Origin: Candidatus Gastranaerophilales bacterium | Lineage (GTDB): Bacteria > Cyanobacteriota > Vampirovibrionia > Gastranaerophilales > Gastranaerophilaceae | Reading direction: 5' to 3' | DNA: 64,000 bases | Assembly (NCBI GenBank): GCA_944322785.1 | Contig: CALUPW010000001.1 | Location: 124,001 to 188,000, forward strand | Part shown: piece by piece, positions 1 through 64,000 of the stretch | Layout of the letters: each line of letters starts with the position of its first letter | Numbering within the stretch: the first letter of the stretch is position 1 | Translations under genes and position numbers: made by a program | Notes under the pieces: model-generated | Database searches by the model: none | The model's input: the letters and a program-made list of their open reading frames with translations, nothing else | What the model was told of the DNA's origin: nothing

Positions 1-83
1 ATCGCCTGTTTAACCTCAGGCGTATATTCAAAACTCCATTTTAAAATAGTTCCGTCAATATCTGTTGCAACCATTTTAATCAT
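1..83 (-). CDS. HAD-superfamily hydrolase, N-terminal fragment
   Basis: The reading frame begins with ATG at 83 and runs off the window edge. It opens MIKMVATDIDGTILKWSFEY. The DIDGT signature is HAD motif I (nucleophile Asp plus acid/base Asp), as in Cof-type sugar-phosphate or nucleotide phosphatases. The start codon overlaps the stop of the upstream NUDIX gene (TAATG), so the two are probably translationally coupled. Only about 27 residues are visible, so the substrate cannot be inferred. A second in-frame ATG lies three codons later. Confidence 0.8.
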   Translation of the reverse strand, partial: MIKMVATDIDGTILKWSFEYTPEVKQA

Positions 84-616
84 TATTCAAGCCCTCTCAT
101 AACAGCGCAAATCGTTTTGGCATCCGTGATTTCATTGTTTTTAATCATATTCTTGATTTCATCAATCGTATATTCATATTCAATAAGAATTTCGCCATCG
201 TCGGGACATTCTCCGACAAATTCCAGATTAGCAGCTTTATAAAGATAGAGTTTTTCATCGCTGTAACCGGGGGAGGTAAAAACATAACCTAAATCCTGCC
301 AGTTTTTTGCTATGTATCCGGTTTCCTCTTTTAATTCACGTTTTGCCGCCTCAAAAGGATTCTCATTTTTTTCAAGTTTGCCCGCAGGAAGTTCTAATAA
401 AGCTTCTTTTAAAGGATAGCGGAACTGTTTTACCATAAGAACTTTTTCAACTCCGTCTTTTTTACATATCGCAAGAATTACGACACCGCCTGAATGTTCT
501 ACAACTTCACGAAAAGAAGTCTTTCCGCTGACAAGCTCCACACAATCCTTGTGAACTGTAATTATTTTTCCGTCATAGACGACTTCGCCTGATAAAGTCT
601 TTTCATTCAAATCCAT
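83..616 (-). CDS. NUDIX hydrolase, ADP-ribose pyrophosphatase type
   Basis: The 177-residue protein has a complete NUDIX box at about residues 76-98: G-x5-E-x7-REL-x-EE-x-G, visible as GKLEKNE...AKRELKEETGY. The size and the preceding beta-rich half resemble ADP-ribose pyrophosphatases (NudF/YqkG), which cleave ADP-ribose to AMP and ribose 5-phosphate; other nucleoside diphosphate substrates are possible. The start is supported by GAGG 9 nt upstream. A TATGATAAAAT extended -10-like sequence lies further upstream. It is the first gene of a pair with the HAD phosphatase, sharing a base with it, which suggests nucleotide-sugar clean-up followed by dephosphorylation (inference). Confidence 0.9.
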   Translation of the reverse strand: MDLNEKTLSGEVVYDGKIITVHKDCVELVSGKTSFREVVEHSGGVVILAICKKDGVEKVLMVKQFRYPLKEALLELPAGKLEKNENPFEAAKRELKEETGYIAKNWQDLGYVFTSPGYSDEKLYLYKAANLEFVGECPDDGEILIEYEYTIDEIKNMIKNNEITDAKTICAVMRGLE

Positions 617-727
617 TTGATTAATCCTCTTTTTTAAATTTTATCATAAAAAGATGAGTTTTTTACATTAATTCCCGTATTTTTGTGGTATTCTTAAAAG
701 CGTGATTAGGGAGAGGAATTAAGCAGA

Positions 728-2449
728 ATGTATAAAATAACAGGTTTTATAAAAAAACATCCTGAAATTTCAACTATTTTAGGACTTTTGTTTGTATTTT
801 ATTTTATATTTTTTCACAATCTCGGCAATTATCCGCTCATGGACGTTGACGAAACAAGATATGTCGGTATTGCAAGAGAAATGTTTAACAGCAAAGATTT
901 TTTGTCACTTTATCTGAACGGCGATTACTTTTTTGAAAAGCCTCCTTTGTATTTTTGGGGCGAATGTCTTTCATTTGCCTTGTGGGGTGTCGTAAATGAA
1001 TTTACCGCAAGATTTCCGGTTGCATTTTACGGGATGCTTACATGTTTTCTTCTTTATTTTACCGGCAAAAAAATAGTTTCAAGAAATTTCGGCATAATTT
1101 CATCTCTGATTCTTGCGACAAGTATGGAATTTGTTATTCTTGCAAAATTCGCAATTCTTGATATTGTACTTGCCACATGTTGTGCTTTTTCAATTATCAG
1201 CGGATTTATGACATATTTTTGTAAAGAAGATTATAAAAAATATTTCTGGTGGCTGTTTTATATATTTTCCGGACTTGCCGTTATGGCAAAAGGTATTCCG
1301 GGATTTGTTGTTCCGTTCGGAACAATGTTTTTCATCTCAATTATCAGCAAAAGATTTAAAGAAATTTTCAAACAGCAATATTTTCTTGTAGGATTTCTTT
1401 TGTTTTTTGTAATAACTGTTCCGTGGCATGCAATCATGCTGAAAATGCACGATCCGAGATTTTTTGATGAATATATTGTTACCCATCACCTTCAAAGATT
1501 TGTAAACTCCGAAACGGTCGGGAGAGATCAGCCGTTTATATTTATGTTTTTGACGTTTTTGTGGGGAATTTTACCATGGACGTTTTCGGCAATTGCAGCT
1601 TCATTTTGCAAACTAAAAGAAAAAATTACACAGATTGTATTTAAAAAAGATATAGCCGGAAATTTTTTCGAAAAGATTGCAAAACTCAACCCGTTTAAAA
1701 ATTTTGATTTTAACAATCTTTCAAACCCTCAGAAATTACAGCTTTTCAGCTGGGTTGCGTTTTTATTTATAATGCTTTTCTTTTCTGTTTCCAGCACCAA
1801 ACTCGTAACGTATATATTGCCGGTTTATCCTTTTTCCGCAATTCTTCTGGGATTTGTGTGGAAAGATTATCTTGAAAAAGGGATTTTTGAAAAAGAAATT
1901 AATTTTTCCGCAGCATTTTTCGGAGGTGCCTGCCTGATTGCAGGTGTTGCAACAATGTTTGAAAAATATGTTCTTCCCGCACAGATTCATGAGGACTTTC
2001 TGGTCGTAAAATGGTTTTGTATAATTCTTGTTCTCGTTATGGGAAGCGCAACTTTTATTTTGCTTTACAAAAAATGCAGGATAGGAATTTTTCTGTCATA
2101 TATTGTATTTATGATGATTTTGTCAGGCTGGGGATACAAACTGTTTTTTGAAATGGACTACAGATTCGGACAGAATGATCTTATGAAAATGGCAAAAGAA
2201 GCAAGAGCAAACGGTTATAAACTTGCAACCGTCGGATTTAGCAAAAGATATTCGATTTATTATTATTACGGGGACGAAGTCAATTTTATTGTCGGTGATG
2301 AGTATGATGTACTTGATGAACTTTTTAAAGATGAAAAAATGCGTGTCATTGTTCGTAAAGATGAAATGAAAATATTAAAGCAGCAGCAAAAAGATTTTTC
2401 CATTGTTGAAAAGGGGCGCAAATATATTCTTTTGAAAGGCAAGCATTAA
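728..2449 (+). CDS. ArnT/PMT-like membrane glycosyltransferase
   Basis: The 573-residue polytopic protein has about 10-12 hydrophobic segments. An early luminal loop carries MDVDETRY and EKPPLYFW. The Asp-Glu motif after TM1 and the KPP motif are typical of GT39/GT83 enzymes (protein mannosyltransferases, ArnT) that use polyprenyl-phosphate-linked sugars and transfer them to lipid A, protein or cell-wall polymers. The start follows AGGGAGAGG about 9 nt upstream. The gene stands alone between a divergent NUDIX gene and its own terminator. Donor and acceptor cannot be read from the sequence. Confidence 0.85.
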   Translation: MYKITGFIKKHPEISTILGLLFVFYFIFFHNLGNYPLMDVDETRYVGIAREMFNSKDFLSLYLNGDYFFEKPPLYFWGECLSFALWGVVNEFTARFPVAFYGMLTCFLLYFTGKKIVSRNFGIISSLILATSMEFVILAKFAILDIVLATCCAFSIISGFMTYFCKEDYKKYFWWLFYIFSGLAVMAKGIPGFVVPFGTMFFISIISKRFKEIFKQQYFLVGFLLFFVITVPWHAIMLKMHDPRFFDEYIVTHHLQRFVNSETVGRDQPFIFMFLTFLWGILPWTFSAIAASFCKLKEKITQIVFKKDIAGNFFEKIAKLNPFKNFDFNNLSNPQKLQLFSWVAFLFIMLFFSVSSTKLVTYILPVYPFSAILLGFVWKDYLEKGIFEKEINFSAAFFGGACLIAGVATMFEKYVLPAQIHEDFLVVKWFCIILVLVMGSATFILLYKKCRIGIFLSYIVFMMILSGWGYKLFFEMDYRFGQNDLMKMAKEARANGYKLATVGFSKRYSIYYYYGDEVNFIVGDEYDVLDELFKDEKMRVIVRKDEMKILKQQQKDFSIVEKGRKYILLKGKH

Positions 2450-2450
2450 A

Positions 2451-2475
2451 AAGAACGGAATTTCCGTTCTTTTTT
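2451..2475 (+). terminator. Intrinsic terminator of the glycosyltransferase gene
   Basis: AAGAACGGAA and TTCCGTTCTT form a stem directly after the stop codon, followed by a T-run. Confidence 0.85.
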
Positions 2476-2481
2476 AATGCA

Positions 2482-2507
2482 AAATAAAAAGCGGTTATAA
2501 AAACCGC
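2482..2507 (-). terminator. Intrinsic terminator, minus strand
   Basis: GCGGTT and AACCGC pair around a 5-nt loop. On the minus strand the stem is followed by TTTTTATTTT. It would end the small transcription unit at 2546-2647; no other minus-strand gene nearby needs it. Confidence 0.6.
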
Positions 2508-2545
2508 AGATAGTTATATAAACATCAAGTAAATGTATATTTTGG

Positions 2546-2647
2546 TTAAAATTTATTACAACAACAATTGCCGGCGTGTTCGGTAATTGTTAAAAAATCA
2601 ATTGCAAAAATATCAGGCATACAAAGTTTTAAAAAAATTTTCATCAT
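2546..2647 (-). CDS. 33-residue peptide with a Cys-Cys-Cys motif
   Basis: This short frame starts at ATG 2647 (a second ATG follows directly) and encodes MMKIFLKLCMPDIF..., ending AGNCCCNKF. AAGG lies about 9 nt upstream of the start. It is flanked by a promoter-like pair (TTGAAA, 17 bp, TAATAT), an approximately 87-nt leader with a CTTCTG/CAGAAG hairpin, and a minus-strand terminator downstream, so it looks like a complete miniature gene. I do not recognise the family. It could be a peptide signal, a RiPP precursor or a metal-binding peptide, or the transcript could be a regulatory RNA whose frame is accidental. Confidence 0.4.
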   Translation of the reverse strand: MMKIFLKLCMPDIFAIDFLTITEHAGNCCCNKF

Positions 2648-2740
2648 AATAAATAACCTTGTTATGTCTTTTTCGAATATAAATAAGAAACCCTTAGCTT
2701 CTGCACTCCAAAAAGATAAACTTCCTACAGAAGTAAGTTA

Positions 2741-2769
2741 ATATTACCATAGTTTTTAAAATTTTTCAA
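2741..2769 (-). promoter_or_regulatory. Promoter for the 33-residue peptide unit
   Basis: On the minus strand TTGAAA (2769-2764) and TAATAT (2746-2741) are separated by 17 bp. The predicted start is near 2734, giving a leader of about 87 nt. Confidence 0.5.
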
Positions 2770-2794
2770 TACTAATGTTGCAGAGCTATAACAA

Positions 2795-2823
2795 TTGACA
2801 AAAGAAAATATATTTGTTATACT
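2795..2823 (+). promoter_or_regulatory. Sigma-70-type promoter upstream of the GGDEF/HD-GYP gene
   Basis: TTGACA, 17 bp, TATACT: a near-consensus promoter. The only downstream gene on this strand is at 3072, which implies a leader of about 240 nt. Confidence 0.75.
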
Positions 2824-2829
2824 ACTAAT

Positions 2830-3071
2830 GTAGTAGTAATTTTTTAAGGCAGGATTTTTCAGAACTTTTTAAAGAAAGGATTTTTATTCGTCTTTTTATC
2901 TAAATTATTATGTTATAGAAGGTTTTAATAATTTTATTCAGCCATCTAAATGGCGTATTGTATTTGAAATAAATTCAAGTACAATATTTTAAGGAATGTT
3001 AATTTATAAAGATTATAAAGCAATAAATTAATATTACCGGTTTTAAACATTACAGCAGATTGTAGAAGGTC
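2830..3071 (+). promoter_or_regulatory. Long structured 5' leader of the c-di-GMP gene
   Basis: No coding frame was found here. Two hairpins are adjacent: GCCAT/ATGGC at 2941-2954, and a 12-bp stem (ATTGTATTTGAA with TTCAAGTACAAT, one G-U pair) at about 2957-2985 followed by ATTTT. The gene's ribosome-binding site AGAAGG lies just before 3072. The leader could carry an attenuator or riboswitch; I see no match to the c-di-GMP-I aptamer core. Confidence 0.4.
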
Positions 3072-4934
3072 ATGGAAAAAAGTAAGCAGGTAAATAAAGA
3101 TAATTTAAAGGCTGAAAAGTCTAATATTACCAATCCTTTGAATGGCAAAGTCACAAATCCTATTGCCGATAAAGGAATTCTTGCACGTATAAACAATTTT
3201 AACGCTCAAAAGACAAACAACAGACTCTACAGCGGCTATGTTAATAACACAATTTCTAAAAAAACTGTTGATTTTATTGATTTTGTGGCAAATATCAACG
3301 TGGCATTGAAAGATAAAAAAACATCATCTGATATGTTTACGGCGCTTCATGACGTTTTTACGGAAAAACTCAACTGCATGTTTACGGCATTCGGGCTTTT
3401 TCATGAAAAATCAAACTGTATAAATTTGAAACTTCAAAACAAATTCGGAAGCACATATTCTTCAAAAATCTTTATGTCTGATGAGATGAATCCCGTTGTT
3501 GAAAGTTTTCGCACATCAACTGTAATTTCCCGTGACAGCAACAAATTTTTAAATATTCCATACCTTCAGGAGTCCTCATCATTTATAATTCCGCTGGTTT
3601 CGGTGAATAATTGTATCGGTGTAATGATTGTCGGAATGGATGCAACAGAAGCCGAAAATACCCTTCTTTCGTTTGTTGCAAACCTTGCTGCAATGTTTAT
3701 TGACAACCTCAATCTGCGTGAAAAGGCGAACAAATATGATAATACGGACACCCTGACATCTTTGTATAATCACAGAGGATTTCAAGAAGTTTTAACAACA
3801 GAGCTTCAGCGGGCAAAAGATAACAAAACCCATCTTTCAATAATCATGATGGATGTAAATAATATTTCAAAAATAAACCGTGAACTCGGTCATGCCAAAG
3901 GTGATGAAGTTATAAGACTTCTTGCTGATAAAGTTAAACAAAATATCCGCAACAACGATAAAGCAGGACGTTACGGAGGGGATGAAATAGCGATTATTCT
4001 TCCTGATACGAATACGGCTGATGCCAAGTATCTGGCAGAATATATAACCTATACACTTTCCTGCTGTTTTGTTGACGACGTTGGGCCGGTAAAAGTTTCG
4101 GTCGGAATTTCAACCTACCCTGACTGTACGGAAGATCAGGAAAAACTTCTTGTTCTGGCAGAACAGGCGATGTATATTTCTCAGGCAAAAGGCTACAAAG
4201 AAGGCATGTCAGCCATTATAAGCAGCAGTGACTACAACTTCTGGAGTGATGACAGTCTGAGTTCGTTTGCAGAAGTCCTTGCCAAACGTCATGCGCAAAT
4301 GGGTATCAATTTTGAAGAAGAACTTGTTCATAAATTTAATAATGAACAAATAAGTTCGCAAAACCATCTTATGGAAATGGTTACATCGCTTGCAGGCGCA
4401 ATTGATGCAAAAGATCCTTATACAAAAGGCCACTCAACATCTGTTTCAAGATATTCCGAGGCTCTTGCCCGTGCAATCAACCTTCCTGAAGATGAAGTTG
4501 AAAGAATAAAACTTGGCGCACTGCTTCATGATGTTGGCAAAATCGGTATTCCGGAAAATGTTCTTAAAAAACCTTCTCATCTTTCGGACGATGAGTGGCA
4601 AATAATGAAACAACACCCTGTGATAGGTGCAGAAAAAGTTCTTGCGCCGAACGAGGCTTTGCGTGATTTAATTCCGATGGTAAAATACCATCACGAACAT
4701 TATGACGGCTCTGGTTATCCCGAAAAATTGAAAGGTGAAGAAATTCCGCTTTCCGCAAGAATCGTTGCCGTCGCAGATGCATTTCACGCATTAATTTCGG
4801 ACAGACCTTACCGCAAAGGGCTAGGAGTTGAAAAAGCCTGCGAAATTTTGAAAATGGGTGCAGGAAGCCAGTGGGACAGTGATCTGGTAAGACAATTTAT
4901 AACAATTGCGCCGTCCCTGTCAACGAGCATTTAG
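3072..4934 (+). CDS. GAF-GGDEF-HD-GYP cyclic-di-GMP signalling protein
   Basis: The 620-residue cytoplasmic protein has no membrane segment. A GAF-like sensor region spans about residues 70-215. A GGDEF domain follows (about 225-380), with YGGDEI as active-site motif (Ile in place of Phe) and RNND five residues upstream, matching the RxxD inhibitory I-site. A C-terminal HD-GYP phosphodiesterase domain covers about 430-615, with LLHDVGKIG near 483 and HHEHYDGSGYP near 546. It could both make and degrade c-di-GMP, or use the GGDEF domain as a regulatory GTP/c-di-GMP sensor. The start is set by AGAAGG. It lies just upstream of a pilin-like gene, consistent with control of surface structures (inference). 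Confidence 0.92.
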   Translation: MEKSKQVNKDNLKAEKSNITNPLNGKVTNPIADKGILARINNFNAQKTNNRLYSGYVNNTISKKTVDFIDFVANINVALKDKKTSSDMFTALHDVFTEKLNCMFTAFGLFHEKSNCINLKLQNKFGSTYSSKIFMSDEMNPVVESFRTSTVISRDSNKFLNIPYLQESSSFIIPLVSVNNCIGVMIVGMDATEAENTLLSFVANLAAMFIDNLNLREKANKYDNTDTLTSLYNHRGFQEVLTTELQRAKDNKTHLSIIMMDVNNISKINRELGHAKGDEVIRLLADKVKQNIRNNDKAGRYGGDEIAIILPDTNTADAKYLAEYITYTLSCCFVDDVGPVKVSVGISTYPDCTEDQEKLLVLAEQAMYISQAKGYKEGMSAIISSSDYNFWSDDSLSSFAEVLAKRHAQMGINFEEELVHKFNNEQISSQNHLMEMVTSLAGAIDAKDPYTKGHSTSVSRYSEALARAINLPEDEVERIKLGALLHDVGKIGIPENVLKKPSHLSDDEWQIMKQHPVIGAEKVLAPNEALRDLIPMVKYHHEHYDGSGYPEKLKGEEIPLSARIVAVADAFHALISDRPYRKGLGVEKACEILKMGAGSQWDSDLVRQFITIAPSLSTSI

Positions 4935-4935
4935 A

Positions 4936-4964
4936 TTGATAAAAAATGACATTTATGATAAAAT
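4936..4964 (+). promoter_or_regulatory. Promoter of poly-G prepilin locus 1
   Basis: TTGATA, 17 bp, TAAAAT, with TG one base before the -10 (extended -10). Predicted start near 4971, then AGAGGAG and ATG at 4991. Confidence 0.65.
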
Positions 4965-4990
4965 ATTATTTAGAATAAGAGGAGCTAAAA

Positions 4991-5044
4991 ATGGTGAAAA
5001 AGCAGACTATGATTGAAATTCGGGGGGGGGGGGGCAACCCGTAA
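4991..5044 (+). CDS. Leader frame of poly-G prepilin locus 1 (out of phase)
   Basis: ATG at 4991 follows AGAGGAGCT with good spacing and opens MVKKQTMIEIR. It then enters a run of 13 G and stops at TAA 5042 after GGGGNP. With 12 G (or 15) the same start would read straight into the pilin frame that is open from the G tract to 6044. This is therefore probably the true start of the pilin gene in its alternative phase, not a separate gene. Confidence 0.6.
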   Translation: MVKKQTMIEIRGGGGNP

Positions 5045-6044
5045 AACAGCTCCTGACAGCGATTTAACAATTAGTCATTTTGTGAACAACGACAATTCGA
5101 GTCCAAAGACTCTTAAAAAGACATGTCTTAATTCTTTTGATGAAAAAATAGAGTGTCACCCTGAACTTGATTCAGGGTCTATTAAGATAAGAAAAGATTC
5201 CGGCTCGGAGGCCGGAATGACGAAGATGGCGTCTAACAACCTCCGTCCCGCAGTCCGGAATGACAAATCAGGGTGCAAAGCCGCCTTCACCATGGCAGAA
5301 GTTCTGATAACCCTCGGCATAATCGGTATAGTCGCCGCCATGACTTTGCCGACGATAATCAATCGCATACAGGAAAAAGTTCTTGAAGCACGCTTTCGAA
5401 AAGTTTACAATATTTTAAATGTTGCTTGTGAAAAGACAGTTGCGGATTTAGGTTATGTTCCAAGCTGTTATAGCTGGATTCCGGGAGAGCGTCCGTATCC
5501 TGATCTTGAGTGCGACAGACAGGAAAACGGTGACTGCAACTGGTATTATCCTGACGGTGATATGCCTTCTGATTACTACGGGCCTAGGAATGATAATGAC
5601 TGTCGTATATTTGAGGAAGCATTAATGAAAAATCTTAATGTAATCCAGCAGTGTCCAGATGCCGAAGATGACGGGTGCACTGTGCATTACAAAGGTTCCG
5701 ATACTATTATGAAAGATAATGATAATTCACTTTCGGATGAGGAGGTTATGGCAGCAACAGCAGGCACGCCTGCTTTTAGAGAGGAAAATCTGAATAAATT
5801 ACCGGCAATTGTTCTGATAGACGGGATAACTTTTATTGACCCTCAGGAATCCCGTTACATAAATACATTACCTATAATTGATATAAACGGTAAAAGAGGC
5901 CCGAATAAATGGGGATATGATTTGTTTGTGTTCGGAAGAGTCGGTTCTACTAAAAAGGGGATATATTATATAGCAGGTTCTCATCCGGTTGAAAAAGGCG
6001 GAAGAACGTGTCAAGAAATGATAAAAAAACTTTTGGAAAGATGA
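5013..6044 (+). CDS. Prepilin-like protein, locus 1, behind a poly-G tract
   Basis: The pilin core starts near 5280: KAAFTMAEVLITLGIIG is a class III-type prepilin N-terminus (cleavage before Phe, Glu at +5), though -1 is Ala rather than Gly. About 230 residues follow, with several Cys. The frame is open back to the G tract at 5022. The only in-phase start there is a TTG at 5013 with no Shine-Dalgarno. Between tract and core lie about 85 codons composed partly of dispersed palindromic repeats (CHPELDSGS, DSGSEAGMT), an odd leader for a pilin. The likely product is a type II secretion/type IV pilus pseudopilin. Expression probably depends on tract length. Confidence 0.75.
   Translation: MKFGGGGATRKTAPDSDLTISHFVNNDNSSPKTLKKTCLNSFDEKIECHPELDSGSIKIRKDSGSEAGMTKMASNNLRPAVRNDKSGCKAAFTMAEVLITLGIIGIVAAMTLPTIINRIQEKVLEARFRKVYNILNVACEKTVADLGYVPSCYSWIPGERPYPDLECDRQENGDCNWYYPDGDMPSDYYGPRNDNDCRIFEEALMKNLNVIQQCPDAEDDGCTVHYKGSDTIMKDNDNSLSDEEVMAATAGTPAFREENLNKLPAIVLIDGITFIDPQESRYINTLPIIDINGKRGPNKWGYDLFVFGRVGSTKKGIYYIAGSHPVEKGGRTCQEMIKKLLER
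5022..5034 (+). repeat. Homopolymeric G tract, 13 bases
   Basis: Thirteen consecutive G lie 11 codons inside the leader frame. The sequence after it (CAACCCGTAAAAC, CTCCTG, GCGATTTAAC, GACAATTC, AGTCCAAAGA) is shared with locus 3 at 62157 onward. Confidence 0.9.
5155..5222 (+). repeat. Dispersed palindromic repeats within the prepilin leader
   Basis: Two short palindromic units are adjacent: CACCCTGAACTTGATTCAGG (5157-5176) and CCGGCTCGGAGGCCGG (about 5202-5217). Related units occur at about 10488, 31838, 62371, 62595 and 62640. They resemble REP-type elements. Confidence 0.7.
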
Positions 6045-6045
6045 G

Positions 6046-7353
6046 TTATCCGTAATTCACTTCATCGATAAAAATTTTAACCCACTTTACAAGACTTGAA
6101 AGTTCATAAGGTTTTGGCATATACAAGTCCGCTCCGCAATTTAGAACGAGTTCTTTGTCATGGAAAATTGAGGTTACAATAATTTTTGACTTTGAAAAAA
6201 TAGGATTTTCACGTATCAATTTACAAATTTCAAGACCTTTCAGATTTTCGCAACTGCCTGCATCAAGAATAATAATTGCAGGCGGATTTGGGATGTTTTG
6301 AAAATTCTGCAGGTTTTCAAAAATTTCAGTCTGATACCCCTGAAGATCCAGAATAGTTTTTAACAGAAGTTTCATAGCCTCATCAGGCTCTATAACCGCT
6401 ATTTTGTTATTAAATTTGTTTGTTTCAACAGCATTCTCCCCTGCGATTTTTGCTCTTTCAATTAAGTAGTTTGAACGATCAGGAAGTTTTGCAAGATTGT
6501 GAATGTTCAGTAATGCCGTCAATAGCTGATTTGTGTCCGTATATTTTTGAAATTCGTTTGTTACAATACCGATTGTTGTATGGACAAATTCCGTGCGTCT
6601 TCCGGCAAATTCATCGCCTTCAACTATGACATAACCACGTTTTAAATCCGGAGTGGAATAGAATTTTTTTGCAACCGAATCAAATGCAAATGTCAAAAAG
6701 TTTGCGATTTTTTCGGCTTTTAACGGATTTGTGATTATCAAAAATTCGTTTTCTGAAATTCCGCCCAGATAATCGTCATCATTCAATGATGATTGTATAA
6801 TTGCGCAAAACGTTCTGACCAGTTTATCAGAAGCAAGTTCTGTATATGTTTCACGGTAATTTTTAAAATTTTCAATACTTATATAAAGACATCCCCACAA
6901 ATCTTTGGAAGTCAAAATTCTTTTCAATGCACGCATTGAATAGCTGTTGTTCGGAAGAAGTTTTTTGTTGTCTAAATATGATTCAAATTCACGCCGCAGA
7001 TGTGCTTTTATCCGCATAACGAATTCTTCGTTGTTTACAGGCTCGCTCAAAAAATCGTCTGCGCCGTTTGCGAGTGCATTCAACCTGTCTTGAATTTCCG
7101 AAGATTTTGAAAGCGCAACAATTACGGGCCGCATGTTGTAGGTGAGTGCTCTGATTTTTTTACAGTAATCCCCGAGGTCATTGTCAATACTGTCTGATAT
7201 GATTATCAAATCAGGCTCTTTATCCTGAATGATTTTCATTGCAGAAATAAAATTTTTGCTTACAATTACTTTCAACTGTTCATTTTCAAGCAATTTTTTA
7301 TATTTAACCGAAAGCTCACGGCGTTTGTCAATAATTAAAGTTACAGACTGCAT
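6046..7353 (-). CDS. Response regulator with REC, degenerate GGDEF and second REC domain
   Basis: In this 435-residue protein, residues 1-125 form a receiver-like domain that seems atypical: DLIIISDS lacks a clear phospho-acceptor at the usual position and the Lys-Pro motif reads EP. Residues about 130-300 resemble a GGDEF domain whose signature is GGISENEF, so diguanylate cyclase activity is unlikely. Residues about 315-430 form a second receiver with LDAGS and MPKP, which look functional. The gene starts inside the 3' end of the histidine-kinase gene (13-bp overlap), so the two are co-translated partners. The output is unknown; no DNA-binding domain is visible. Confidence 0.85.
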   Translation of the reverse strand: MQSVTLIIDKRRELSVKYKKLLENEQLKVIVSKNFISAMKIIQDKEPDLIIISDSIDNDLGDYCKKIRALTYNMRPVIVALSKSSEIQDRLNALANGADDFLSEPVNNEEFVMRIKAHLRREFESYLDNKKLLPNNSYSMRALKRILTSKDLWGCLYISIENFKNYRETYTELASDKLVRTFCAIIQSSLNDDDYLGGISENEFLIITNPLKAEKIANFLTFAFDSVAKKFYSTPDLKRGYVIVEGDEFAGRRTEFVHTTIGIVTNEFQKYTDTNQLLTALLNIHNLAKLPDRSNYLIERAKIAGENAVETNKFNNKIAVIEPDEAMKLLLKTILDLQGYQTEIFENLQNFQNIPNPPAIIILDAGSCENLKGLEICKLIRENPIFSKSKIIVTSIFHDKELVLNCGADLYMPKPYELSSLVKWVKIFIDEVNYG

Positions 7354-8087
7354 TTTGCCCTCGCTTGTTTTTCAACGTTGCTTGCCGGAAGCTGAACCTC
7401 AAATGTCGTAAGATATTTTTCATCTTTTTGTTTTTCGGATTTAACGGAAATTTTTCCGCCCATTTTTTCGGTAAGATTTTTGGTTATATAAAGTCCCAGT
7501 CCGCTTCCCTGAACTTTTCGTGTCAGAGGATTGTCAATCCTTGAAAATTTTGTAAAAATCCTCTCATAATCATCTTCTTTAATTTCAATTCCCGTATTTA
7601 TAACATCTATTCCGATAAATTCGCAATTCTCGCAAAATCCGCTCTTAATTATAATCGTTGAATCTGTATCTCCGTATTTTGCTGCATTTTCAATTAAATT
7701 TGTCATTATCTGAAGAAATTTATCTTTGTCTGCAAGAATAGAAGGGGTTTTATCATCTATTTGAATTTCAAATTTTTTGTCCGCATACTGGCTTTTTACA
7801 ATTGATACGGCTGTTTCCACAACAGGTTTTATTGCGGTTTCTTTTAACAAAAGATTGTCCCTTCCGCTGGAAATTCGGGTTACGGACAGCATGTTTTCAA
7901 CAAGATTGATAAGTCTGTTTGACTGGTCTTCAATTATTTTTAAAAATTTTTTCTTGCTTTCATCATCAATTCTATCCCATGACGATAGCATTGTCTGTGA
8001 AAAGCCCCTTATTGATGTTAACGGTGTTCTCAATTCATGGCTTACTGTTGATATAAAATCTTCATAACTTTTCTCAATTTCACTCAT
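7341..8087 (-). CDS. Sensor-less soluble histidine kinase
   Basis: The 248-residue protein consists only of a kinase core. The dimerisation/phosphoacceptor motif SHELRTPLTSIRGF puts the His at residue 17. The ATPase domain shows NLIENAAKYGD (N box) and GSGLGLYITKNL (G box). Only 16 residues precede the His box and there is no membrane or sensor domain, so its signal must come from a partner protein. No upstream extension is possible in frame near the start. TATAAT ends 6 nt before the ATG, suggesting a leaderless message. The following response regulator overlaps its 3' end. Confidence 0.9.
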   Translation of the reverse strand: MSEIEKSYEDFISTVSHELRTPLTSIRGFSQTMLSSWDRIDDESKKKFLKIIEDQSNRLINLVENMLSVTRISSGRDNLLLKETAIKPVVETAVSIVKSQYADKKFEIQIDDKTPSILADKDKFLQIMTNLIENAAKYGDTDSTIIIKSGFCENCEFIGIDVINTGIEIKEDDYERIFTKFSRIDNPLTRKVQGSGLGLYITKNLTEKMGGKISVKSEKQKDEKYLTTFEVQLPASNVEKQARAKCSL

Positions 8088-8093
8088 ACGCCC

Positions 8094-8099
8094 ATTATA
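8094..8099 (-). promoter_or_regulatory. -10 box 6 nt before the kinase ATG
   Basis: TATAAT on the minus strand, followed by GGGCGT and the ATG. No Shine-Dalgarno fits between. A -35 match is weak. Confidence 0.45.
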
Positions 8100-8195
8100 A
8101 CAAATTTTTTGTAAAAATAAAACCTACATCATTTAGAGGATATTTAGATATATTTTCAAAGTTTTTGTTTTTAATTTTCGTTAATAAAAATACAG

Positions 8196-8272
8196 ATATG
8201 AAAAACGAAAGTTTTTCATACCTCCTCCCCAAGTCTGGTAGCCGTTCTTATTAAAAAAGACGGCTTTTTTTT
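8196..8272 (+). ncRNA. Candidate small RNA with unpaired CCTCC stretch
   Basis: Three elements follow each other on the plus strand: a perfect 9-bp hairpin with GAAA tetraloop (ATGAAAAAC / GTTTTTCAT, 8198-8219), an unpaired ACCTCCTCCCC (8220-8230), and an intrinsic terminator AGCCGT...ACGGCT with eight T (8240-8272). Both neighbouring genes run on the minus strand, so the plus-strand terminator serves no other gene. The layout resembles cyanobacterial Yfr1 (two hairpins around an unpaired CU-rich motif). The CCTCC could pair with Shine-Dalgarno sequences. No strong promoter is visible. Confidence 0.5.
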
Positions 8273-8274
8273 AT

Positions 8275-8309
8275 GAAAAAATACCGCCTTATTTTTTTTA
8301 AGGCGGTAT
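8275..8309 (-). terminator. Terminator of prs
   Basis: Stem ATACCGCCTTA / TAAGGCGGTAT followed by a T-run on the minus strand, just downstream of prs. Confidence 0.85.
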
Positions 8310-8350
8310 CAATCTTTTTCATCTTCCATTTATTAAAAAATCATTTGTGA

Positions 8351-9364
8351 TTAACTTACCTGAATGTCTTTTTCAAATCCGAATAATGAACTTACGCTTT
8401 CGTCATCATGTATTCTTGAAATTGCCTGCCCCAGAAGCGGTGCAACAGATAGCTGCTTGATATTAGGAGGCATTTTTGACATATCAAGCGGAATCGTATT
8501 TGTTACAATACATTCTTTTATCGGTGCATTTGCGAGTCTTTCGATTGCAGGCCCTGAAAATACAGGGTGTGCCGCACAAACATAAACTTCTTTTGCTCCT
8601 TCTCTCATCAAAAGTTTTGATGCTTCACAGATTGTTCCTGCGGTGTCGATTATATCGTCAAACATTACACACACTTTGTCTTTAACGTCCCCGATTACAT
8701 GAGAGGCAATCGCTTCATTGTGTTTGTCACGGCGTTTATCAATGATTGCAAGAGAACATCCTATTGATTTTGAAAAATGTCTTGTTCTTTGAACTCCGCC
8801 TGTATCAGGGCTTACTGCAACCATATCATCTGGGTTGATGTTAAGACTTTTGATATAATTTACCAGAATCGGCGTTGCATAAATGTGGTCTACAAGAATG
8901 TTAAAGAATCCCTGGATTTGTCCGGTGTGCAAATCCATTGCAAGAACCCTGTTTGCACCGGCAGTTGTCAATAAATCCGCAACAAGTTTTGCCGTAATAG
9001 CTTCACGACCTGAAGTTTTCCTGTCCTGACGGGCATAACCGTAATAAGGGATAACTGCAGTAATTGTTTTGGCACTTGCACGTTTAAATGCATCAATTAT
9101 AATAAGCAATTCCATAAGGTTTTCGTTAACCGGATTGCAAAGCGGCTGGATAATAAAAACGTCATCGCCGCGTACACTTTCTTTTACCTGAACATAAATT
9201 TCGCCGTCAGCAAAATTTTTGACCACCATAGGACCGATTGAAGTTCCTAAATAATCTGCAATTTCCTGAGCCAGTTTAGTATTTGAACGCCCTGCAAAAA
9301 GTTTTATGTCATGAGTCGGATTGATTGCACGTTCCAATTGCTCAGAAGCTAATTCTAATACCAT
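8351..9364 (-). CDS. prs: Ribose-phosphate pyrophosphokinase (PRPP synthetase)
   Basis: Makes PRPP from ribose 5-phosphate and ATP for nucleotide, His and Trp synthesis. Diagnostic motifs are KLFAGRSN, FADGEIYVQ, YYGYARQDRK, VSPDTGGVQRTR (catalytic/regulatory flexible region) and VMFDDIIDTAGT (PRPP-binding loop). The ATG at 9364 is chosen because AAAGG precedes it by 6 nt; the frame extends to a TTG at 9406 that lacks a ribosome-binding site. The length (about 337 residues) is slightly longer than the usual 310-320 because of the N-terminus. It is monocistronic with its own terminator. Confidence 0.96.
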   Translation of the reverse strand: MVLELASEQLERAINPTHDIKLFAGRSNTKLAQEIADYLGTSIGPMVVKNFADGEIYVQVKESVRGDDVFIIQPLCNPVNENLMELLIIIDAFKRASAKTITAVIPYYGYARQDRKTSGREAITAKLVADLLTTAGANRVLAMDLHTGQIQGFFNILVDHIYATPILVNYIKSLNINPDDMVAVSPDTGGVQRTRHFSKSIGCSLAIIDKRRDKHNEAIASHVIGDVKDKVCVMFDDIIDTAGTICEASKLLMREGAKEVYVCAAHPVFSGPAIERLANAPIKECIVTNTIPLDMSKMPPNIKQLSVAPLLGQAISRIHDDESVSSLFGFEKDIQVS

Positions 9365-9523
9365 TTTCATCCTTTCCGTCACCTTAACCGGTGAAAATAT
9401 CCGCAAAATTGAGGAAATTTTGCCTTAGTTCCTGTTAATTATTATATTATCCATGTTAATAAAACTTCAAGATTTTTTTAAGTAATATTACACAAAAAGG
9501 CATGGGCTTATCGGGGGAAATTT

Positions 9524-9865
9524 TTAATTATCAGGGCCTATACTGTTCAATCCGACGCTTAAAATTGAGAGCAGAAGAGCACCTATAAATGCACTCAAGA
9601 AATTTTCGACTTCAAACCCAGGGGCAATAAAACCTGCAAACATGAATAAAAGGGCATTTATTATCAATGTAAAAAGTCCCAGAGTAACAATATTAATCGG
9701 CAGTGTTACGAGAAGCAGAACAGGTTTTATAAAGACATTAATCAATGCAATAACTATTGCAACAAGCATTGCGGTCAAAAAGTTGGCAACGGAAATTCCG
9801 GGTACAACCCATGCGATGAACATTATTACCAGAGCGAAACCGACCCATCTTAAAAATAAATACAT
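9524..9865 (-). CDS. Small membrane protein, YvlD / phage-holin-4-2 family
   Basis: The 113-residue, very hydrophobic protein has four predicted membrane helices and the motif INVFIKPVLLLVTLPINIVTLG, split here as NVFIKPVL and TLPINIVTLG. This arrangement is typical of the YvlD/DUF360 family, often annotated 'phage holin family' although it is chromosomal and of unknown function. AAGGAG precedes the ATG. Nothing else phage-like is nearby, so the holin label should not be taken literally. Confidence 0.75.
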   Translation of the reverse strand: MYLFLRWVGFALVIMFIAWVVPGISVANFLTAMLVAIVIALINVFIKPVLLLVTLPINIVTLGLFTLIINALLFMFAGFIAPGFEVENFLSAFIGALLLSILSVGLNSIGPDN

Positions 9866-9943
9866 AGTGAACTCCTTATTTTTTATGTATTTATTATAAG
9901 GGCAGTTTTTTTAAGTTTCATCGGAAGAAAGTATAAGATGAAT

Positions 9944-10294
9944 TTATTTTCTATCCGTTACTTTAATCAGATGCCATCCGAATGGTGAAAATACAGGATC
10001 CGATACAACGCCTACAGGAAGAGAAAATGCTTTCTTTTCAAATTCCGGCACCATCTGTCCGTGTCCGAAATATCCTAAATCACCGCCGTTTTGACCTGAC
10101 GGGCACATTGAATAAAGCCGTGCATAATATTCAAAATCACCGCCGTTATCAATTTGTTTTTTAATTTCCAATGCTTCGTTTGCGGTTTTTACAAGAATAT
10201 GGCTTGCTCGAACCTGAGTAAAACCTTCATCTGCAAAAACCGTTGAGGTTAGAAGCATTAATGCTAAAAATATTTTTGAAAGAGTTTTTATCAT
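9944..10294 (-). CDS. Secreted parvulin-type peptidyl-prolyl isomerase
   Basis: The 116-residue protein has a signal peptide (MIKTLSKIFLALMLLTS, cleavage near VFA-DE) and a single PpiC/rotamase domain: RASHILVKT at the start, GGDLGYFGHGQMVPEFEKKAF in the middle (GGDLG, MVPEFE) and PFGWHLIKV at the end. It probably assists folding of exported proteins. It is smaller than SurA or PrsA because the chaperone domains are absent. TAGAAT sits 6 nt before the ATG, suggesting a leaderless message. Confidence 0.9.
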   Translation of the reverse strand: MIKTLSKIFLALMLLTSTVFADEGFTQVRASHILVKTANEALEIKKQIDNGGDFEYYARLYSMCPSGQNGGDLGYFGHGQMVPEFEKKAFSLPVGVVSDPVFSPFGWHLIKVTDRK

Positions 10295-10300
10295 ACTGTT

Positions 10301-10328
10301 ATTCTATAACAAATAAACAAAATAACAA
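10301..10328 (-). promoter_or_regulatory. Promoter of the parvulin gene with -10 adjacent to ATG
   Basis: On the minus strand TTGTTA (10328-10323), 16 bp, TAGAAT (10306-10301), then AACAGT and the ATG. The predicted start coincides with the start codon. Confidence 0.45.
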
Positions 10329-10557
10329 TTGTCAAGTCATGGATTTATTGTATTGCAGATACCCGTTACCATGAACTTGATTGACAAAGAAAATTTAAAA
10401 ACCGAAGATAGTTGCGGGGCTTTTATTTTTTGCAGCGCTGTATAGTGTGAAAGTTATCAATATTATAAAATCAAACCGGATAGACTCCGGCTCGGAGGCC
10501 GGAGTGACAATAATATCAAGATGTCGCATTCTTTCTCTCAAGATAGTATCGGAAAAT
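10329..10557. other. Intergenic stretch with one dispersed repeat
   Basis: No coding frame or RNA gene was recognised. CCGGCTCGGAGGCCGG near 10488-10503 is a copy of the palindromic repeat also found in prepilin loci 1 and 3. Confidence 0.6.
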
Positions 10558-10588
10558 TAAAAAGACAGGCTTTTGAACCTGCCTTTTT
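10558..10588 (-). terminator. Terminator of gloA
   Basis: AAAGGCAGG pairs with CCTGTCTTT (one G-U) on the minus strand, followed by T residues. Confidence 0.7.
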
Positions 10589-10598
10589 AACATATTTA

Positions 10599-10982
10599 TT
10601 ACCAGACAACTTTTTCAATCAATTCAATTTCATAGCCGTCAGGATCTTTAATAAATGCGATTTTCGTTCCTTTTCCGTTCAAATCAAAAGGCTCATAAAA
10701 ATATTCATAGCCCAGACGGTGAAGTTTTTCCGTAAATTCATCAAGCGACTCAACGGAAAATGCAAAGTGCCCGAAGCCTGTTCCAAGCTGATAGCCGTCT
10801 TTTGGCGTGTCATCATTCTGTGTAAGTTCAATCTGGCAAATGCCGTCTTTGTCATTCAAAAAATAAAGTTTACAATCATCCAGACGCTTCTTTTTATCAA
10901 GTGTCATATTTAAAAGTTCTGTGTAAAATTTGACGGATTTTTCAGCATCTTTTACTCTTATCATTGTGTGCAAAAATCTCAT
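10599..10982 (-). CDS. gloA: Glyoxalase I (lactoylglutathione lyase family)
   Basis: The 127-residue vicinal-oxygen-chelate protein has four candidate metal ligands in the expected order: His in MRFLHTMIRV, Glu in CQIELTQN, His in GFGHFAFSV and Glu in GYEIELIE. The family converts the methylglyoxal-thiol hemithioacetal to a lactoyl thioester; the thiol used here is unknown. AAGGAG precedes the ATG, and TATGATAAAAT upstream looks like an extended -10 promoter. Confidence 0.93.
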   Translation of the reverse strand: MRFLHTMIRVKDAEKSVKFYTELLNMTLDKKKRLDDCKLYFLNDKDGICQIELTQNDDTPKDGYQLGTGFGHFAFSVESLDEFTEKLHRLGYEYFYEPFDLNGKGTKIAFIKDPDGYEIELIEKVVW

Positions 10983-11042
10983 AAATATCTCCTTATGTTC
11001 CCGTAAATAATTTTATCATAAAAAGACATTCAATCTGTTTTG

Positions 11043-11504
11043 CTACTTGATATCCTTTGCGATTACATCCGTAATGTCATCACCGCCGTAAAATACCATG
11101 TTTTTTGGAAGAACAAGACTGTAATTAAGACTTTTGGCTTTTTCAATTACGATTGCTCTTATATCTGAGTCGATTTTAGTCAGTTTGTCGTTGTATTCTT
11201 TGTCGAGTGCAACTTTTTGATTATTAATCTGGTTTCTGTATTTTTCCTCAAGCGCAGTCACTTTTGCCGGGTCTTTTTCTTTTGAAATTTCATTTTGTGC
11301 CTGTTCTATTGTTTTTTGCATTTCTAAAATTTTCTTTTCCTGAGCTGTTTTTAATTGTTTGACCTGTGATGAATTTGTAACGATTTTTTGGACATCTACA
11401 ACCGCAATCTTTGGTGCAGTATCAGAGATTGCAATATTGTTAATTGAATAGCCGAGTGCAAATGCAACCAAACAAATAAATAAAAAACTGATTTTTTTAG
11501 TCAT
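11043..11504 (-). CDS. OmpH/Skp-family periplasmic chaperone
   Basis: The 153-residue protein has an N-terminal signal/anchor (residues 5-22), then KIAVVDVQKIV, the typical OmpH opening, followed by a long Lys/Glu/Gln-rich coiled coil (about 50-120) and a C-terminal strand with LVLPKNMVFYGGDDIT. Skp-like trimers hold unfolded outer-membrane proteins. Its presence implies a diderm envelope. It is monocistronic, divergent from pgk. Confidence 0.88.
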   Translation of the reverse strand: MTKKISFLFICLVAFALGYSINNIAISDTAPKIAVVDVQKIVTNSSQVKQLKTAQEKKILEMQKTIEQAQNEISKEKDPAKVTALEEKYRNQINNQKVALDKEYNDKLTKIDSDIRAIVIEKAKSLNYSLVLPKNMVFYGGDDITDVIAKDIK

Positions 11505-11604
11505 GGTAAATCCTTTCTTTTCTTGTGCGATTTAACAATACCGCTCAATAAAAAAGATTTGAATAGGAAAGTCGGGTAATATATTAATTTTAAATTCCGC
11601 CCGA

Positions 11605-11633
11605 TTGAATTAAAATTTTGTTTTTTGTAAAAT
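11605..11633 (+). promoter_or_regulatory. pgk promoter
   Basis: TTGAAT, 17 bp, TAAAAT; AAGGAG follows about 25 nt later before the pgk ATG. Confidence 0.6.
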
Positions 11634-11673
11634 AATTTTGCATGATTTTTACTTTTAAATAAGGAGAATTAAT

Positions 11674-12876
11674 ATGAAAAAATCAATTCATGATTTAGGA
11701 GACATCAAAGGAAAACGTGCGCTGGTGCGTGTTGATATTAACGTTCCTCTTGATGCAGACAAAAATGTTACAGATGACACAAGAATTCAGGCAATTTTGC
11801 CGACAATTAAATTTTTAAAAGATAAAGGTGCAAAAATTATTCTTATGGCTCACCTCGGACGTCCGAAAGGTGAATGGAACATGGAATTTTCTTTAGCTCC
11901 GGTTGCAAAACATCTTTCAAAAGTTCTCGGCGAAGATGTTCTTTTTGTTTCATCAAAAATCGGTCATGGTGCAGAAAAAGAATTGGAAAAATTAAAAGAC
12001 GGACGTGTTGCATTGCTTGAAAATATCCGTTTCTACAAAGAAGAAGAAGCAAAAGATGAGGATATGACTTTTGCTGAAGAACTTGCAAAACTCGGTGATT
12101 TCTATGTAAACGATGCATTCGGAGCCGCTCACAGAAACCACACTTCAACAGCAAAACTTGCAAAAATTTTAAAACCTGCTGTTGCCGGACTTTTGATGGA
12201 AAAAGAAATCAGATGCTTATCTCAGGCTCTTGACAATCCCACACGTCCGTTTACGGCTGTTGTCGGAGGCGCTAAAGTTTCATCAAAAATCGGTGTCCTT
12301 GAAAATCTGTTAGACAAAGTTGACAACATGATTATCGGCGGCGGTATGGCTTACACATTTGTAAAAGCAAACGGCGGCAAAATCGGTAATTCAATCTGCG
12401 AAGATGATCAGCTTGATGTTGCAAAAGCAATTGAAAAGAAAGCTGAAATGAAAGGCGTAAAACTTGTTATGGCAACTGATGTTCTTGCAACAGACGATTT
12501 TTCAGGAAACGGCAAAAATGAATTTGTAAAAATTAATGAAATTCCTGACGGATTTGAAGGCGTTGATGCAGGTCCGGATTCAAGAAAAGCATTTGCGGAA
12601 GTTTTAAAATCTTCAAAAACAATTTTGATGAACGGTCCTGTAGGCGCATTTGAAAACCCGAAATTTGCGGAAGGAACAAAAGCTGTTCTTGAAGCGATTG
12701 TAGAAGCAACTAAAAATGGAGCAACTTCTGTTATCGGCGGCGGGGATTCAGTTTCTGCAGCAAAGAAATTCTTTAAAGCAGAAGACTTTACTCACGTTTC
12801 AACTGGCGGCGGCGCTTCTCTTGAATTTATTGAAGGAAGAATTCTTCCCGGAGTTGCTGCGCTTGATGACAAGTAG
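11674..12876 (+). CDS. pgk: Phosphoglycerate kinase
   Basis: The 400 residues are full length for the family. Visible motifs are RVDINVPLD (substrate loop), HLGRPKGE, NDAFGAAHRNHTS, VVGGAKVSSKIGVL, the MNGPVGAFE hinge and the nucleotide loop VIGGGDSVSAAKKF. Interconverts 1,3-bisphosphoglycerate and 3-phosphoglycerate with ADP/ATP. It has a strong AAGGAG site and its own terminator; no gap gene is adjacent. Confidence 0.98.
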   Translation: MKKSIHDLGDIKGKRALVRVDINVPLDADKNVTDDTRIQAILPTIKFLKDKGAKIILMAHLGRPKGEWNMEFSLAPVAKHLSKVLGEDVLFVSSKIGHGAEKELEKLKDGRVALLENIRFYKEEEAKDEDMTFAEELAKLGDFYVNDAFGAAHRNHTSTAKLAKILKPAVAGLLMEKEIRCLSQALDNPTRPFTAVVGGAKVSSKIGVLENLLDKVDNMIIGGGMAYTFVKANGGKIGNSICEDDQLDVAKAIEKKAEMKGVKLVMATDVLATDDFSGNGKNEFVKINEIPDGFEGVDAGPDSRKAFAEVLKSSKTILMNGPVGAFENPKFAEGTKAVLEAIVEATKNGATSVIGGGDSVSAAKKFFKAEDFTHVSTGGGASLEFIEGRILPGVAALDDK

Positions 12877-12896
12877 AATTTAGAAATATAATAATT

Positions 12897-12926
12897 AAAA
12901 AGAGCCGGTATTACCGGCTCTTTTTG
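12897..12926 (+). terminator. pgk terminator
   Basis: AAAAAGAGCCGGTA and TACCGGCTCTTTTT form a symmetric, probably bidirectional, stem. Confidence 0.9.
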
Positions 12927-12927
12927 T

Positions 12928-12988
12928 AAAACCTTCACCCGAATTCCCGGAGAGCGAAGCGAGCCGCTGGAATTCGGGTGAGGGTTTT
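12928..12988. repeat. Long imperfect palindrome, REP-like
   Basis: A 20-bp arm (AAAACCTTCACCCGAATTCC) pairs with its inverse at 12969-12988 (one G-U) around a GC-richer loop containing GAGCGAAGCGAGC. It directly follows the pgk terminator. Confidence 0.75.
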
Positions 12989-12996
12989 AACTTCTC

Positions 12997-13025
12997 TTGC
13001 AAATCTTTACTTCCTCTCATATAAT
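12997..13025 (+). promoter_or_regulatory. Promoter of the iron alcohol dehydrogenase
   Basis: TTGCAA, 17 bp, TATAAT. AAAGGAG lies before the ATG at 13056. Confidence 0.8.
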
Positions 13026-13055
13026 GTTGTTGTAATTGAGAAAGGAGAGTTTAAT

Positions 13056-14264
13056 ATGTTTGAAAAAGATATTAACATCAATGACATTAAAGAAATCAGA
13101 ACACGAACAACCGTTTATTTCGGCGTCGGAGCAATTCAAAAAATATATGATATTGCAAAAGTTCTTAAAAGTAAAGGAATTGACAAAGTTATAGTTATGT
13201 CAGGGCGCAACGCTTACAAAGCAACGGGCGCATGGGATATTGTTGAAAAAGCTCTTAATGAAAACGAAATCGGGTATATAAACTATGATCAGGTAACACC
13301 GAACCCGACAACACACCACGTTAATGATGCTGCAAAACTCGCACGAGAATTCGGTGCCAGAGCTGTTATTGCAATTGGCGGCGGTTCACCGACAGATGCG
13401 GGCAAATCAGTTGCTATTTTGCTTGAATATCCTGACAAAACGGCAAATGATATATATGAATTTACATTTACACCGGAAAAAGCTGCACCGATTGTTTCAA
13501 TAAATCTTACTCACGGAACGGGTACCGAAACAAACAGATTTGCGGTTGTAACTGTTCCGGAAAAAGATTTTAAACCCGCAATTGCATACGATTGTATCTA
13601 TCCTATGTTTGCAATTGATGACCCGCAGCTGATGACTAAATTAAGTCCGAAACAAACAAGATACGTTTCAATTGATGCGGTAAACCATGTAATTGAAGCG
13701 GCCACTTCAACAGTAATGTCACCGTACAGCGTTACATTAGCACGTGAAGTTATTTCTCTTGTTCACAAATATCTTCCAAAAGCAATTGAAAATCCTGAAG
13801 ATTTGGAAGCAAGATATTATCTTGCATACGCTGCTATGATGGGCGGAGTTTGTTTTGATAACGGACTTTTACACTATACACATGCTCTTGAACATCCTTT
13901 GAGCGCCGTAAAACATGAACTTGCACATGGTCTGGGGCTTGCAATGCTTCTTCCTGCAGTTATTAAAACAATCTATAAAGACAGAGCGCATGTTCTTGCT
14001 GAAATTTTAAAACCGATTAATCCTGATTTAGAGGGCGATGCATCTGAAGCTTACAGTGCAGCAAAATCAGTTCAGGATTGGCTGTTCTCTGTCGGTGTAA
14101 CTTCAAAACTTGAAGATGAAGGATTTACTGATGCTGATGTTGAAAGATTGACAAATCTTGTTTATACAACACCGTCATTAAGCGGACTTCTTGATATTGC
14201 ACCCTCCGGAAACGGACGTGATGTTGTTGAAAAGATTTATAGAGAATCGGTTAAACCTCTATAA
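13056..14264 (+). CDS. Iron-containing alcohol dehydrogenase
   Basis: The 402-residue group III alcohol dehydrogenase shows the NAD-binding GGGSPTDAGKS near residue 100, and candidate iron ligands in order: Asp/His in the middle, HVIEA, HYTHALEHPLS and HELAHGLGLAMLLP. It presumably interconverts an aldehyde and an alcohol for fermentative redox balance. The ATG at 13056 is chosen over an upstream in-frame GTG at 12978 because AAAGGAG precedes it and the promoter lies inside the longer version. It is a single-gene unit. Confidence 0.93.
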   Translation: MFEKDININDIKEIRTRTTVYFGVGAIQKIYDIAKVLKSKGIDKVIVMSGRNAYKATGAWDIVEKALNENEIGYINYDQVTPNPTTHHVNDAAKLAREFGARAVIAIGGGSPTDAGKSVAILLEYPDKTANDIYEFTFTPEKAAPIVSINLTHGTGTETNRFAVVTVPEKDFKPAIAYDCIYPMFAIDDPQLMTKLSPKQTRYVSIDAVNHVIEAATSTVMSPYSVTLAREVISLVHKYLPKAIENPEDLEARYYLAYAAMMGGVCFDNGLLHYTHALEHPLSAVKHELAHGLGLAMLLPAVIKTIYKDRAHVLAEILKPINPDLEGDASEAYSAAKSVQDWLFSVGVTSKLEDEGFTDADVERLTNLVYTTPSLSGLLDIAPSGNGRDVVEKIYRESVKPL

Positions 14265-14292
14265 AATTTGAAAATCTATAATTCTAATTTTT

Positions 14293-14333
14293 AAAGCAGG
14301 CGCCGCAGAAATTTTTCTGCGGCGCCTGCTTTC
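14293..14333. terminator. Strong bidirectional terminator
   Basis: A 19-bp arm AAAGCAGGCGCCGCAGAAA with its inverse repeat; it serves the dehydrogenase on the plus strand and the hypothetical gene at 14349 on the minus strand. Confidence 0.9.
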
Positions 14334-14348
14334 TTTAAATAAAACTTA

Positions 14349-14774
14349 TTAGCCTTCGTTTCTTTCCTTGATATAGGATATAATTCCCATCGCAAGCCCG
14401 AAAATACCGTTCCATATAAGAGATGTTTTTATATCGGTTTTAAGGAATTTAAATGCAGTACCCATAAGTCTGTCAATACCGAAACCTATACCGAACCACA
14501 TAAACGCACTTGAAAGTCCGACTGCGGCAGGCGGCATATTTTCGATTTTTTTCAAAAATTCATCTGTTTTTTCATTTTTTAAATTATTTGTGCTGCTGTT
14601 TTGTGCGGGGAGTGCAGGAGCAGTCTGCTTTGATGAAACTCTTGAAAAAGATGAAAACTCGGAAAATGCACCTGCCGGTTTTGCCGGCTGATAATTTTGT
14701 TCTGCCGTAAACGATGGATGGTTACATCTTTTGGAAAGCGTTATGTTTTCACAATTTATCGGGGCAACAGCCAT
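14349..14774 (-). CDS. Hypothetical protein with C-terminal membrane helices
   Basis: The 141-residue protein is not recognised. The first 75 residues are polar and low complexity (Ser, Ala, Pro, Asn). Two hydrophobic segments follow (about 78-103 GLSSAFMWFGIGFGIDRLMG, and 113-133). It ends in a charged tail. No signal peptide. The ATG is preceded by CAGGAGATACC, a good ribosome-binding site. It may be a small inner-membrane protein with a cytoplasmic tail. Confidence 0.7.
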   Translation of the reverse strand: MAVAPINCENITLSKRCNHPSFTAEQNYQPAKPAGAFSEFSSFSRVSSKQTAPALPAQNSSTNNLKNEKTDEFLKKIENMPPAAVGLSSAFMWFGIGFGIDRLMGTAFKFLKTDIKTSLIWNGIFGLAMGIISYIKERNEG

Positions 14775-14838
14775 GGTATCTCCTGAGTTTGTTCTTGTTT
14801 ATTATAAATAAAAACCTAAAAAAATTTGCTTTTTATAT

Positions 14839-14844
14839 TATAAT
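14839..14844 (+). promoter_or_regulatory. -10 box 6 nt before the U32 peptidase ATG
   Basis: TATAAT, then TTGTTT and the ATG at 14851. No Shine-Dalgarno is present. Confidence 0.45.
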
Positions 14845-14850
14845 TTGTTT

Positions 14851-16662
14851 ATGAAACTTAACAAAACAGTTGAACTTCTGGCACCTGCAAAAGATAAAGA
14901 AACTGCAATTGCTGCAATAAATTTCGGTGCAGATGCGGTCTATATCGGTGCTTCACAATTCGGTGCAAGGCAAAACGCCTCCAATTCTCTTGATGATATA
15001 AAAGAAACAGTCGATTATGCTCACAAATTTAATGTCCGTGTTCATGTTACTATTAACACAATTTTGACGGATGATGAACTTAAAGAGGCTGAAAAACTTA
15101 TACAAAAACTTTATAAAATCGGAGTTGATGCAATAATCGTTCAGGATGCGGGGATTTTGGAACTGGCTGCAGAAGGAAAACTTCCTCCGATAGAAATTCA
15201 TGCAAGCACACAGTGCGATAACAGAACACTTGAAAAAGTAAAATTCTTTCAAAAAATCGGCGTAAAACGGGTTATTCTTGCACGGGAATTGACGATTAAT
15301 CAAATCGAGGAAATCTGCAGGGAAGTTAAAAATTCAGATTGCAATTCTGATATGGAAATTGAAACTTTTATTCATGGAGCGTTGTGCGTATCCTACAGCG
15401 GGCAGTGTTATTTAAGCGCATCAATCGGCGGACGTTCCGCAAACAGAGGCGAATGTGCTCAGCCATGCCGCAAAAAATATACATTAATTGATGAAGACGG
15501 AAAAATTTATGCAAAAGAAAAGCATTTGTTAAGTTTAAAAGATTTTAACGCTTCAAAACATATTGAAAGATTAATTAATGCAGGGGTTAAATCATTTAAA
15601 ATAGAAGGAAGGCTTAAGGATATAAATTACGTAAAAAATGTTGTTGCCTTCTATAGAAAAGAAATTGATAAATTCGCAGATAAGACATCGTCAGGTAAAA
15701 TATTTTTTGATTTTGAACCTGATTTAAAAAAAAGTTTTAACCGTGGATTTACGGATTACTTTCTGTCTTGTGAACATGGAAACAAAACAGACCGCCCGAA
15801 AAATATTTACAACTTTGAAACGCCAAAATCTATCGGTGAAAAAATCGGAAAAGTTGAAAAGACAGGAAAAAATTTTTTTGTTATAAAAGACGCAAAATTA
15901 AATCCTCAGGACGGTTTGTGTTATATCACGGATGGCGGACTTACAGGTGTTCTTGTGAATAGAGTTGAAGGGAATAAAATTTTTCCCAATAAAATGGAAA
16001 AAATTAAAGCGGGTACATTTATTTATCGAAATTACGACAGCAAATTTGATAAAATTTTAAAAACCTCCAAAACCCGCCGCAGAATTCCTGTTGAATTTAT
16101 TTTAAAAGACGGATTTTTATATGTAAAAGACTGCGATGGAAACTCTGTCGGAATACCGTTTGATTTTTCCGGGCAGCCGCAAAATCCCGAAAAAATGCGT
16201 GAGAATTTAATCACACAGCTTATGAAAACAGGAGAGAGCGATTTTTATACGGAAAATGTTGAGATTTTATCTTCCGTGCCGTTTCTTCCTGTTTCGCAAA
16301 TTAATGCTCTCAGGCGGCAGCTGCTGGATTTGCTTATACAAAAAAGACTGAAAAATTATTTTGCTCCTCATCAAGATTGTTTAAAGTTTGCGGATTTTCC
16401 TTATCAATCTTATGACTACCGTGCAAATGTGTTGAATGATTATGCGGAAAATTTTTATAAAAATTGTAATTGTGAAATATCGGAGTTTGCACCAGAAAAA
16501 ACAGCGAAATTTTCAGACAAAATTCTTATGCGCACCAAACATTGTTTAAAATTTGCATTCGGTCTTTGCGGCACATCAAAAAAACTGTTTTTGATTGACG
16601 AAAAAAGCAAAAAACATAATCTTGAATTTGACTGCAAAAATTGCGAAATGATTATTTATTGA
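14851..16662 (+). CDS. U32-family peptidase / RlhA-like rRNA hydroxylase
   Basis: The protein has about 603 residues. The N-terminal U32 domain opens KTVELLAPAKDKETAIAA and carries GADAVYIGA. The family signature is complete near residues 170-205: ETFIHGALCVSYSGQCYLS, followed by GGRSANRGECAQPCRKKY, providing clustered Cys. A long C-terminal region (about 290-600) resembles the extension of RlhA, which with TrhP belongs to the U32 proteins now linked to RNA hydroxylation. Which RNA is modified cannot be told. ATG 14851 is preferred; a TTG lies two codons upstream. Confidence 0.88.
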   Translation: MKLNKTVELLAPAKDKETAIAAINFGADAVYIGASQFGARQNASNSLDDIKETVDYAHKFNVRVHVTINTILTDDELKEAEKLIQKLYKIGVDAIIVQDAGILELAAEGKLPPIEIHASTQCDNRTLEKVKFFQKIGVKRVILARELTINQIEEICREVKNSDCNSDMEIETFIHGALCVSYSGQCYLSASIGGRSANRGECAQPCRKKYTLIDEDGKIYAKEKHLLSLKDFNASKHIERLINAGVKSFKIEGRLKDINYVKNVVAFYRKEIDKFADKTSSGKIFFDFEPDLKKSFNRGFTDYFLSCEHGNKTDRPKNIYNFETPKSIGEKIGKVEKTGKNFFVIKDAKLNPQDGLCYITDGGLTGVLVNRVEGNKIFPNKMEKIKAGTFIYRNYDSKFDKILKTSKTRRRIPVEFILKDGFLYVKDCDGNSVGIPFDFSGQPQNPEKMRENLITQLMKTGESDFYTENVEILSSVPFLPVSQINALRRQLLDLLIQKRLKNYFAPHQDCLKFADFPYQSYDYRANVLNDYAENFYKNCNCEISEFAPEKTAKFSDKILMRTKHCLKFAFGLCGTSKKLFLIDEKSKKHNLEFDCKNCEMIIY

Positions 16663-16715
16663 CAGGAACAAAAAGAAGGTTTAAGCTGCGGATTTGATAA
16701 TGAATATTGAAAAAA

Positions 16716-17048
16716 TTAAACCTCATTAGACCATTTTTTCGGGTCAAAACGTAAATCTTTTACTTTAATTTTTAATGAATCCAGATAGGGTTTAAATTTT
16801 ACAAGAAGCTGTGTTTTTTTAAGCATCAATTCCTGAGCAACGATTCCGTTTTCACAGGCAATAACCATAACGCCGCCTTCCATCATGGAATAGGGGCGTG
16901 ATTTTTGTGCAAACTTTGCGCCTGCAACTTTTCCCCAGAATTTGTAGAGATTATTTCTTGTGATTGCTTTTCTGATTTCTTTTTTTTCAAGCATTTTTTC
17001 AATAATGCTGTCTGCGCCGGTAAAATCAGTGTAAAGAATTTTTTTCAT
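16716..17048 (-). CDS. DUF721 / DciA-like protein
   Basis: The 110-residue protein has the DUF721 pattern: an N-terminal helical part, then LYKFWGKVAGAKFAQKSRPY, then GGVMVIACENGIVAQELMLKK. The family includes DciA, the ancestral loader of the replicative helicase DnaB in bacteria without DnaC. It is transcribed divergently from the DHH phosphoesterase, with only 48 bp between the start codons. Confidence 0.8.
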   Translation of the reverse strand: MKKILYTDFTGADSIIEKMLEKKEIRKAITRNNLYKFWGKVAGAKFAQKSRPYSMMEGGVMVIACENGIVAQELMLKKTQLLVKFKPYLDSLKIKVKDLRFDPKKWSNEV

Positions 17049-17062
17049 TTAATCTGTCCGTT

Positions 17063-17090
17063 TTGTTTCCCCTGTTTTTTATGATATTAT
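17063..17090 (+). promoter_or_regulatory. Promoter of the DHH gene with -10 adjacent to ATG
   Basis: TTGTTT, 16 bp, TATTAT, then ATAGAA and the ATG at 17097; no ribosome-binding site. Confidence 0.5.
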
Positions 17091-17096
17091 ATAGAA

Positions 17097-18062
17097 ATGG
17101 AATGCATTCAATTAAATGATATCATAAAGTCTTCAAAAAACATACTTCTTATTTCGCATATCAATCCGGACGGTGATACTCTGGGTTCTGTTTGTGCCAT
17201 GTATCAGGTTATCAGGGAAAACTTTCATAAAGAATGCGAAATGCTATCAGTTTCAAAAGTGCCGAAAATTTATGAATTTCTTCCGAATGTTTCAAAGATA
17301 AAAACGCTTGAGGAAATTGATTTATCACGTGAGTTTGACCTTGTTATCAATATTGATGTTGCGGCAATAGACAGAATAGGTGATGCAAAAATTCTTTTTG
17401 ACAGAGCTAAATTCAGAGTTAATCTGGATCATCATAAAACAAACAGAGGTTATGCCGACTTAAACATAATAAATCCGCTAGCAAGTTCAACGGGTGAACT
17501 TTTGGCGGATGTTTTCAACAAGCTTGGCTGGAAGATTTCTCTTGAAACTGCAGTTTGTTTATATACTGCAATTTTGACGGATACGGGTTCATTCAGGTTT
17601 GATAACACAACGGCAGACTCATTAAAAGCTGCTGCAAGTATGGTAAAAATAGGTGTTCATCCGGCGGATATTTACAAAAAAGTTTACGAATCCTCCTCAA
17701 AAAACCATGTTTTATTTCAGGCATATTGCGTGTCCAAAGCCGAATTTTGCGAAAATGACAAAGTCGTTTATACAACGGTCTACAAAAAAGATATTGAAAA
17801 GTTCAATGCGCCCGAAGATTGTACCGAAGGTTTGACAGAAAAACTGCGTGCGATTGTGACAACGGAAGTTGCATTTGTAGTCAGACAGATAAGTTCGTCA
17901 ATGAGTAAAGTTTCAATGAGAAGTAAAAATGTTGATGTTGCGGAAATTTGCGGTGTATTCGGCGGCGGCGGACACAAGCTTGCGGCGGGATGTGTGATTA
18001 AAGGTACGGTGGAAGATTCCATAAAGAAAATTCTTGATGAAATAAGGAAAAGAGAGATTTAA
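17097..18062 (+). CDS. DHH/DHHA1 phosphoesterase, NrnA-like
   Basis: The 321-residue protein has DHH motifs in order: LISHINPDGDTLGS, a central VINIDVA, LDHHKTNRGYAD and DTGSFRFDNTT. The C-terminal DHHA1 domain has GGGGHKLAAGC. NrnA-type enzymes degrade nano-RNAs and dephosphorylate 3'-phosphoadenosine 5'-phosphate. It is followed after 2 nt by the YihY gene, so the two form an operon. Confidence 0.92.
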   Translation: MECIQLNDIIKSSKNILLISHINPDGDTLGSVCAMYQVIRENFHKECEMLSVSKVPKIYEFLPNVSKIKTLEEIDLSREFDLVINIDVAAIDRIGDAKILFDRAKFRVNLDHHKTNRGYADLNIINPLASSTGELLADVFNKLGWKISLETAVCLYTAILTDTGSFRFDNTTADSLKAAASMVKIGVHPADIYKKVYESSSKNHVLFQAYCVSKAEFCENDKVVYTTVYKKDIEKFNAPEDCTEGLTEKLRAIVTTEVAFVVRQISSSMSKVSMRSKNVDVAEICGVFGGGGHKLAAGCVIKGTVEDSIKKILDEIRKREI

Positions 18063-18064
18063 AA

Positions 18065-18961
18065 ATGTCTTTAAAACCTTTTATACGAGGGATAAAACGT
18101 TTAATAATTTCTGTTATAAAAAACGATTTTTTCGGAATGGCGGCCGAGATGGGATTTATGCTTGTTATCGGAATTTTTCCTTTTATGCTTTTTTTAATGG
18201 CGGTTTTCGGCTGGATGGGAAACAAATCGTATATGGATCCGATTTTGATATTTTTATCAACGATAATGCCGGAACAATCAATGGACTTGATACTTACTGT
18301 TTTGTCGGAAGTCATGATTTTTTCTCAAGGAAAATTGATGGCGGCAATCGGAATTATCGTAACACTTTTTCTTTCTACAAATGCAGTTGCCGTTGTGTTG
18401 AAAGGGCTCAATCGTGCATACAAAGTTGAAGAAACACGAAATTTTATTTATACAAGACTCCTTTCACTTATAATGGTTTTTGTAAATACAATGATTATGT
18501 TTTTGACAATCAACCTTATTATTTTCGGTAAAGTAATTATAAATTATCTTGTAAATCATCTGCATATAACAAATGGTATAGGTATAATGCTTTTGACTGT
18601 CCGCTGGCCGATTGCGTTTTTGGCATTGTACGTAATGGCATTTTTAATTTATTATATTCTTCCGGATTTACGCGGAAACGAAAAGTTCAAACGGGCAAGT
18701 GCGCTTCCAGGGACATTTTTTTTCTGTTCATTCTGGCTTCTCGGTTCCTGGGGATTTTCAATATATGTAAACAACCTTAGAACTTACAATATGGTTTACG
18801 GAACAATCGGAGCATTTGCCGTATTAATGGTTTGGCTTTATTATACGTCGCTTTTAATCCTCATAGGCGGGGAAATTAATTCTCAGGTTTACAACAGACT
18901 CTCAGCCAAGGCTGATGAAATCAAAGCGGATTTTGCAAGACTTAAAAAGCCGGGGACATAG
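18065..18961 (+). CDS. YihY/BrkB-family membrane protein
   Basis: The 298-residue protein has six predicted membrane helices. Family hallmarks are AAEMGFMLVIGIFPFMLFL near the N-terminus, ILPDLRGNEKFKRASALPGT in the middle and YGTIGAFAVLMVWLYYTSLL near the C-terminus with GGEIN. Function in the inner membrane is unknown; the former label 'ribonuclease BN' is incorrect for this family. It is the second gene of the operon starting at 17097. Confidence 0.9.
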   Translation: MSLKPFIRGIKRLIISVIKNDFFGMAAEMGFMLVIGIFPFMLFLMAVFGWMGNKSYMDPILIFLSTIMPEQSMDLILTVLSEVMIFSQGKLMAAIGIIVTLFLSTNAVAVVLKGLNRAYKVEETRNFIYTRLLSLIMVFVNTMIMFLTINLIIFGKVIINYLVNHLHITNGIGIMLLTVRWPIAFLALYVMAFLIYYILPDLRGNEKFKRASALPGTFFFCSFWLLGSWGFSIYVNNLRTYNMVYGTIGAFAVLMVWLYYTSLLILIGGEINSQVYNRLSAKADEIKADFARLKKPGT

Positions 18962-19066
18962 TTTGTAAATTGTGGCGGGTTAATATTAAAGGACTCAAAA
19001 TAAAATTATTTTTATGATAAAATATTTTTATTGATTAGAGAGATTTGTAATTTATAAAGGGGAAAT

Positions 19067-20434
19067 ATGTCAATAATTATAATGATACTTCTTTTAAGTG
19101 TACTGATTCTGGTTCACGAAGCAGGGCATTTTCTGGCAGCAAAAATGTTTAAAATGAAGGTGTCAAAATTCGGTTTCGGGCTTCCGATTGGACCGACACT
19201 GTGGGAAGGCAAAGTAGGAGATGTAACTGTTCTTGTTCATGCTTTTCTTCTTGGCGGGTATGTGGCATTCCCCGATGATGAAAAAGATGAAGTTCTTCCG
19301 GCAGACTCTCCCGACAGATTTATGAACAGACCTGTTTATCAAAGGCTTGTTGTTGTGTCGGCTGGTGTTTTGGCAAACGTTTTATGCGCATTTGTTCTGG
19401 TGTTTTTGACCGCTGCATTGTGGGGACAGCTGCCAAGCGGAAAATATAATGTAATCGTTAAAAAAATAGCTGCTGAAAAAACAGCATCTGTCTGGCAGTC
19501 AGGCTTGCAGGCAGGTGATAAAATCCTTGAAGTCAACGGTTCAAAAATAACTTCTTCATACGGATTTGTTGCATTTGCCCAGTTCAGCAAAAAATTTGAC
19601 GGAAAAGCAGATGAAAATTATATAGAAGAAAATTTGCAAAAACTTGAAAAAATCAATCCGGCATTTAAACAGGATGAAATTATTCCGGAAGCTGTTATGA
19701 TAAAAATTCCGGCAATCGACAATGAACCCGGGATTATATTAAACAGGGATCAATTGCTCGGTATTGAAAAATACAAAGACAATCAGGTTTCATTAAATGA
19801 CGCCCAGAAAAAGTTGCGTGATGAAATTGAAGGTAAAAAATACTTTTTATCTGACGGCAAAACAACTTTAAAAGATGTGGCGTATGCAATTTCCGATAAT
19901 GTTCACCCGATAAACATTACGGTTGAACGAAAAGGTGAAGTAATAAAATTAAAACCGGTTTATTCAAATAAAGAAGGGCTTATCGGTGTTGAACTCAATT
20001 CTGAGGAGATTATTATTCCGACAAAAGACTTTAAATCTATTGTCAAAGGCAGCGGAAAATATTTATACGACAACACCTATATGCTGCTTTACGGATTGAA
20101 GCAGATTCTTACCGGCAAAATTCCTTTGAATGATTTGCACGGTGTAATTTTGATTACAAAACTCGGCGGTGACACGATTGAAAATGAAGGCATTTTCCCG
20201 GGACTTCTTTTAACCGCTCTTATTTCGCTGGATCTGGCAATAGTTAACTTCCTGCCTATTCCGGCATTAGACGGCGGACATGTTTTGTTCCTTCTGCTTG
20301 AAAAATTAAGAGGACGTCCGCTTGAGGAAGAAATAATTGATAAAATCGGAACAGCAGGATTTATGTTCCTGATTGCATTGATGATATTTGTGGTTTTTAA
20401 CGATATTTATGCATTGATTAAACACAAAATTTGA
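19067..20434 (+). CDS. rseP: RIP metalloprotease, RseP/site-2 protease type
   Basis: The 455-residue intramembrane protease has zinc motif HEAGH at residues 17-21 in TM1 and NFLPIPALDGGHVLF in a late helix. A PDZ-like segment (about 125-300, e.g. SVWQSGLQAGDKILEVNGS) lies between and appears interrupted by an insertion rich in Lys/Asp. The family cleaves membrane-bound anti-sigma factors or signal-peptide remnants. AAAGGGG precedes the ATG. A TTATGATAAAAT extended -10-like element lies about 50 nt upstream. Confidence 0.93.
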   Translation: MSIIIMILLLSVLILVHEAGHFLAAKMFKMKVSKFGFGLPIGPTLWEGKVGDVTVLVHAFLLGGYVAFPDDEKDEVLPADSPDRFMNRPVYQRLVVVSAGVLANVLCAFVLVFLTAALWGQLPSGKYNVIVKKIAAEKTASVWQSGLQAGDKILEVNGSKITSSYGFVAFAQFSKKFDGKADENYIEENLQKLEKINPAFKQDEIIPEAVMIKIPAIDNEPGIILNRDQLLGIEKYKDNQVSLNDAQKKLRDEIEGKKYFLSDGKTTLKDVAYAISDNVHPINITVERKGEVIKLKPVYSNKEGLIGVELNSEEIIIPTKDFKSIVKGSGKYLYDNTYMLLYGLKQILTGKIPLNDLHGVILITKLGGDTIENEGIFPGLLLTALISLDLAIVNFLPIPALDGGHVLFLLLEKLRGRPLEEEIIDKIGTAGFMFLIALMIFVVFNDIYALIKHKI

Positions 20435-20455
20435 TATGACGGAAATTCTCAGAAT

Positions 20456-20494
20456 AAAAGCGGGCGGCTGGTTTACCAGCCGCCCGCTTTTTCG
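20456..20494. terminator. Bidirectional terminator between rseP and speE
   Basis: AAAAGCGGGCGGCTGG and CCAGCCGCCCGCTTTT around TTTA, then T residues. Confidence 0.92.
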
Positions 20495-20504
20495 TGCTTT
20501 AATA

Positions 20505-21356
20505 TTACAAAAGTTCTTTCAAATAATTCGGAAGCGCAAATCGAGCTTTGTGATACTCTTTATTGTAAATTTTACAGGTTTTTGTAATTTCACTGCAGCG
20601 TTCTTCATCAATATATGAAAGCGGTTCAACAGTTTCTGAACAAAAAGCCCACGCCCAGTATCCGCCAGGATATGTCGGAATGTTTGAGGTGTATGTTGAA
20701 CATACCGGAAAAACTTTTTTAAGCAGATTGTACATTTTTTTGATTTCTTCTTTGTTTACAAACGGGCTTTCTGATTGTGCTGCAACAATTCCGCCTTCCT
20801 TTAAAGAATTTTTAACATTGGTGTAAAATTCTTCAGTAAACAATCCTTCGCCCGGTCCCATAGGGTCTGTCGAATCTATCAGAACAATATCATATTCGTT
20901 CTTTTTATCCTTGATAAATTCAATTGCATCTTCAACTTTTATTTCAACTCTGGGGTCTGTCAGTCCGCATGAAATTGTCGGTAAAAACTCTTTGCATGCA
21001 TCTATTACCATTCCGTCAATTTCACAGAGTACAACTTTTTTTACTGTTTTGTGTTTCAATACTTCTCTTACCGTTCCGCCGTCGCCGCCGCCTATTACAA
21101 GAACAGATTCGGGATTTTTGTGGTTCATCATCGGAATATGTGCAATCATTTCATGATAATGAAATTCGTCACCCTCTGTTGTCATCATCAAATCGTCAAG
21201 AGTTAAAACCCGCCCGAGAGCAGAGTCAGTTTCAAAAACTTCTACTTTTTGAAAGTCTGACTGCTTTGAAAACAAAACTTTGCCCGCCTTGATTGCAATA
21301 CCAAAGCCGGATGGTGTAATTTCATGGTAATATCCGTTTTCTATTCCGTTTTTCAT
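20505..21356 (-). CDS. speE: Spermidine synthase (polyamine aminopropyltransferase)
   Basis: The 283-residue protein has the class-defining VLVIGGGDGGTVREVLKH (decarboxylated-SAM binding), CEIDGMVIDACKEF, IDSTDPMGPGEGLFTEEFY (catalytic Asp region) and a C-terminal TYTSNIPTYPGGYWAWAF. It transfers aminopropyl from decarboxylated SAM to putrescine. GGAGAGAAC precedes the ATG. The HIT-family gene lies immediately upstream on the same strand (17-nt gap), so the two are probably co-transcribed. Confidence 0.95.
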   Translation of the reverse strand: MKNGIENGYYHEITPSGFGIAIKAGKVLFSKQSDFQKVEVFETDSALGRVLTLDDLMMTTEGDEFHYHEMIAHIPMMNHKNPESVLVIGGGDGGTVREVLKHKTVKKVVLCEIDGMVIDACKEFLPTISCGLTDPRVEIKVEDAIEFIKDKKNEYDIVLIDSTDPMGPGEGLFTEEFYTNVKNSLKEGGIVAAQSESPFVNKEEIKKMYNLLKKVFPVCSTYTSNIPTYPGGYWAWAFCSETVEPLSYIDEERCSEITKTCKIYNKEYHKARFALPNYLKELL

Positions 21357-21373
21357 TTGTTCTCTCCTTATAT

Positions 21374-21691
21374 CTATTTAATTCCGCCTAAAATGTGAAT
21401 ATGCAGGTGAAAAACCTCCTGACCTGCGTCTTTGCCGGTGTTGATTAGTGTTTTGTAAGATTTCAAACCGATTTTTTTAGTTGTTTCCTTTACTGCCAAA
21501 AGAAGTTCTCTCATGAGATTTTTATCTTCAAGTTCATTCAATGATTCCACATGAACTCTCGGAACAACCAGCAGATGAACAGGTGCTTTCGGATTTATAT
21601 CCTTAAAGACAACAACATGTTCGTTTTCATAAATAAATTCGGTGTTAAAATCACCGTTAATGATTTTACAAAAAATACAATTATTATCCAT
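21374..21691 (-). CDS. HIT-family nucleotide hydrolase (HINT type)
   Basis: The 105-residue protein opens CIFCKIINGD, with the zinc-type CxxC, and ends with the histidine triad HLHIHILGG. FKDINPKAPVHLLVVPRVH is the nucleotide-binding strand. Members hydrolyse adenosine phosphoramidates. It precedes speE in the same direction. Confidence 0.94.
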   Translation of the reverse strand: MDNNCIFCKIINGDFNTEFIYENEHVVVFKDINPKAPVHLLVVPRVHVESLNELEDKNLMRELLLAVKETTKKIGLKSYKTLINTGKDAGQEVFHLHIHILGGIK

Positions 21692-21830
21692 ATTTTACCT
21701 CACATATCAGTTAAGTTTACAATGGTAATTTGAAAAAATCAATGTTATTTAATTAATGTAACTTTTAAATGTAACTAATTTGCCTTAAAGGTTTTTAAAG
21801 AGTAAAATATTATAAATAGTGGGAGGAAAA

Positions 21831-23024
21831 ATGCCGAAGTTAGCCAAAGAGTATAATTATCGAGATTATTACAGGAAGTATTATGCAAATGTTCAGGAAT
21901 TACCCCGCCGTACATATATAAACAACCACGGCACAAAAACTATAAGAGCGGCAGAACCTAAATATATAAGACCAAAAAATAAAAAAGTTAAGAGAAACAA
22001 TTTCCTTCATCGAATTATTTCGATATTATTTTTGACGGCGGTTGCTGCATTCGTTTTTCCGGTTACGTACAACCGTGTAATAAAATCCTTTTTCTATAAA
22101 TCCCCTTATCCGCAGATAAAGGCAGATTATCAAAAAATATTAAACCCCACACTAAATTATCTTAATAACGATTTGTTTCTTGATACATATTTTTTAAAGG
22201 GGGCGGAAACAAAAAATCCGCAGATGCTTTCCCTAACAGAAAATCAAAGACTTACAGGGCTAGAAAACTCGTTAAAAAATCTGGCATCTCTTTATCCTTC
22301 AATAGAGCCGTCTGTCTATGTATGGGACTATGATACAGGAAATTATGCTGGAATTGATTCCGACAAACTATACTCCGCCGCAAGTATCATAAAAATTCCG
22401 GTTTTAATCCAGCTTTTCCGTTCAATTGAAGCCGGACAGCTTACAATTTATGATACAATGACGTTGACTGATTATTACCGTGCGGAAGGCTCCGGAAGTC
22501 TTCAGTTTAAAGCCGAAAACTCTGTCTGGACAATGGATGATCTGGCTCGAGTTATGATAACGGAATCCGACAATTCAGCAACAAATATGATTATGTCAAA
22601 ACTGGGTTCAATGACCGACATAAATTCAGGTATCCGCCAGTGGGGTTTGAGTAAAACACGTGTTAATAACTGGCTTCCTGATATGGGCGGAACCAACTTT
22701 ACAACAGCCGAAGATTTGGCAAGAATGCTTTACAATCTGGACAACCCGAACTTTTTATCCGTAAGCTCCAGAGAAAAAATATTTGATTATATGGGACATG
22801 TTCATAATGACCGTTTAATTCCGGCAGGACTCGGCGCAGGTGCTGTTTTCCTTCACAAAACCGGTGATATCGGCAAAATGCTTGGAGATGCAGGTATTGT
22901 ATATGCCCCCAACGGTAAAAAATATATTGTCGCAATTCTTGTAAACAGACCCTACAATTCACCCGCAGGAAAAGATTATATTGTAAAAGCTTCTGAAATC
23001 ATTTATAATACAATGGTGAGATAG
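21831..23024 (+). CDS. Membrane-anchored class A beta-lactamase-like serine hydrolase
   Basis: The approximately 397-residue protein has a basic cytoplasmic N-terminus and one membrane segment (about residues 60-80). The hydrolase domain contains SAASIIKIP (Ser-x-x-Lys), TESDNSATN (Ser-Asp-Asn) and HKTGDIG (Lys-Thr-Gly). The three motifs match class A beta-lactamases and low-molecular-weight PBPs. The membrane anchor and Tyr/Arg-rich head favour a cell-wall or housekeeping esterase/peptidase over antibiotic resistance. GGGAGG before ATG 21831 sets the start. Confidence 0.85.
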   Translation: MPKLAKEYNYRDYYRKYYANVQELPRRTYINNHGTKTIRAAEPKYIRPKNKKVKRNNFLHRIISILFLTAVAAFVFPVTYNRVIKSFFYKSPYPQIKADYQKILNPTLNYLNNDLFLDTYFLKGAETKNPQMLSLTENQRLTGLENSLKNLASLYPSIEPSVYVWDYDTGNYAGIDSDKLYSAASIIKIPVLIQLFRSIEAGQLTIYDTMTLTDYYRAEGSGSLQFKAENSVWTMDDLARVMITESDNSATNMIMSKLGSMTDINSGIRQWGLSKTRVNNWLPDMGGTNFTTAEDLARMLYNLDNPNFLSVSSREKIFDYMGHVHNDRLIPAGLGAGAVFLHKTGDIGKMLGDAGIVYAPNGKKYIVAILVNRPYNSPAGKDYIVKASEIIYNTMVR

Positions 23025-23028
23025 ATTT

Positions 23029-23976
23029 ATGTTAAAAGATTTGCTGGAGTCAAAAAGATGTTTCAAGCTTGTTTGCGGGGCAGGAAACGAGGATGTTTTG
23101 CAGGTTGAAAACCTGACTGCTTTGTATGCAAAAGCAGGCTGCCGATTTTTCGACGTAAATGCATCATCTGAAGTTGTTGAGGCTGCAAAACGAGGATTGA
23201 AATTTGCAGAAGTTGATGACGCCTGTATTTGTGTAAGTGTCGGGATAAAAGGCGACCCGCATGTTTGTAAGGCGCAAATTGATTATGACAAATGTATAGG
23301 CTGCGGTCAGTGTGATGAAATTTGTCCGCAAAGAGCGATTGTTTATCATAAAGTTAAAAAGGCAAAATGTATCGGCTGCGGCAGGTGTTTAAAAGTTTGC
23401 CCTAAAGGTGCGATAAGTTATATCTCAGAGCCTAAAGAACTGTCCGAGGTGCTTCCTCCGCTGGTAAAATCCGGAATTGATTGTATAGAGCTTCATGCAA
23501 TGGGCGAAAATTCCTGTGAAATCGAAAAGAATTGGGATTATATAAAAGAAAATTTTGACGGGATAATCAGTATTTGTACAAGCCGCGGGAAATTAAGCGA
23601 TAAGGCGCTAATTGAGCGGATTAAAACAATGACGGAAAATCTGGCGCCGTATCGGGTAATTGTTCAGGCGGACGGTTTTCCGATGAGCGGCGGAGAGGAT
23701 GATTACAAAACAACTTTGCAGGCGGTTGCAACGGCAGAAATTGTGCAGAATGAAAATCTTCCCGTATATATAATGCTTTCGGGCGGTACAAATTCAAAGA
23801 CAGCAGAACTTGCACGTATGTGCGGCATAAATTACCACGGGATTGCGGTCGGCTCATACGCAAGGAAAATTGTCAGAAAGTACATTGAGAGTAAAGACTT
23901 TCTGACAAATAAAGATAAATTTAATGAAGCCTTAAAAATTGCGGAGTCACTTGTCAAATCTGTCGAAATACCCTGA
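23029..23976 (+). CDS. ldpA: LdpA-like iron-sulfur protein
   Basis: The 315-residue protein opens RCFKLVCGAGNEDVLQVENL, close to the cyanobacterial LdpA N-terminus (KLICGAS...). Two ferredoxin-type [4Fe-4S] motifs follow: CIGCGQCDEICP and CIGCGRCLKVCP (about residues 88-130). The C-terminal half (about 140-300) resembles the LdpA C-terminal alpha/beta domain, with QADGFPMSGGEDDY and MLSGGTNSKTAELA. In Synechococcus LdpA senses redox and adjusts the circadian period; this organism lacks visible photosynthesis genes here, so the role must differ. It begins 4 nt after the preceding gene, forming an operon with it. Confidence 0.75.
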   Translation: MLKDLLESKRCFKLVCGAGNEDVLQVENLTALYAKAGCRFFDVNASSEVVEAAKRGLKFAEVDDACICVSVGIKGDPHVCKAQIDYDKCIGCGQCDEICPQRAIVYHKVKKAKCIGCGRCLKVCPKGAISYISEPKELSEVLPPLVKSGIDCIELHAMGENSCEIEKNWDYIKENFDGIISICTSRGKLSDKALIERIKTMTENLAPYRVIVQADGFPMSGGEDDYKTTLQAVATAEIVQNENLPVYIMLSGGTNSKTAELARMCGINYHGIAVGSYARKIVRKYIESKDFLTNKDKFNEALKIAESLVKSVEIP

Positions 23977-24165
23977 TTTTGCAAGAATGAAGATTGCATT
24001 AATTTTATTTACGGCGCCTGTTTTCTGATTAATTTTTGCAACATACCATTTTACGGTGCTTTCACCCATTTGAGTTTTTTTAGCAATTTGTTTGTTATTA
24101 AGCCCTTTGACCATCTCTTTGATAACGACTTGTTCTTTGTGATTGAAACAAAAATTTGCAGGCAT
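23947..24165 (-). CDS. Small LuxR/GerE-type DNA-binding protein
   Basis: The 72-residue protein is essentially only a helix-turn-helix: VIKEMVKGLNNKQIAKKTQMGESTVKWYVAKINQKTGA. There is no receiver or ligand domain, as in GerE. Its 3' end overlaps the 3' end of ldpA by 30 bp (convergent). It is divergent from the XRE regulator at 24292. Targets are unknown. Confidence 0.8.
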   Translation of the reverse strand: MPANFCFNHKEQVVIKEMVKGLNNKQIAKKTQMGESTVKWYVAKINQKTGAVNKINAIFILAKSGYFDRFDK

Positions 24166-24291
24166 GTATGTTTAAATCCTCAATAATAGTGAAAAATATG
24201 TCTTATATTTATAAAAATATACTGACAATATAGTTAAATATATTAATAGCATTTAGTAATCTTTTTGTCAAGAATTTATAATTACTTAATT

Positions 24292-24513
24292 ATGAAAAAT
24301 GACGACTTGGAAAAGAAACTCGGAGCAAAAATCGCATATTTACGCAAAAGCAAAAGATTTTCTCAGGCAAAACTTGCCGAAAAAGCTGATATAAGCGAAA
24401 TATACGTCGGTGAAATCGAAAGAGGAGATGCCAATCCCACTCTTGAAAAACTTAAACTTATCGCAAATGCCTTGAATGTCGATGTAGTTGAACTTTTTAA
24501 CTTTTCATTCTAA
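24292..24513 (+). CDS. XRE-family HTH regulator
   Basis: The 73-residue single-domain protein shows GAKIAYLRKSKRFSQAKLAE, then ISEIYVGEIERGDANPTLEKL, the classic Cro/CI fold. The ATG at 24292 is preferred over a TTG at 24265, since the extra residues lie in AT-rich upstream DNA. A TATAAT lies 9 nt upstream. Such stand-alone XRE proteins usually act as repressors; targets are unknown. Confidence 0.88.
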   Translation: MKNDDLEKKLGAKIAYLRKSKRFSQAKLAEKADISEIYVGEIERGDANPTLEKLKLIANALNVDVVELFNFSF

Positions 24514-24543
24514 AATAAAAAAGAGCGAAAAATCTTCCGCTCT
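24512..24543 (-). terminator. Terminator of the 44-residue gene
   Basis: AGAGCG/CGCTCT stem followed by seven T on the minus strand. Confidence 0.75.
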
Positions 24544-24585
24544 CCACATTCGTGCTTTTGCACTTCACACAATCCTTTTCAACAA

Positions 24586-24720
24586 CTATTCCTCAATTGT
24601 CTCTTCTGTCTTTTTAATCTTTTTCATTACATCATCAAACTGTTCTTTTATATACAAAAGAAACAATGAACATTCTTCTTTAAAGCTGTAAGCCCCCGGC
24701 CAAATCATATATCTGTACAT
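24586..24720 (-). CDS. 44-residue hypothetical protein
   Basis: A short frame with a good site (GGAGAAACTTT before ATG 24720) and its own downstream terminator. It encodes MYRYMIWPGAYSFKEE..., with a helical, Lys/Glu-rich C-terminus (DDVMKKIKKTEETIEE). It lies 123 nt behind the single-domain response regulator and may be co-transcribed. Function unknown. Confidence 0.6.
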   Translation of the reverse strand: MYRYMIWPGAYSFKEECSLFLLYIKEQFDDVMKKIKKTEETIEE

Positions 24721-24843
24721 AAAGTTTCTCCTTATCTAACCTTCTTACAAAAATTCTTATCGGTCGTTAAGGTGTCAAACTTTAGATAATTTTTCGTTTG
24801 GCTTTAAAAAACTTAACAATAGCCGGCAACGCTTAACCTGCTG

Positions 24844-25221
24844 CTATTTGAATAATTTTATATAGTTCTCTCTCAACTGGCACATAGGTTTGGGCAAATA
24901 TTCAACATTGTATTTTTCAGCTATCTTTTTAATGTTAGGAGCGGCAGAAATTATTATTATACGGCTGTTTTTGTATTCTTTGTATGTTTTAATCTGTTTT
25001 ACAAACCATTCACCCGCATACATCGGCAGAAAATCGCTTTCCATCTGCATATCCGTAAAAATTACATCATAGGGAGTGTCAATATTCAATGTGATTTTTT
25101 CAAGCCCTTCTTTTGCGGATTTTGCAATGTCAATTTCCGTGCCCTCAGCCAAAATCTCTCTTAAAGCTCTGGTGTGGTACTCAATCCAGCCGTTTGAATC
25201 ATCTGTTACAAGTATTTTCAT
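24844..25221 (-). CDS. Single-domain response regulator
   Basis: The 125-residue receiver only: KILVTDDSNGW (acidic pair), VIFTDMQM with phospho-acceptor Asp near 56, IIIISAAPN (Ser switch) and YLPKP (conserved Lys). CheY-like proteins without an output domain signal by protein contact. No kinase is adjacent. Confidence 0.88.
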   Translation of the reverse strand: MKILVTDDSNGWIEYHTRALREILAEGTEIDIAKSAKEGLEKITLNIDTPYDVIFTDMQMESDFLPMYAGEWFVKQIKTYKEYKNSRIIIISAAPNIKKIAEKYNVEYLPKPMCQLRENYIKLFK

Positions 25222-25236
25222 AAAAAAATTTTATCA

Positions 25237-25262
25237 TAAAAAAGCCGGACGTTATGTCCGGT
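25237..25262 (-). terminator. Terminator of the Hsp20-like gene
   Basis: CCGGAC/GTCCGG stem followed on the minus strand by CTTTTTTAT. Confidence 0.8.
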
Positions 25263-25275
25263 CTTTTAAAAATTT

Positions 25276-25827
25276 TTAGTCATCTGTATCAAGCGGAACA
25301 ACGATAATATATTTATCACCGTCTTTGAACTTGCTCATTTCACCAAGTTCGGCTTCATCAGGGAAAATAAAACTTTGCGTGAAACGGATTATTGCATTCT
25401 TGTTGTGCTTTTTTGTTTCACCTGCCGCATTTATTGTCAATTTGTTTCCTTCCCTTGTCACTTCAACATTTTTTTCATTGTTGTCAAACGGCTTTAAATT
25501 AATAATGATTTTGTAGGCATCATCTGTTTTTTCAATATGTACAATTTCACCGGCCTTACGTTCAATCCAATTTTCTCTGCCCATTTCCCTTCTGGCGAAT
25601 TTTTCCGCCTGACGGGCTTCTTTCATCATCATCCTGTCCATTTTTCGCATCTGAACCATCGGATCAAGCATTCTTTTGTAATGCCAGTCAGTTACAACAT
25701 AAAATGCCGCAAATGCCCCCAAAAATGTCAGCAGTCCCGTTAGAATATGTTTTAAAACCGGATGTCCGCATAAAAAACAGTTTTCATGATAGTGTTCATG
25801 TCTGTTTTCATAATTGTTTTCGTCCAT
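25276..25827 (-). CDS. Membrane-anchored protein with Hsp20-like domain
   Basis: The 183-residue protein begins with a His/Cys-containing head (ENRHEHYHENCFLCGH), then one membrane helix (about 25-47), a Met/Arg-rich linker, and a C-terminal beta domain (about 90-180) with YKIIINLKPFD, KNVEVTREGNKLTINA and GDKYIIVVPL, the pattern of alpha-crystallin/CS folds. Membrane-tethered small heat-shock-like proteins are unusual; a role in envelope stress is only a guess. AAAGGAG precedes the ATG. Confidence 0.7.
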   Translation of the reverse strand: MDENNYENRHEHYHENCFLCGHPVLKHILTGLLTFLGAFAAFYVVTDWHYKRMLDPMVQMRKMDRMMMKEARQAEKFARREMGRENWIERKAGEIVHIEKTDDAYKIIINLKPFDNNEKNVEVTREGNKLTINAAGETKKHNKNAIIRFTQSFIFPDEAELGEMSKFKDGDKYIIVVPLDTDD

Positions 25828-25918
25828 AAAATACTCCTTTCTTCATATTACAACGTCATAATATTTCAAGTTAATATCCATTGTCCATAGCATGGTCGGG
25901 TTAATCCTCTTAATAATC

Positions 25919-25947
25919 TTGTCAAAATTATAAATATATGTTACAAT
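25919..25947 (+). promoter_or_regulatory. Promoter of the CopG-like gene
   Basis: TTGTCA, 17 bp, TACAAT; predicted start near 25954, then GGAGGG before ATG 25972. Confidence 0.75.
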
Positions 25948-25971
25948 TATAGCATGGAGGGTTAATGTAAA

Positions 25972-26160
25972 ATGGCAAAAATTTTAGTAACTATGCCAGA
26001 TGAATTTTTAAATCGTGTAGATGGTCTTGCAAGCAACGAACAGAGAACACGCAGCGAACTTATTCGTGAAGCGTTGAGATCTTATATGCGCAGAACAACC
26101 GTTCAGCAGGTTCAAAAAGCTGAAGATAACGCAAAAATTTTAGAGCATCTTCTCGATTAA
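25972..26160 (+). CDS. Ribbon-helix-helix (CopG-type) regulator
   Basis: The 62-residue protein has AKILVTMPDEFLNRVDGLA (beta strand and first helix), then RTRSELIREALRSYMR (second helix). This is a typical CopG/Arc-fold DNA-binding protein. No toxin partner gene is adjacent (the next gene is convergent), so it is more likely a stand-alone repressor than an antitoxin. Confidence 0.88.
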   Translation: MAKILVTMPDEFLNRVDGLASNEQRTRSELIREALRSYMRRTTVQQVQKAEDNAKILEHLLD

Positions 26161-26230
26161 AATATTTATTGGAATTAAATGTGATTTATTAATTAATTTT
26201 GTGCGGCTCATAATATATGAGACGAAGTTT

Positions 26231-27313
26231 TTAAACTCTGTCAAGTTCAATTGTATGACGGATTATTGAATGTGCAGTCAAAAGCAGATAGGGATTAATT
26301 TCATCAGTATGTGACATGTTTATCTTTGCATTTGTAATTTCCGATTTTTGCTGTGCCTCCGGTGTCTTTTTTGTTTCAAATGATATGACAGATTGCATTG
26401 AATAGTGTTTTTGTTCGCTTTCAAGCCGCATAAGCAGTTCATCTTTTGGAAAAGTTTCATTACATTCAATGTTTACATGAACCGAATTCGTTGTTTCAAG
26501 AATGAGTGTTGCCGTCAATATCCCGAAATTTACTGTTGTAATTGTAACTATTAAGATGCTTTCGTTTTCGTTGCCCCCTTCGCTTGAAGTTTCGATTTCT
26601 AAATCAAATCCTGCACCTTCATGCAGCGGAAGCCATGGAAGATATAAGAGCATTAGTGTTTTAAGAGTTTGTGACGGATTGTCGGTTGAAGCAAGCGCTA
26701 TACTTGCATTAATAAGTTTTGCGGTTTCTTTAAGCTGACTTAAATCATTTACACCCTGTTTTGAGGCCGCAGTCATTGCAAGAATCAACTTTGTAACGGC
26801 ATCTTTGCCGTTTGTCTGGATAAGCGAGGCAATATCCGCTATATTTATCATCTGACCCGCTGTAAGCTGAAGATTTTTCAGAGCGGAAGCCATCTGCGTA
26901 TTTATCTGGTTTTTCATAACCGATTGCGTTTCAGATGTTGTAAGCCCCTGAAGCTGGGCAAGTATCTGCGCCTGAGTTTGAGAAAGCAGATTTTTACGTG
27001 CTGCAATCTGCTGTTCAAAAAGTCTGTTAAACTGTACCTGATTAAGATTTTTTTGGAGCATAAAGAGAAGTTCATTCATATTCTGGGGCAGTTTCATCAA
27101 ATCTTTTATATAAACGGAGCGGTCGCCGCCGGATAAAGTGCCAATTTGAGGATTGGCGGAAACTGCGGATTGCGTTGCAGATTGAGCAGTATTGGCAGCG
27201 GCCGGGGTGCCTGCAGAAAAATTTGACGGGTTCACATTGTTTTGAGGGGTTGTTTTGACCGGTTTAAAGTTAATATATTTTGCAATCAGGTTTCCAAGAT
27301 TCAAATTTTCCAT
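26231..27313 (-). CDS. Gln/Ala-rich hypothetical protein, FliK-like C-terminus
   Basis: The 360-residue protein has a disordered Asn/Ala/Gln/Ser-rich N-terminus (20-60), a helical Gln-rich middle (75-150, e.g. QTQAQILAQLQGLTTSETQS) and a C-terminal domain (about 225-310) with LYLPWLP and VTITTVNFGILTATLILE, which loosely recalls the FliK hook-length domain. No flagellar genes are present, so this similarity is weak evidence. No signal peptide or membrane span. Confidence 0.6.
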   Translation of the reverse strand: MENLNLGNLIAKYINFKPVKTTPQNNVNPSNFSAGTPAAANTAQSATQSAVSANPQIGTLSGGDRSVYIKDLMKLPQNMNELLFMLQKNLNQVQFNRLFEQQIAARKNLLSQTQAQILAQLQGLTTSETQSVMKNQINTQMASALKNLQLTAGQMINIADIASLIQTNGKDAVTKLILAMTAASKQGVNDLSQLKETAKLINASIALASTDNPSQTLKTLMLLYLPWLPLHEGAGFDLEIETSSEGGNENESILIVTITTVNFGILTATLILETTNSVHVNIECNETFPKDELLMRLESEQKHYSMQSVISFETKKTPEAQQKSEITNAKINMSHTDEINPYLLLTAHSIIRHTIELDRV

Positions 27314-27355
27314 AAAAGTAATTATACTTATTTTTTGCTGTTTGTCTACCGAGGG

Positions 27356-27383
27356 TTGAAATTATAAAAAGATACGTTATAAT
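27356..27383 (+). promoter_or_regulatory. Antisense promoter, type I module A
   Basis: TTGAAA, 16 bp, TATAAT, followed by AAAAATAAGGGCG. The same arrangement (TTGAAW, 16 bp, TATAAT) faces each of the other three small toxin-like genes. Confidence 0.85.
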
Positions 27384-27389
27384 AAAAAT

Positions 27390-27482
27390 AAGGGCGAGAG
27401 GATTGCCGTCCTCTCTTTAAAAGCCCCGTTTATGTTAGTTTGAGCGCTAGTATAATCAATAAGATTATAATTAGCGCTTTTT
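27390..27482 (+). ncRNA. Antisense RNA of type I module A
   Basis: Predicted from the promoter at 27356 to an intrinsic terminator: AGCGCTA (27443-27449) pairs with TAGCGCT (27472-27478), extended by TATAATC/GATTATA, then TTTTTC. It overlaps the 3' half and 3' untranslated region of the toxin message on the opposite strand by about 90 nt. Confidence 0.65.
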
Positions 27483-27501
27483 CACTTATCGTGAAAACCA
27501 A
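27430..27501 (-). CDS. Small hydrophobic toxin-like peptide, module A
   Basis: The 23-codon frame starts at TTG 27501 behind a very strong site (GGAGGGGGGTGAT). The peptide reads MVFTISEKALIII then LLIILALKLT: a short head with Ser-Glu-Lys, then one hydrophobic helix with a late Lys. It matches modules B and C almost residue for residue. A 5' hairpin (CAAGGG/CCCTTG, 27561-27576) starts the message. The antisense terminator is encoded within the frame. Probable membrane-acting type I toxin (inference). Confidence 0.65.
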   Translation of the reverse strand: MVFTISEKALIIILLIILALKLT

Positions 27502-27576
27502 CTTTATCACCCCCCTCCATGGTATTCAAATTTGCAGTTTGTGCCATGAAGTAAGATGAACAAGGGCTTACCCTTG
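27502..27576 (-). promoter_or_regulatory. 5' leader of toxin module A
   Basis: Begins with CAAGGG-TAAG-CCCTTG. A second hairpin (CATGG/CCATG) ends at the Shine-Dalgarno. TTTAAC, 16 bp, TATTAT further upstream could be the promoter. Confidence 0.5.
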
Positions 27577-27650
27577 TGAATTAAATAATAAAACGAAACT
27601 ATTCCCGTTAAATCATATAAATAACAATTATATTTATGCGTAAATTTTTT

Positions 27651-28640
27651 CTATTTTCTTACCGGAAGATAAGATTGAGGGTAGTTGTAGTCTTCTTTAA
27701 AACCAAGATGTCTGTACATTTTCAATGCTTGAAAATTATTTGTTTCTGTGCAGGTGTTGACTTCCGTAATCGGCTTTTCTCCGCTGTCAACCCATTTGAT
27801 TAGTTGTTCAACGGAATTTTTCAGCATATGTTTTGAAAGACCCCGTCCCTGATGTTCTTTTTTTATTGCAACTATCGGGATATTGGCGATTTTTCCGCCG
27901 GTCAGGTTCATAAAACAAAATCCGACAGGTGTTCCGCTGCAAAGAAGAACACTTGTTGCTTCAGGTAAAAATTCAGCATAAACATTGTTTACAATCTTAT
28001 CAAGAATGTCATAGGTGCCCTCAGGTGTGGTAAATCTCGGATCAAAAAGGGCATCGGCACTTGTTGAAAAGGCTTCATTAACAATTTCAACCGCAGCATC
28101 AAAATATTCGTCTGACCAGCTTACAACCTTATAACAGGGATTTAAGTCCGTCAATTCCGTCAAATTAAGAATTTCACGGGAATTTGTTCCGCTCATCATA
28201 AATCTTAAAACCGCAATCCCCACAAATTTAAAACCGAAACGGGCAATCTCCCCTATCAAAGTTTTTTGTGAACCCAACATAGGATAACAAACTATTTTTT
28301 CCTTTCGTTCCTCTCTTGTTTCTCTTAAAAATTCCTCAATCAAGTATTTGCTTCTGGTCATAATATTTTCCATCTTGAATGAGTGGATTATATTAAGTTC
28401 GACCGCCTCTGAAATCATTGTTGTATAAACAAGAAATGCTGTCGGAATATTGTTTTCAAATAAAACAATACAATTTATCAATTCTTTTTCAAGAGCATCT
28501 ATAAAACCTGCATAATCCAGCGGTTCAAGTTCAAATTTGTATTCAAGAACAGCTCTGTTTCGAAAATCATTGTAAACCGCTGCAAAACTTTTGTAATCCT
28601 GTTCCTCCAGAGGCTTTGCCTCATAAAGTGTATCTATCAT
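27651..28640 (-). CDS. GNAT-family N-acetyltransferase
   Basis: In this 329-residue protein the C-terminal half carries the acetyl-CoA motif AIKKEHQGRGLSKHMLKNS (Q/R-x-x-G-x-G/A), followed by VNTCTETNNFQALKMYRHLGF, the usual last strand and helix. The N-terminal half may be a second, degenerate GNAT fold. Substrate unknown. It lies about 30 bp from ribBA on the same strand and may belong to the same transcript. Confidence 0.82.
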   Translation of the reverse strand: MIDTLYEAKPLEEQDYKSFAAVYNDFRNRAVLEYKFELEPLDYAGFIDALEKELINCIVLFENNIPTAFLVYTTMISEAVELNIIHSFKMENIMTRSKYLIEEFLRETREERKEKIVCYPMLGSQKTLIGEIARFGFKFVGIAVLRFMMSGTNSREILNLTELTDLNPCYKVVSWSDEYFDAAVEIVNEAFSTSADALFDPRFTTPEGTYDILDKIVNNVYAEFLPEATSVLLCSGTPVGFCFMNLTGGKIANIPIVAIKKEHQGRGLSKHMLKNSVEQLIKWVDSGEKPITEVNTCTETNNFQALKMYRHLGFKEDYNYPQSYLPVRK

Positions 28641-28669
28641 AGTTCATTTACCCCAAATGCAATGTTTTT

Positions 28670-29881
28670 TTAAAACATGTGATGCATTTTTTCTTTTTTT
28701 GTTTTCATATACCGTTCGTTATATGAATTGATTTCAGGTGTTAATCTTACCACATCATTTATTTTAAGTCCATAACCCGTCAGGGCTATTATTTTTTTAG
28801 GATTGTTCGTAATAAGGTTGAAGTTGTTAAAACCTAAATCAGATATAATTTGTGCGCCCATGCCGTAATCTCTCAAATCAGCTTTAAATCCGAGCGAAAT
28901 ATTAGCCTCAACCGTATCCTGTCCGCATTCCTGAAGTTTGTAAGCTTTGATTTTGTTAACAATGCCTATCCCACGGCCTTCATGTCCTTTCATATAAATC
29001 AGTGCCCCTTTGCCGTAATCGTTAATCATTTTTAAGGCGCTGTGAAGCTGGTAATTGCAATCGCACTTAAGACTGTGGAATATATCGCCTGTCAGACATT
29101 CGCTGTGGACTCTGACAAGCGGGATTTTGCTGCTTCTGTCATCTTTTACAAGCGCAACACTTTCCTGACCTGTCAGATGATTTAGATAACCGTAGATTTC
29201 AAATTCTCCGAAAACGGTCGGGAGGTGAGCTTCGGCTTCACGGGTTACGATTTTTTCGGTTTTTAGCCGGTAGGCAATAAGTTCGGCGACAGTGATAAAT
29301 TTTATCCCGTGTTTTTGGGCAAACTTAAACAATTCATCACGTTTTGCCATATGACCGTCTTCACCCATAATTTCGCACATAGGACCTGCCGGAATATGAC
29401 CCGAAAGTTTTGCCAGATCGACAACAGCTTCGGTGTGGCCTGTTCTTTGAAGAACTCCGCCTTTTCTTGCGACACACGGGAAAAGATGCCCCGGACGTCT
29501 TAAATCAGACGGAACAGCATCAGGCGCAAGAGCAACTTCAATTGTTTTGGCACGGTCGAATGCCGAAATCCCTGTTGTAACACCGTATTTTTCAGCAGCG
29601 TCAATACTTACCGTGAATGCAGTTTTCATTCCCTCGGTATTTTGTTCGACCATCTGCGGCAAATCAAGTTTTTCTGCAATTTCATTCGAAATAGCAAGGC
29701 AAATCAAACCTTTTGCGTTTTCCGCCATAAATTTGATGATTTCAGGAGTAACCATCTGTCCGGAACAGATTAAATCCCCTTCGTTTTCACGGTCTTCGTC
29801 GTCCGCAACGATTATCATTTTGCCGTTTTTAAAATCTTCAATCGCTTCTTCAATTGTATTAAATTTTACGTCATCCATCAC
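28670..29881 (-). CDS. ribBA: Bifunctional DHBP synthase / GTP cyclohydrolase II
   Basis: In this 403-residue protein residues 1-205 form RibB: VADDEDRENEGDLICSG (acidic metal site) and RTGHTEAVVDLAKL. Residues 206-400 form RibA: RVHSECLTGDIFHSLKCDCN (zinc Cys), YMKGHEGRGIGI and a C-terminal NNPKKI. It supplies both precursors of riboflavin. Its ATG overlaps the end of ribE by 4 bp. ribD and ribH are not in the window. Confidence 0.97.
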   Translation of the reverse strand: MMDDVKFNTIEEAIEDFKNGKMIIVADDEDRENEGDLICSGQMVTPEIIKFMAENAKGLICLAISNEIAEKLDLPQMVEQNTEGMKTAFTVSIDAAEKYGVTTGISAFDRAKTIEVALAPDAVPSDLRRPGHLFPCVARKGGVLQRTGHTEAVVDLAKLSGHIPAGPMCEIMGEDGHMAKRDELFKFAQKHGIKFITVAELIAYRLKTEKIVTREAEAHLPTVFGEFEIYGYLNHLTGQESVALVKDDRSSKIPLVRVHSECLTGDIFHSLKCDCNYQLHSALKMINDYGKGALIYMKGHEGRGIGIVNKIKAYKLQECGQDTVEANISLGFKADLRDYGMGAQIISDLGFNNFNLITNNPKKIIALTGYGLKINDVVRLTPEINSYNERYMKTKKEKMHHMF

Positions 29882-30477
29882 ATAAACCCGTTTTCTTTTA
29901 AAAATTCTTCCGTAATATTATTATTTTGCGAATATAAAAATTTTTCAACATATCTGCCGAGTATATCGGTTTCGATATTTACCAGATCACCTGTTTTAAG
30001 TTCTTTCAGGTTTGTATTTTGAAGTGTGTGCGGAATTACGGCAACTGAAAATTTCATGTTTTCAAGTTTTGAAACGGTAAGGCTGACTCCGTTTACCGTA
30101 ATTGAACCCTTGTAAACTACATATTTTTCAAGTTTATCCGGCAATTCAAAAGTCATGTTCCCTAAATATTTTGCGGTTCCGTCAACATGTCCCTGTACAA
30201 AATGTCCGCCGATTCTTGTTGAAGGTGTCAATGCACGTTCAAGATTGACGGATTTTCCTGTTTTAAATGTTTTAAACGTTGTAATTGAAACTGTTTCGCT
30301 GCTTACGTCGGCCGTAAACGTGTTTGAAGTCATACTTACAACAGTCTGGCAGCACCCGTCAATTGCAATACTGTCGCCGATTTGTGTGTTTTCCAGAACT
30401 TTTGAGCATTCAATAACGAGTTTTTTCCCGTCAAAACTTTTTACTATTCCTGTTTCTTCTACAATTCCTGTGAACAT
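29878..30477 (-). CDS. ribE: Riboflavin synthase, alpha chain
   Basis: In this 199-residue protein two lumazine-binding repeats are visible: MFTGIVEETGIV with AIDGCCQTVV and GGHFVQGHVDGT, then ITVNGVSLTVSKLE and an ILGRYVEKFL ending. The trimer dismutates 6,7-dimethyl-8-ribityllumazine to riboflavin. It is the first gene of the ribE-ribBA unit. TAGAAT lies 6 nt before the ATG; there is no FMN riboswitch in the short upstream region. Confidence 0.96.
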   Translation of the reverse strand: MFTGIVEETGIVKSFDGKKLVIECSKVLENTQIGDSIAIDGCCQTVVSMTSNTFTADVSSETVSITTFKTFKTGKSVNLERALTPSTRIGGHFVQGHVDGTAKYLGNMTFELPDKLEKYVVYKGSITVNGVSLTVSKLENMKFSVAVIPHTLQNTNLKELKTGDLVNIETDILGRYVEKFLYSQNNNITEEFLKENGFM

Positions 30478-30483
30478 AACTGT

Positions 30484-30489
30484 ATTCTA
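30484..30489 (-). promoter_or_regulatory. -10 box 6 nt before the ribE ATG
   Basis: TAGAAT on the minus strand, then ACAGTT and the ATG; a -35 match is weak (TTAAAC at 18 bp). Confidence 0.35.
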
Positions 30490-30536
30490 GCATAAAAATT
30501 AAATGTGGTTTAAATACGAATAAAATATTAATAATA

Positions 30537-30565
30537 TTGACAGAAATTGTATAAAAATGTATTAT
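30537..30565 (+). promoter_or_regulatory. Toxin promoter, type I module B
   Basis: TTGACA, 17 bp, TATTAT. The predicted start (about 30572) falls at the 5' hairpin GGG-TAAG-CCC. Confidence 0.85.
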
Positions 30566-30650
30566 AAATTTCGGGTAAGCCCTTATCACTTATGAATCTG
30601 AAAGCACGAACTATAAATTTGTTAAACTTTCAGAAAGGGGGTGATATAAT

Positions 30651-30725
30651 GTGGAAATCAGTATAACTGAAAAAGCGTTAGTGCTTATCCTGTTGATAAT
30701 ACTAACGCTTAAATTACACAACTAG
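30651..30725 (+). CDS. Small hydrophobic toxin-like peptide, module B
   Basis: A 24-codon frame from GTG 30651 behind AAAGGGGGTGAT, nearly the perfect anti-16S complement. The peptide reads MEISITEKALVLILL then IILTLKLHN, aligning with modules A and C. A hairpin CTGAAAG/CTTTCAG ends directly at the Shine-Dalgarno, so translation may be occluded. A stem-loop terminator with GGGC/GCCC base follows the stop. An out-of-frame ATG overlaps the GTG but stops after four codons. Confidence 0.65.
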   Translation: MEISITEKALVLILLIILTLKLHN

Positions 30726-30764
30726 GGCTTTTAATGGGGCAAGGTGGAACTTGCTCCGCCCTTT
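30668..30764 (-). ncRNA. Antisense RNA of type I module B
   Basis: From the convergent promoter to a terminator formed by AAGCGTTAGT and ACTAACGCTT plus T-run on the minus strand, located inside the toxin frame (30701-30710 and 30673-30682). Confidence 0.65.
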
Positions 30765-30770
30765 TCATTT

Positions 30771-30798
30771 ATTATAACATATTTTTTTCTGAATTCAA
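30771..30798 (-). promoter_or_regulatory. Antisense promoter, type I module B
   Basis: TTGAAT (30798-30793), 16 bp, TATAAT (30776-30771) on the minus strand. Confidence 0.85.
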
Positions 30799-30939
30799 GT
30801 AGCGGCTGTAGAAATTTATATCATGGTTTGAATTAAAAAATCTCTGACACATCACTATGAACTTGATTAAGACTCTGATTACTTAATATTTTCTATAAAT
30901 CTCCGGCCGGATTTGTGGCAAAACAAATTCGGTTGTCAA

Positions 30940-30968
30940 TTGCAATTAAAAATTTTTCACACTATAAT
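30940..30968 (+). promoter_or_regulatory. tpiA promoter
   Basis: TTGCAA, 17 bp, TATAAT, about 34 nt before the ATG; AGGAGAG is the ribosome-binding site. Confidence 0.8.
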
Positions 30969-31002
30969 ATCCATGTCGTGACAAGAATATAGGAGAGAAA
31001 TT

Positions 31003-31803
31003 ATGTCAAGAAAACCAATTATTGCAGGAAACTGGAAAATGAATCTTATCCGTTCAGAAGCCGAAAAGGTTTTTGAAGGTGTTAAAGAATTTGTAAACGA
31101 TTATACTGCAGTTCAATTACCGACAATTGTGATTGCGCCGGTATTTACCTCAATAAGTGCAGTAAGAACAGTGAAATGCAACTGCGGCTGCGGCGGCAAC
31201 AAAATTTCAATAGCCGGTCAAAACTGCCACTGGGAAAATTCAGGCGCATATACAGGCGAGATTTCAGTTGAAATGCTTGCTGATGCCGGCTGCGATTATG
31301 TAATTATCGGTCACTCAGAAAGAAGACAATATTTTGCGGAAACAGATGAAATGATTAACAAAAAAGCAAAAGCAATTCTTGCAGGCGGCTTAATTCCGAT
31401 TATCTGCTGCGGAGAAACTCTTGAACAAAGAGAAGCAGGAATTACTGACAAATGGATTTCAGGTCAAATCAAAGCTGCCTTAGACGGAATTTCATCAGAA
31501 GATGTTGCAAAGTCAGTTATTGCGTATGAACCTATCTGGGCTATCGGAACAGGCAAAACTTGTGATGCCGATGAAGCAAACAGAGTAATCGTAATGATAA
31601 GAAGCGTTGTTAAAGAAGTTGCGGGTGCTGAAGCGGCAGACTCTATCAGAATTCTCTACGGCGGATCCGTTAAGCCTTCAACAATCGCCGAACAAATGTC
31701 AAAATCTGATATTGACGGTGCACTGGTTGGCGGAGCTTCTTTAAAAGCAGACAGTTTTAACGAAATTATTGCAAATACAATGAAAGTTGCAGTTGCAAAA
31801 TAA
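31003..31803 (+). CDS. tpiA: Triosephosphate isomerase
   Basis: The 266-residue protein has all active-site parts: GNWKMN (Lys), GHSERRQYF (His) and AYEPIWAIGTGKT (Glu and loop 6), with LYGGSVKP and GALVGGASL forming the phosphate site. It is slightly longer than usual because of a Cys/Gly-rich insertion (KCNCGCGGN, about residue 62-70). It is monocistronic. Confidence 0.98.
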   Translation: MSRKPIIAGNWKMNLIRSEAEKVFEGVKEFVNDYTAVQLPTIVIAPVFTSISAVRTVKCNCGCGGNKISIAGQNCHWENSGAYTGEISVEMLADAGCDYVIIGHSERRQYFAETDEMINKKAKAILAGGLIPIICCGETLEQREAGITDKWISGQIKAALDGISSEDVAKSVIAYEPIWAIGTGKTCDADEANRVIVMIRSVVKEVAGAEAADSIRILYGGSVKPSTIAEQMSKSDIDGALVGGASLKADSFNEIIANTMKVAVAK

Positions 31804-31819
31804 TGATTTAATTTTAATC

Positions 31820-31891
31820 AAAACGAAACGCTTTTTTGTCATTCTGAACTTGATTCAGAATCTAAATAACTAAAAAGTGTTTCGTTTTTTT
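31820..31891 (+). terminator. tpiA terminator carrying an inserted palindromic repeat
   Basis: Outer arms AAAACGAAACGCTTTTTT and AAAAAGTGTTTCGTTTT form a long stem ending in T. The loop is exactly one dispersed repeat unit (GTCATTCTGAACTTGATTCA...). The repeat seems to have landed within the terminator. Confidence 0.7.
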
Positions 31892-31923
31892 ATGGCTGTT
31901 ATCAAAACGTCTGTTTAATCTAT

Positions 31924-31952
31924 TTGCACAAAATATATTTTTATTCTATAAT
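31924..31952 (+). promoter_or_regulatory. Promoter of the rpmF-fab operon
   Basis: TTGCAC, 17 bp, TATAAT. A small hairpin TCCGT/ACGGA lies in the leader before AAAGGAG. Confidence 0.8.
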
Positions 31953-32000
31953 TGTAACACTTAGTCCGTATTGACGGAATTAAATAAAAAGGAGTAAAAA

Positions 32001-32249
32001 ATGGCTCAACAATTTAATGCCCAAAATATTAAAAAAAGAATATCAGTTCTTGTATTTTTAAAAGGTTCAACGGCTCCGCTTGTGCTTTATGTTGAAAATC
32101 CCGAGGCAATGTATGATGAACTTAAACAGTCAATCAAAAGTCCGACACCTCTTCTAATAGAAAGAGAAACTCAGGGACCTTTGAAAAAAGTCTGTTTCAT
32201 TTCAAATCAGGTTGCATCGCTTGCGCTTCAGGAAGAACAATACATGTAA
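32001..32249 (+). CDS. 82-residue conserved-type hypothetical protein
   Basis: First gene of the L32/fatty-acid operon. The protein looks like a small alpha/beta domain: RISVLVFLKGSTAPLVLYVE (strands), then a helix (NPEAMYDELKQSI), then LKKVCFISNQVASLALQEE. Neither signal peptide nor membrane span. I do not recognise the family. Tight spacing (11 nt) to the YceD-like gene implies co-expression. Confidence 0.75.
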   Translation: MAQQFNAQNIKKRISVLVFLKGSTAPLVLYVENPEAMYDELKQSIKSPTPLLIERETQGPLKKVCFISNQVASLALQEEQYM

Positions 32250-32260
32250 AAGGATAAAAA

Positions 32261-32746
32261 ATGTCCGTAGTATCAATCGAAGATATCGAAAATTCAGCAA
32301 ACAAAACTATATATTGCAAATTTGAAGAAGAAATTGACGGTATAAATTCCGCCGGTCCGATAACTGCTGATTTGGAATTAAAATCTCTGGGTGATTTTAT
32401 AGAAGTCAAAGGAAATGTTAAGGGCGTTTTAATGCTGGAATGTGATTTATGTCTTAAAGAATTTGAGTATAAACTTGATTTCGATATTGACGAAACCTAT
32501 GCAAAAAACGCACTCATGGAAGATTACGGGCAGGAAACCGAACTTAAGGAAGGCCAGTTTATAACAGACTTGAACGGAGAAGATAAAATAGACATTTATG
32601 ACTTATTGTATCAATCTGTAATATTAAATATACCAAATAAAAAAGTTTGTGGTATAAATTGTAATGGGGACAAATTTCTGAAAGAGGAAAACTTGTCCGA
32701 TCCGAGAATGGATGTTTTTAAAAACATCAAAATTGAAAAAAGTTAA
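32261..32746 (+). CDS. YceD/DUF177-family protein
   Basis: The 161-residue protein has the DUF177 hallmark: GVLMLECDLCLKEFEYKLDF (Cys-x-x-Cys), then DIYDLLYQSVILNIPNKKVC and a second Cys pair (VCGINCNG). In most bacteria and in plastids this gene precedes rpmF, and its product is needed for 23S rRNA accumulation. The same order is seen here. Confidence 0.87.
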   Translation: MSVVSIEDIENSANKTIYCKFEEEIDGINSAGPITADLELKSLGDFIEVKGNVKGVLMLECDLCLKEFEYKLDFDIDETYAKNALMEDYGQETELKEGQFITDLNGEDKIDIYDLLYQSVILNIPNKKVCGINCNGDKFLKEENLSDPRMDVFKNIKIEKS

Positions 32747-32893
32747 TTATTAAATTTGTCTTCACACCTGTGCAAGGCGCCCTCAATCCGGTGTATTTAA
32801 CTCACGAAATGCCGGCATGAGGTGAGGTTCTTCTTAAAAAGAAGAACGTAAATGAAATATAAGTAGTAGGAAAAATAAAAAGGAAAAAGAAAA

Positions 32894-33298
32894 ATGGCAG
32901 TACCTAAGAAAAGAACAGGACATTCCGCACAAGGACATAGAAGAAGCAACTGGAAAGCAACAAAACCGGAAACAACAAAATGCCCTAACTGCGGTGAAAC
33001 AGTATTAACACACACAGTATGCACGGCTTGCGGAACTTACAAAGGCAAACCCGTAAGACTCAGCGACAGAGTGGAAGAAGTTAAGGTTGAAGAAAAGAAA
33101 CCTGCAAAAAAATCAACTAAGAAAGCTGAAGCTAAGGCTGCGGATGAAACTAAAACAGAAGCCGTAAAAGCTGAAGAAACCAAAGTTGAAGAAGTAAAAG
33201 AAGAAGAAGTTAAAGCTGAAGCTGTTGAAGAAGCAAAAACAGAAGAAGCCGAAGACGCAGAAGAAACTTCTGAAACTCCTGAAAAAGAAGAAAAATAG
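32894..33298 (+). CDS. rpmF: Ribosomal protein L32 with a long charged C-terminal tail
   Basis: Residues 1-57 are a normal L32: AVPKKRTGHSAQGHRRSNWK, then the zinc ribbon CPNC...CTAC. Residues 60-134 add a low-complexity Lys/Glu/Ala tail (EEKKPAKKSTKKAEAK, then increasingly acidic to the end). L32 normally has 55-65 residues, so the tail more than doubles it. The frame, codon use and intact stop argue against a sequencing error. A leader with a GTTCTTC/GAAGAAC hairpin precedes it. Confidence 0.93.
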   Translation: MAVPKKRTGHSAQGHRRSNWKATKPETTKCPNCGETVLTHTVCTACGTYKGKPVRLSDRVEEVKVEEKKPAKKSTKKAEAKAADETKTEAVKAEETKVEEVKEEEVKAEAVEEAKTEEAEDAEETSETPEKEEK

Positions 33299-33306
33299 TT
33301 AACAAA

Positions 33307-33340
33307 CCGGATGGTTAAATTTTTAACCGTCCGGCTTTTA
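33307..33340 (+). terminator. Terminator or attenuator after rpmF
   Basis: CCGGATGGTTAAA and TTTAACCGTCCGG form a stem followed by CTTTT. As plsX follows within 40 nt, it may only reduce read-through. Confidence 0.7.
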
Positions 33341-33375
33341 AACCGTTAAACTTGATAAGACTTTGAGAGGGAAAA

Positions 33376-34431
33376 ATGACAAGAATAGCAATTGACGCAA
33401 TGGGCGGAGACCATGCTCCGCATGAAATCGTAGCAGGTGCAGTATGGGCGGCTCAGGAATACGGAGTTGCGCTTGAGCTGGTCGGCAAACAGGATCGTAT
33501 TGAACAGGAACTTGATAAAATTACTCATGAAGGTTTCTATTCCGATTGCGGTAAAGCCGGCAAACAGTATCGGGTAAAAATTGATACATCAAAACTCGAC
33601 ATCAAAATTACTCATGCTTCAGAAGTAATAGAGATGGGTGAAGCTCCCGGACAGGCTATTCGTAAGAAGAAAAAATCCTCAATAGTTCTGGCAGTGGATG
33701 CGGTTGCTCAGGGAAGTTCGGATGCGGTTGTTGCTGCAGGTTCAACCGGTGCTGCTATGGCATCAAGTTTGTTCGGTCTGGGCAGAATACCCGGAATTGA
33801 TCGTCCGGCAATTGCCGTAACTTTACCGACAATTAAAAGACCGATTGTTGTAATTGATGCCGGTGCTAACAGCAATTGTTCGCCCGAAATGCTCTATCAA
33901 TTTGCCGTTATGGGTGCCACCTTCTCTAAAAACGTTCTTGGAATTGAACATCCCCGTATCGGCGTTTTGAATATAGGTGAAGAAGCCGGTAAAGGCAACG
34001 AACTTGCACAGGCAACTTACAAATTACTGGAAGAACAGCAGGAAAAATTGAACTTTGTCGGAAATATAGAAGGCAAAGAAATATTTTTGAGCGTCTGTGA
34101 TGTCGTTGTTTGTGACGGGTTTGTAGGTAATGTTGCATTAAAAGTTACCGAAGGTACATCTCAGATGCTTTTCAGAATGCTAAAACAGGAATTTAAAGCT
34201 GATTTGATGGGAAAAATTATCGGACTTCTGGCAAAACCGTTTATGAAAAGAATTTATACAAAAATAAATTATGAAGAATTCGGCGGCGCTTTGCTTTTAG
34301 GTGTTAAAGGGATAACAGTAATTTCTCACGGGAGAAGCAAAGCCTATGCAATTAAAAATGCCGTAAGAGTCGCAAAACACGCTGTTGAAACAGGCGTCAA
34401 CGAAAAAATAGCAAAGTTTTATGAGGACTAG
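33376..34431 (+). CDS. plsX: Phosphate acyltransferase PlsX
   Basis: The 351-residue protein opens TRIAIDAMGGDHAPHEIV and has ITHASEVIEMGEAPGQAIRK, VAAGSTGAAMAS, VIDAGANSNCSPEMLYQFA and CDGFVGNVALKVTEG. It makes acyl-phosphate from acyl-ACP for phospholipid synthesis. Three nt separate it from fabH. Confidence 0.97.
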   Translation: MTRIAIDAMGGDHAPHEIVAGAVWAAQEYGVALELVGKQDRIEQELDKITHEGFYSDCGKAGKQYRVKIDTSKLDIKITHASEVIEMGEAPGQAIRKKKKSSIVLAVDAVAQGSSDAVVAAGSTGAAMASSLFGLGRIPGIDRPAIAVTLPTIKRPIVVIDAGANSNCSPEMLYQFAVMGATFSKNVLGIEHPRIGVLNIGEEAGKGNELAQATYKLLEEQQEKLNFVGNIEGKEIFLSVCDVVVCDGFVGNVALKVTEGTSQMLFRMLKQEFKADLMGKIIGLLAKPFMKRIYTKINYEEFGGALLLGVKGITVISHGRSKAYAIKNAVRVAKHAVETGVNEKIAKFYED

Positions 34432-34434
34432 TTA

Positions 34435-35445
34435 ATGACAAACAATGGAATTCCGCTTAGAATTGCGGGTGTAGGATACAGTTTACCCGAAACGGTTATT
34501 ACAAATGATGATTTAACCAAATTATATGAAACATCTGATGAATGGATTTATACAAGAACAGGTATTAAAGAAAGAAGGGTTGTTTCAGGCGAGGAAAACG
34601 CAATTGATTTAGGTTTTGATGCCGCAAAAAAAGCAATTGAAAAATCAGGAATCAAGCCTGATGATATAGACTTAATTCTTGCCGCATCATCAGCACCGCC
34701 GGATTTGTATCCCGCAATTGCATGTCATATTCATCAAAGACTCGGAATTCAAAAACCAATACCGGCATTTGATATCACTGCGGCATGTACGGGGCTTGTT
34801 TATGCACTAAGTATTGCAAAAGCCTATATTGCCTCAGGAATGTATAAAAATATTCTTCTTGTTGCCACCGATAACAATTCCCGTCTTGTAAACTGGACTG
34901 ACAGAAGCACATCAATTCTTTTTGGCGACGGTGCAGGTGCAATGGTAGTTACTCAGGCAGAAGACGGAATTGATGATATAATTGCAATTGATATTAAAGC
35001 TGACGGAAATTACGGTAATTTAATTGAACTTTCATTTGACGGTAAAAATTGTCCGCTTGTGGAGCCTTATGAGGAAAAACCGAAAGGCATAAGAATGAAC
35101 GGACGAGGCGTATATACATTTGTTGCAAAAGTTCTTCCGCATTATGTTGAAGAATTGGTTGCAAATGCCGGGATGAAAGCTGAAGATATAGACTATTTGA
35201 TTCCGCATCAGGCAAATATAAGAATAATTCAGGCAGTTCAAGAACGTCTTGGCTATAGCGACGATAAAGTCGTAACAAATATTAAATACTACGGAAATAC
35301 CTCTGCTGCCTCTATTCCGATTGCACTTGCAGAAAGTGTTGAAAAAGGCAAAGTAAAATTAGGAACAACCGCAATTCTTTGCGGATTTGGCGCAGGTATG
35401 ACCTGGGGCGGAGCAATTGTAAGACTTCGAGAAGGAATCTGCTGA
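34435..35445 (+). CDS. fabH: Beta-ketoacyl-ACP synthase III
   Basis: The 336-residue protein has the catalytic triad: Cys in DITAACTGLVYALS, His in IPHQANIRI and Asn in YYGNTSAASIP. GAGMTWGGAIVRL is the typical end. It condenses acetyl-CoA with malonyl-ACP to start fatty-acid synthesis. The stop shares a base with the next start (TGATG). Confidence 0.97.
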   Translation: MTNNGIPLRIAGVGYSLPETVITNDDLTKLYETSDEWIYTRTGIKERRVVSGEENAIDLGFDAAKKAIEKSGIKPDDIDLILAASSAPPDLYPAIACHIHQRLGIQKPIPAFDITAACTGLVYALSIAKAYIASGMYKNILLVATDNNSRLVNWTDRSTSILFGDGAGAMVVTQAEDGIDDIIAIDIKADGNYGNLIELSFDGKNCPLVEPYEEKPKGIRMNGRGVYTFVAKVLPHYVEELVANAGMKAEDIDYLIPHQANIRIIQAVQERLGYSDDKVVTNIKYYGNTSAASIPIALAESVEKGKVKLGTTAILCGFGAGMTWGGAIVRLREGIC

Positions 35446-35675
35446 TGAGTTTCAGATTTGGAAAAATAGGCGGTTTCGGTATAAGCGGTTTTAACTATTC
35501 AGGTTTTCAACAAATATTTGACACACCGGGGCTTAATGCATTACTTCAAAAAGAAAATAAAGTTTGTTGTGAAAAGACTGTCAACGCTGTAACATCAGCG
35601 GTTAAAACCGGTAAAGAAAAGATTCCGCAATTGAAAAGCGATGTTTTTACAAAAGAAAGTAAAATTTCAAAGTGA
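35445..35675 (+). CDS. 76-residue hypothetical protein within the fab operon
   Basis: Starts at ATG 35445, overlapping the fabH stop. The N-terminus is Gly/Phe-rich (MSFRFGKIGGFGISGFNYSG), followed by a Lys-rich polar part with one Cys pair (KVCCEK). No recognised domain. Translational coupling to fabH and the fabD start 23 nt later show that it is expressed with the fatty-acid genes. Confidence 0.7.
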   Translation: MSFRFGKIGGFGISGFNYSGFQQIFDTPGLNALLQKENKVCCEKTVNAVTSAVKTGKEKIPQLKSDVFTKESKISK

Positions 35676-35698
35676 AAAAATCAAATAAGGAGTATAAA

Positions 35699-36649
35699 AT
35701 GACGAAAAAGATGGCATTCTTATTTCCCGGTCAAGGATCACAAACTGTTGGCATGGGAAAAGATTTGTATGAAAATTTTGAATGTGCAAAAGAAGTTTTT
35801 ACAACAGCTGACCAAACATTAGGTAAAAAAATTACGAATTTGTGTTTTGAAGGGCCTGAGGACGCATTGAAACAAACCGTAAATACGCAGCCATGTATTG
35901 TAACAACTTCAATTGCGGCATTTGAAGCATTGAAATCAGAATTTGATGTAAAACCTGATTATGTTGCGGGGCATTCACTGGGCGAATACTGTGCAATGTA
36001 TGCCTCAGGCGTAATGTCTTTGGAAACTGCGCTCAAGGCAATACAAAAACGTGCGGATTTAATGAATGCATCTGCAAAAGGCGGTGCAATGTCCGCTGTT
36101 TTAAATGCAAGTGAAGAAGCAATTAAAGAATCATTAAATGAAGCTTCAAAAGTCGGTTATGTTGATGTTGCAAACTACAATTCACCTGCTCAGATTGTTC
36201 TTACCGGTGATGAAAAAGCTGTTCAAAAGGCTGGTGAACTTCTTTTAGAAAAAGGTGCAAGGAGAGTTGTTCCGCTGCCTGTTTCAGGTGCATTCCACTC
36301 AAAATTTATGGAAAATGCAGGAAAAGAATTTGAAACCTTTGTTTCGACTCTGGATTTGAACAATGCATCAATTCCTGTATTTACAAATGTTGACGCATCA
36401 GCAACAACAAATGCAGAAGACTTTAGAGCCAAAATGCCAAAACAAATTTATTCATCAGTGTACTGGACTCAAACAATTCAGAAAATGGCAGCAGACGGAG
36501 TTGAGATTTTTATTGAAATCGGGCCGGGAAAAGTTCTTGCAGGGCTTAACAAAAAAATTGTACCTGAAGCAAAAGTTTTCAATGTTTATGACAAAGCTTC
36601 ACTTGATGCTGTTGTTGCTGCATTAAAAGAAGACGTTGTGCTTGTTTAA
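35699..36649 (+). CDS. fabD: Malonyl-CoA:ACP transacylase
   Basis: The 316-residue protein has FLFPGQGSQTVGMG at the start, the nucleophile elbow GHSLGEYCAM, and the catalytic His in PVSGAFHSKFM. ATG 35699 follows AAGGAGTATAAA and is preferred over the GTG at 35672. It loads malonyl groups onto ACP. Confidence 0.97.
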   Translation: MTKKMAFLFPGQGSQTVGMGKDLYENFECAKEVFTTADQTLGKKITNLCFEGPEDALKQTVNTQPCIVTTSIAAFEALKSEFDVKPDYVAGHSLGEYCAMYASGVMSLETALKAIQKRADLMNASAKGGAMSAVLNASEEAIKESLNEASKVGYVDVANYNSPAQIVLTGDEKAVQKAGELLLEKGARRVVPLPVSGAFHSKFMENAGKEFETFVSTLDLNNASIPVFTNVDASATTNAEDFRAKMPKQIYSSVYWTQTIQKMAADGVEIFIEIGPGKVLAGLNKKIVPEAKVFNVYDKASLDAVVAALKEDVVLV

Positions 36650-36668
36650 TTAAATAAGGAGTAAATAT

Positions 36669-37004
36669 ATGAAAAAGATATTTTTAATAACTCTTCTGGC
36701 AGTTTTAACAGGAACAGGTGTTATTGCAGCACCGCAAATGCGTGTTGTTAATTCAAATCAGGCATTGCAGGATTACTATACAAAAATGAAAACCTGTACT
36801 CCTGCAAAAGCAAGCGGCATGGAAGTTATAGGCAAATCAGGCACAATGTGTGAATTTAAAGACGGGCCTTTTCGCTGTAAAGTACCTATGAGTGTCGTGC
36901 AAAAATTTGCTGCCGAAAGCATGAAAGGACTTGGTAAAAGCGGAACCAATAAATTTGTGGATGATGTTATAAACAATCCTAAATATTGTAGTTTTTCACG
37001 TTAA
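36669..37004 (+). CDS. Secreted 111-residue hypothetical protein
   Basis: A signal peptide is clear (MKKIFLITLLAVLTGTGVIA-AP). The mature part is about 90 residues with four Cys (TCTPAK, MCEFKD, FRCKVP, KYCSFS), likely forming two disulfides. It is embedded between fabD and fabG with good ribosome-binding sites. Family unknown; a secreted protein is an unexpected passenger in this operon. Confidence 0.78.
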   Translation: MKKIFLITLLAVLTGTGVIAAPQMRVVNSNQALQDYYTKMKTCTPAKASGMEVIGKSGTMCEFKDGPFRCKVPMSVVQKFAAESMKGLGKSGTNKFVDDVINNPKYCSFSR

Positions 37005-37014
37005 GGAGAAAAGT

Positions 37015-37740
37015 ATGTCAGAAAAATTAGCATTAATAACCGGCGCATCAAGAGGAATCGGCAAAGCATGCGCAATAGAACTTGCAAAAGCGGGTTATGA
37101 TATCGCCGTAAATTACGCAGGCAACGTTGATGCCGCAAACAAAACAGTTGAAGAATTAAAAGCATTAGGCGTTCAAGCAGAAGCATTCAAATTTGATGTT
37201 TCAAATCATGAAGAAGCTCAAAAAGGTGTTGAAGCCGTTCTGGAAAAATTCGGTCGTATAGATGTTCTTGTAAATAATGCAGGAATTACCCGTGACGGGC
37301 TGTTTATGAGAATGAGCGATGAAAATTGGAATGCTGTAATCAATACCAATTTGTCCAGTGCATTTTATGTATCACAGCCTGTAGTAAAAATTATGATGAA
37401 ACAAAGAAGTGGTTCAATTGTAAATATGTCAAGTGTTGTCGGAGTTTCAGGAAACGCAGGTCAGGCAAATTATTCAGCCGCCAAAGCAGGGCTTATCGGT
37501 TTAACCAAAACTCTTGCAAAAGAATTAGGCTCCCGTGGCATAAGAGTTAATGCAATCGCACCCGGATTTATTAACACGGATATGACAAAGGATTTGGATA
37601 CCTCCAAATTCACGGATTTTATCCCTCTAAAACGTCTTGGGGAACCGGAAGATATAGCAAAAGCCGTTAAATTTCTGGCAGTAGATGCGGATTATGTAAC
37701 CGGTCAGGTCTTAGAAGTCGACGGGGGGTTGATTATATAA
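37015..37740 (+). CDS. fabG: 3-oxoacyl-ACP reductase
   Basis: The 241-residue SDR has GASRGIGKACA (NADP loop), NNAGITRDG, catalytic Ser in VNMSSVVG, YSAAKAGLIGLTK (Tyr/Lys) and APGFINTDM. It reduces 3-ketoacyl-ACP in elongation. AAGGAG precedes the ATG. Confidence 0.97.
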   Translation: MSEKLALITGASRGIGKACAIELAKAGYDIAVNYAGNVDAANKTVEELKALGVQAEAFKFDVSNHEEAQKGVEAVLEKFGRIDVLVNNAGITRDGLFMRMSDENWNAVINTNLSSAFYVSQPVVKIMMKQRSGSIVNMSSVVGVSGNAGQANYSAAKAGLIGLTKTLAKELGSRGIRVNAIAPGFINTDMTKDLDTSKFTDFIPLKRLGEPEDIAKAVKFLAVDADYVTGQVLEVDGGLII

Positions 37741-37792
37741 CTCTTTAAAAGGTAAAGATTTTTAACAATCTCTTAACGGGAATGTAAATTTC

Positions 37793-37821
37793 TTGCAAAA
37801 AAATCTTGTGTTGTCTATAAT
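37793..37821 (+). promoter_or_regulatory. acpP promoter
   Basis: TTGCAA, 17 bp, TATAAT between fabG and acpP, allowing independent strong expression of ACP. Confidence 0.82.
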
Positions 37822-37883
37822 GTTATAGACGCGAGAGCGAATAAGAAAAGTGTAGTAATACAATAATTAATGAGGAAAAAAAG

Positions 37884-38114
37884 ATGAGTACATTTGAAAA
37901 AGTAAAAAAAGTTGTAGCAGATCAATTAAGTGTTGATGAATCATTAATCACTCCGGAAGCAAGCTTTACAGCTGATCTCGGTGCAGATTCATTAGATACA
38001 GTTGAATTGGTTATGGCTTTTGAAGAAGAATTCGGATGCGAAATTCCTGATGAAGAAGCTGAAAAAATTCAAACTGTTCAAGATGCAGTAAATTATATTG
38101 ATTCTCACAAATAA
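37884..38114 (+). CDS. acpP: Acyl carrier protein
   Basis: The 76-residue acidic helical protein has [20 protein letters not shown], with the Ser that accepts 4'-phosphopantetheine. It has its own promoter and a ribosome-binding site (TGAGGAAAAA). Confidence 0.98.
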
Positions 38115-38306
38115 TCGTAAAATAAGCGATATTCTCAAAAGTGGGAGTATTAAGAAATTTGCGGGGGTGAAAATTGAATAATGATTTTCCCCTCGTATAT
38201 TTTAAAAAAAGTTTTAAGCGGCAGTAATTTATAAAATTAAGAAGTAAGCCTTAAAAAGATTTTTTAAAGCCGGCATTCAGTAGAGTAATTTTAAAAAGGT
38301 AAAGAG

Positions 38307-39560
38307 ATGGCTAAAAGAAGAGTTGTAATCACAGGACTTGGAGCAGTAACACCATTCGGTGTCGGAACGGACAAATTTTGGCAAAGTCTTGTAGAAGGTA
38401 AAAGCGGAATATCCACATCGGAATCTATCGACATATCAAAGCATGTTTGTAAAATTTCCGGTGAGGTAAAGAACTTTAATCCTGAGGAATATATAGATCC
38501 GAAAGAAGCCAAAAAAATGGACAGATTTATTCAATTTGCGCTGGTAGCGGCTGATGAAGCCGTCAAGGATGCAAAATTGGAAGAAGTGCATGATGTAGAC
38601 CCATACAAAATAGGTGTTATCGTAAGTTCAGCCGCAGGCGGTTTTAGAACCTTTGAAGATAACCATGTTAGAATTCTTGAAAAAGGTCCAAACAAATGTT
38701 CACCTTTCACAATTCCAATGATGATTGTCAATATGGCATCAGGCAGAATCTCAATGAAATACGGTTTTAAAGGTATTAATAAAGTTGTGGTTTCGGCATG
38801 TGCAACAGGCACACATTCAATAGGTGATGCCTTCCGGGCAATCCAATACGGCGATGCTGACATTATGCTTGCAGGCGGCGCAGAGGCGACAATATGTGAT
38901 GTTGGAGTTGGTGCGTTTTCATCAGCAAGAACTTTATCAAGACGAAATGATGAGCCTACCAGAGCTTCACGTCCGTGGGATGTTGACCGTGACGGTTTTG
39001 TAATGGGCGAAGGTGCAGGCGTTCTGGTATTGGAAGAATATGAACATGCCAAAAAACGCGGTGCAAAAATTTATGCAGAAGTTGCCGGTTACGGACAAAC
39101 TGCTGATGCATATGATGTTGTTGCGCCGGATCCTGAAGGTCAAGGAGCTACTCATTCAATGAAATTTGCGCTTGAAGATGCCGGTTTGACACCTTCAGAC
39201 ATTCAATACATAAATGCTCACGGAACAAGTACAGGACTTGGTGATATTGCAGAAAGCAAAGCAATTGAAGGTTTGTTCGGCGACAAAGTTAAAAATCCGA
39301 ATTTGCTTGTTTCATCTACAAAGTCAATGCATGGTCACCTTCTCGGTGCAACAGGCGCCATTGAATGTATAGCTTGTGTAAAAGCTATTAATGAACATCT
39401 TGTACCGCCCACAATCAATCTGGAACATCAGGATGAAAATGTAGGCAACCTTGATTATGTACCTCTCAAGGCAAGAAAAGCTGATATCAAGGCTGCTCTG
39501 TCAAATTCCTTCGGATTTGGCGGACAAAATGCATCAATTGTTTTAAAAGCAATTAACTAA
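38307..39560 (+). CDS. fabF: Beta-ketoacyl-ACP synthase II
   Basis: The 417-residue protein has catalytic Cys in SACATGTHSIGDA, His in NAHGTSTGLGD and His in SMHGHLLGATGA; it ends with NSFGFGGQNASIV. Elongating condensing enzyme. The 190-nt gap after acpP holds a GGGG-AAAAT/ATTTTCCCC hairpin and no frame. Confidence 0.97.
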   Translation: MAKRRVVITGLGAVTPFGVGTDKFWQSLVEGKSGISTSESIDISKHVCKISGEVKNFNPEEYIDPKEAKKMDRFIQFALVAADEAVKDAKLEEVHDVDPYKIGVIVSSAAGGFRTFEDNHVRILEKGPNKCSPFTIPMMIVNMASGRISMKYGFKGINKVVVSACATGTHSIGDAFRAIQYGDADIMLAGGAEATICDVGVGAFSSARTLSRRNDEPTRASRPWDVDRDGFVMGEGAGVLVLEEYEHAKKRGAKIYAEVAGYGQTADAYDVVAPDPEGQGATHSMKFALEDAGLTPSDIQYINAHGTSTGLGDIAESKAIEGLFGDKVKNPNLLVSSTKSMHGHLLGATGAIECIACVKAINEHLVPPTINLEHQDENVGNLDYVPLKARKADIKAALSNSFGFGGQNASIVLKAIN

Positions 39561-39578
39561 TTACATAATTCAGATAAT

Positions 39579-39613
39579 AACCGCTCCAGCTTGTGTTGGG
39601 GCGGTTGTTTTTT
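39579..39613 (+). terminator. Terminator of the fab operon
   Basis: AACCGCTCCA pairs with TGGGGCGGTT, followed by TGTTTTTT. Confidence 0.88.
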
Positions 39614-39725
39614 ATTTGTATTATATAACAAGATTTTCATTTTAGTTTTCAAGTAATATTGAAAAATTAGAGAATCATACTATAATCAAATTGTTATATT
39701 TGTAAAAACAAAAGGAGAAATTTTT

Positions 39726-40484
39726 ATGAAAATCGGTGTAGTCGGATTGGGGCTTATCGGCGGGTCAATTTTTAAGGGTTTGAAATTTCAAGGTTATGAT
39801 GTAATCGGAGTTTCGCAGTCGCAGGAAGGAACCGGTATTTTTAAAACTTATGACGTTTTAAAAGATTGTGAGGTCGTTTTTGTATGTTCGGCAATGAATA
39901 AAACACTTGCAGTGCTTGATGAACTTGAAAAAATTCTGCCGGCGGAAACTCTTGTAACTGATGTTTGCAGTTTAAAAGAATTTGTCTGTCAAAAAAATCG
40001 ACCGTATAATTTTATACCCTCTCACCCTATGGCGGGAACCGAACATCAGGGGTTTGAAAATTCTTTTCCGGAGCTTTTTAAAGGTGCTGTATGGGCGATT
40101 ACACCTCATTTCGGAAGCAAAGATATAACAAAACTTCTTGAAATAATTAAAGCTCTCGGTGCAAAACCGTATATAACAACCCCGCAAAAACATGATGAAG
40201 CTGTTGCCGTTATTTCTCATATGCCGATGGTGATTTCTCAAGCTTTGTTTATGACCGCAGTCGATAATCAGCTTGCTCTTGAGCTTGCCTCAAGCGGGTT
40301 CCGTGATATGACAAGGCTTGCAATGTCAAATACCGAAATGGCACGGGATATGGTCTTTATGAACAGCAGAAATATTGAGCATGCAATTTTAAAATTGTAT
40401 AAATCTGTTGGTGATTTGATTGGTGAAGATTATATGAAAAAAATTACGGATATAAAAGAATTGCGTTCAAAAATGTTTAAATGA
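39726..40484 (+). CDS. tyrA: Prephenate/arogenate dehydrogenase
   Basis: The 252-residue protein has the Rossmann KIGVVGLGLIGGSIFKGLK, SHPMAGTEHQGFEN (substrate loop with catalytic His) and ISHMPMVISQAL. The compact size without ACT or chorismate-mutase domain resembles the arogenate-type enzyme of cyanobacteria. It belongs to tyrosine synthesis. AAAGGAG precedes the ATG. Confidence 0.92.
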   Translation: MKIGVVGLGLIGGSIFKGLKFQGYDVIGVSQSQEGTGIFKTYDVLKDCEVVFVCSAMNKTLAVLDELEKILPAETLVTDVCSLKEFVCQKNRPYNFIPSHPMAGTEHQGFENSFPELFKGAVWAITPHFGSKDITKLLEIIKALGAKPYITTPQKHDEAVAVISHMPMVISQALFMTAVDNQLALELASSGFRDMTRLAMSNTEMARDMVFMNSRNIEHAILKLYKSVGDLIGEDYMKKITDIKELRSKMFK

Positions 40485-40561
40485 TTTTGTGTGCGTAAAA
40501 AAGTTTAAGTTCAGTCAACTTCAATCGCTACACAAAATTCAGGTATTTAAAAAGCCAAAAA

Positions 40562-40595
40562 CAGGACGTTTGGTGGAGTCGTCCTGCCTTCTTTT
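40562..40595 (+). terminator. Hairpin between tyrA and the convergent gene
   Basis: CAGGACG / CGTCCTG stem followed by CCTTCTTTT. Confidence 0.55.
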
Positions 40596-40621
40596 GACTT
40601 TACTCAATTGCTATTTATATT

Positions 40622-41329
40622 TTATGCTTCGGTCTTGTGTGCTAACATGTTTTGTATAAACGCCACTGCAAAACCTGCTGTTGCGCCGGCAGCCACAAGC
40701 GGTGCCGTGTAGCGTTTACTTTTGATTACATAGTGTGTTGCTTTTAATAACTTGCGGGTAACAAATGATGCTTGTTTATCAACTTCTTCAATTATCCGCA
40801 TGAATTCTTGTCCTGCGTTGCTTTTCTCTCCGCCCAGTTTTTTCACTATACGGGCAAGGTTGTAATCAGCAAAACAGTTGGTCAGACTTGATGCGTATTT
40901 GAATTCTTTGGCTTCTTTGGTATCTTTGCCTAAAGCTTCAACTATACCATTTACATCAATGTTTTTGTTCTTTTCATCAGCAAGAATTTGAAGAACTTTT
41001 TTGCCGAGTTCAGTTGCTTTACCCCCGACACGTTCAGCAAGATCCGCAAGTGTCGGATTTTTAAAGTTTTCTTTGTGCTCTATCATATTGATAAATTCAT
41101 CCTGCGCAGGTGTGCGGGACTTCAAAATCTTGAAGGAATTAACCTTTTTAAGGTTGACATCTTTTCTGCTTGAATTTACAAGAGCCGCATAGTTGATATC
41201 TTTTTTTTCGGACTTTTGCAGCTTGATTGCATACTTGGCGCCGTAACCAATAACTCCGCCTATCAATGTTGAATTAATCACTCGTGCCAGCGGATTTTGT
41301 GTTCCATAATTTACTGCTTCTACACTCAT
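40622..41329 (-). CDS. Hypothetical protein with terminal membrane segments
   Basis: The 235-residue protein has a Gly-rich hydrophobic segment near residues 16-33 (RVINSTLIGGVIGYGAKYAI), a long Lys-rich helical middle, and another hydrophobic segment at 208-228 (APLVAAGATAGFAVAFIQNM). No signal-peptide cleavage site. Family unknown. About 175 bp upstream hold no other gene. Confidence 0.7.
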   Translation of the reverse strand: MSVEAVNYGTQNPLARVINSTLIGGVIGYGAKYAIKLQKSEKKDINYAALVNSSRKDVNLKKVNSFKILKSRTPAQDEFINMIEHKENFKNPTLADLAERVGGKATELGKKVLQILADEKNKNIDVNGIVEALGKDTKEAKEFKYASSLTNCFADYNLARIVKKLGGEKSNAGQEFMRIIEEVDKQASFVTRKLLKATHYVIKSKRYTAPLVAAGATAGFAVAFIQNMLAHKTEA

Positions 41330-41507
41330 AGTTAATAAACCCTTACTTAACTAACCACGTAATTTCTATACTCTACCTGCAGGGAATTTTTCATCCTTGC
41401 TTTGAAAATATATAGCAGATTTACACTTAAATATTTTATGCCATTGCCACTAAAAAACAATTGACCAAAACTGAGTAATTAAATCCACATGGGATAATAC
41501 CACAAAG

Positions 41508-42545
41508 TTATTTTTTTGTCAATACTTTTATGAAATTTAGTAACAACATAATAAATACGATTACTAAAATGTAGACGGCATAGTGTTTTATGGTATTTTC
41601 ACCCATTAAAAGCGATGCGATTGCGCCAGCGACAATTGCTACTGATGTTAAAATAAGCACGGTTTTCTTTTGAGAAAAACCTGCATGCAGAAGCTTGTGG
41701 TGGATATGTTCGGCATCAGCTACAAACGGGGATTTGCCTTTGCAAATTCTTCTGGTGCTGCTGAAAACAATATCCATAATAGGAACCGCAAGCACAACAA
41801 ACGGCAGAAGAAGGGTTAGGGTTGCTGCTTTCATAACTCCGACAATTGAGATTGTAGCAAGAAGAAATCCTGAAAATAGAGCGCCGCTGTCGCCCATAAA
41901 TATTTTTGCGGGATTGAAGTTGTAAGTTAAAAATGCGAGCATGGAGCCTGCAAGGATAAATCCTATTAAAGCGACAATCGGGTTTGAGGGTGTCATTGCA
42001 ATTGCAATAATTGCAAGTGTGATTGAGTTTACTGTAATAACCGAACCCGCAAGCCCGTCCACACCGTCGATAAAGTTTACCGCATTAGATATTCCGACAA
42101 TCCACAACAGGGTAATCGGGTATGACCAGAAGCCCAAATCAAGTCCGCCGAAAAACGGAACCGAACTTATTTTGACTCCAAGAAGATAAACGATAGTTGC
42201 GATTGAAAGCTGAATAAATAATTTGAATTTTGCATCCAGATTATAAACGTCATCCACAAGCCCTAAGAGAAACATCAATGAACTTCCCAGAAGAATTCCT
42301 GATAAAAGACTCCCGTACGGGTAGTAGCTCAGGAAAATAAGTGAAAGAAAGGTAAGCATTGTACTTGCCCAGATTGCAACCCCGCCGAGTCGTGAAACGG
42401 GGATTTTATGGATTTTTCTTTCATTCGGAAGATCCACCAGACCTTCTTTTTTGGAAAATGCGATTACAAGAGGTACCAGAAATACCCCGAAAATATATGC
42501 TATTATAGTTCCGATTATATGAGCGTGTGTAAGTTTAATAATCAT
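41508..42545 (-). CDS. Polyprenyl-phosphate GlcNAc-1-phosphate transferase (MraY/WecA/TagO family)
   Basis: The 345-residue protein has about ten membrane helices. Catalytic motifs are LGLVDDVYNLDAKFK (Asp-Asp), NFIDGVDGLAGS (Asn/Asp), FMGDSGALFSGF and HIHHKLLHAGFSQKK (the His-rich loop of WecA/TagO rather than MraY). It starts a lipid-linked glycan such as teichoic acid or O-antigen. It is followed on the same strand by no glycan cluster. Confidence 0.92.
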   Translation of the reverse strand: MIIKLTHAHIIGTIIAYIFGVFLVPLVIAFSKKEGLVDLPNERKIHKIPVSRLGGVAIWASTMLTFLSLIFLSYYPYGSLLSGILLGSSLMFLLGLVDDVYNLDAKFKLFIQLSIATIVYLLGVKISSVPFFGGLDLGFWSYPITLLWIVGISNAVNFIDGVDGLAGSVITVNSITLAIIAIAMTPSNPIVALIGFILAGSMLAFLTYNFNPAKIFMGDSGALFSGFLLATISIVGVMKAATLTLLLPFVVLAVPIMDIVFSSTRRICKGKSPFVADAEHIHHKLLHAGFSQKKTVLILTSVAIVAGAIASLLMGENTIKHYAVYILVIVFIMLLLNFIKVLTKK

Positions 42546-42630
42546 TTTTTATTCTTTCTTTATTATTTATCATTTGCGCTGCCCGTATCCTGTAAAGGTT
42601 TTAACCGGTGTATGCGTCGTTATAAACTTT

Positions 42631-43875
42631 TTAAATTTCCGGATAAAGCGGATATTTTCTGCATAGCTTTAAAGAACGTTCACGTAGATTGTTTAATCCC
42701 GTTTCGTTGTCTGATGCAAATATTGCGGATGCAATAATTTTTGCAACTTCAACCATATCATCTTCTTTGAAACCTCTTGTTGTAACAGCAGGTGTACCAA
42801 GACGAATTCCGCTTGTTACAAAAGGACTTTGATGGTCATTTGGAACTGTGTTTTTGTTTGCGGTGATTCCGACTTTTTCAAGAACATTTGCCATATCTTT
42901 TCCTGTTTTGCCGGTTCTTCTCAAATCAAGCGTCATAAGATGGTTTTCTGTCATGCCGCCGACAATATCCATTCCTTCATCCATCAAACCCTGTGCAAGC
43001 GCTTTTGCATTTTTTACAATCTGTTTTGCATATTCCTTAAATTCAGGTTTTGAAGCCTCTAAAAGAGCAACTGCTTTTGCTGCAATTATATGTTCAAGAG
43101 GCCCGCCCTGCATTCCGGGGAAAACAGCTTTATCAATTCCTGCGGCGTGTTCTTCTTTGCACATAATAATTCCGCCTCTGGGTCCTCTTAAAGATTTGTG
43201 GGTTGTTGTTGTCACAAAATCAGCATAAGGCGCCGGTGACGGGTGAAGCCCCGCAACAACAAGCCCCGCAATATGAGCAATGTCTGCTAACAGATAGGCG
43301 CCGACTTCATCTGCGATTTCTTTGAATTTTTTAAAGTCTATAATTTTTGAGTAGTTTGAAGCTCCGCATATAATTAGTTTCGGTTTGTGTTCGTGAGCCA
43401 TTTTGCGTACGTTGTCGTAATCTATGTTTCCGTTTTCATCAACGCCGTAGCTTTTTACGTTAAAATAAAGTCCTGAAAAGTTTACGGGAGAGCCATGTGA
43501 AAGGTGCCCGCCATTTGACAAATCCATTCCAAGCACATTGTCACCCGGCTTTAATGCGTACATAAATACTGCCATATTTGCCTGTGCTCCGCTGTGGGGC
43601 TGAACGTTTGCATGATCCATTCCGAAAAGTTCACATGCACGTTTTTGTGCAATTTCCTCAATAATATCAATATGTTCGCATCCGTTGTAAAATCTTTTGT
43701 GAGGTTTGCCTTCTGCGTATTTGTTTGTCAAAACGCTTCCCGCAGCTTCCATAACCGCTAAAGATGTACAGTTTTCGCTTGCAATAAGTTCAATAGTATT
43801 TTGCTGTCTTTCAAGTTCCTTTTCAATTTGTTCTGCCACAATCGGGTCTGTTTTTCTTATATGTTCAATATTCAT
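42631..43875 (-). CDS. glyA: Serine hydroxymethyltransferase
   Basis: The 414-residue PLP enzyme has [51 protein letters not shown] and the PLP lysine in [14 protein letters not shown]. It converts serine and tetrahydrofolate to glycine and methylene-tetrahydrofolate. It is divergent from alr; GAGGTGATTAGGAT precedes the ATG. Confidence 0.98.
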
Positions 43876-43909
43876 ATCCTAATCACCTCACAACTTTCCT
43901 GTCAAAAGA

Positions 43910-43938
43910 ATTATAAATAAAATATAAGATTGTGACAA
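43910..43938 (-). promoter_or_regulatory. glyA promoter
   Basis: TTGTCA, 17 bp, TATAAT on the minus strand. Confidence 0.82.
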
Positions 43939-43961
43939 GATTTTTATATTTGTTTAATAAA

Positions 43962-43989
43962 TTGCACTTGAAAAATTTCGTTCTATAAT
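43962..43989 (+). promoter_or_regulatory. alr promoter
   Basis: TTGCAC, 16 bp, TATAAT. The ATG lies 7 nt after the -10, so the transcript would have almost no leader, although GGAG lies between. Confidence 0.7.
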
Positions 43990-43996
43990 TGGAGTT

Positions 43997-45121
43997 ATGA
44001 AAAATGTAAAACAATCAAACGTAAATATTCACAGGGACAGCTGGGTTGAGATTAATCTTGATTATCTCGCCCAAAATATCAAAGCTATAAAAAAACAAAC
44101 ACCTGAGGGTGTAAAACTTCTTGCGGTTGTAAAAGCTGATGCCTACGGTCATGGTGCAGTTATGCTGGCACCGACGCTTCTTGCAAGCGGTGCTGATATG
44201 CTCGGGGTTGCCTCAATTGATGAGGGGGCAGATTTGCGTAATGCTAAAATAACCGCCGATATCCTTGTTCTGGGTGCAGTTCCTGTCTGGGCAGTGGAAA
44301 GTGCGGTAAAGCTTGACCTTGCAATCTCAATTTTTTCCAAAGACCATATAACAGCCTGTCGTCAGGCGTTTGAAAGAACCGGAAAAAGACCGAAAGTCCA
44401 CGTGAAAATTGACACCGGAATGAATCGTATAGGCGTTGCGGTTGATGATGCCGTTGATTTTATAAATGAGGTCAGAAATTCTGATTTTATAGATTTTAAA
44501 GGTGTTTTTACCCACCTTGCGAATGCTGAAAACCGTGATAAAACAAAGCTTCAGATTGAAAAATGGAACAGCGTGATTTCAAAGATAAAGAAGGATGGGC
44601 TTTTGCTTCATATTTTGAATACTGCCGGACAAATGTGTTATGATGTGCCGAATTCAAATATGCGGCGGGCAGGAATTGCACTTTACGGACTTTATCCGGA
44701 TTTTCCGGAGAGCGGCGAAAAACATATTCCTGCATTAAAACAAATTCTTTCTCTAAAAGGGCGCATTGTTCATATTCATAATGCAAAGGATAATGAAGGT
44801 GTAAGCTACGGTCACACCTATGTCGCACACGGCACACGCAAAATTGCAACGGTTCCGTTAGGTTATGCAGACGGCGTTCCGAGAGCTTTGTCAAATAAGA
44901 TTTATGGTGTTTTAAACGGCCGAAAAGTTCCGCAAATCGGAAATATTACAATGGATCAAATGATGTTTGACATTACCGGAATCGATGCAAATGTAGGAGA
45001 TGTAATTATACTTCTTGATGAAAACAATTCAATAGATGAATGGGCAAAAATTTTAGGAACAATCAACTATGAGTTAACCTGCCGTTTAAAAGTGCGTTTG
45101 CCAAGAGTTTATACGAGATGA
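43997..45121 (+). CDS. alr: Alanine racemase
   Basis: The 374-residue protein has WVEINLDYLAQNI, PLP lysine in LLAVVKADAYGHGA, KIDTGMNRIGV, and in the C-terminal domain NEGVSYGHTYVA (catalytic Tyr) with VPLGYADGVPR and MDQMMFDITG. It produces D-alanine for peptidoglycan. Confidence 0.97.
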   Translation: MKNVKQSNVNIHRDSWVEINLDYLAQNIKAIKKQTPEGVKLLAVVKADAYGHGAVMLAPTLLASGADMLGVASIDEGADLRNAKITADILVLGAVPVWAVESAVKLDLAISIFSKDHITACRQAFERTGKRPKVHVKIDTGMNRIGVAVDDAVDFINEVRNSDFIDFKGVFTHLANAENRDKTKLQIEKWNSVISKIKKDGLLLHILNTAGQMCYDVPNSNMRRAGIALYGLYPDFPESGEKHIPALKQILSLKGRIVHIHNAKDNEGVSYGHTYVAHGTRKIATVPLGYADGVPRALSNKIYGVLNGRKVPQIGNITMDQMMFDITGIDANVGDVIILLDENNSIDEWAKILGTINYELTCRLKVRLPRVYTR

Positions 45122-45166
45122 TATTTTGGCAGCCGGACTCCGGTATGATTTTAAATATTTAGTTAC

Positions 45167-45204
45167 AAAAAACAAGCGCAAAAATTTCTTTGCGCTTGTT
45201 TTTT
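45167..45204. terminator. Bidirectional terminator
   Basis: AAAACAAGCGCAAA and TTTGCGCTTGTTTT between alr and the convergent secreted protein gene. Confidence 0.88.
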
Positions 45205-45223
45205 ATAAATTTGCTTAATATTT

Positions 45224-45727
45224 TTATTGACCGTAGCCCTGTCCGAAGCCGCTGCTTTTAAATCCTGTTCCGCCGAAGTTGTAATGATTTTCGCTTGCGT
45301 TTTTGTTCCAGCGTCTTTTAGGAGCCTGTTGAACCGTAGCAGCACCTCTTGTTTTGCCAGAAGTTTGAACATTTGCGGTTGTTCCCTGATAGTTGGGTGA
45401 ATTAATATTCATTCCTTGATTGCTGTATCCTTGAGGGGTTGTTGTGCCTGCAGTCTGTCCGCCGGTTGTTGTTCCAGTCGTATTATAGATATAGTGCCCG
45501 TTAGGCTGGGTATTTGTGTACGGCCCGGTAGTTCCGTAAACCTGCGGATTATAATTGTAAGGCTGGCCGGGAACATACAAATTTGTTGAATCCCATGAGT
45601 TTAAATCTTTAAAATATTTATCAGTCTGCCCGACAGAAAGAGGGCTGGATGTTCTGTTATAATCGGCTGCAGCATAAGCGCTTCCTGTAAATGCAAGAAG
45701 ACATAAAATTAAGAGTAATTTTTTCAT
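45224..45727 (-). CDS. Secreted Thr/Gly/Asn/Tyr-rich protein
   Basis: The approximately 167-residue protein has a classical signal peptide (MKKLLLILCLLAFTGSAYA-AA). The mature protein is low complexity, with PYNYNPQVYGTTGPY and TTGTTTGGQTAGTTT, and a basic, Gly-rich end (GGTGFKSSGFGQGYGQ). The start at 45727 is set by AAGGAGGTAACTCA. No known domain; perhaps a surface or matrix component. Confidence 0.78.
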   Translation of the reverse strand: MKKLLLILCLLAFTGSAYAAADYNRTSSPLSVGQTDKYFKDLNSWDSTNLYVPGQPYNYNPQVYGTTGPYTNTQPNGHYIYNTTGTTTGGQTAGTTTPQGYSNQGMNINSPNYQGTTANVQTSGKTRGAATVQQAPKRRWNKNASENHYNFGGTGFKSSGFGQGYGQ

Positions 45728-45769
45728 TGAGTTACCTCCTTGTTTTATTATTATATAATATAATTTCAA

Positions 45770-46130
45770 AAAAAGTAAGGGGGTGCCGGTAAAAAGATTG
45801 CCTGAATATTATATACAACAGGCTTTTGAATTTTTTAAATAAAGAAATTTATATAAAGTTTATATGTATAATTGTTCGGGACTTTATTGTTTAAAAAAGT
45901 ATAGAACCTGTTAAAATAGCTGTTATATTTGAATTTCAGAAATTTTTGTTCTATTATAAAAAATAATCTTTTATATATTTTCTGCTTATATCTAAATCCG
46001 TAAAAACTAATTAAAACATGTTAAAGAACTGTTACAATTATGACCGGATGTTAATGTAATCTTTATAAATTAATAATAAATCCGTATTTTATAGGATTTT
46101 TTACGGGTAAATCTCTGATAAGATTTGATT
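45770..46130. other. AT-rich intergenic stretch without a recognised gene
   Basis: Holds a hairpin GCCTG/CAGGC followed by TTTTGAATTTTTT near 45802-45840 and a short TCCGTA/TACGG-type inverted repeat near 46081-46105. A 19-codon GTG frame near 45783 has no properly spaced ribosome-binding site. Confidence 0.5.
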
Positions 46131-46209
46131 TGAAAGGGCAAAGCTCATTTCCTCCCGTTTCTTTAAAAACGACTGTAAATCGTAAAAGTTTAAGAAAGGG
46201 GGTGGTAAA

Positions 46210-46284
46210 ATGGTATTCGCAACAAGCGAAAAAGCACTAATCATATTATTTCTAATACTTTTAGTGCTTAAATTAATCCATTAA
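46210..46284 (+). CDS. Small hydrophobic toxin-like peptide, module C
   Basis: A 24-codon frame with ATG 46210 behind AAAGGGGGTGGTAAA. The peptide reads MVFATSEKALIILFL then ILLVLKLIH, sharing the S-E-K-A-L-I-I core and late L-K-L with modules A and B. The leader contains CCCGTTTCTT, which can pair with the Shine-Dalgarno region AAGAAAGGGG. The terminator after the stop has GAGGATG/CATCCTC within a GGGC/GCCC base. Confidence 0.68.
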   Translation: MVFATSEKALIILFLILLVLKLIH

Positions 46285-46321
46285 GGGGCTTTAATGAGGA
46301 TGTTAGCGCATCCTCGCCCTT
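46227..46321 (-). ncRNA. Antisense RNA of type I module C
   Basis: From the convergent promoter to a terminator formed by AAGCACTAA and TTAGTGCTT plus TTTTTC on the minus strand; the stem DNA (46232-46240, 46261-46269) lies inside the toxin frame. Confidence 0.65.
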
Positions 46322-46327
46322 TCTTTT

Positions 46328-46355
46328 ATTATAACTTATATTTCCTAAATTTCAA
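46328..46355 (-). promoter_or_regulatory. Antisense promoter, type I module C
   Basis: TTGAAA (46355-46350), 16 bp, TATAAT (46333-46328). Confidence 0.85.
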
Positions 46356-46375
46356 GTGTTGAATTTAAATTTCTC

Positions 46376-46404
46376 TTGTCGGGGATTTTTTTTCATGATA
46401 GCAT
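46376..46404 (+). promoter_or_regulatory. Probable promoter of nusB-ftsY
   Basis: TTGTCG, 17 bp, TAGCAT with TG before the -10. Confidence 0.45.
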
Positions 46405-46449
46405 TTTTTCGTGTAGAACAACTTGAAAATACAGCAAAGAGGTAAATAT

Positions 46450-47109
46450 ATGCAAGCTCGACGAGCAGCCAGAGAACTGGCATTTATATTATTTTCACAA
46501 TTTGATAAAAAGATTGCAAACTACTCAAAATCAGATCTTGAGGATATTATTTTAAAATCGGTCAGAATTTTGACAGGTAATGCGGGAGATGAACTTAAGA
46601 CGGCAGTTGGCTCATTAATTGCAATGCGAGATGAAATTGACAACTATGAAGCCGAACATGAAACCAATTTGAACAGACCGCTGGGTGTTGCAAATGTTCC
46701 TGTTCCGATTGTAATGACTTCTGAAATGTCTGCAAGAATAAATGAAATGATTGATATTGCGGAAAAAGCACTTCTTGCACTTGAAATTGCGGAATTTACA
46801 ACACTGGATTCGCAAAATGAGGTAAAAGATTATGCAATTCAAATTGCGGAAAGTTTTCAGAAAAATCACAAAGAAGTTGACGATATTATTCAAAAACATG
46901 CAAGAAACTGGGATATACAGCGCCTTGTAAAAATGGACAAAGACATTTTAAGAATTGCAATTGTCGAACTTCTTTATATCAAAGATGCACCGATGAAGGT
47001 TGTGGTTGATGAGGCGCTTGAACTTGCGAAAAAATATTCAACAGACGACAGCGCATCATTTATCAACGGAATTCTGGCGAAGGTAATTGTTGAAAACGGA
47101 CTTAAATAA
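46450..47109 (+). CDS. nusB: Transcription antitermination factor NusB, long form
   Basis: About 219 residues versus 130-150 in most bacteria. The N-terminal ARRAARELAFILFSQFD and C-terminal MDKDILRIAIVELLYI, VVDEALELAKKYSTDDSASFINGILAKV are classic NusB. The extra approximately 70 residues in the middle (about 50-120) resemble the enlarged cyanobacterial form. The ATG at 46450 follows AGAGGTAAATAT. It overlaps ftsY by one base. Confidence 0.92.
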   Translation: MQARRAARELAFILFSQFDKKIANYSKSDLEDIILKSVRILTGNAGDELKTAVGSLIAMRDEIDNYEAEHETNLNRPLGVANVPVPIVMTSEMSARINEMIDIAEKALLALEIAEFTTLDSQNEVKDYAIQIAESFQKNHKEVDDIIQKHARNWDIQRLVKMDKDILRIAIVELLYIKDAPMKVVVDEALELAKKYSTDDSASFINGILAKVIVENGLK

Positions 47110-48023
47110 TGTTCAAATTCTTTTCGGATAAATTTAATAACCTTAAACAGGCAATTTCAAAAACAGCGGAAAATCTGGTCGGAAATGTTGTTGATGCGGT
47201 TGAAAACGAAGAAGAATTCTCGGATTTTGTCCTTGATGATATGGAAGACATGCTGATAAGTGCGGATTTAGGTGTAAATTATGCCTCCGAGCTTGTTGAC
47301 AATCTTCGCTCACAGGACAAAATCAGGCCTTCCGAGGTTAAAGATTATCTGAAAAACGAGTTTTTAAAGACTCTTAAGGAAGCCGGCGACAACAACTTGT
47401 ATTATAAAGACAATGAATTGAACATATATTTTATCGCAGGTGTAAACGGTGTCGGTAAAACAACTTTAATCGGCAAACTTGCTTACAAATTTAAAAACGA
47501 AGGTAAAAAAGTTTTGATAGCTGCCGGTGATACATTTCGTGCAGCAGCCGAAGAACAGCTTGATATCTGGTCAAAACGGGCAGGGGCAGATATCGTCCGC
47601 CGTGACAAAGCTGATCCTGCATCGGTTGTTTATGAAGCAATTCAAAAAGCAAAGAATGAAAATTATGACGTTGTTCTTGTTGATACGGCAGGAAGGCTTC
47701 AAAATAAATACAATTTGATGGAAGAACTCACTAAAATTAAATCCGTCATTGACAAAAATGCTCCGGAAAATTTGCGTGAAACAATGCTGGTTCTTGATGC
47801 AAACACGGGACAAAACGGACTTCAGCAGGCAAAAGTTTTTCTTGAAGCCGTAAATTTGACCTCTGTTGCTCTAACAAAACTTGACGGTTCTGCAAAAGGC
47901 GCAATCGTTCTTGCTGTTGCAAAAGAGATGAAACTTCCGGTAAAACTAATCGGTGTCGGTGAAAAAATGGAAGATTTAAAGAGCTTTAACAGTGATGAAT
48001 TTATAGATGCTCTTTTCGGTTAA
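47109..48023 (+). CDS. ftsY: Signal recognition particle receptor FtsY
   Basis: The 304-residue protein has the NG domain only, without the acidic A domain: GVNGVGKTTLIGKLA (P-loop), AAGDTFRAAAEEQL, LVDTAGRLQNKYNLMEEL, LDANTGQNG, TKLDGSAKGA and IGVGEKMEDLKSF. It docks SRP-ribosome complexes at the membrane. Translationally coupled to nusB. Confidence 0.97.
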   Translation: MFKFFSDKFNNLKQAISKTAENLVGNVVDAVENEEEFSDFVLDDMEDMLISADLGVNYASELVDNLRSQDKIRPSEVKDYLKNEFLKTLKEAGDNNLYYKDNELNIYFIAGVNGVGKTTLIGKLAYKFKNEGKKVLIAAGDTFRAAAEEQLDIWSKRAGADIVRRDKADPASVVYEAIQKAKNENYDVVLVDTAGRLQNKYNLMEELTKIKSVIDKNAPENLRETMLVLDANTGQNGLQQAKVFLEAVNLTSVALTKLDGSAKGAIVLAVAKEMKLPVKLIGVGEKMEDLKSFNSDEFIDALFG

Positions 48024-48026
48024 ATT

Positions 48027-48647
48027 ATGAAAAAGATTAAATCCGTAAAAACTCAAAAAGAAAACGAAATTTTGTTGTTCGGCTCTGGTAAAAAATGTAA
48101 AGTCCTTGTAATCGGAGTATTTCACGGGGACGAGCCGCAGGGCAAATTTTTGATTGAAGATTACATTAACAAAAATCCGGAAAGCGGACTTTATTTTATC
48201 CCATGCCTTAATCCGGACGGAATGCAAATGAAAAAAAGGACAAATGCCTCAGGCGTTGATTTGAACCGAAATTTCCCGACCGGCAACTGGGAATATACCT
48301 CATATGATGAATTTTTCGGGGGCGAAAGACCGGCGTCAGAAATTGAAACGAAGTTTTTAATTGAGGTTATAAAAGAATTAAAACCAAAAATAATTTTAAC
48401 GCTTCATGCACCTTTCAAGGTAGTGAATTACGATGGTGATGCGAAAGAGATTTCAAAAAAGATTTCCGCAATCATAAAATATCCGGTTGAGGAAAATATC
48501 GGATATCCGACCCCCGGAAGTTTCGGAACTTATGCAGGAATTGAAAATAAAATTCCCGCAATTACACTGGAACTGGATGAAACCTGCCCTGTTGAGGAGC
48601 TGATTTCACCCGTTCACAAAATATTTGATATGCTTGAGTCCTACTAA
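48027..48647 (+). CDS. M14-type zinc carboxypeptidase / murein-peptide amidase-like
   Basis: The 206-residue protein has zinc ligands in GVFHGDEPQG (His-x-x-Glu) and LTLHAP (His), substrate-binding SGVDLNRNFPT, and catalytic Glu in ITLELDETCP. It is compact, without signal peptide, resembling MpaA/DUF2817 enzymes that trim murein peptides in the cytoplasm. It follows ftsY by 3 nt. Confidence 0.85.
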   Translation: MKKIKSVKTQKENEILLFGSGKKCKVLVIGVFHGDEPQGKFLIEDYINKNPESGLYFIPCLNPDGMQMKKRTNASGVDLNRNFPTGNWEYTSYDEFFGGERPASEIETKFLIEVIKELKPKIILTLHAPFKVVNYDGDAKEISKKISAIIKYPVEENIGYPTPGSFGTYAGIENKIPAITLELDETCPVEELISPVHKIFDMLESY

Positions 48648-48657
48648 AGAAAGATAA

Positions 48658-49194
48658 TTATTTCCAGAATTCATACCAAGCTTTTTCTTTGGGCGCTGAT
48701 GCATGCTGCTTGTCCGCATCTTCAAATTCGATTTCAAGATGACCACGTTCACCTTTTGCATTTTCAACATCTGCATAAATTACGCCGTGTTCATAAGCAT
48801 CAGCTTCACCATAAAGAGCCGACGGGTCATTCATGGTATCTTTTCTTACGTGATATTCTGATTTGGCATTTTGAAGAGCTTCCTCAGCTGTTTTTCCGTA
48901 AGATGCTCCGATTAAATCGTTGCTGTCCAGAACTTTGCCGTTGCCGTCGCCTTCTGCTGCCGCCTTAATTAATGCCGCCTGATATCTGGTGACTTCAAGT
49001 TCATTGTCTTTTACTTCATTTCCGTTTTTGTCCAGAACCTTGCCATCTTTAATTGTCCATTGGGCTTCGTTGCCTTTTACGGTTGCATTCTTAAAGTCAA
49101 TAACAAAACTCTTTCCCGTGTCTTTGTCTTTTACCTTGACCTTTGTGTAGCCGTTTTTCGGTTGTCCAGCACCGTTCACTTCATTAATTGTCAT
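48658..49194 (-). CDS. Hypothetical protein, 178 residues
   Basis: Hydrophilic protein, no signal peptide. The N-terminal half is beta-like (YTKVKVKDKDTGKSFVIDF, then WTIKDGKVLDKNGNEVKD). A short acidic stretch GDGNGKVLDSNDLIG recalls an EF-hand-like loop (D-x-N-x-K-x-L-D-x-N-D) and might bind calcium. The rest is unrecognised. Convergent with the M14 peptidase gene. Confidence 0.7.
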   Translation of the reverse strand: MTINEVNGAGQPKNGYTKVKVKDKDTGKSFVIDFKNATVKGNEAQWTIKDGKVLDKNGNEVKDNELEVTRYQAALIKAAAEGDGNGKVLDSNDLIGASYGKTAEEALQNAKSEYHVRKDTMNDPSALYGEADAYEHGVIYADVENAKGERGHLEIEFEDADKQHASAPKEKAWYEFWK

Positions 49195-49278
49195 AATAAT
49201 ACCTCGTTTCCTTTATATATTTTATAAATATTTTTTCGGTATTCGAATTGCTTGAATTTCATAATTAATTTACAATTA

Positions 49279-49307
49279 TTAACAATGAAAAATTTTTGTT
49301 GTAAAAT
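49279..49307 (+). promoter_or_regulatory. cysS promoter
   Basis: TTAACA, 17 bp, TAAAAT. No T-box structure is visible in the short leader. Confidence 0.6.
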
Positions 49308-49339
49308 TGGATTAACAGAATAAACAGAGGGATTTTTTA

Positions 49340-50713
49340 ATGAAATTACACAATTCTTTTACAAACCAAATCGAGGAGTTTAAACCGATTGAAGAAAATA
49401 AAGTAAAAATGTATGTCTGCGGCCCGACAGTTTATGATTATGCACACCTGGGGCATGCAAGATGTTATATTACATGGGATGTTTTATACAGATATCTGAA
49501 ATTCAAAGGTTACGACGTCACCTACTGCCGCAACGTAACTGATGTTGACGATAAAATTCTTAAAAAAGCGGAAAAAGAAAATAAAACACCCGAGGAGGTT
49601 TCTCAATACTGGTACAAGCAGTTTGAAAATTCCATGAAAGCTTTGAACACTTTAAAACCTGATATTGAACCTTTTGCAACAAAAACTCTCGGTGAAATGA
49701 TAGGAATGGTAAAAGATTTGATAAACAAAGGTTTTGCCTATGAAGTTGACGGAGATGTCTATTTCAGAGTTAAAAAATTTCCGAATTACGGATATCTTTC
49801 AAAACAGCCGATAGACAAACTGGAAAGCGGCGCAAGAATTGAAGTCGGGGAAAAGAAAGAAGATCCTCTGGATTTTGCGCTCTGGAAAAAGGATGAAAAA
49901 TTCGGATACAAAAGTCCGTGGGGAATCGGACGTCCGGGATGGCACATTGAGTGTTCCGCAATGAGCCGTAAATATCTTGGCAAAACCATTGATATTCATG
50001 CAGGCGGTGCCGATTTGATTTTTCCGCACCATGAAAACGAGATTGCACAGTCAGAGTGTGCAAACGGATGCAAATTCGTAAACTACTGGCTTCACAACGG
50101 TTTTGTAACAATAAATAAAGAAAAAATGTCAAAATCTCTCGGAAATTTTCTGACGATTGATGATTTGCTTAAAAAATACGACGCAAATACAATCCGTTTC
50201 TTTATTTTGACCAATCATTACAGAATGCCGGTTGAATTCAGCGACGAGGCTCTTTTATCAGCTTCTGCCGGTGTAAAAAGAATGCTCAATGCAAAACAAA
50301 CTCCGGTAGATGAAAGTTTTGATATTGCACAAACAGATGAATACAAAGAATTTGTGGAGGCTATGGATGATGATTTAAACACCTCCCGTGCACTTGCCGT
50401 GCTTTTTGAACTCGCAAACAAGGCAAACAAAGGTGAAAACGGGGCATTCACAACGCTTTACAAACTCGGCAGTGCTTTAGGATTCAGTTTTGAAAAAGCA
50501 ACTCTGTCCGATGATGAACTTGCAGAAGTTGTAAAACGTGTAAGCGGCAAACTGGGTGAAAATTTCGGGTCAATGGAGGAACTTCTTGCTTTCCGCAAAA
50601 AAGCACGTGAAGATAAAAACTGGCCGGTAGCCGACAAAATTCGTATTGCATTCGATGAGGAAGGGATAGTTCTTAAAGATACAAAAGAAGGTACGACGTG
50701 GGAATTGAAATAA
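49340..50713 (+). CDS. cysS: Cysteinyl-tRNA synthetase
   Basis: The 457-residue class I synthetase has [18 protein letters not shown] (zinc Cys and HIGH-type HLGH), [31 protein letters not shown] and the KMSKS loop [23 protein letters not shown] precedes the ATG. Confidence 0.98.
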
Positions 50714-50726
50714 TCGGAATTTATTA

Positions 50727-50767
50727 AAAAGCGGCGGATTTTGATATTATCAAAATCCGCCGCTTTT
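50727..50767. terminator. Strong bidirectional terminator
   Basis: AAAAGCGGCGGATTTTGATA with its inverse repeat; serves cysS and prepilin locus 2. Confidence 0.92.
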
Positions 50768-50772
50768 GCTTT

Positions 50773-51492
50773 TTAGAATTTTATGGGATAATCGTCTGGA
50801 ATTTCCCAGCCGTTGCAGTAAATCATATATGTACAATATACGGAGGATGGAACACCGCTTGTTTCTCTCTCATTTTTATAACAGTTTTTTATATAATTTT
50901 CACGATTTGTTTCAAGCTTTTGGCATGACCAATTAAGATACCATTGCGGTTCCAAACCCACTTTGCTGGAGGAATTACTTGCATTAACCGTAAATGCAAA
51001 GAGATTTCTTCCTTCAATAAATTCATCTTTTTTTCTTCTGTTTGTTGTTCCTACATATACTGTCATTACATAACCATTACTGTTTTCATTTACTCTTGGA
51101 TTGAATTCCAAAAACAATCCGTCGGCAAGAATAAATTGAGGTGTTTTATCCAAGCGATTCCTGAGATATGAGTCTGTTCCGTCTGCATATTTGACACCAA
51201 TCAAATCACGTCCGGTCCATGTATATTTAAGGTAAGGCTTTATATAAATATTAACAAATTCCAGAGCCTGCTGCCGGCCGGCCGAGGATGAGCCTGCTCC
51301 TTCTGTCGGATATGACCAGTAGGCAGCACTTTCATTATAAACTTCTGACATTTTGATTGTATTTGAAATAATTGAGAATGCTCTTTGAAGTTCTGTTGAA
51401 ACAACTCGTTTTTTATACGCACCCATTAGATTCGGGATTGTTAATGCAGCGACAATTCCTATAATCCCGAGGGTTATCAGCACCTCAGCCAT
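50773..51492 (-). CDS. Prepilin-like protein, locus 2, behind a poly-G tract
   Basis: From ATG 51492 the frame reads MAEVLITLGIIGIVAALTIP, then about 220 residues ending CNGWEIPDDYPIKF. This ATG lies inside the prepilin signal: upstream in frame are AYNSLLTGFT, giving a proper G|FTMAE cleavage site. That upstream part runs into the G tract and has no ATG, GTG or TTG in frame before a TAA. A complete prepilin can only be made from the ATG at 51568 if the tract changes by -1 or +2. Probably a type II/IV pseudopilin. Confidence 0.85.
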   Translation of the reverse strand: MAEVLITLGIIGIVAALTIPNLMGAYKKRVVSTELQRAFSIISNTIKMSEVYNESAAYWSYPTEGAGSSSAGRQQALEFVNIYIKPYLKYTWTGRDLIGVKYADGTDSYLRNRLDKTPQFILADGLFLEFNPRVNENSNGYVMTVYVGTTNRRKKDEFIEGRNLFAFTVNASNSSSKVGLEPQWYLNWSCQKLETNRENYIKNCYKNERETSGVPSSVYCTYMIYCNGWEIPDDYPIKF

Positions 51493-51514
51493 TGTAAATC
51501 CGGTCAGGAGAGAA

Positions 51515-51568
51515 TTATAAGCCCCCCCCCCCCTGGGTGATTTTTAAGCTATTATTGCGTTTTGCCAT
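51515..51568 (-). CDS. Leader frame of poly-G prepilin locus 2 (out of phase)
   Basis: ATG 51568 follows AAGGAGATGAAT. The frame reads MAKRNNSLKITQ, four Gly, Leu, then TAA. With 11 or 14 G it would continue GGG-AYNSLLTG|FTMAEVL, a basic leader peptide typical of prepilins. This is the clearest of the three loci. Confidence 0.65.
   Translation of the reverse strand: MAKRNNSLKITQGGGGL
51522..51533 (-). repeat. Homopolymeric G tract, 12 bases (C on the plus strand)
   Basis: Twelve consecutive C on the plus strand, after the twelfth codon (CAG) of the leader frame. Confidence 0.9.
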
Positions 51569-51592
51569 ATTCATCTCCTTTTTTATAATTCA

Positions 51593-51622
51593 ATATTATC
51601 ATATTTTAAAAATTCATGTCAA
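51593..51622 (-). promoter_or_regulatory. Promoter of prepilin locus 2
   Basis: TTGACA (51622-51617), 18 bp, TAATAT (51598-51593), with TGA before the -10. Confidence 0.7.
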
Positions 51623-51672
51623 ATTATATAAAATGTCCTAAAAGTTTGTGCGGGTGATTAAGATTTTTGTCA

Positions 51673-51678
51673 TATAAT
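51673..51678 (+). promoter_or_regulatory. -10 box 6 nt before the SpoIID-like ATG
   Basis: TATAAT, ATTTTT, ATG at 51685; no Shine-Dalgarno. Confidence 0.45.
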
Positions 51679-51684
51679 ATTTTT

Positions 51685-53424
51685 ATGAAATGTTTTAAAC
51701 TGCTTTTAACATCATTTATACTTGCAGGTGTTACTTTATCTGTTCAAGCCGCTGCTTTTCAGCCGTTTGTGCCGGTTGAAACAATGAAAATTGCACATGA
51801 AGCCGAAATAAGAGCGTCAAAAGCAAAACCATCTTCAGATGTCGTTCGTGTCGGAATTGCAACAACAGGTTTCGGCACATACGAGTACAGCGAAATTTCT
51901 GTATTCGGAACAGATAACATAGAAATTTTTAATAACGGAATGCCTGTTGCAAAATTTTCCGCAAACAACGATATAAAAGTTTCATATAAAGACGGAACAT
52001 ACACAATTTACGACTTTGACGGCAGTATTCTTGATGAAGTTACAGGGCCTGTTACGTTTACATGCGATGGCGGACTTTTGGGTGTTACAGGCTTGAAAAG
52101 AGCGGGCAAACAGGCGCTTTATCACGGCGCTTTGCAGCTTGTAAAAAAAGACAATAACAAATTTAATCTCGTAAACCTTGTTGAAGTTGAGGAGTATCTG
52201 AAAGGTGTTGTTCCGAATGAAATGCCGGTAAGATTTGGACTTGAAGCTTTGAAAGCGCAGAGTGTTGCGGCACGCAATTATGTTCTGACACCACGGACAA
52301 AATCTTCTACAAATTATGATGTCGTGGATTCAGTTGCAAGTCAGGTTTATTACGGCGCAAATACGGAAACCTCAATTTCCGATAAAGCTGTTCTTGAAAC
52401 CACTGGTGTTGTTGCCTTATACGGCTGGGATTTAATTCTTGCGCAGTATTCCTCAACTTCGGGCGGTTATACGGAAAGTTATTCTTATGCCTTTTCAGAC
52501 CCGAAAACAAAAGAATTTCCGTCTGATGAAAAACCTTATCTTGTTGCAAAACCCGATATATTAAGCCAGCCGCCTCTTGATAATGAAGATGCAGCCGCTG
52601 CTTTTTACAAATCAACACCTGATGCGTATGATATCAGATCTCCGTATTTCAGATGGACACGGGAATGGACGCCTGAGGAACTCCGTACGGCTTTTGAAGG
52701 CACCCTTGCGGTGCAATCCTCTACCGGATTTGTAAAACCCGTATTTAATAAAGGTGACAAATTAGGTGATATTCTTGCAATCAACGTTAAAAAACGGGGC
52801 AAGTCAGGAAAAATCGTTGAAGTTGATATTGTAACAACCGGCGGGACTTACAAGGTTTTTAAAGAACTTGTGATAAGGCGTTTGTTTACAAAAGACGGCA
52901 AGGCACTGCCGAGTGCTAATGTTGTTTTTGAGCCGCAGTTTGATGATGAGGGACAACTTTTATCAATAAAGGCTTACGGCGGCGGCTACGGGCATGGTGT
53001 CGGGATGAGCCAGTTTGGCGCAGGTTTTATGGGAAGTGAGTTGAAGCTCCCTTATGAAAAAATTTTGCAGCATTATTATACAGGAATTACTCTCGGTACA
53101 AAGCCGGTTATTCTTTCTGCAGATGAGTCGCAAAAAACAATTACACAAACATTTTATCTTCCGGAAAAGCATGCGGAAATTGTTGTAGATAACAAGTTTC
53201 TTGTCGGAAAGCTGATAGCGGATATCAACGGAAAAGAATATACATTTGAACTTTGTAAAGGGCTGCTTCCCGCAAACAGGATATGTAGAATTGATATTTC
53301 AAAATATTTGAAAAAAGGGATTAATACAATAACTTTTTCATATCCGCTTGAGGAAGGAAATAAAAAAGCATTGCGGCTGTTTATAGAACTCGTAAAACGT
53401 GATGATGCGGCTTACGATTGGTAA
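51685..53424 (+). CDS. Secreted SpoIID/LytB-domain protein
   Basis: About 579 residues. Signal peptide MKCFKLLLTSFILAGVTLSVQA. The SpoIID domain (about 150-470) shows VEEYLKGVVPNEMPVRFGLEALKAQS (PNEMP), AARNYVL, and ends with GGGYGHGVGMSQFGAGFMG. A C-terminal beta domain follows. SpoIID proteins are lytic transglycosylases acting on denuded glycan; cyanobacteria also carry non-sporulation members. ATG 51685 is preferred over a TTG at 51667. Confidence 0.9.
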   Translation: MKCFKLLLTSFILAGVTLSVQAAAFQPFVPVETMKIAHEAEIRASKAKPSSDVVRVGIATTGFGTYEYSEISVFGTDNIEIFNNGMPVAKFSANNDIKVSYKDGTYTIYDFDGSILDEVTGPVTFTCDGGLLGVTGLKRAGKQALYHGALQLVKKDNNKFNLVNLVEVEEYLKGVVPNEMPVRFGLEALKAQSVAARNYVLTPRTKSSTNYDVVDSVASQVYYGANTETSISDKAVLETTGVVALYGWDLILAQYSSTSGGYTESYSYAFSDPKTKEFPSDEKPYLVAKPDILSQPPLDNEDAAAAFYKSTPDAYDIRSPYFRWTREWTPEELRTAFEGTLAVQSSTGFVKPVFNKGDKLGDILAINVKKRGKSGKIVEVDIVTTGGTYKVFKELVIRRLFTKDGKALPSANVVFEPQFDDEGQLLSIKAYGGGYGHGVGMSQFGAGFMGSELKLPYEKILQHYYTGITLGTKPVILSADESQKTITQTFYLPEKHAEIVVDNKFLVGKLIADINGKEYTFELCKGLLPANRICRIDISKYLKKGINTITFSYPLEEGNKKALRLFIELVKRDDAAYDW

Positions 53425-53484
53425 TTTGTAAATATGACGCCGGCTGCGGGGGCAGCCGGCGCCGGACAAAAGTAAATAAGAATT

Positions 53485-55092
53485 ATGGAAAATCAGACAG
53501 AATTAAATAAAGATTCAAAAACAACAAGCGTATTAAAAGCCGCGTGGCTAATTGCTGTCGTGACGATTGTGAGTAAATTAATCGGATTTGTAAGGGATGT
53601 GGTAATCGCAAACTATTATGGAGCAAATCTTGTGTCGGACGCATATTATTATGCCTATCAAATTCCGTCATTGTCATTAATTTTACTCGGCGGAGTCGGC
53701 GGGCCTTTTCATAGTGCGACCGTTGCAATTTTTTCAAAACTTATCCCGTCATTAAACGAAAAACCGTCGGAAAAAGTCAACAAACTTTATTCGACATTTA
53801 TGACGGCAACGATTTTGTTTTTTCTAGTTCTGTCGGTTTTGATTTTCATTTTCCCGAAAGAAATTATGGGATTGATAATCTCAAACGGGTCGGCGGAGAT
53901 GATTAATCTTTCGGCGCTTCATCTGAAAATCATGACACCGCTGCTAATCATCGGCGGAATTGTCGGGATTTATTACGGAATTTTGATTATTTATAAACAG
54001 TTTATGCTTCCGAACTTGTCGCCGATAATTATGAGTGTTGCAATAATCGTTATGTCTGTTGCGGCGGCACCGGATGACAAAAAAGGGCTTGCGCTTGCGT
54101 GGGCGACGACTATCGGTGCGATTTTGCAGCTTGTAATCCAGTATCCGAATATCCGCAAACTAGGTTTTAAACTCCGTCCGAACTTTGAATTCACAAACAA
54201 TCCGCACTTTAAAGAAATTTGTGAACTCCTTTTTCCGGCTGTTTTAAGTTCGACAGTAGGACAAATTCATATTTACGTTGATATGTTTTTTACCTCCTCA
54301 ATTTCCGAGGGTGCATGGACGGCAATCGGTTATGCAAACAGGGTTTTCCAGTTTCCTGTCGGAATTTTGACAACAGCGTTTCTCGTTCCGCTTTTTCCGA
54401 TATTTGCAAGGCTTGTGGCGGACAAAGATTATGACGGGATAAGAAAATACTTTAACAAAGGCGTCGGAGTCCTGTTTTTTGCGGCAATTCCGATAATCAT
54501 CGGAATTCTTGTTGTCGGGCTTGACGGGGTAAGACTTGTTTTTGAGCGCGGCGCATTTGATAAAGAAGCAACGTTTATGGTGACAGAAGCCCTGTGGTTT
54601 TTGTCAGCGTCAATCTTGCCGTATGTTTTCAGAGATTCAATCACGAGAGTTTATTATTCGTTTAACGATAGCGCAACCCCGTTTGTCGTTGCGTTTTCAT
54701 CAATTGTTCTGAAATTTTTTCTGAATATTTTATTCATCACAAAGTGGCAGATGGGTATCGGCGGAATTACATTGTCGACGTCGCTTGTCACACTTTTCAA
54801 CGCCTGTGTTCTCGGACTTTTGATGAGTAAAAAAATGAAAATGGATTACAAATCTCTCTTTTTAAATCTTTTCAAAATGATTGCGGCAGGCGTTGTCACT
54901 TTTGTTGTTTGTTTGCTTGCAGCTCGCGGATTTGACGGGTATATTCAATTGCCGCCTGTCCTGCTTGAATTAATCAAAATTTCATTCATATTCATTGTAT
55001 GTATGGCGGTTTATATTCCGCTCAACCTGATGATGAAAATGGATTATGCCTCCGAACTTGCCGGAAGGATTAAAAGCCGGCTCGGAAGGTAG
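53485..55092 (+). CDS. murJ: Lipid II flippase MurJ
   Basis: The 535-residue protein has about 14 membrane helices. Family features: SKLIGFVRDVVIANYYG, SDAYYYAYQIPSLSLILLGGVGGPFHSA, INGA-like FANRVFQFPVGI equivalent (YANRVFQFPVGILTTA), FERGAFDKEAT. It flips lipid II across the inner membrane. A GCCGGCTGC/GCAGCCGGC hairpin without T-run lies between it and the SpoIID-like gene. Confidence 0.95.
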   Translation: MENQTELNKDSKTTSVLKAAWLIAVVTIVSKLIGFVRDVVIANYYGANLVSDAYYYAYQIPSLSLILLGGVGGPFHSATVAIFSKLIPSLNEKPSEKVNKLYSTFMTATILFFLVLSVLIFIFPKEIMGLIISNGSAEMINLSALHLKIMTPLLIIGGIVGIYYGILIIYKQFMLPNLSPIIMSVAIIVMSVAAAPDDKKGLALAWATTIGAILQLVIQYPNIRKLGFKLRPNFEFTNNPHFKEICELLFPAVLSSTVGQIHIYVDMFFTSSISEGAWTAIGYANRVFQFPVGILTTAFLVPLFPIFARLVADKDYDGIRKYFNKGVGVLFFAAIPIIIGILVVGLDGVRLVFERGAFDKEATFMVTEALWFLSASILPYVFRDSITRVYYSFNDSATPFVVAFSSIVLKFFLNILFITKWQMGIGGITLSTSLVTLFNACVLGLLMSKKMKMDYKSLFLNLFKMIAAGVVTFVVCLLAARGFDGYIQLPPVLLELIKISFIFIVCMAVYIPLNLMMKMDYASELAGRIKSRLGR

Positions 55093-55185
55093 AAAGGAAC
55101 ATTGAAAATTAAATAAGGGTAGCCCTAAACCTCCAATGTGCATACAAACTGATATAGTGACAAACAGGGCAGAAAGGAGGTTAAT

Positions 55186-55260
55186 ATGAACAGAGAACTA
55201 TTAAAAAAATCTCTAGCCGTACTAGAGATTTTCATAAAAATAGTCTATTTGTTCTTATAA
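55186..55260 (+). CDS. Small hydrophobic toxin-like peptide, module D
   Basis: A 24-codon frame with ATG 55186 behind AAAGGAGGTTAAT. The peptide MNRELLKKSLAVLEI then FIKIVYLFL is diverged from A-C (K-S-L for K-A-L, two more Lys) but has the same length and helix. The leader has AACCTCC (about 55129), able to pair with the GGAGGTT Shine-Dalgarno. A 5' hairpin AGGG-TAG-CCCT and a 3' terminator with TTGGTTAAACT/AGTTTAGCCAA complete the module. Confidence 0.6.
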   Translation: MNRELLKKSLAVLEIFIKIVYLFL

Positions 55261-55309
55261 GGGGTGACAGGTTGGTTAAACTTTCGCGGAGTTTAGCCAA
55301 CTCCCTTAT
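55202..55309 (-). ncRNA. Antisense RNA of type I module D
   Basis: From the convergent promoter to a terminator AAAATCTCTAG / CTAGAGATTTT followed by seven T on the minus strand, inside the toxin frame. Confidence 0.65.
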
Positions 55310-55315
55310 ATTTTT

Positions 55316-55343
55316 ATTATAACGTATATTATTAAAAATTCAA
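55316..55343 (-). promoter_or_regulatory. Antisense promoter, type I module D
   Basis: TTGAAT (55343-55338), 16 bp, TATAAT (55321-55316). Confidence 0.85.
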
Positions 55344-55362
55344 GTGTAAAAGAGGAAAAACC

Positions 55363-55953
55363 ATGCTGGAAAACAGAGAAGAAATAAAAAAAATCCTTGA
55401 AGGCGGAGGGGTAATCGCTTATGTAACCGATACTGTCTGGGGTTTGGGGTGCCTGCCGGAGAACGAAAATGCTGTCAAAAAAATTTACGAAATAAAACAC
55501 CGAGAGGCGCAAAAACCTTTGATTCTAATGTCGAATGAGGCGTATAATCTTCTTGAATACGTAAAACAGCCGCTTTCCAAAACAGCATCAAAGCTTATTA
55601 AAAAATACTTTCCTGGCGCTCTGACTCTTGTGCTTGAAAAAAGCGAAAAGACGCCTGACTTTGTGACATCCGGCATGAACACTGTGGGCATAAGGGTTCC
55701 GGACAATGAAGTTTTCAAAGAAATCTGTGAAATTGCCCCGGATCACGTTCTTGCAACAACGAGCGCAAACCTTTCGCACCAGCCGAGCGCTAAAACTTAT
55801 GAACAGGCTTATGAAAATATGAAAGATCTGGCGGATATTGTAATTCCGGATTACGGATGTTTTGCTAAAGGTCTGGAGTCAACGGTTGCCGGAATTTTTG
55901 ATAATGAAATCAAAATCTTCCGTCAGGGTGCGATTAAGCTGGAGATTGATTAA
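55363..55953 (+). CDS. tsaC: L-threonylcarbamoyladenylate synthase
   Basis: The 196-residue YrdC-domain protein has GGGVIAYVTDTVWGLGC, KKIYEIKHREAQKPL, KYFPGALTLVLEKS, VGIRVPDNE and TSANLSHQPSA. It makes the TC-AMP intermediate for t6A at position 37 of ANN-decoding tRNAs. AAAGAGGAAAAACC precedes the ATG. Confidence 0.95.
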   Translation: MLENREEIKKILEGGGVIAYVTDTVWGLGCLPENENAVKKIYEIKHREAQKPLILMSNEAYNLLEYVKQPLSKTASKLIKKYFPGALTLVLEKSEKTPDFVTSGMNTVGIRVPDNEVFKEICEIAPDHVLATTSANLSHQPSAKTYEQAYENMKDLADIVIPDYGCFAKGLESTVAGIFDNEIKIFRQGAIKLEID

Positions 55954-56330
55954 TATATAATGTTCATTCTTTTTTGGGGTTGCTAGTTGGTACTTTCTTG
56001 TACCGACAAGAAAGTACCGCAAAGAAGCTCCCGACCGGTGCTTCATTCGCTAATCAATTGTAACCGTTTCAATCGAAGCAAGTGAACTCGTGCTTCGCAC
56101 TCAAACAACACTTGCTTTGAAGTTCTGAAACGGAACATTGTTTGCTCATTCCGCAATGGTCGGATTAAAAAGCCGACAAACTCTAATTAGCATCTCTTAG
56201 CGAAACAATATCAAGGCGAGCATTGTCTGAGCGAAGTGAGTTTGCAAGCCTCGAGTTTTCTGGGGCGCATGTTTTCTTTTCTCCGCTTTGCACTGCTACA
56301 AAAGAAAAAAACGAACATTATATAAAAAAT
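55954..56330. repeat. GC-richer intergenic element with terminal inverted repeats
   Basis: No gene. The ends are inversely related (TATATAATGTTCATT at about 55953; its near-inverse AACGAACATTATATA at about 56310). Inside is a 13-bp perfect palindrome GGTACTTTCTTGT / ACAAGAAAGTACC (55989-56018). TTAGCGAAACAATA, GAGCGAAGTGAG and CTCGAGTT recur in the element at 59926-60140. It may be a MITE-like or REP-composite element; no target-site duplication was established. Confidence 0.55.
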
Positions 56331-56347
56331 AACAAAATCACAAATTC

Positions 56348-56387
56348 TTGACTGCTTCTTTTCAGCACGTACAATATACTTGTATAT
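56348..56387 (+). promoter_or_regulatory. Promoter with overlapping palindromic operator-like site
   Basis: TTGACT, 16 bp, TACAAT (56370-56375). ATATAC-TT-GTATAT (56374-56387) overlaps the -10 and the expected start, as a repressor site would. Confidence 0.5.
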
Positions 56388-56407
56388 AACCGAAGGGAGT
56401 ATAGAAA

Positions 56408-57112
56408 ATGTTGGATCGAATACAACTTACACACGAAGTAGAAGAAATGTGCTGCGTAAAACGCGGCGTTAAAGGTGAACCTGCTCCTATCCCTCAGGAA
56501 GGTGAATGGACAAAGGTTAAAAAAATCGAAGAAATTTCAGGTTTGACTCACGGCTGCGGATGCTGCGCACCCCAGCAGGGAACCTGCAAATTAACTCTTA
56601 ATGTTAAAGACGGTATTATTCAGGAAGCTCTGGTCGAAACTCTCGGCTGCTCAGGTATGACTCACTCAGCTGCTATGGCTGCTGAAATTCTTCCGGGCAA
56701 AACTCTTCTTGAAGCTTTGAATACTGACCTTGTTTGCGACGCAATCAACGTTGCAATGAGAGAATTGTTCCTCCAAATCGTTTACGGCCGTACACAAACA
56801 GCTTTCTCAGAAGGCGGACTTCCGGTCGGCGCAGGTCTTGAAGATTTAGGAAAAGGCCTCCGCTCTCAGGTTGGTACAATCTTCTCAACCAAACAAAAAG
56901 GCCCCAGATACCTCGAAGTTGCAGAAGGTTATGTTCTTGAACTCGGCTTAGACAAAAATGACGAAATCATCGGATATAAGTTCGTACATCTGGGCAAATT
57001 CATGGATGCCGTTAAAAAAGGCGTTGACCCGAAAGAAGCTCTTGAAAAATTCACAAGCACTTACGGAAGATTTGACGAAGCCGTTAAGAAAATCGACCCG
57101 AGAGTGGCATGA
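56408..57112 (+). CDS. IscU/NifU-like iron-sulfur scaffold protein
   Basis: The 234-residue protein has LTHGCGCCAPQQGTCKLTL and LVETLGCSGMTHSAAMAAEIL, which provide clustered Cys in the arrangement of IscU-like N-terminal domains, then an alpha/beta remainder. This variant is known next to the GGGtGRT protein in anaerobes, as here. Cluster assembly or transfer is assumed from the family. CGAAGGGAG precedes the ATG. Confidence 0.82.
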   Translation: MLDRIQLTHEVEEMCCVKRGVKGEPAPIPQEGEWTKVKKIEEISGLTHGCGCCAPQQGTCKLTLNVKDGIIQEALVETLGCSGMTHSAAMAAEILPGKTLLEALNTDLVCDAINVAMRELFLQIVYGRTQTAFSEGGLPVGAGLEDLGKGLRSQVGTIFSTKQKGPRYLEVAEGYVLELGLDKNDEIIGYKFVHLGKFMDAVKKGVDPKEALEKFTSTYGRFDEAVKKIDPRVA

Positions 57113-57284
57113 GCGTTAGCCGGTGTGAGCGCAGTGCCGGCTTGCGGTTGAGCAAGACGGGCTGGCGTGAACATTACGATACCGCCGTTGCGACAGGAGC
57201 GCAAGCGGATGGAGCGAAGCAATCTTTGATTGCACAGGCGGATTAATATTTAAAAAGTATTTAAAAATTAAGAGGAAATAAAAA
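57113..57284. repeat. GC-rich repeat-like spacer between the two genes
   Basis: Markedly more GC-rich than its neighbours. Contains CCGCC...GGCGG outer arms and GAGCGCAAGCGGATGGAGCG. No frame with ribosome-binding site. Appears to be an inserted palindromic repeat cluster. Confidence 0.5.
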
Positions 57285-58286
57285 ATGACAGTAAAATTTG
57301 AAGGACAGGACAGACGTCAGGCAAAACTGAACAAAATTTTACCGGAATACGGCTTCAAATCACTTGAAGACGCCCGCGAACTTTGTTTGTCCAAAGGCAT
57401 TGACGTTGACAAAATTGTTAAAGGAATTCAGCCTATTGCATTTGAAAATGCTGTTTGGGCATATACATTAGGTGCTGCAATCGCTTTGAAAAAAGAAGCT
57501 AAATCAGCAGCTGATGCTGCAAGTTTAATCGGTGAAGGTTTGCAGGCATTTTGTGTACCCGGATCTGTTGGTGACACAAGAAAAGTAGGTTTAGGCCACG
57601 GAAATCTGGCTGCTATGCTGTTGAGAGAAGAAACTAAATGTTTCTGCTTCCTTGCAGGCCACGAATCTTTCGCAGCAGCAGAAGGTGCTATCGGTATTGC
57701 AAGAAACGCTAACAAAGTTAGAAAAGAACCTTTAAGAGTAATCTTGAACGGGCTTGGCAAAGATGCAGCTTACATCATTTCAAGAATCAACGGTTTCACA
57801 TCTGTTGAAACAAAATACGATTACAAAACAGGCGAATTGAAAATCGTTAAAGAACAGCCTTTCTCAGACGGCGAAAGAGCAAAAGTTAAATGCTACGGCG
57901 CCGATGATGTTTCAGAAGGTGTTGCAATCATGATTCATGAAGGTGTAGACGTTTCTATCACAGGTAACTCAACTAACCCGACAAGATTCCAGCACCCTGT
58001 TGCAGGTACTTACAAAAAATGGTGCTATGAAAACGGACGTAAATACTTCTCAGTAGCATCTGGCGGCGGTACTGGAAGAACACTTCACCCTGATAACGTT
58101 GCAGCAGGCCCTGCATCATACGGTATGACCGATACTATGGGCAGAATGCACGGAGATGCTCAGTTTGCAGGTTCATCATCTGTTCCGGCTCACGTAGAAA
58201 TGATGGGTATTATCGGAATGGGCAACAACCCGATGGTTGGAGCAACCGTTGCTGTTGCTGTTGCCGTTGCAGGCGCATTGAAATAA
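57285..58286 (+). CDS. GGGtGRT protein
   Basis: The 333-residue protein contains the motif that names the family: SVASGGGTGRTLHPDN, plus GHGNLAAMLLREETKCFCFLAG and a Gly/Met/Ala-rich end (MMGIIGMGNNPMVGATVAVA). The biochemical role is unknown. It almost always accompanies the IscU-like gene, so iron-sulfur chemistry is suspected. AAGAGGAAATAAAA precedes the ATG. Confidence 0.88.
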   Translation: MTVKFEGQDRRQAKLNKILPEYGFKSLEDARELCLSKGIDVDKIVKGIQPIAFENAVWAYTLGAAIALKKEAKSAADAASLIGEGLQAFCVPGSVGDTRKVGLGHGNLAAMLLREETKCFCFLAGHESFAAAEGAIGIARNANKVRKEPLRVILNGLGKDAAYIISRINGFTSVETKYDYKTGELKIVKEQPFSDGERAKVKCYGADDVSEGVAIMIHEGVDVSITGNSTNPTRFQHPVAGTYKKWCYENGRKYFSVASGGGTGRTLHPDNVAAGPASYGMTDTMGRMHGDAQFAGSSSVPAHVEMMGIIGMGNNPMVGATVAVAVAVAGALK

Positions 58287-58365
58287 GTGCGGTTGGAATT
58301 ATAAATTAAAATAAAAAGCAGGTAAATTTATTTACCTGCTTTTTTAATTATGTAATTGGAATAAA

Positions 58366-58707
58366 TTAATTTTCTCGATTTCTTGCTTCAAAAATTAAAT
58401 TTTTAATCGCAATTTCAAGAGCCTCGGTTTCGCTGACATTGTGTTCAGCTGCATAATCTTTGATTCTCTGAATGGCATCTTCACTCAATCTTCTGTTAAA
58501 AGGGATACGTTTATTTTCGCATTTTCTCCCTGCTCCGTCACGTTTGCCGCCCCATCCGCAGCCTTTGCCTTCACCGCCGCCATGGCAGTGTCCTTCACCG
58601 TGTCCGCAGTGGTGTTCACCGTTATGATTTTCGCAAGTGTGCCCTTCTCTGTGGCAGCCTTCGCCGTGGTGACAGTTTCCGTGTTCATGATTACAATGTT
58701 CGTGCAT
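58366..58707 (-). CDS. His/Cys-rich protein with ribbon-helix-helix-like C-terminus
   Basis: 113 residues. The first 63 contain 14 His and 8 Cys (HEHCNHEHGNCHHGEGCH...), a probable metal-binding region. Then GWGGKRDGAGRK, a basic linker, and a C-terminal RIPFNRRLSEDAIQRIKDYA with VSETEALEIAIKNLI, which fits a CopG-type ribbon-helix-helix. A metal-responsive regulator or metal store is plausible. AAGGAGGGTAAAAA precedes the ATG, near a TCATGA palindrome. Confidence 0.75.
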   Translation of the reverse strand: MHEHCNHEHGNCHHGEGCHREGHTCENHNGEHHCGHGEGHCHGGGEGKGCGWGGKRDGAGRKCENKRIPFNRRLSEDAIQRIKDYAAEHNVSETEALEIAIKNLIFEARNREN

Positions 58708-58843
58708 TTTTTACCCTCCTTATATAATCATGATAACTCCGGTTTTTGATTTTGTCAATACATAATCAAGACAAAATTTTGTTTTAAAAATTTTATGTTT
58801 GTCATAGAATGAAAATATAGCTTTATTTAAGGGGAGATAAGAA

Positions 58844-59797
58844 ATGGCTAAAAACAGAATTGGAATTGATGTTGGCGGAACGAATGTAAAAATTGCGCTT
58901 GTTGATACAAAAGGCAAAATTGTTTATTCAAATTCGGTTCCGACACGTGCGGAAATGGGTTATGAATACACTGTAAACAATATTAAACAGGCAATTTATG
59001 ATCTGTTAAAGGAAACAAAATTAACGACAAAAGATATTGAAGGAATCGGATTCGGATTCCCGGGACAGGTTGATTATAAAGCAGGGATTGTACGGAATGC
59101 CCCGAATATTCCGGGCTGGGTTGAAGTTCCGATTGCAAAGCTTATTGAAGATGAATTTAAGGTTCCGACACGTGTTGATAATGATGTAAGGTGTGCAGCT
59201 TTAGGTGAATTAAAATACGGCGCCGGAAAAGGCTGTGAAAATTTAATTTGTATAACGGTCGGAACAGGTATCGGATCAGGTTTAATTTTGAACGGCAAAC
59301 TGGTAAGAGGTGCATCAAATGCGGCAGGTGAAATCGGTCATATTAAACTTCAGATGAATGACGGACCGATATGCGGATGCGGCGACACCGGATGTTTGGA
59401 AGCTTTTGCATCAGGGCCTTCGATTGTTGCGATGGCAGAGGAATACATTAAAGGCGGAAAATCAACCAAATTTCGGGAAATGGCAAGCGGCGGACAGATT
59501 ACTCCGTATATTGTCTGTGAAGCCGCAAAAGCAGGGGATCCGGTAGCTCAGAGAATATTTACGATTACGGGTGAGTATATCGGAATCGGTCTTGCAAGTG
59601 TAGTAAACCTTTTAAATCCGGAAAGAATAATTATTGGCGGCGGAGTTGCGGATGCCGGCGATTTGTTATTGGCGCCGTTAACTGAAACTCTTAAAAAACG
59701 TGCTATGAAGATTGCGGGTTCTGCAGTTGAAGTTGTTCCGGCGCAGCTGGGCAACACAGCCGGTGTTATCGGTTCAAGTCTTTTGATTGAGAGTTAA
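58844..59797 (+). CDS. ROK-family glucokinase
   Basis: The 317-residue protein opens RIGIDVGGTNVKIALVD (ATP site), has GFPGQVDYKAG, VDNDVRCAALGE, TVGTGIGSGLI, the ROK signature with GEIGHIKL and zinc motif CGCGDTGCLEAFASG, and GGGVADAGDLLL. It phosphorylates glucose to glucose 6-phosphate. AAGGGGAGATAAGAA precedes the ATG. Confidence 0.94.
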   Translation: MAKNRIGIDVGGTNVKIALVDTKGKIVYSNSVPTRAEMGYEYTVNNIKQAIYDLLKETKLTTKDIEGIGFGFPGQVDYKAGIVRNAPNIPGWVEVPIAKLIEDEFKVPTRVDNDVRCAALGELKYGAGKGCENLICITVGTGIGSGLILNGKLVRGASNAAGEIGHIKLQMNDGPICGCGDTGCLEAFASGPSIVAMAEEYIKGGKSTKFREMASGGQITPYIVCEAAKAGDPVAQRIFTITGEYIGIGLASVVNLLNPERIIIGGGVADAGDLLLAPLTETLKKRAMKIAGSAVEVVPAQLGNTAGVIGSSLLIES

Positions 59798-59814
59798 GAA
59801 TTTATAATATTGAT

Positions 59815-59855
59815 TGAACCCTGTGTCATTTTAATTTTATCTGACACGGGGTTCA
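59815..59855. terminator. Stable hairpin after the glucokinase gene
   Basis: TGAACCCTGTGTCA / TGACACGGGGTTCA (one G-U). No clear T-run follows, so termination efficiency is uncertain. Confidence 0.5.
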
Positions 59856-59925
59856 TAAAAAATATTATGGGAATTTTAAATTATATAAAATGTACACCTG
59901 AAGGTAATTAGCCGTTTAATAAAAT

Positions 59926-60140
59926 GTCAATCACTACTTAACGAAACAATAGCAAAGCGGATTTTGTTTTAGCGTAGCGAGTTAATCCGCTCGAGTTGAG
60001 TTTAGTAGTGATTAAACGGTCAGCGTGTTTTCTTGCCTTCTTTTCGAGGCGAGGCACGAGCCGTAGAAAATGGCTTCACTTTATCCATTTGATAGTGAAC
60101 TTCGTATATTCTTTTCTTTTGCATCGCAACAAAAGAAAAG
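59926..60140. repeat. Second copy-like intergenic palindromic element
   Basis: AATCACTACT / AGTAGTGATT arms enclose GCGGATT/AATCCGC, with AGCGTAGCGAG in the loop. TTAACGAAACAATA, CTCGAGTT and a final GCAACAAAAGAAAAGAATA correspond to parts of the element at 55954-56330. No gene was found between 59798 and 60231. Confidence 0.5.
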
Positions 60141-60231
60141 AATATACATAAATAACTTAATAATTATTCCCATAATATTTTTTATACAAATGAAATTTGT
60201 TTCGTAATCCCGTTTGTGATAAAAGTTAATT

Positions 60232-61188
60232 ATGGCAGTATATTTTTTCTACGGCGACGAAGATTTTAATATTGAAAAAGAAATCTACAAACTCAAAAAA
60301 AATCTTGATAAAAATTTCATTGAAATGAGTTTTAAAACTTATGACAATCCGAAGTTTCCGGATTTAATTTCGATTTTGCGCTCGCAGCCTATGATGTTTG
60401 GCAAAATGCTTGTTGTAATAAACTGCCTTGATTATTTTACAAAAACTTTTGACGACAAACAGATTAAAGAAATTGAATCCGCAATTGAAAATAATAACGA
60501 AAATCTGGATGTAGTTTTTGTTGCGTCACTTCCTCGAGAAGGTGGGAAAAAGTTAGACAGCCGCAAAAAACTTTTTAAAATTCTTGCAAAACATAACATA
60601 AAAGAATGCGCATCTATTCCGAGTTACAAAACAGCAGAGCTTGAAGACTGGGTTAAAAAATCAGCAAAGGCAAAATCTTTAAAAATCAATCCGGATGCTG
60701 TGTCAGCTTTGATTTTACAGGTCGGAAACAACCTCCGCCAGCTTGACGGTGAACTTGAAAAACTCAAACTCATGTGTTTTCCTGACAAAATTGCAACAAA
60801 AGAGCTGGTAAAAGAAATCTGTATTTCAAATGAGGATTTATTTGCATTTTCGGACTTTTTAATGATGGGTGAAAAAGACAAGGCGCTTTTAGAATATCGG
60901 AAACTGCTTGAAAAAAAATATCCGCTGGAAATTCTGTCAACTTTGCAAACCATGCTTCGCCGCTGGATTGTGATAAAGGCAAAAGCGTCAGCACTTACAC
61001 CTTTTGAACTCGGAAAACTTACAGGACAACATGAGTATGTTGTAAAACTTACGATTCAAAAACTTAAAAAAACAAATTTGAAAGATCTTGTAAAAATGAA
61101 AAAAAATTTGACGGAAGCCGAATACAAAATTAAATCCGGACAATCTTTTAATGTGGAAGATGAGGTGGAAAATGCTTTCCTCAGATAA
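60232..61188 (+). CDS. holA: DNA polymerase III delta subunit
   Basis: The 318-residue protein opens AVYFFYGDEDFNIEKEIYKLKK and has the HolA layout: a P-loop-less AAA+ domain, then QVGNNLRQLDGELEKLKLMC, FAFSDFLMMGEKDKALLEYRKLL and a C-terminal collar domain. It loads the beta clamp. It overlaps the next gene by 17 bp. Confidence 0.9.
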   Translation: MAVYFFYGDEDFNIEKEIYKLKKNLDKNFIEMSFKTYDNPKFPDLISILRSQPMMFGKMLVVINCLDYFTKTFDDKQIKEIESAIENNNENLDVVFVASLPREGGKKLDSRKKLFKILAKHNIKECASIPSYKTAELEDWVKKSAKAKSLKINPDAVSALILQVGNNLRQLDGELEKLKLMCFPDKIATKELVKEICISNEDLFAFSDFLMMGEKDKALLEYRKLLEKKYPLEILSTLQTMLRRWIVIKAKASALTPFELGKLTGQHEYVVKLTIQKLKKTNLKDLVKMKKNLTEAEYKIKSGQSFNVEDEVENAFLR

Positions 61189-62041
61189 AATACGGAGCGA
61201 TTATCCAAAATTAATTGAATATTTTGAAAGCGGGATTAACAATCCTGAAAAAAGCATTGCGCATTGTATTCTTCTTTACGGAAACGATTTGAATGCACAG
61301 TATCAAATTGCACTGGAAGTTGCACGAATGCTTAATTGTAAAGGCACACATACAACGGATTGCGAATGTTTAAATTGCCGCTGGATAAGGGAAAATAATC
61401 ATCCTGAGGTAAGAACGATTTCAAAAATTGACAACAAACCCTCTGATGACGATGCCAAGACCGTAATTTCAATTGCACAGGCAAGAATGATTAAAAACGA
61501 TTTGCTGGTAACTTCGGAGTATCACAGAGTATTGATTTTTTGCGACAAAGATAAAGACGGAAATATTTGCCCGCTTAATGAAATTAATTTTCCGGAAGCT
61601 GCTGCAAATGCACTGTTGAAAACTTTTGAGGAGCCGCCGTCAGGCACAACATTTTTCTTTTTGACAAAAGATAAAACTGATGTTATAACAACAGTTCTTT
61701 CACGTGCGCAGAGCTTTTTTGTACCGTCAAAACTGCCTGAAGACAGAGATTTTTCGATTGTGAAAGATATCATGGATGACTTTTTGGAAATTGAACGTTC
61801 TCAGGTTCTGGAATTCAACGAAAAACTATCTGCGTTGTCACAGGAGCATGAACCTTTAACGATTTTAACCCAAATGCAAAACTATCTTGCAGAAGTTATT
61901 AAAGGCGGAAGTTTGAGCCGTGCAAAACAGTATGAATTTATAAAATATATGAAAGTTATTGAAACCGCAAAAAAAGAATTTGCAGTCAACATGAATCCGC
62001 AAACCGTTTTTGAAACATTAAGTCTTAATATGGTTCTGTAA
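61172..62041 (+). CDS. holB: DNA polymerase III delta-prime subunit
   Basis: About 289 residues. CILLYGNDLNAQYQIALEVA replaces a canonical P-loop. Zinc-type Cys follow (LNCKGTHTTDCECLNC), then PEAAANALLKTFEEPPSGTTFFFLT and TVLSRAQ (sensor 1/SRC-like). ATG 61172 follows GAGGTGGAAA and overlaps holA, forming a clamp-loader operon. Confidence 0.9.
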   Translation: MLSSDKIRSDYPKLIEYFESGINNPEKSIAHCILLYGNDLNAQYQIALEVARMLNCKGTHTTDCECLNCRWIRENNHPEVRTISKIDNKPSDDDAKTVISIAQARMIKNDLLVTSEYHRVLIFCDKDKDGNICPLNEINFPEAAANALLKTFEEPPSGTTFFFLTKDKTDVITTVLSRAQSFFVPSKLPEDRDFSIVKDIMDDFLEIERSQVLEFNEKLSALSQEHEPLTILTQMQNYLAEVIKGGSLSRAKQYEFIKYMKVIETAKKEFAVNMNPQTVFETLSLNMVL

Positions 62042-62045
62042 ATTC

Positions 62046-62074
62046 TTGTGCAATTGTGAAAAACTTGTTATAAT
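62046..62074 (+). promoter_or_regulatory. Promoter of prepilin locus 3
   Basis: TTGTGC, 17 bp, TATAAT, then AAAGGAG and ATG 62116. Confidence 0.75.
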
Positions 62075-62115
62075 AAAAACGTAAAAATATTAAAATACAA
62101 AGGAGCTTGAAAAGC

Positions 62116-62166
62116 ATGGAAACTATTGATATGACTGGATTACAGGGGGGGGGGGGCAACCCGTAA
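62116..62166 (+). CDS. Leader frame of poly-G prepilin locus 3 (out of phase)
   Basis: ATG 62116 follows AAAGGAGCTTGAAAAGC. The frame reads METIDMTGLQ, GGGGNP, then TAA. A tract of 11 or 14 G would shift into the frame GATRKT..., which stays open for about 180 codons to 62705. Confidence 0.5.
   Translation: METIDMTGLQGGGGNP
62145..62156 (+). repeat. Homopolymeric G tract, 12 bases
   Basis: Twelve G followed by CAACCCGTAAAAC, the same flank as at locus 1. Confidence 0.9.
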
Positions 62167-62370
62167 AACTGGCTCCTGCTGCGATTTAACCTTATGTCAT
62201 TCTGAGGATAAGGACAATTCAAGTCCAAAGATTGAAGAATTTTATAAAAAAATGAAACGTCATTCCGGACTGGCTGCAAAATCCGTTGAGACAGAGTCGA
62301 AACGAGATTTTATGCCCCTACCTTGTGACTCAGAATCTAATAATGAGCAATTCACACTTTTGTCCCCGAC

Positions 62371-62661
62371 GGTCATTCTGAACTTGATTCAGAATCTATC
62401 AATTTTGATAAAAAATATTTGGCACTTTTGGTGGCAAAAGTGCCTCAAAACCATCCGCCACGCTACGTTCACTAATAATCTGCACGGCTCAACCCGAAAG
62501 CCGGCAAACTCGCTAACGCTCAGACAAAGCCGGCTTCTGCCCTATGTTTCGCCAGCAATTATTGTTCACTCCGCTATTGCGGCAAAATCATTATGTCATT
62601 CAGAACTTGTTTCAGAATCTCTTAATACATCAACAGATTCCGGCTCGGAGGCCGGAATGAC
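62371..62661 (+). repeat. Cluster of dispersed palindromic repeats
   Basis: CATTCTGAACTTGATTCAG (about 62374), CATTCAGAACTTGTTTCAG (about 62598) and CCGGCTCGGAGGCCGG (about 62640) surround a GC-rich AGCCGGC/GCCGGCT palindrome near 62498-62533. They separate the poly-G leader from the pilin core. Confidence 0.65.
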
Positions 62662-62716
62662 GGGTACAGAGTCAAATATCATTCACCGCAAAGTCCGGAG
62701 TGACTAAGGAAACCGG

Positions 62717-63505
62717 ATGCCACGCACTCCGTCCCGTCACTCTGACGGAAGTCAGAGTCTATTAATGCCGGTTAATTTAATTTTGCACCTATTGCGGCAA
62801 AAGTGTCAAAAAGCCGCCTTCACCATGGCAGAAGTTTTAATAACCCTCGGTATAATCGGGATAGTCGCCGCCATGACTTTGCCGTCGTTAATCCAAAAAC
62901 ATCAAAAGAAAGTCCTCGTAACCAAACTTAAAAAAACATATTCAATTTTTAGTCAGGCATTAATCCAATCACAGCTTGTCAACGGCGAATTCAGCACATG
63001 GCCTGTTCGTGAAAATATAGTTCCGATAGAGTATTTTAACAGATATTACAAACCGTATTTTAACGGCTCACAATTTTGCATAAGCGCTGCAGCCTGCGGT
63101 TATAAAGCAGTAGGGGCAGGCTCAGACGCAAATAAGCCATGGAAAAATTTGAAGGGCAACACCATCGGGTGGTATCTGCTTTCAGGTTCTTCAAGAGTAT
63201 GTTTTTTATTAAATGACGGGTCTTTTGTTTTTCTGCCCAGAAATAGTAACGATTAAAACGGAGAACTTATTTATGTATCAACTATTTATATTGATATTAA
63301 CGGTCCGCTTTCCCCTAATGTTTTAGGTAAAGATGTTTTTCTATTTAAAATAGATAATAAAAAAGGTTTTATACCCTATTGTTATGACAGAACGCAGGAG
63401 CAAATAAACAACGGCTGCACCAAAAACAGTTCGGGGAATAACAACTGCTGTACGGCAAAGATAATGATGGACGGCTGGGAAATCAAAGACGATTATCCGT
63501 GGTAA
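62717..63505 (+). pseudogene. Prepilin-like gene, locus 3, with premature stops
   Basis: The core KAAFTMAEVLITLGIIGIVAA is present from about 62810. The frame stops at TAA 63254 after FLPRNSND, yet the same frame continues without interruption as NGELIYVSTIYIDINGP...GWEIKDDYPW to 63505, which is the typical C-terminus of this family (compare GWEIPDDYPIKF in locus 2). Another in-frame TAA at 62705 separates the core from the poly-G leader. Even with a corrected G tract, a full pilin would not be made. Likely a decaying gene, or two sequencing errors. Confidence 0.65.
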
Positions 63506-63600
63506 AACGTGAAATTTGTATGACGTAAGTTATAATAAATATATGGTGGGTGCTCAGCAAAGCCCCGTTACAGCCTTAAATGAATAACAATATAATTTGT

Positions 63601-63636
63601 AAAAAGAGTCCTAATGCATTTCGGACTCTTTTTATT
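63601..63636. terminator. Bidirectional terminator
   Basis: AAAAAGAGTCC / GGACTCTTTTT between prepilin locus 3 and the convergent nuclease-domain gene. Confidence 0.9.
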
Positions 63637-63652
63637 AAATTGTCATGGGTTT

Positions 63653-64000
63653 TCAGCCATTTAAATCTCTCAAAACCCTGTCAAGGCATGCGATTGAGGA
63701 GTACTGCCATTCACGGAAAGTTATACGGTTTACTTTGAACCCGCAGCGTTCTAAGATTGCCTGTTTTTTCATTGAAGGCATTGCGGTTGAGAATTTATCT
63801 TCCATACCGTCAACTTCAATAACGATTTTATCGTCAACAAGAAGGTCTGCGCTCAAACCTGCAATTTCTGCACCAGCTTGAACTTTATGACCCCGTTCCC
63901 GTATTTGTGCGGCAATTTCCTGTTCAAGTTCGTTTTTGTAGGTGTTTTCGGCAATGTCGCCCGAGAGCATTGCCTGACGCATATTTTGATAATGTTTCAA
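63653..64000 (-). CDS. C-terminal part of a protein with an endonuclease-like domain
   Basis: At least 115 residues, continuing beyond the window. EQEIAAQIRERGHKVQAGAEI, then SADLLVDDKIVIEVDGME and RCGFKVNRITFREW fit a DUF559/Vsr-like PD-(D/E)xK nuclease fold: Asp in the first strand, Glu-Val-Asp in the second. Such domains often end large helicase or repair proteins. The true start is outside the window. Confidence 0.65.
   Translation of the reverse strand: MKHYQNMRQAMLSGDIAENTYKNELEQEIAAQIRERGHKVQAGAEIAGLSADLLVDDKIVIEVDGMEDKFSTAMPSMKKQAILERCGFKVNRITFREWQYSSIACLDRVLRDLNG

Follow-up and report, generated by a model that had tools for sequence, protein, structure and literature searches.

An order-wide small RNA family of Gastranaerophilales with a sigma-28-type promoter and a conserved anti-Shine-Dalgarno linker

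Gastranaerophilales is an order of non-photosynthetic gut relatives of cyanobacteria. The window analysed here, a stretch of 64,000 nucleotides from one of these bacteria, contains a short hairpin-bearing element between two genes of the opposite strand, and we asked whether this element is an RNA gene, what would transcribe it and on which messages it would act. As read from the window sequence, positions 8157-8273 of the plus strand comprise a promoter-like stretch, a hairpin, an unpaired linker and a terminator with a T run, within the following set of features:

7341-8087, minus strand: histidine kinase (HisKA, HATPase_c), flanking gene outside the RNA
8157-8164, plus strand: -35 element of sigma-28 type, CAAAGTTT, identical to TAAAGTTT at 7 of 8 positions and conserved across the family
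8177-8184, plus strand: -10 element, TTCGTTAA, after a spacer of 12, identical to GCCGATAA at 5 of 8 positions
8191-8272, plus strand: predicted small RNA of about 80 nt, its 5' end placed by promoter spacing and its 3' end by the terminator
8197-8220, plus strand: 5' hairpin with a 10-bp stem (8197-8206/8211-8220) and a GAAA loop, supported by folding and by covarying relatives
8221-8239, plus strand: unpaired linker CCUCCUCCCCAAGUCUGGU with the anti-Shine-Dalgarno seed, supported by its near-invariance
8240-8273, plus strand: intrinsic terminator AGCCG.../...CGGCT, stem 8240-8265 and T run to 8273, supported by fold and conservation
8351-9406, minus strand: prs, ribose-phosphate pyrophosphokinase, flanking gene outside the RNA

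Folding of the 82-nt transcript yielded -21.2 kcal/mol (z -4.4), a stability reached by none of 200 shuffles, and left the 19 nt of the linker (CCTCCTCCCCAAGTCTGGT) largely unpaired. Sequence and fold thus confirmed the succession of hairpin, unpaired CCUCCUCCCCAAGUCUGGU and intrinsic terminator that a preliminary description had proposed for the plus strand (approximately 8191-8272), opposite in strand to both the histidine kinase and prs; its GAAA-capped hairpin also stood, with a stem of 10 bp in place of the 9 bp first given. A simple consensus scan for terminators missed the plus-strand terminator of the small RNA, probably because of a loop or mismatch beyond the limits of the scan, and instead picked up the 5' hairpin as read on the minus strand. 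The same scan reported a two-way terminator at 8280-8310, between prs and the small RNA. The element occurs as a single copy in its own genome.

The preliminary description had also regarded the RNA as an orphan, a view that its distribution contradicts. BLASTN with an 86-base query located the element in 52 of 59 relatives, own genome included, so a chance origin can be dismissed, and a search of Melainabacteria with covariance model R1, a check that had been suggested beforehand, was positive for 278 of the 286 genomes of the order. Model R1 holds only four base pairs, and its searches rest mostly on primary sequence. Seven of the eight order genomes without a detected copy, a set that includes G012, are at least 90% complete; loss, an assembly gap or divergence may lie behind the missing copies. 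Across 292 genomes of the phylum, R1 matched 137, eight of them outside the order (8 of 161 sampled genomes); the latter matches were weak, with E values of at least 3e-5 and at most about 26 bits among the matches listed, and we take them to be chance terminators. A pattern scan of named genomes returned at least 115 stretches with the motif; most titles among those listed were Candidatus Gastranaerophilales, Melainabacteria or unclassified bacteria, and two unexpected ones, for a Clostridia MAG and a Brachyspira bin, both uncultured, we assume to be bin labels. None of the viral contigs searched carried the element.

Filtering reduced 152 instances to 144 and then to 69 or 81 by removing near-identical hairpins, copies with more than three differences and short flanks; the alignment omits three of the 69 rows, two from L031 and one from L035. 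The 36 nt ahead of the motif folded with z below -2 in 64 of the 69 non-redundant instances, against 1 of 69 for a control stretch just upstream. Each position of the 5' stem is occupied by several different Watson-Crick pairs across relatives, the hairpin changing in sequence with pairing kept, and the linker stays nearly invariant though the stems diverge: all positions of CCTCCCCAAGTCT[GA]GTAGCC are invariant or nearly so in the 81 instances. The preliminary description had tied its proposal of a free-standing small RNA with an unpaired anti-Shine-Dalgarno stretch to conservation of that motif in relatives, and the proposal is upheld by this near-invariance, part of which is built in by the motif-query pattern scan and whole-element BLASTN, with the weaker R1 matches providing a partial check. 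CCTCCCC was retained in all 20 weaker or variant copies among the matches listed, and in the divergent copies L209, L210 and L212-L215 extra bases separate it from AGTCT, indicating a two-module linker in which CCTCCCC is the better conserved part. Most changes within the linker of the 81 instances are transitions (C to T, A to G), which would still permit pairing with a fixed RNA partner and which mutation bias would explain equally well. The terminator stem has at least five pairs in 69 of 69 instances, and the T run at least six residues in 80 of 81. The locus very probably houses a real small regulatory RNA gene.

In some relatives (L047, L031, L041 and L048) the RNA is present twice or three times in tandem, L047 having three copies at a spacing of 362 bases. 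A second RNA type, CAATCTCTTCCCCAAGTCT, is found in L031, L041, L133 and L163; it keeps the sigma-28-like promoter, and the one copy folded (L031) lacked the canonical hairpin.

The nearest genes of 145 instances fell into 126 clusters, 96 of them with a single member, and these changing neighbours indicate that the gene is autonomous; prs adjoins the RNA, on one side or the other, at 32 loci, and the kinase does so at 20. An alternative would have the RNA act in cis, as leader, attenuator or 3' UTR element of an adjoining gene. It draws on the intrinsic terminator at the end of the RNA and on those copies that precede a gene of the same orientation, and is very improbable: where a neighbour was called, the right-hand gene shares the strand of the RNA in 39 of 121 instances and the left-hand gene in 56 of 120, orientation following no rule that would make the RNA the leader or tail of a gene; a promoter of its own lies upstream; and both neighbours in the window occupy the opposite strand. 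Even less credible is that the conserved letters encode a peptide: an ATG-started frame of 18 codons does cross the motif in the window (8198-8254, reading MKNESFSYLLPKSGSRSY), but sense frames of at least 12 codons span the motif in 48 of 81 instances in all three phases (13, 21 and 22), every codon position of the motif is equally invariant, and no frame is kept across the 81 instances. On the minus strand, 70 of 81 instances have an ATG or TTG behind a strong Shine-Dalgarno sequence, GGGGAGG; a gene in that direction was set aside, since it is the plus strand that has the conserved promoter and terminator, and since the hairpin base by itself accounts for the start codon. The RNA thus appears to be a free-standing gene equipped with its own promoter motif and intrinsic terminator.

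The promoter, absent from the preliminary description, is of the sigma-28 type, for which the relevant passage of PMC2859248 gives the consensus TAAAGTTT-n11-GCCGATAA. The window's own promoter agrees with the consensus at only 12 of 16 positions; the mean best match to TAAAGTTT-n11/12-GCCGATAA was 12.6 of 16 over the 81 non-redundant instances, as compared with 9.2 for locally shuffled DNA and a best average of 10.2 among 200 permuted consensuses. Scores of 13 or more were obtained for 46 of 81 instances and for 0 of 1620 shuffles, and TAAAG is present in 63 of 81, where 13.5 would be expected. The end of the -10 element lies mostly 31-50 nt ahead of CCTCCCC, which would place the start of transcription at the foot of the hairpin. 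The -10 element is weak in the genus of the window and stronger in flagellated relatives; the mean promoter match was 13.9 in genomes with flagellin (n = 30) and 11.4 in those without (n = 23), a difference whose P of 6e-7 should not be taken at face value, the genomes being related.

Of the 59 relatives, 53 encode a FliA_WhiG (TIGR02479) protein scoring above the cut-off, among them the window's own genome, G000 (243.9 bits, cut-off 189.6); G058, the only genome of the set that shares just the class, had neither a copy of the RNA nor a FliA above the cut-off. Flagellin_N was found in 29 of 59 relatives and in 0 of the 14 genomes of the window's genus, and loss of flagella in some Gastranaerophilales has been inferred before, in passages of PMC4040986. 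The RNA is apparently switched on by the sigma factor of the flagellum even in species that lost flagella. The FliA gene of G000, a genome without flagellin, lies at G000:C6:4024-4851 (L207), adjoining OmpA-like (a call made by eye) and MVDA-type proteins and not flagellar genes.

Sites resembling sigma-28 promoters could mark a wider regulon in G000. Four of its 11 sites with up to two mismatches, and a fifth site with three, are placed 27-36 nt ahead of an ATG; the genes concerned encode an HD_5 protein, one with LysM/lysozyme domains and three that match no Pfam family. Genome-wide, such sites (up to three mismatches) numbered 95, with no excess over the 103 for a reversed control, and 476 kb of the genome held 34 as against 53 for the reversed consensus; sites being no commoner than control patterns, the regulon is put forward only as a suggestion. 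One sigma-28-like site in the window, TAAAGTTT-n12-ACCGATAA, matches at 15 of 16 positions (24784-24757, minus strand, within 24586-24784) and has downstream TAAGGAG and a 44-codon frame beginning MYRYMIWPGAYSFKEECSLF.

We compared the RNA with known families. The likeness to Yfr1 that the preliminary description had drawn is one of general plan, not of kinship: as portrayed in the cited passages, Yfr1 (RF01116) and this RNA each have two stem-loops split by an unpaired CU-rich stretch (16-20 nt in Yfr1, 19 nt here), have a CUCCUC core in common, and are each near-universal in their own lineage of the same phylum. However, the ultraconserved undecanucleotide of Yfr1, ACUCCUCACAC (PMC2190773), is absent here, where aligned relatives keep CCTCCCC, and the RF01116 model detected none of 30 relatives while finding its control, Synechococcus elongatus; membership in Yfr1 was therefore rejected. 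At the locus, RF01116 was not among the matches up to an E of 10. The present RNA has a sigma-28-type promoter. At the gathering score, Rfam 15 gave no match in the window (best at the locus 29.1 bits, gathering score 100), and matches at 19 variant loci were weak and all below gathering scores.

The alphaproteobacterial alpha-r14/cuckoo small RNAs (SmelA075, SmelA099, NfeR1) use CCUCCUCCC as an anti-Shine-Dalgarno motif, according to PMC3927594 and PMC10746234. The exact motif recurs here at 8221-8229 and is kept while the stems diverge; yet those RNAs repeat it, in single-stranded parts of three or four hairpins, and NfeR1 is transcribed from an RpoD promoter, whereas here it occurs once, in the linker between hairpin and terminator, behind a sigma-28-type promoter, and the hosts belong to different phyla. 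In Campylobacter, CjNC1 and CjNC4 pair over the ribosome-binding sites of target mRNAs (PMC4626219) and CJnc170/FlmR is a sigma-28-dependent small RNA (PMC11187230); as these sources describe them, they are likewise short, with a sigma-28-type promoter and a terminator, but act on flagellar genes, unlike an RNA kept in a flagellin-free genus. The Escherichia coli small RNAs UhpU, MotR, FliX and FlgO, under fliA control according to PMC10578931, are derived from UTRs, in contrast to the free-standing gene described here. By the tests made, the RNA is a member of none of these families.

The messages that such an RNA might reach were sought in 465 start regions, crudely called, within 476 kb of its own genome. 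The preliminary description had seen many genes with AGGAGG-type sites, which was not borne out: the common site was AAGGAG (62 of 465), with AGGAGG at 11 and GGGGAGG at 1, indicating that only a minority of mRNAs would be within reach of the seed. Sequences complementary to the CU-rich part do concentrate at starts (AGGAGG, 9 in -24 to -3 versus 0 in control stretches; GGGAGG, 5 versus 1), as they must, being Shine-Dalgarno sites, and complements of AGUCUGG or AAGUCUGG were not enriched at start sites. Pairing energies over the 465 regions showed no excess over shuffled seeds (mean -10.3 versus -9.9), with 60 regions at or below -14 kcal/mol compared with 58.2. The top energy matches were mostly G tracts near prepilin-like genes, the G runs there giving the strongest pairing energies with the RNA. 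These runs (FTMAEVLITLGIIGIVAA), located at or close to where prepilin-like genes begin, occur near 5013 (plus strand), upstream of a minus-strand prepilin-like frame, and in L231, L234, L237 and L244; they are possibly switchable tracts, and Tandem Repeats Finder reported nothing at 4900-5300.

Among individual candidates, dnaB was rejected, since the GGGGAGG ahead of it is not kept outside the closest genomes, and so was a long antisense target or sponge, as a genome-wide search for ACTTGGGGAGGAGG with up to two mismatches returned only the locus itself and one site with two mismatches. The leader of ybaB offers a lead, not a demonstration: of 30 leaders examined, 17 have CAGACT a few nucleotides ahead of GGAG (those of every one of the 14 genomes in the genus, plus G019, G020 and G023) and the other 13 lack it; G012, in which no copy of the RNA was detected, keeps it. 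This leader is not entered by any long upstream frame, and by eye a TATAAT-like box precedes the motif in the genus. The bipartite pattern AGACT...GGAGG had 31 matches in the genome, 16 belonging to a dispersed repeat and two to the small RNA locus; inspection of 12 of the remaining 13 identified two before starts, those of ybaB and of a 176-aa protein, and the reversed control pattern gave 16 matches. The dispersed repeat, with AGACTCCGGCTCGGAGG or a close variant, occurs at about 10482-10498 of the window and in at least 15 other places of G000.

The best explanation, to which we assign a probability of roughly 0.6, is that this RNA works as a free-standing, FliA-transcribed, trans-acting small RNA that masks Shine-Dalgarno sites rich in GGAGG or GGGAGG. 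RNA polymerase with FliA (sigma-28) would start just upstream of the 5' hairpin and stop at the terminator, releasing an RNA of about 80 nt whose hairpin would shield the 5' end and present the unpaired linker. Through its CCUCCUCCCC part the linker would block ribosome binding on a small subset of mRNAs by pairing with their purine-rich Shine-Dalgarno sequences (GGAGG, GGGAGG, AGGAGG), and the adjoining AAGUCUGG may add selectivity on some targets, such as those with CAGACU ahead of a GGAGG site, as in the ybaB leader. Sequence conservation, the pairing of the hairpin, the terminator, the promoter motif and the joint presence of a FliA gene are what the data show; that the RNA is transcribed, depends on FliA and pairs with mRNAs, and which targets it regulates in which direction, is inferred.

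Two other readings leave the RNA real and conserved. Its partner might be a protein or another RNA, the anti-Shine-Dalgarno appearance being coincidental, for about 20 nt are near-invariant, including AAGUCU[GA]GU, whose complement is not enriched at starts, and target energies are no better than those of shuffled seeds; we consider this unlikely, given that CCTCCCC is the best kept segment even where bases are inserted before AGTCT and that unrelated small RNAs are known to use precisely CCUCCUCCC as an anti-Shine-Dalgarno motif. It is likewise rather unlikely that the main or another sigma factor reads the promoter in place of FliA, which would leave the RNA outside a sigma-28 regulon with the same action on mRNA possible. 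The weaker promoter match in flagellin-free genomes and the lack of an excess of own-genome sites over reversed controls speak for that reading, whereas a family fit to the consensus far above shuffled DNA, the retention of FliA and the own-genome sites positioned 27-36 nt before an ATG argue for FliA.

No small RNA was described for Gastranaerophilales in the open-access literature searched, and the present one represents a real, order-wide and previously unlisted family with a sigma-28-type promoter, with a likely mechanism and candidate targets. A bolder idea, which we offer tentatively and do not favour at present, is that a core output of the flagellar sigma factor has outlived the flagellum: an order-wide FliA would drive one ultraconserved anti-Shine-Dalgarno RNA that damps chosen housekeeping mRNAs, ybaB first, and flagella-less lineages would have kept FliA and the RNA as a switch unrelated to motility, independently of Yfr1 and the cuckoo RNAs and with nearly the same motif. 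If the mechanism holds, the RNA would be the first core riboregulator of the largely uncultured Gastranaerophilales, would partly account for the persistence of a flagellar sigma factor where flagellin is absent, and would show the CCUCCUCCC anti-Shine-Dalgarno solution to have arisen independently in a sister group of the Yfr1-bearing cyanobacteria.

Follow-up and report, generated by a model that had tools for sequence, protein, structure and literature searches.

A repertoire of pilin genes in an uncultured Candidatus Gastranaerophilales bacterium of the gut is likely to undergo slipped-strand phase variation by way of a swappable 5′ leader cassette. The window analysed here, a stretch of 64,000 nucleotides, carries three loci of this kind, and the second (locus 2) is one of about 38 prepilin genes with a G tract between the start codon and the cleavage site. 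The anatomy, the reading frames, the differences in tract length, the cassette swap and the excess of OFF copies were observed directly, and slippage during replication, switching within a population and an effect on pili are inferred. Slipped-strand mispairing in replication would alter the number of G residues; a tract matching the ON length modulo 3 (at locus 2, one of 11 or 14 G) would yield a full prepilin that the genome's single prepilin peptidase can cleave, and any other tract a peptide of about 17 residues. The switch would reside in a 5′ cassette made up of the promoter region, Shine-Dalgarno sequence, start codon, tract, CTCCT element and, often, a long leader extension, which recombination would shift among the pilin genes. 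With most copies OFF at any time, a silent repertoire would result, from which single-base slips would free individual pilins. The features of locus 2 are as follows.

51575..51580, minus strand: Shine-Dalgarno sequence AAGGAG, 6 nt 5′ of the start codon
51566..51568, minus strand: start codon (ATG) of the frame that the tract opens (MAKRNNSLKITQ...)
51522..51533, minus strand: 12-G tract inside the prepilin leader
51506..51511, minus strand: TCTCCT element, the complement of AGGAGA in the gene's own Shine-Dalgarno region
51496..51498, minus strand: Phe codon, predicted first residue of the mature pilin (LLTG/FTMAE, the slash marking cleavage; TIGR02532 above cut-off)
50773..51498, minus strand: mature pilin coding sequence, 241 aa, without internal stop (PF20318, DUF6613, above cut-off)

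The 12-G run separates the ribosome site and the ATG at 51568 from the cleavage site TG/FTMAE, and with the assembled 12 G residues the interval 51492-51568 (minus strand) is translated as MAKRNNSLKITQGGGGL, followed at once by a stop codon. A length scan gave ON lengths of 8, 11 and 14 and reproduced the leader proposed in a preliminary description of this DNA, the product with 11 or 14 G being MAKRNNSLKITQ-GGG-AYNSLLTG/FTMAEVLITLGIIG (mature part beginning FTMAEVLI). Read out from the upstream TAA, the pilin frame is KSPRGGGAYNSLLTG/FTMAEV and contains, as that description had stated, no ATG, GTG or TTG before the ATG at 51492, the sole alternative start in this stretch being a CTG that no Shine-Dalgarno sequence precedes. 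A start at 51492 would omit both the leader and the cleavage site, also as described, and the central claim that the tract, and not an internal start, must open the gene holds in that no canonical internal start yields a leader or cleavage site. The wording "ordinary basic" leader was accurate as to basic and only partly so as to ordinary, since the leader has 23 residues versus mostly 4-9 in tract-less prepilins of the same genome. A role for the tract as opener of the gene is supported; the sequence alone is compatible both with a silent 12-G allele and with its rescue by slippage in the transcript.

The chance expectation for a G9 run is 0.03 per window, and three separate runs were found. 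One criterion of a contingency locus, a homopolymer within the coding region that sets the frame by its length, is met at locus 2, which judged by its sequence is a phase-variable prepilin in kind; that it switches within a population is inferred. The prepilin motif and hydrophobic helix scored 18.2 bits with TIGR02532 (cut-off 16.3) and 15.5 bits with PF07963, under the cut-off of 21.2, and the mature part falls into DUF6613, a family of unknown function. A single PF01478 match over the cut-off represents prepilin peptidase in the genome. The predicted product is a prepilin-like protein, for which pilus assembly is inferred only.

The genome to which the window belongs (1.95 Mb, 18 contigs) contains 45 tracts of eight or more G, and 38 of these, lying among 74 N_methyl matches, are followed by a prepilin motif. 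Of its pilin genes, which number around 70, roughly half begin with a G run 10 to 15 long, and nearly all of these copies are a single G away from a readable length. The stretch from tract to cleavage site was open in 31 of the 38 loci, which had not been chosen for openness, and contained a stop in the other seven; the open stretches included leader extensions spanning 40 to 258 codons, against 6-10% stop codons in the other frames. Matching loci on named contigs belonged to Candidatus Gastranaerophilales, and the tract design was also present in other Gastranaerophilales genera, with none to 124 tracts of ten or more G per relative genome, mostly in the same family. Two further loci of the window, 1 (5022) and 3 (62145), belong to the same set of prepilin tracts as locus 2.

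5022..5034, plus strand: locus 1, tract of 13 G (MVKKQTMIEIR-G..), exceeding the in-frame length by one
5286..6041, plus strand: locus 1, mature pilin (252 aa), sharing its frame with a post-tract leader extension of 83 open codons
62145..62156, plus strand: locus 3, tract of 12 G, exceeding the in-frame length by one

The 220-codon leader extension of locus 3 (window 62145-62821) has one in-frame stop on top of the frame offset, so that a single slip would not turn this locus on. The palindromic repeat GATTCCGGCTCGGAGGCCGGAATGAC occurs at window positions 5196-5221, 10483-10508 and 62636-62661, with copies placed within the leader extension of locus 1, where it is read in frame as DSGSEAGMT, and within that of locus 3; the extensions (up to 258 codons) therefore seem to be assembled from dispersed repeats.

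Tract phase was scored modulo 3 relative to the ON length at 139 loci of six genomes, a set selected for open frames, so that counts of leader stops in it, unlike the count over 38 loci, are biased. ON tracts numbered 19, tracts with one G too many (+1) 90 and tracts with one too few (-1) 30; the counts per genome (ON/+1/-1) were 1/24/1 in G000, 5/11/5 in G006, 5/21/3 in G008, 0/25/3 in G012, 3/0/18 in G034 and 5/9/0 in G082, all three phases being present within G006 and within G008. The +1 offset was commoner than with shuffled lengths in G000, G012 and G008 (permutation P ≤ 0.0002) and in these three genomes was kept more strictly than tract length; loci with an ON length of 10 mostly have 11 G, and loci of G000 with an ON length of 12 have 13 G. 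The absence of a fixed offset, which is expected of contingency loci without strictly defining them, is not met with 90 of 139 loci at +1, and it counts against slipped-strand variation that the phases are far from random, whereas a freely slipping tract should scatter. The OFF excess and the kept +1 offset go beyond textbook phase variation. Because a substitution at the tract edge shifts the length and the ON length together, part of the +1 offset may reflect descent, in which case slippage would be slow on this scale; descent and selection for the offset are not separable here. The sample holds one genome per species and hence gives no view of switching inside a population. Many of the sequences are metagenome assemblies, in which the tract is a majority consensus.

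The offset is also what would be expected if RNA polymerase or the ribosome slips, the one-G-off alleles being the normal, low-expressing form of the genes and the tract not primarily a replication switch. This reading, which is unlikely and weaker than phase variation but not excluded, draws support from the stricter keeping of offset than length in three genomes and from pilin frames that remain whole, and subject to purifying selection, even though the alleles as assembled are OFF. Its criterion, the same offset among relatives, is not met, since the own genus is mostly +1, G034 is -1 at 18 of 21 loci (with G10) and ON alleles occur in five of the six genomes. The opposite offset of G034 argues against one universal programmed frameshift; a universal +1 frameshift, for which the signal was strong in the own genome and G012, was ruled out by G034 and by the mixed G006, G008 and G082. 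Near-identical loci one G apart also speak against programmed slippage: a locus of G006 (L154, 13 G, OFF) and one of G008 (L211, 12 G, ON) match almost completely along some 340 bases, with only one G and a few substitutions between them. The contingency-locus criterion of ON/OFF length differences in near-identical copies is thereby met, between species and not within one strain. An eroded tract is, moreover, fixed ON and not one-off. In this tract, CAAGGGGGAGGGGCA (L303, own genome, contig C7, 170-190), the G run is broken by an A and locked at an 11-equivalent, leaving the frame open from ATG through leader to pilin. A second A-broken tract (L313, own genome, contig C2, 90-120) is a 12-equivalent in which the change created an ATG in the pilin frame, and both loci are consistent with a frame set by the tract.

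The 5′ cassette was probably acquired at locus 2 in this species, to judge from the comparison of syntenic copies. The locus 2 pilin lies between cysS and a SpoIID-like gene in five relatives, one of another genus, with 63-75% identity, and these orthologues are tract-less with a short leader that has its own upstream start and cleavage site, which points to gain of the cassette at locus 2; the region upstream of the cleavage site could not be convincingly aligned with the five. Exchange of cassettes is also seen between a locus of G006 (L155, 12 G) and one of G000 (L024, 13 G), in which the upstream region and leader are alike almost base for base and the match breaks off shortly after the cleavage site, inside the conserved N-terminal segment of the pilin, so that the same cassette stands before different pilins. 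Pilins 84-94% identical between species have, conversely, leaders of quite different lengths.

A reading of these genes as decaying, in which leader insertions and tracts would be signs of pilin copies that are silent, on their way out and maintained only by recombination as sequence donors, is improbable. It would accommodate the single ON locus among 26 scored in the own genome, the stops between tract and cleavage site at seven of 38 loci and the doubly OFF locus 3, but in most of the pilin genes an uninterrupted frame runs from tract to stop, long leader extensions included. The dN/dS of locus 2 against its orthologues (0.12-0.20) is like that among the tract-less orthologues themselves (0.12-0.28), which indicates a pilin that is not visibly decaying, although much of the divergence of locus 2 may be older than the cassette.

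An assembly artefact, in which the true alleles are ON and homopolymer miscalls shift them by one, would explain why offsets are uniform within a genome, but is very unlikely: +1 spans tract lengths of 10, 11, 12, 13 and 15, including short-read (NODE) contig assemblies, and the same assemblies hold ON or -1 loci, which a length-dependent error would not give. Initiation 3′ of an irrelevant tract, for example at the ATG in FTMAE, is hardly credible, for although some start codon lies between tract and cleavage site at 73 of 139 loci, the FTMAE codon is ATG at only 61 of the 139 and is therefore not a conserved start, its product would lack leader and cleavage site, and locus 2 and 33 other OFF loci (34 of 120 in six genomes) have no start in this stretch or upstream in its frame, so that at locus 2 internal initiation is contradicted unless the CTG without a Shine-Dalgarno sequence is used.

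Besides the tract, the cassette contains a short element that may pair with its own Shine-Dalgarno sequence. CTCC was present within 32 nt 3′ of the tract at 90 of 125 loci (own genus, four genomes, and G034), always 11-16 nt behind it, and in windows further downstream at 0-6%; it was lacking in the post-tract scan of G082. Conservation of the CTCCT element as a peptide was ruled out, as it falls in all three codon phases, and it is thus kept as a nucleotide sequence. The element complements the GGAG of its own gene and the next base matches too (GGAGC with GCTCC 54 times, GGAGA with TCTCC 11 times), with a within-genome permutation P of 0.003 for the covariation; when pairing was scored over two bases, the true register had a z of 4.6, with P 0.03 once similar loci were collapsed, and a register three bases off also gave some signal. 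Covariation support for the predicted pairing is accordingly graded as moderate. The mean pairing probability on folding was 0.66-0.91 in the own genus and only 0.19 in G034, and the folding of locus 2 was ambiguous, the G tract itself competing for the TCTCCT element. Among 18 scored control pilins without a long tract the element lay at most 75 nt from the start in one only, the eroded cassette L303. A role of the element in gating translation is an inference. It is possible, if doubtful, that the mobile cassette of Shine-Dalgarno sequence, start, G tract and anti-Shine-Dalgarno element makes constitutive pilin genes OFF by default, with a hairpin coupling initiation to passage of the tract, and that the one-G-off state is actively kept so that a single-base slip of DNA or RNA frees single pilins out of dozens.

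The G tract of Neisseria pilC sits in the signal-peptide region. This in-frame tract of 9-20 G switches a pilus protein ON and OFF (PMC5953494), and as here a poly-G in the reading frame toggles the protein; PilC, however, is pilus-associated and present in one or two copies, whereas here the tract lies in the prepilin leaders of dozens of pilin-type subunits. Neisseria pilE/pilS likewise combines a large silent pilin stock with recombination between copies (PMC5953494), but here each copy seems to own a start and upstream region, and it is the 5′ cassette and not the variable 3′ part that is exchanged. In Listeria inlA a poly-A tract near the start codon leads, when out of frame, to a truncated short peptide (PMC2831843). 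The 5′-end homopolymer and the short peptide are shared with the present loci, but inlA is a single gene with poly-A, without a paralogous family or a paired Shine-Dalgarno element. Shigella mxiE and Thermus dnaX are transcriptional slippage genes with A/T runs whose offset is conserved among orthologues; they resemble the present loci in having an out-of-frame homopolymer ahead of the main frame, and differ in that the runs here are of G and the offset varies between genera. No report of such a pilin switch in this lineage was found in an open-access literature search, and what sets locus 2 apart from known phase variation is a cassette found across the family, together with the prevalence of OFF copies, the retained offset and the element complementary to the Shine-Dalgarno sequence. 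Gastranaerophilales are little studied, non-photosynthetic relatives of cyanobacteria that are mostly known from metagenomes. If phase variation of the pilins is correct, this lineage of gut commensals would possess a very large family of phase-variable proteins, which could underlie differences between strains in host or phage interactions. The genes look like a large reserve of surface fibres, most of it turned off, and the consistent one-G-off state and the Shine-Dalgarno-pairing element are concrete, testable oddities.

Some tracts lie outside prepilin genes. A tract of 12 G with CAACCCGTAAAAC behind it, on the minus strand near 2050 (L026, own genome C3:164849), stands in the frame of an apparent membrane protein that is not a pilin, and the tract unit may on this evidence also occur outside pilins. 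G026, of another genus, has many G10 tracts (L250-L254), several in a 20 kb cluster, then followed by CAATGCG or TAAACCGCTCA, and no prepilin loci were found at those of its tracts that were read. Loss of mismatch repair as a source of tract instability was ruled out, MutS being found in all 36 genomes searched. In three species a G-tract locus lies directly downstream of mutS, a curious neighbour for a mismatch-sensitive tract.

Own genome C4:139249-139976: mutS-adjacent G-tract locus
G006 C8:27478-28183: mutS-adjacent G-tract locus
G012 C1:335219-336009: mutS-adjacent G-tract locus
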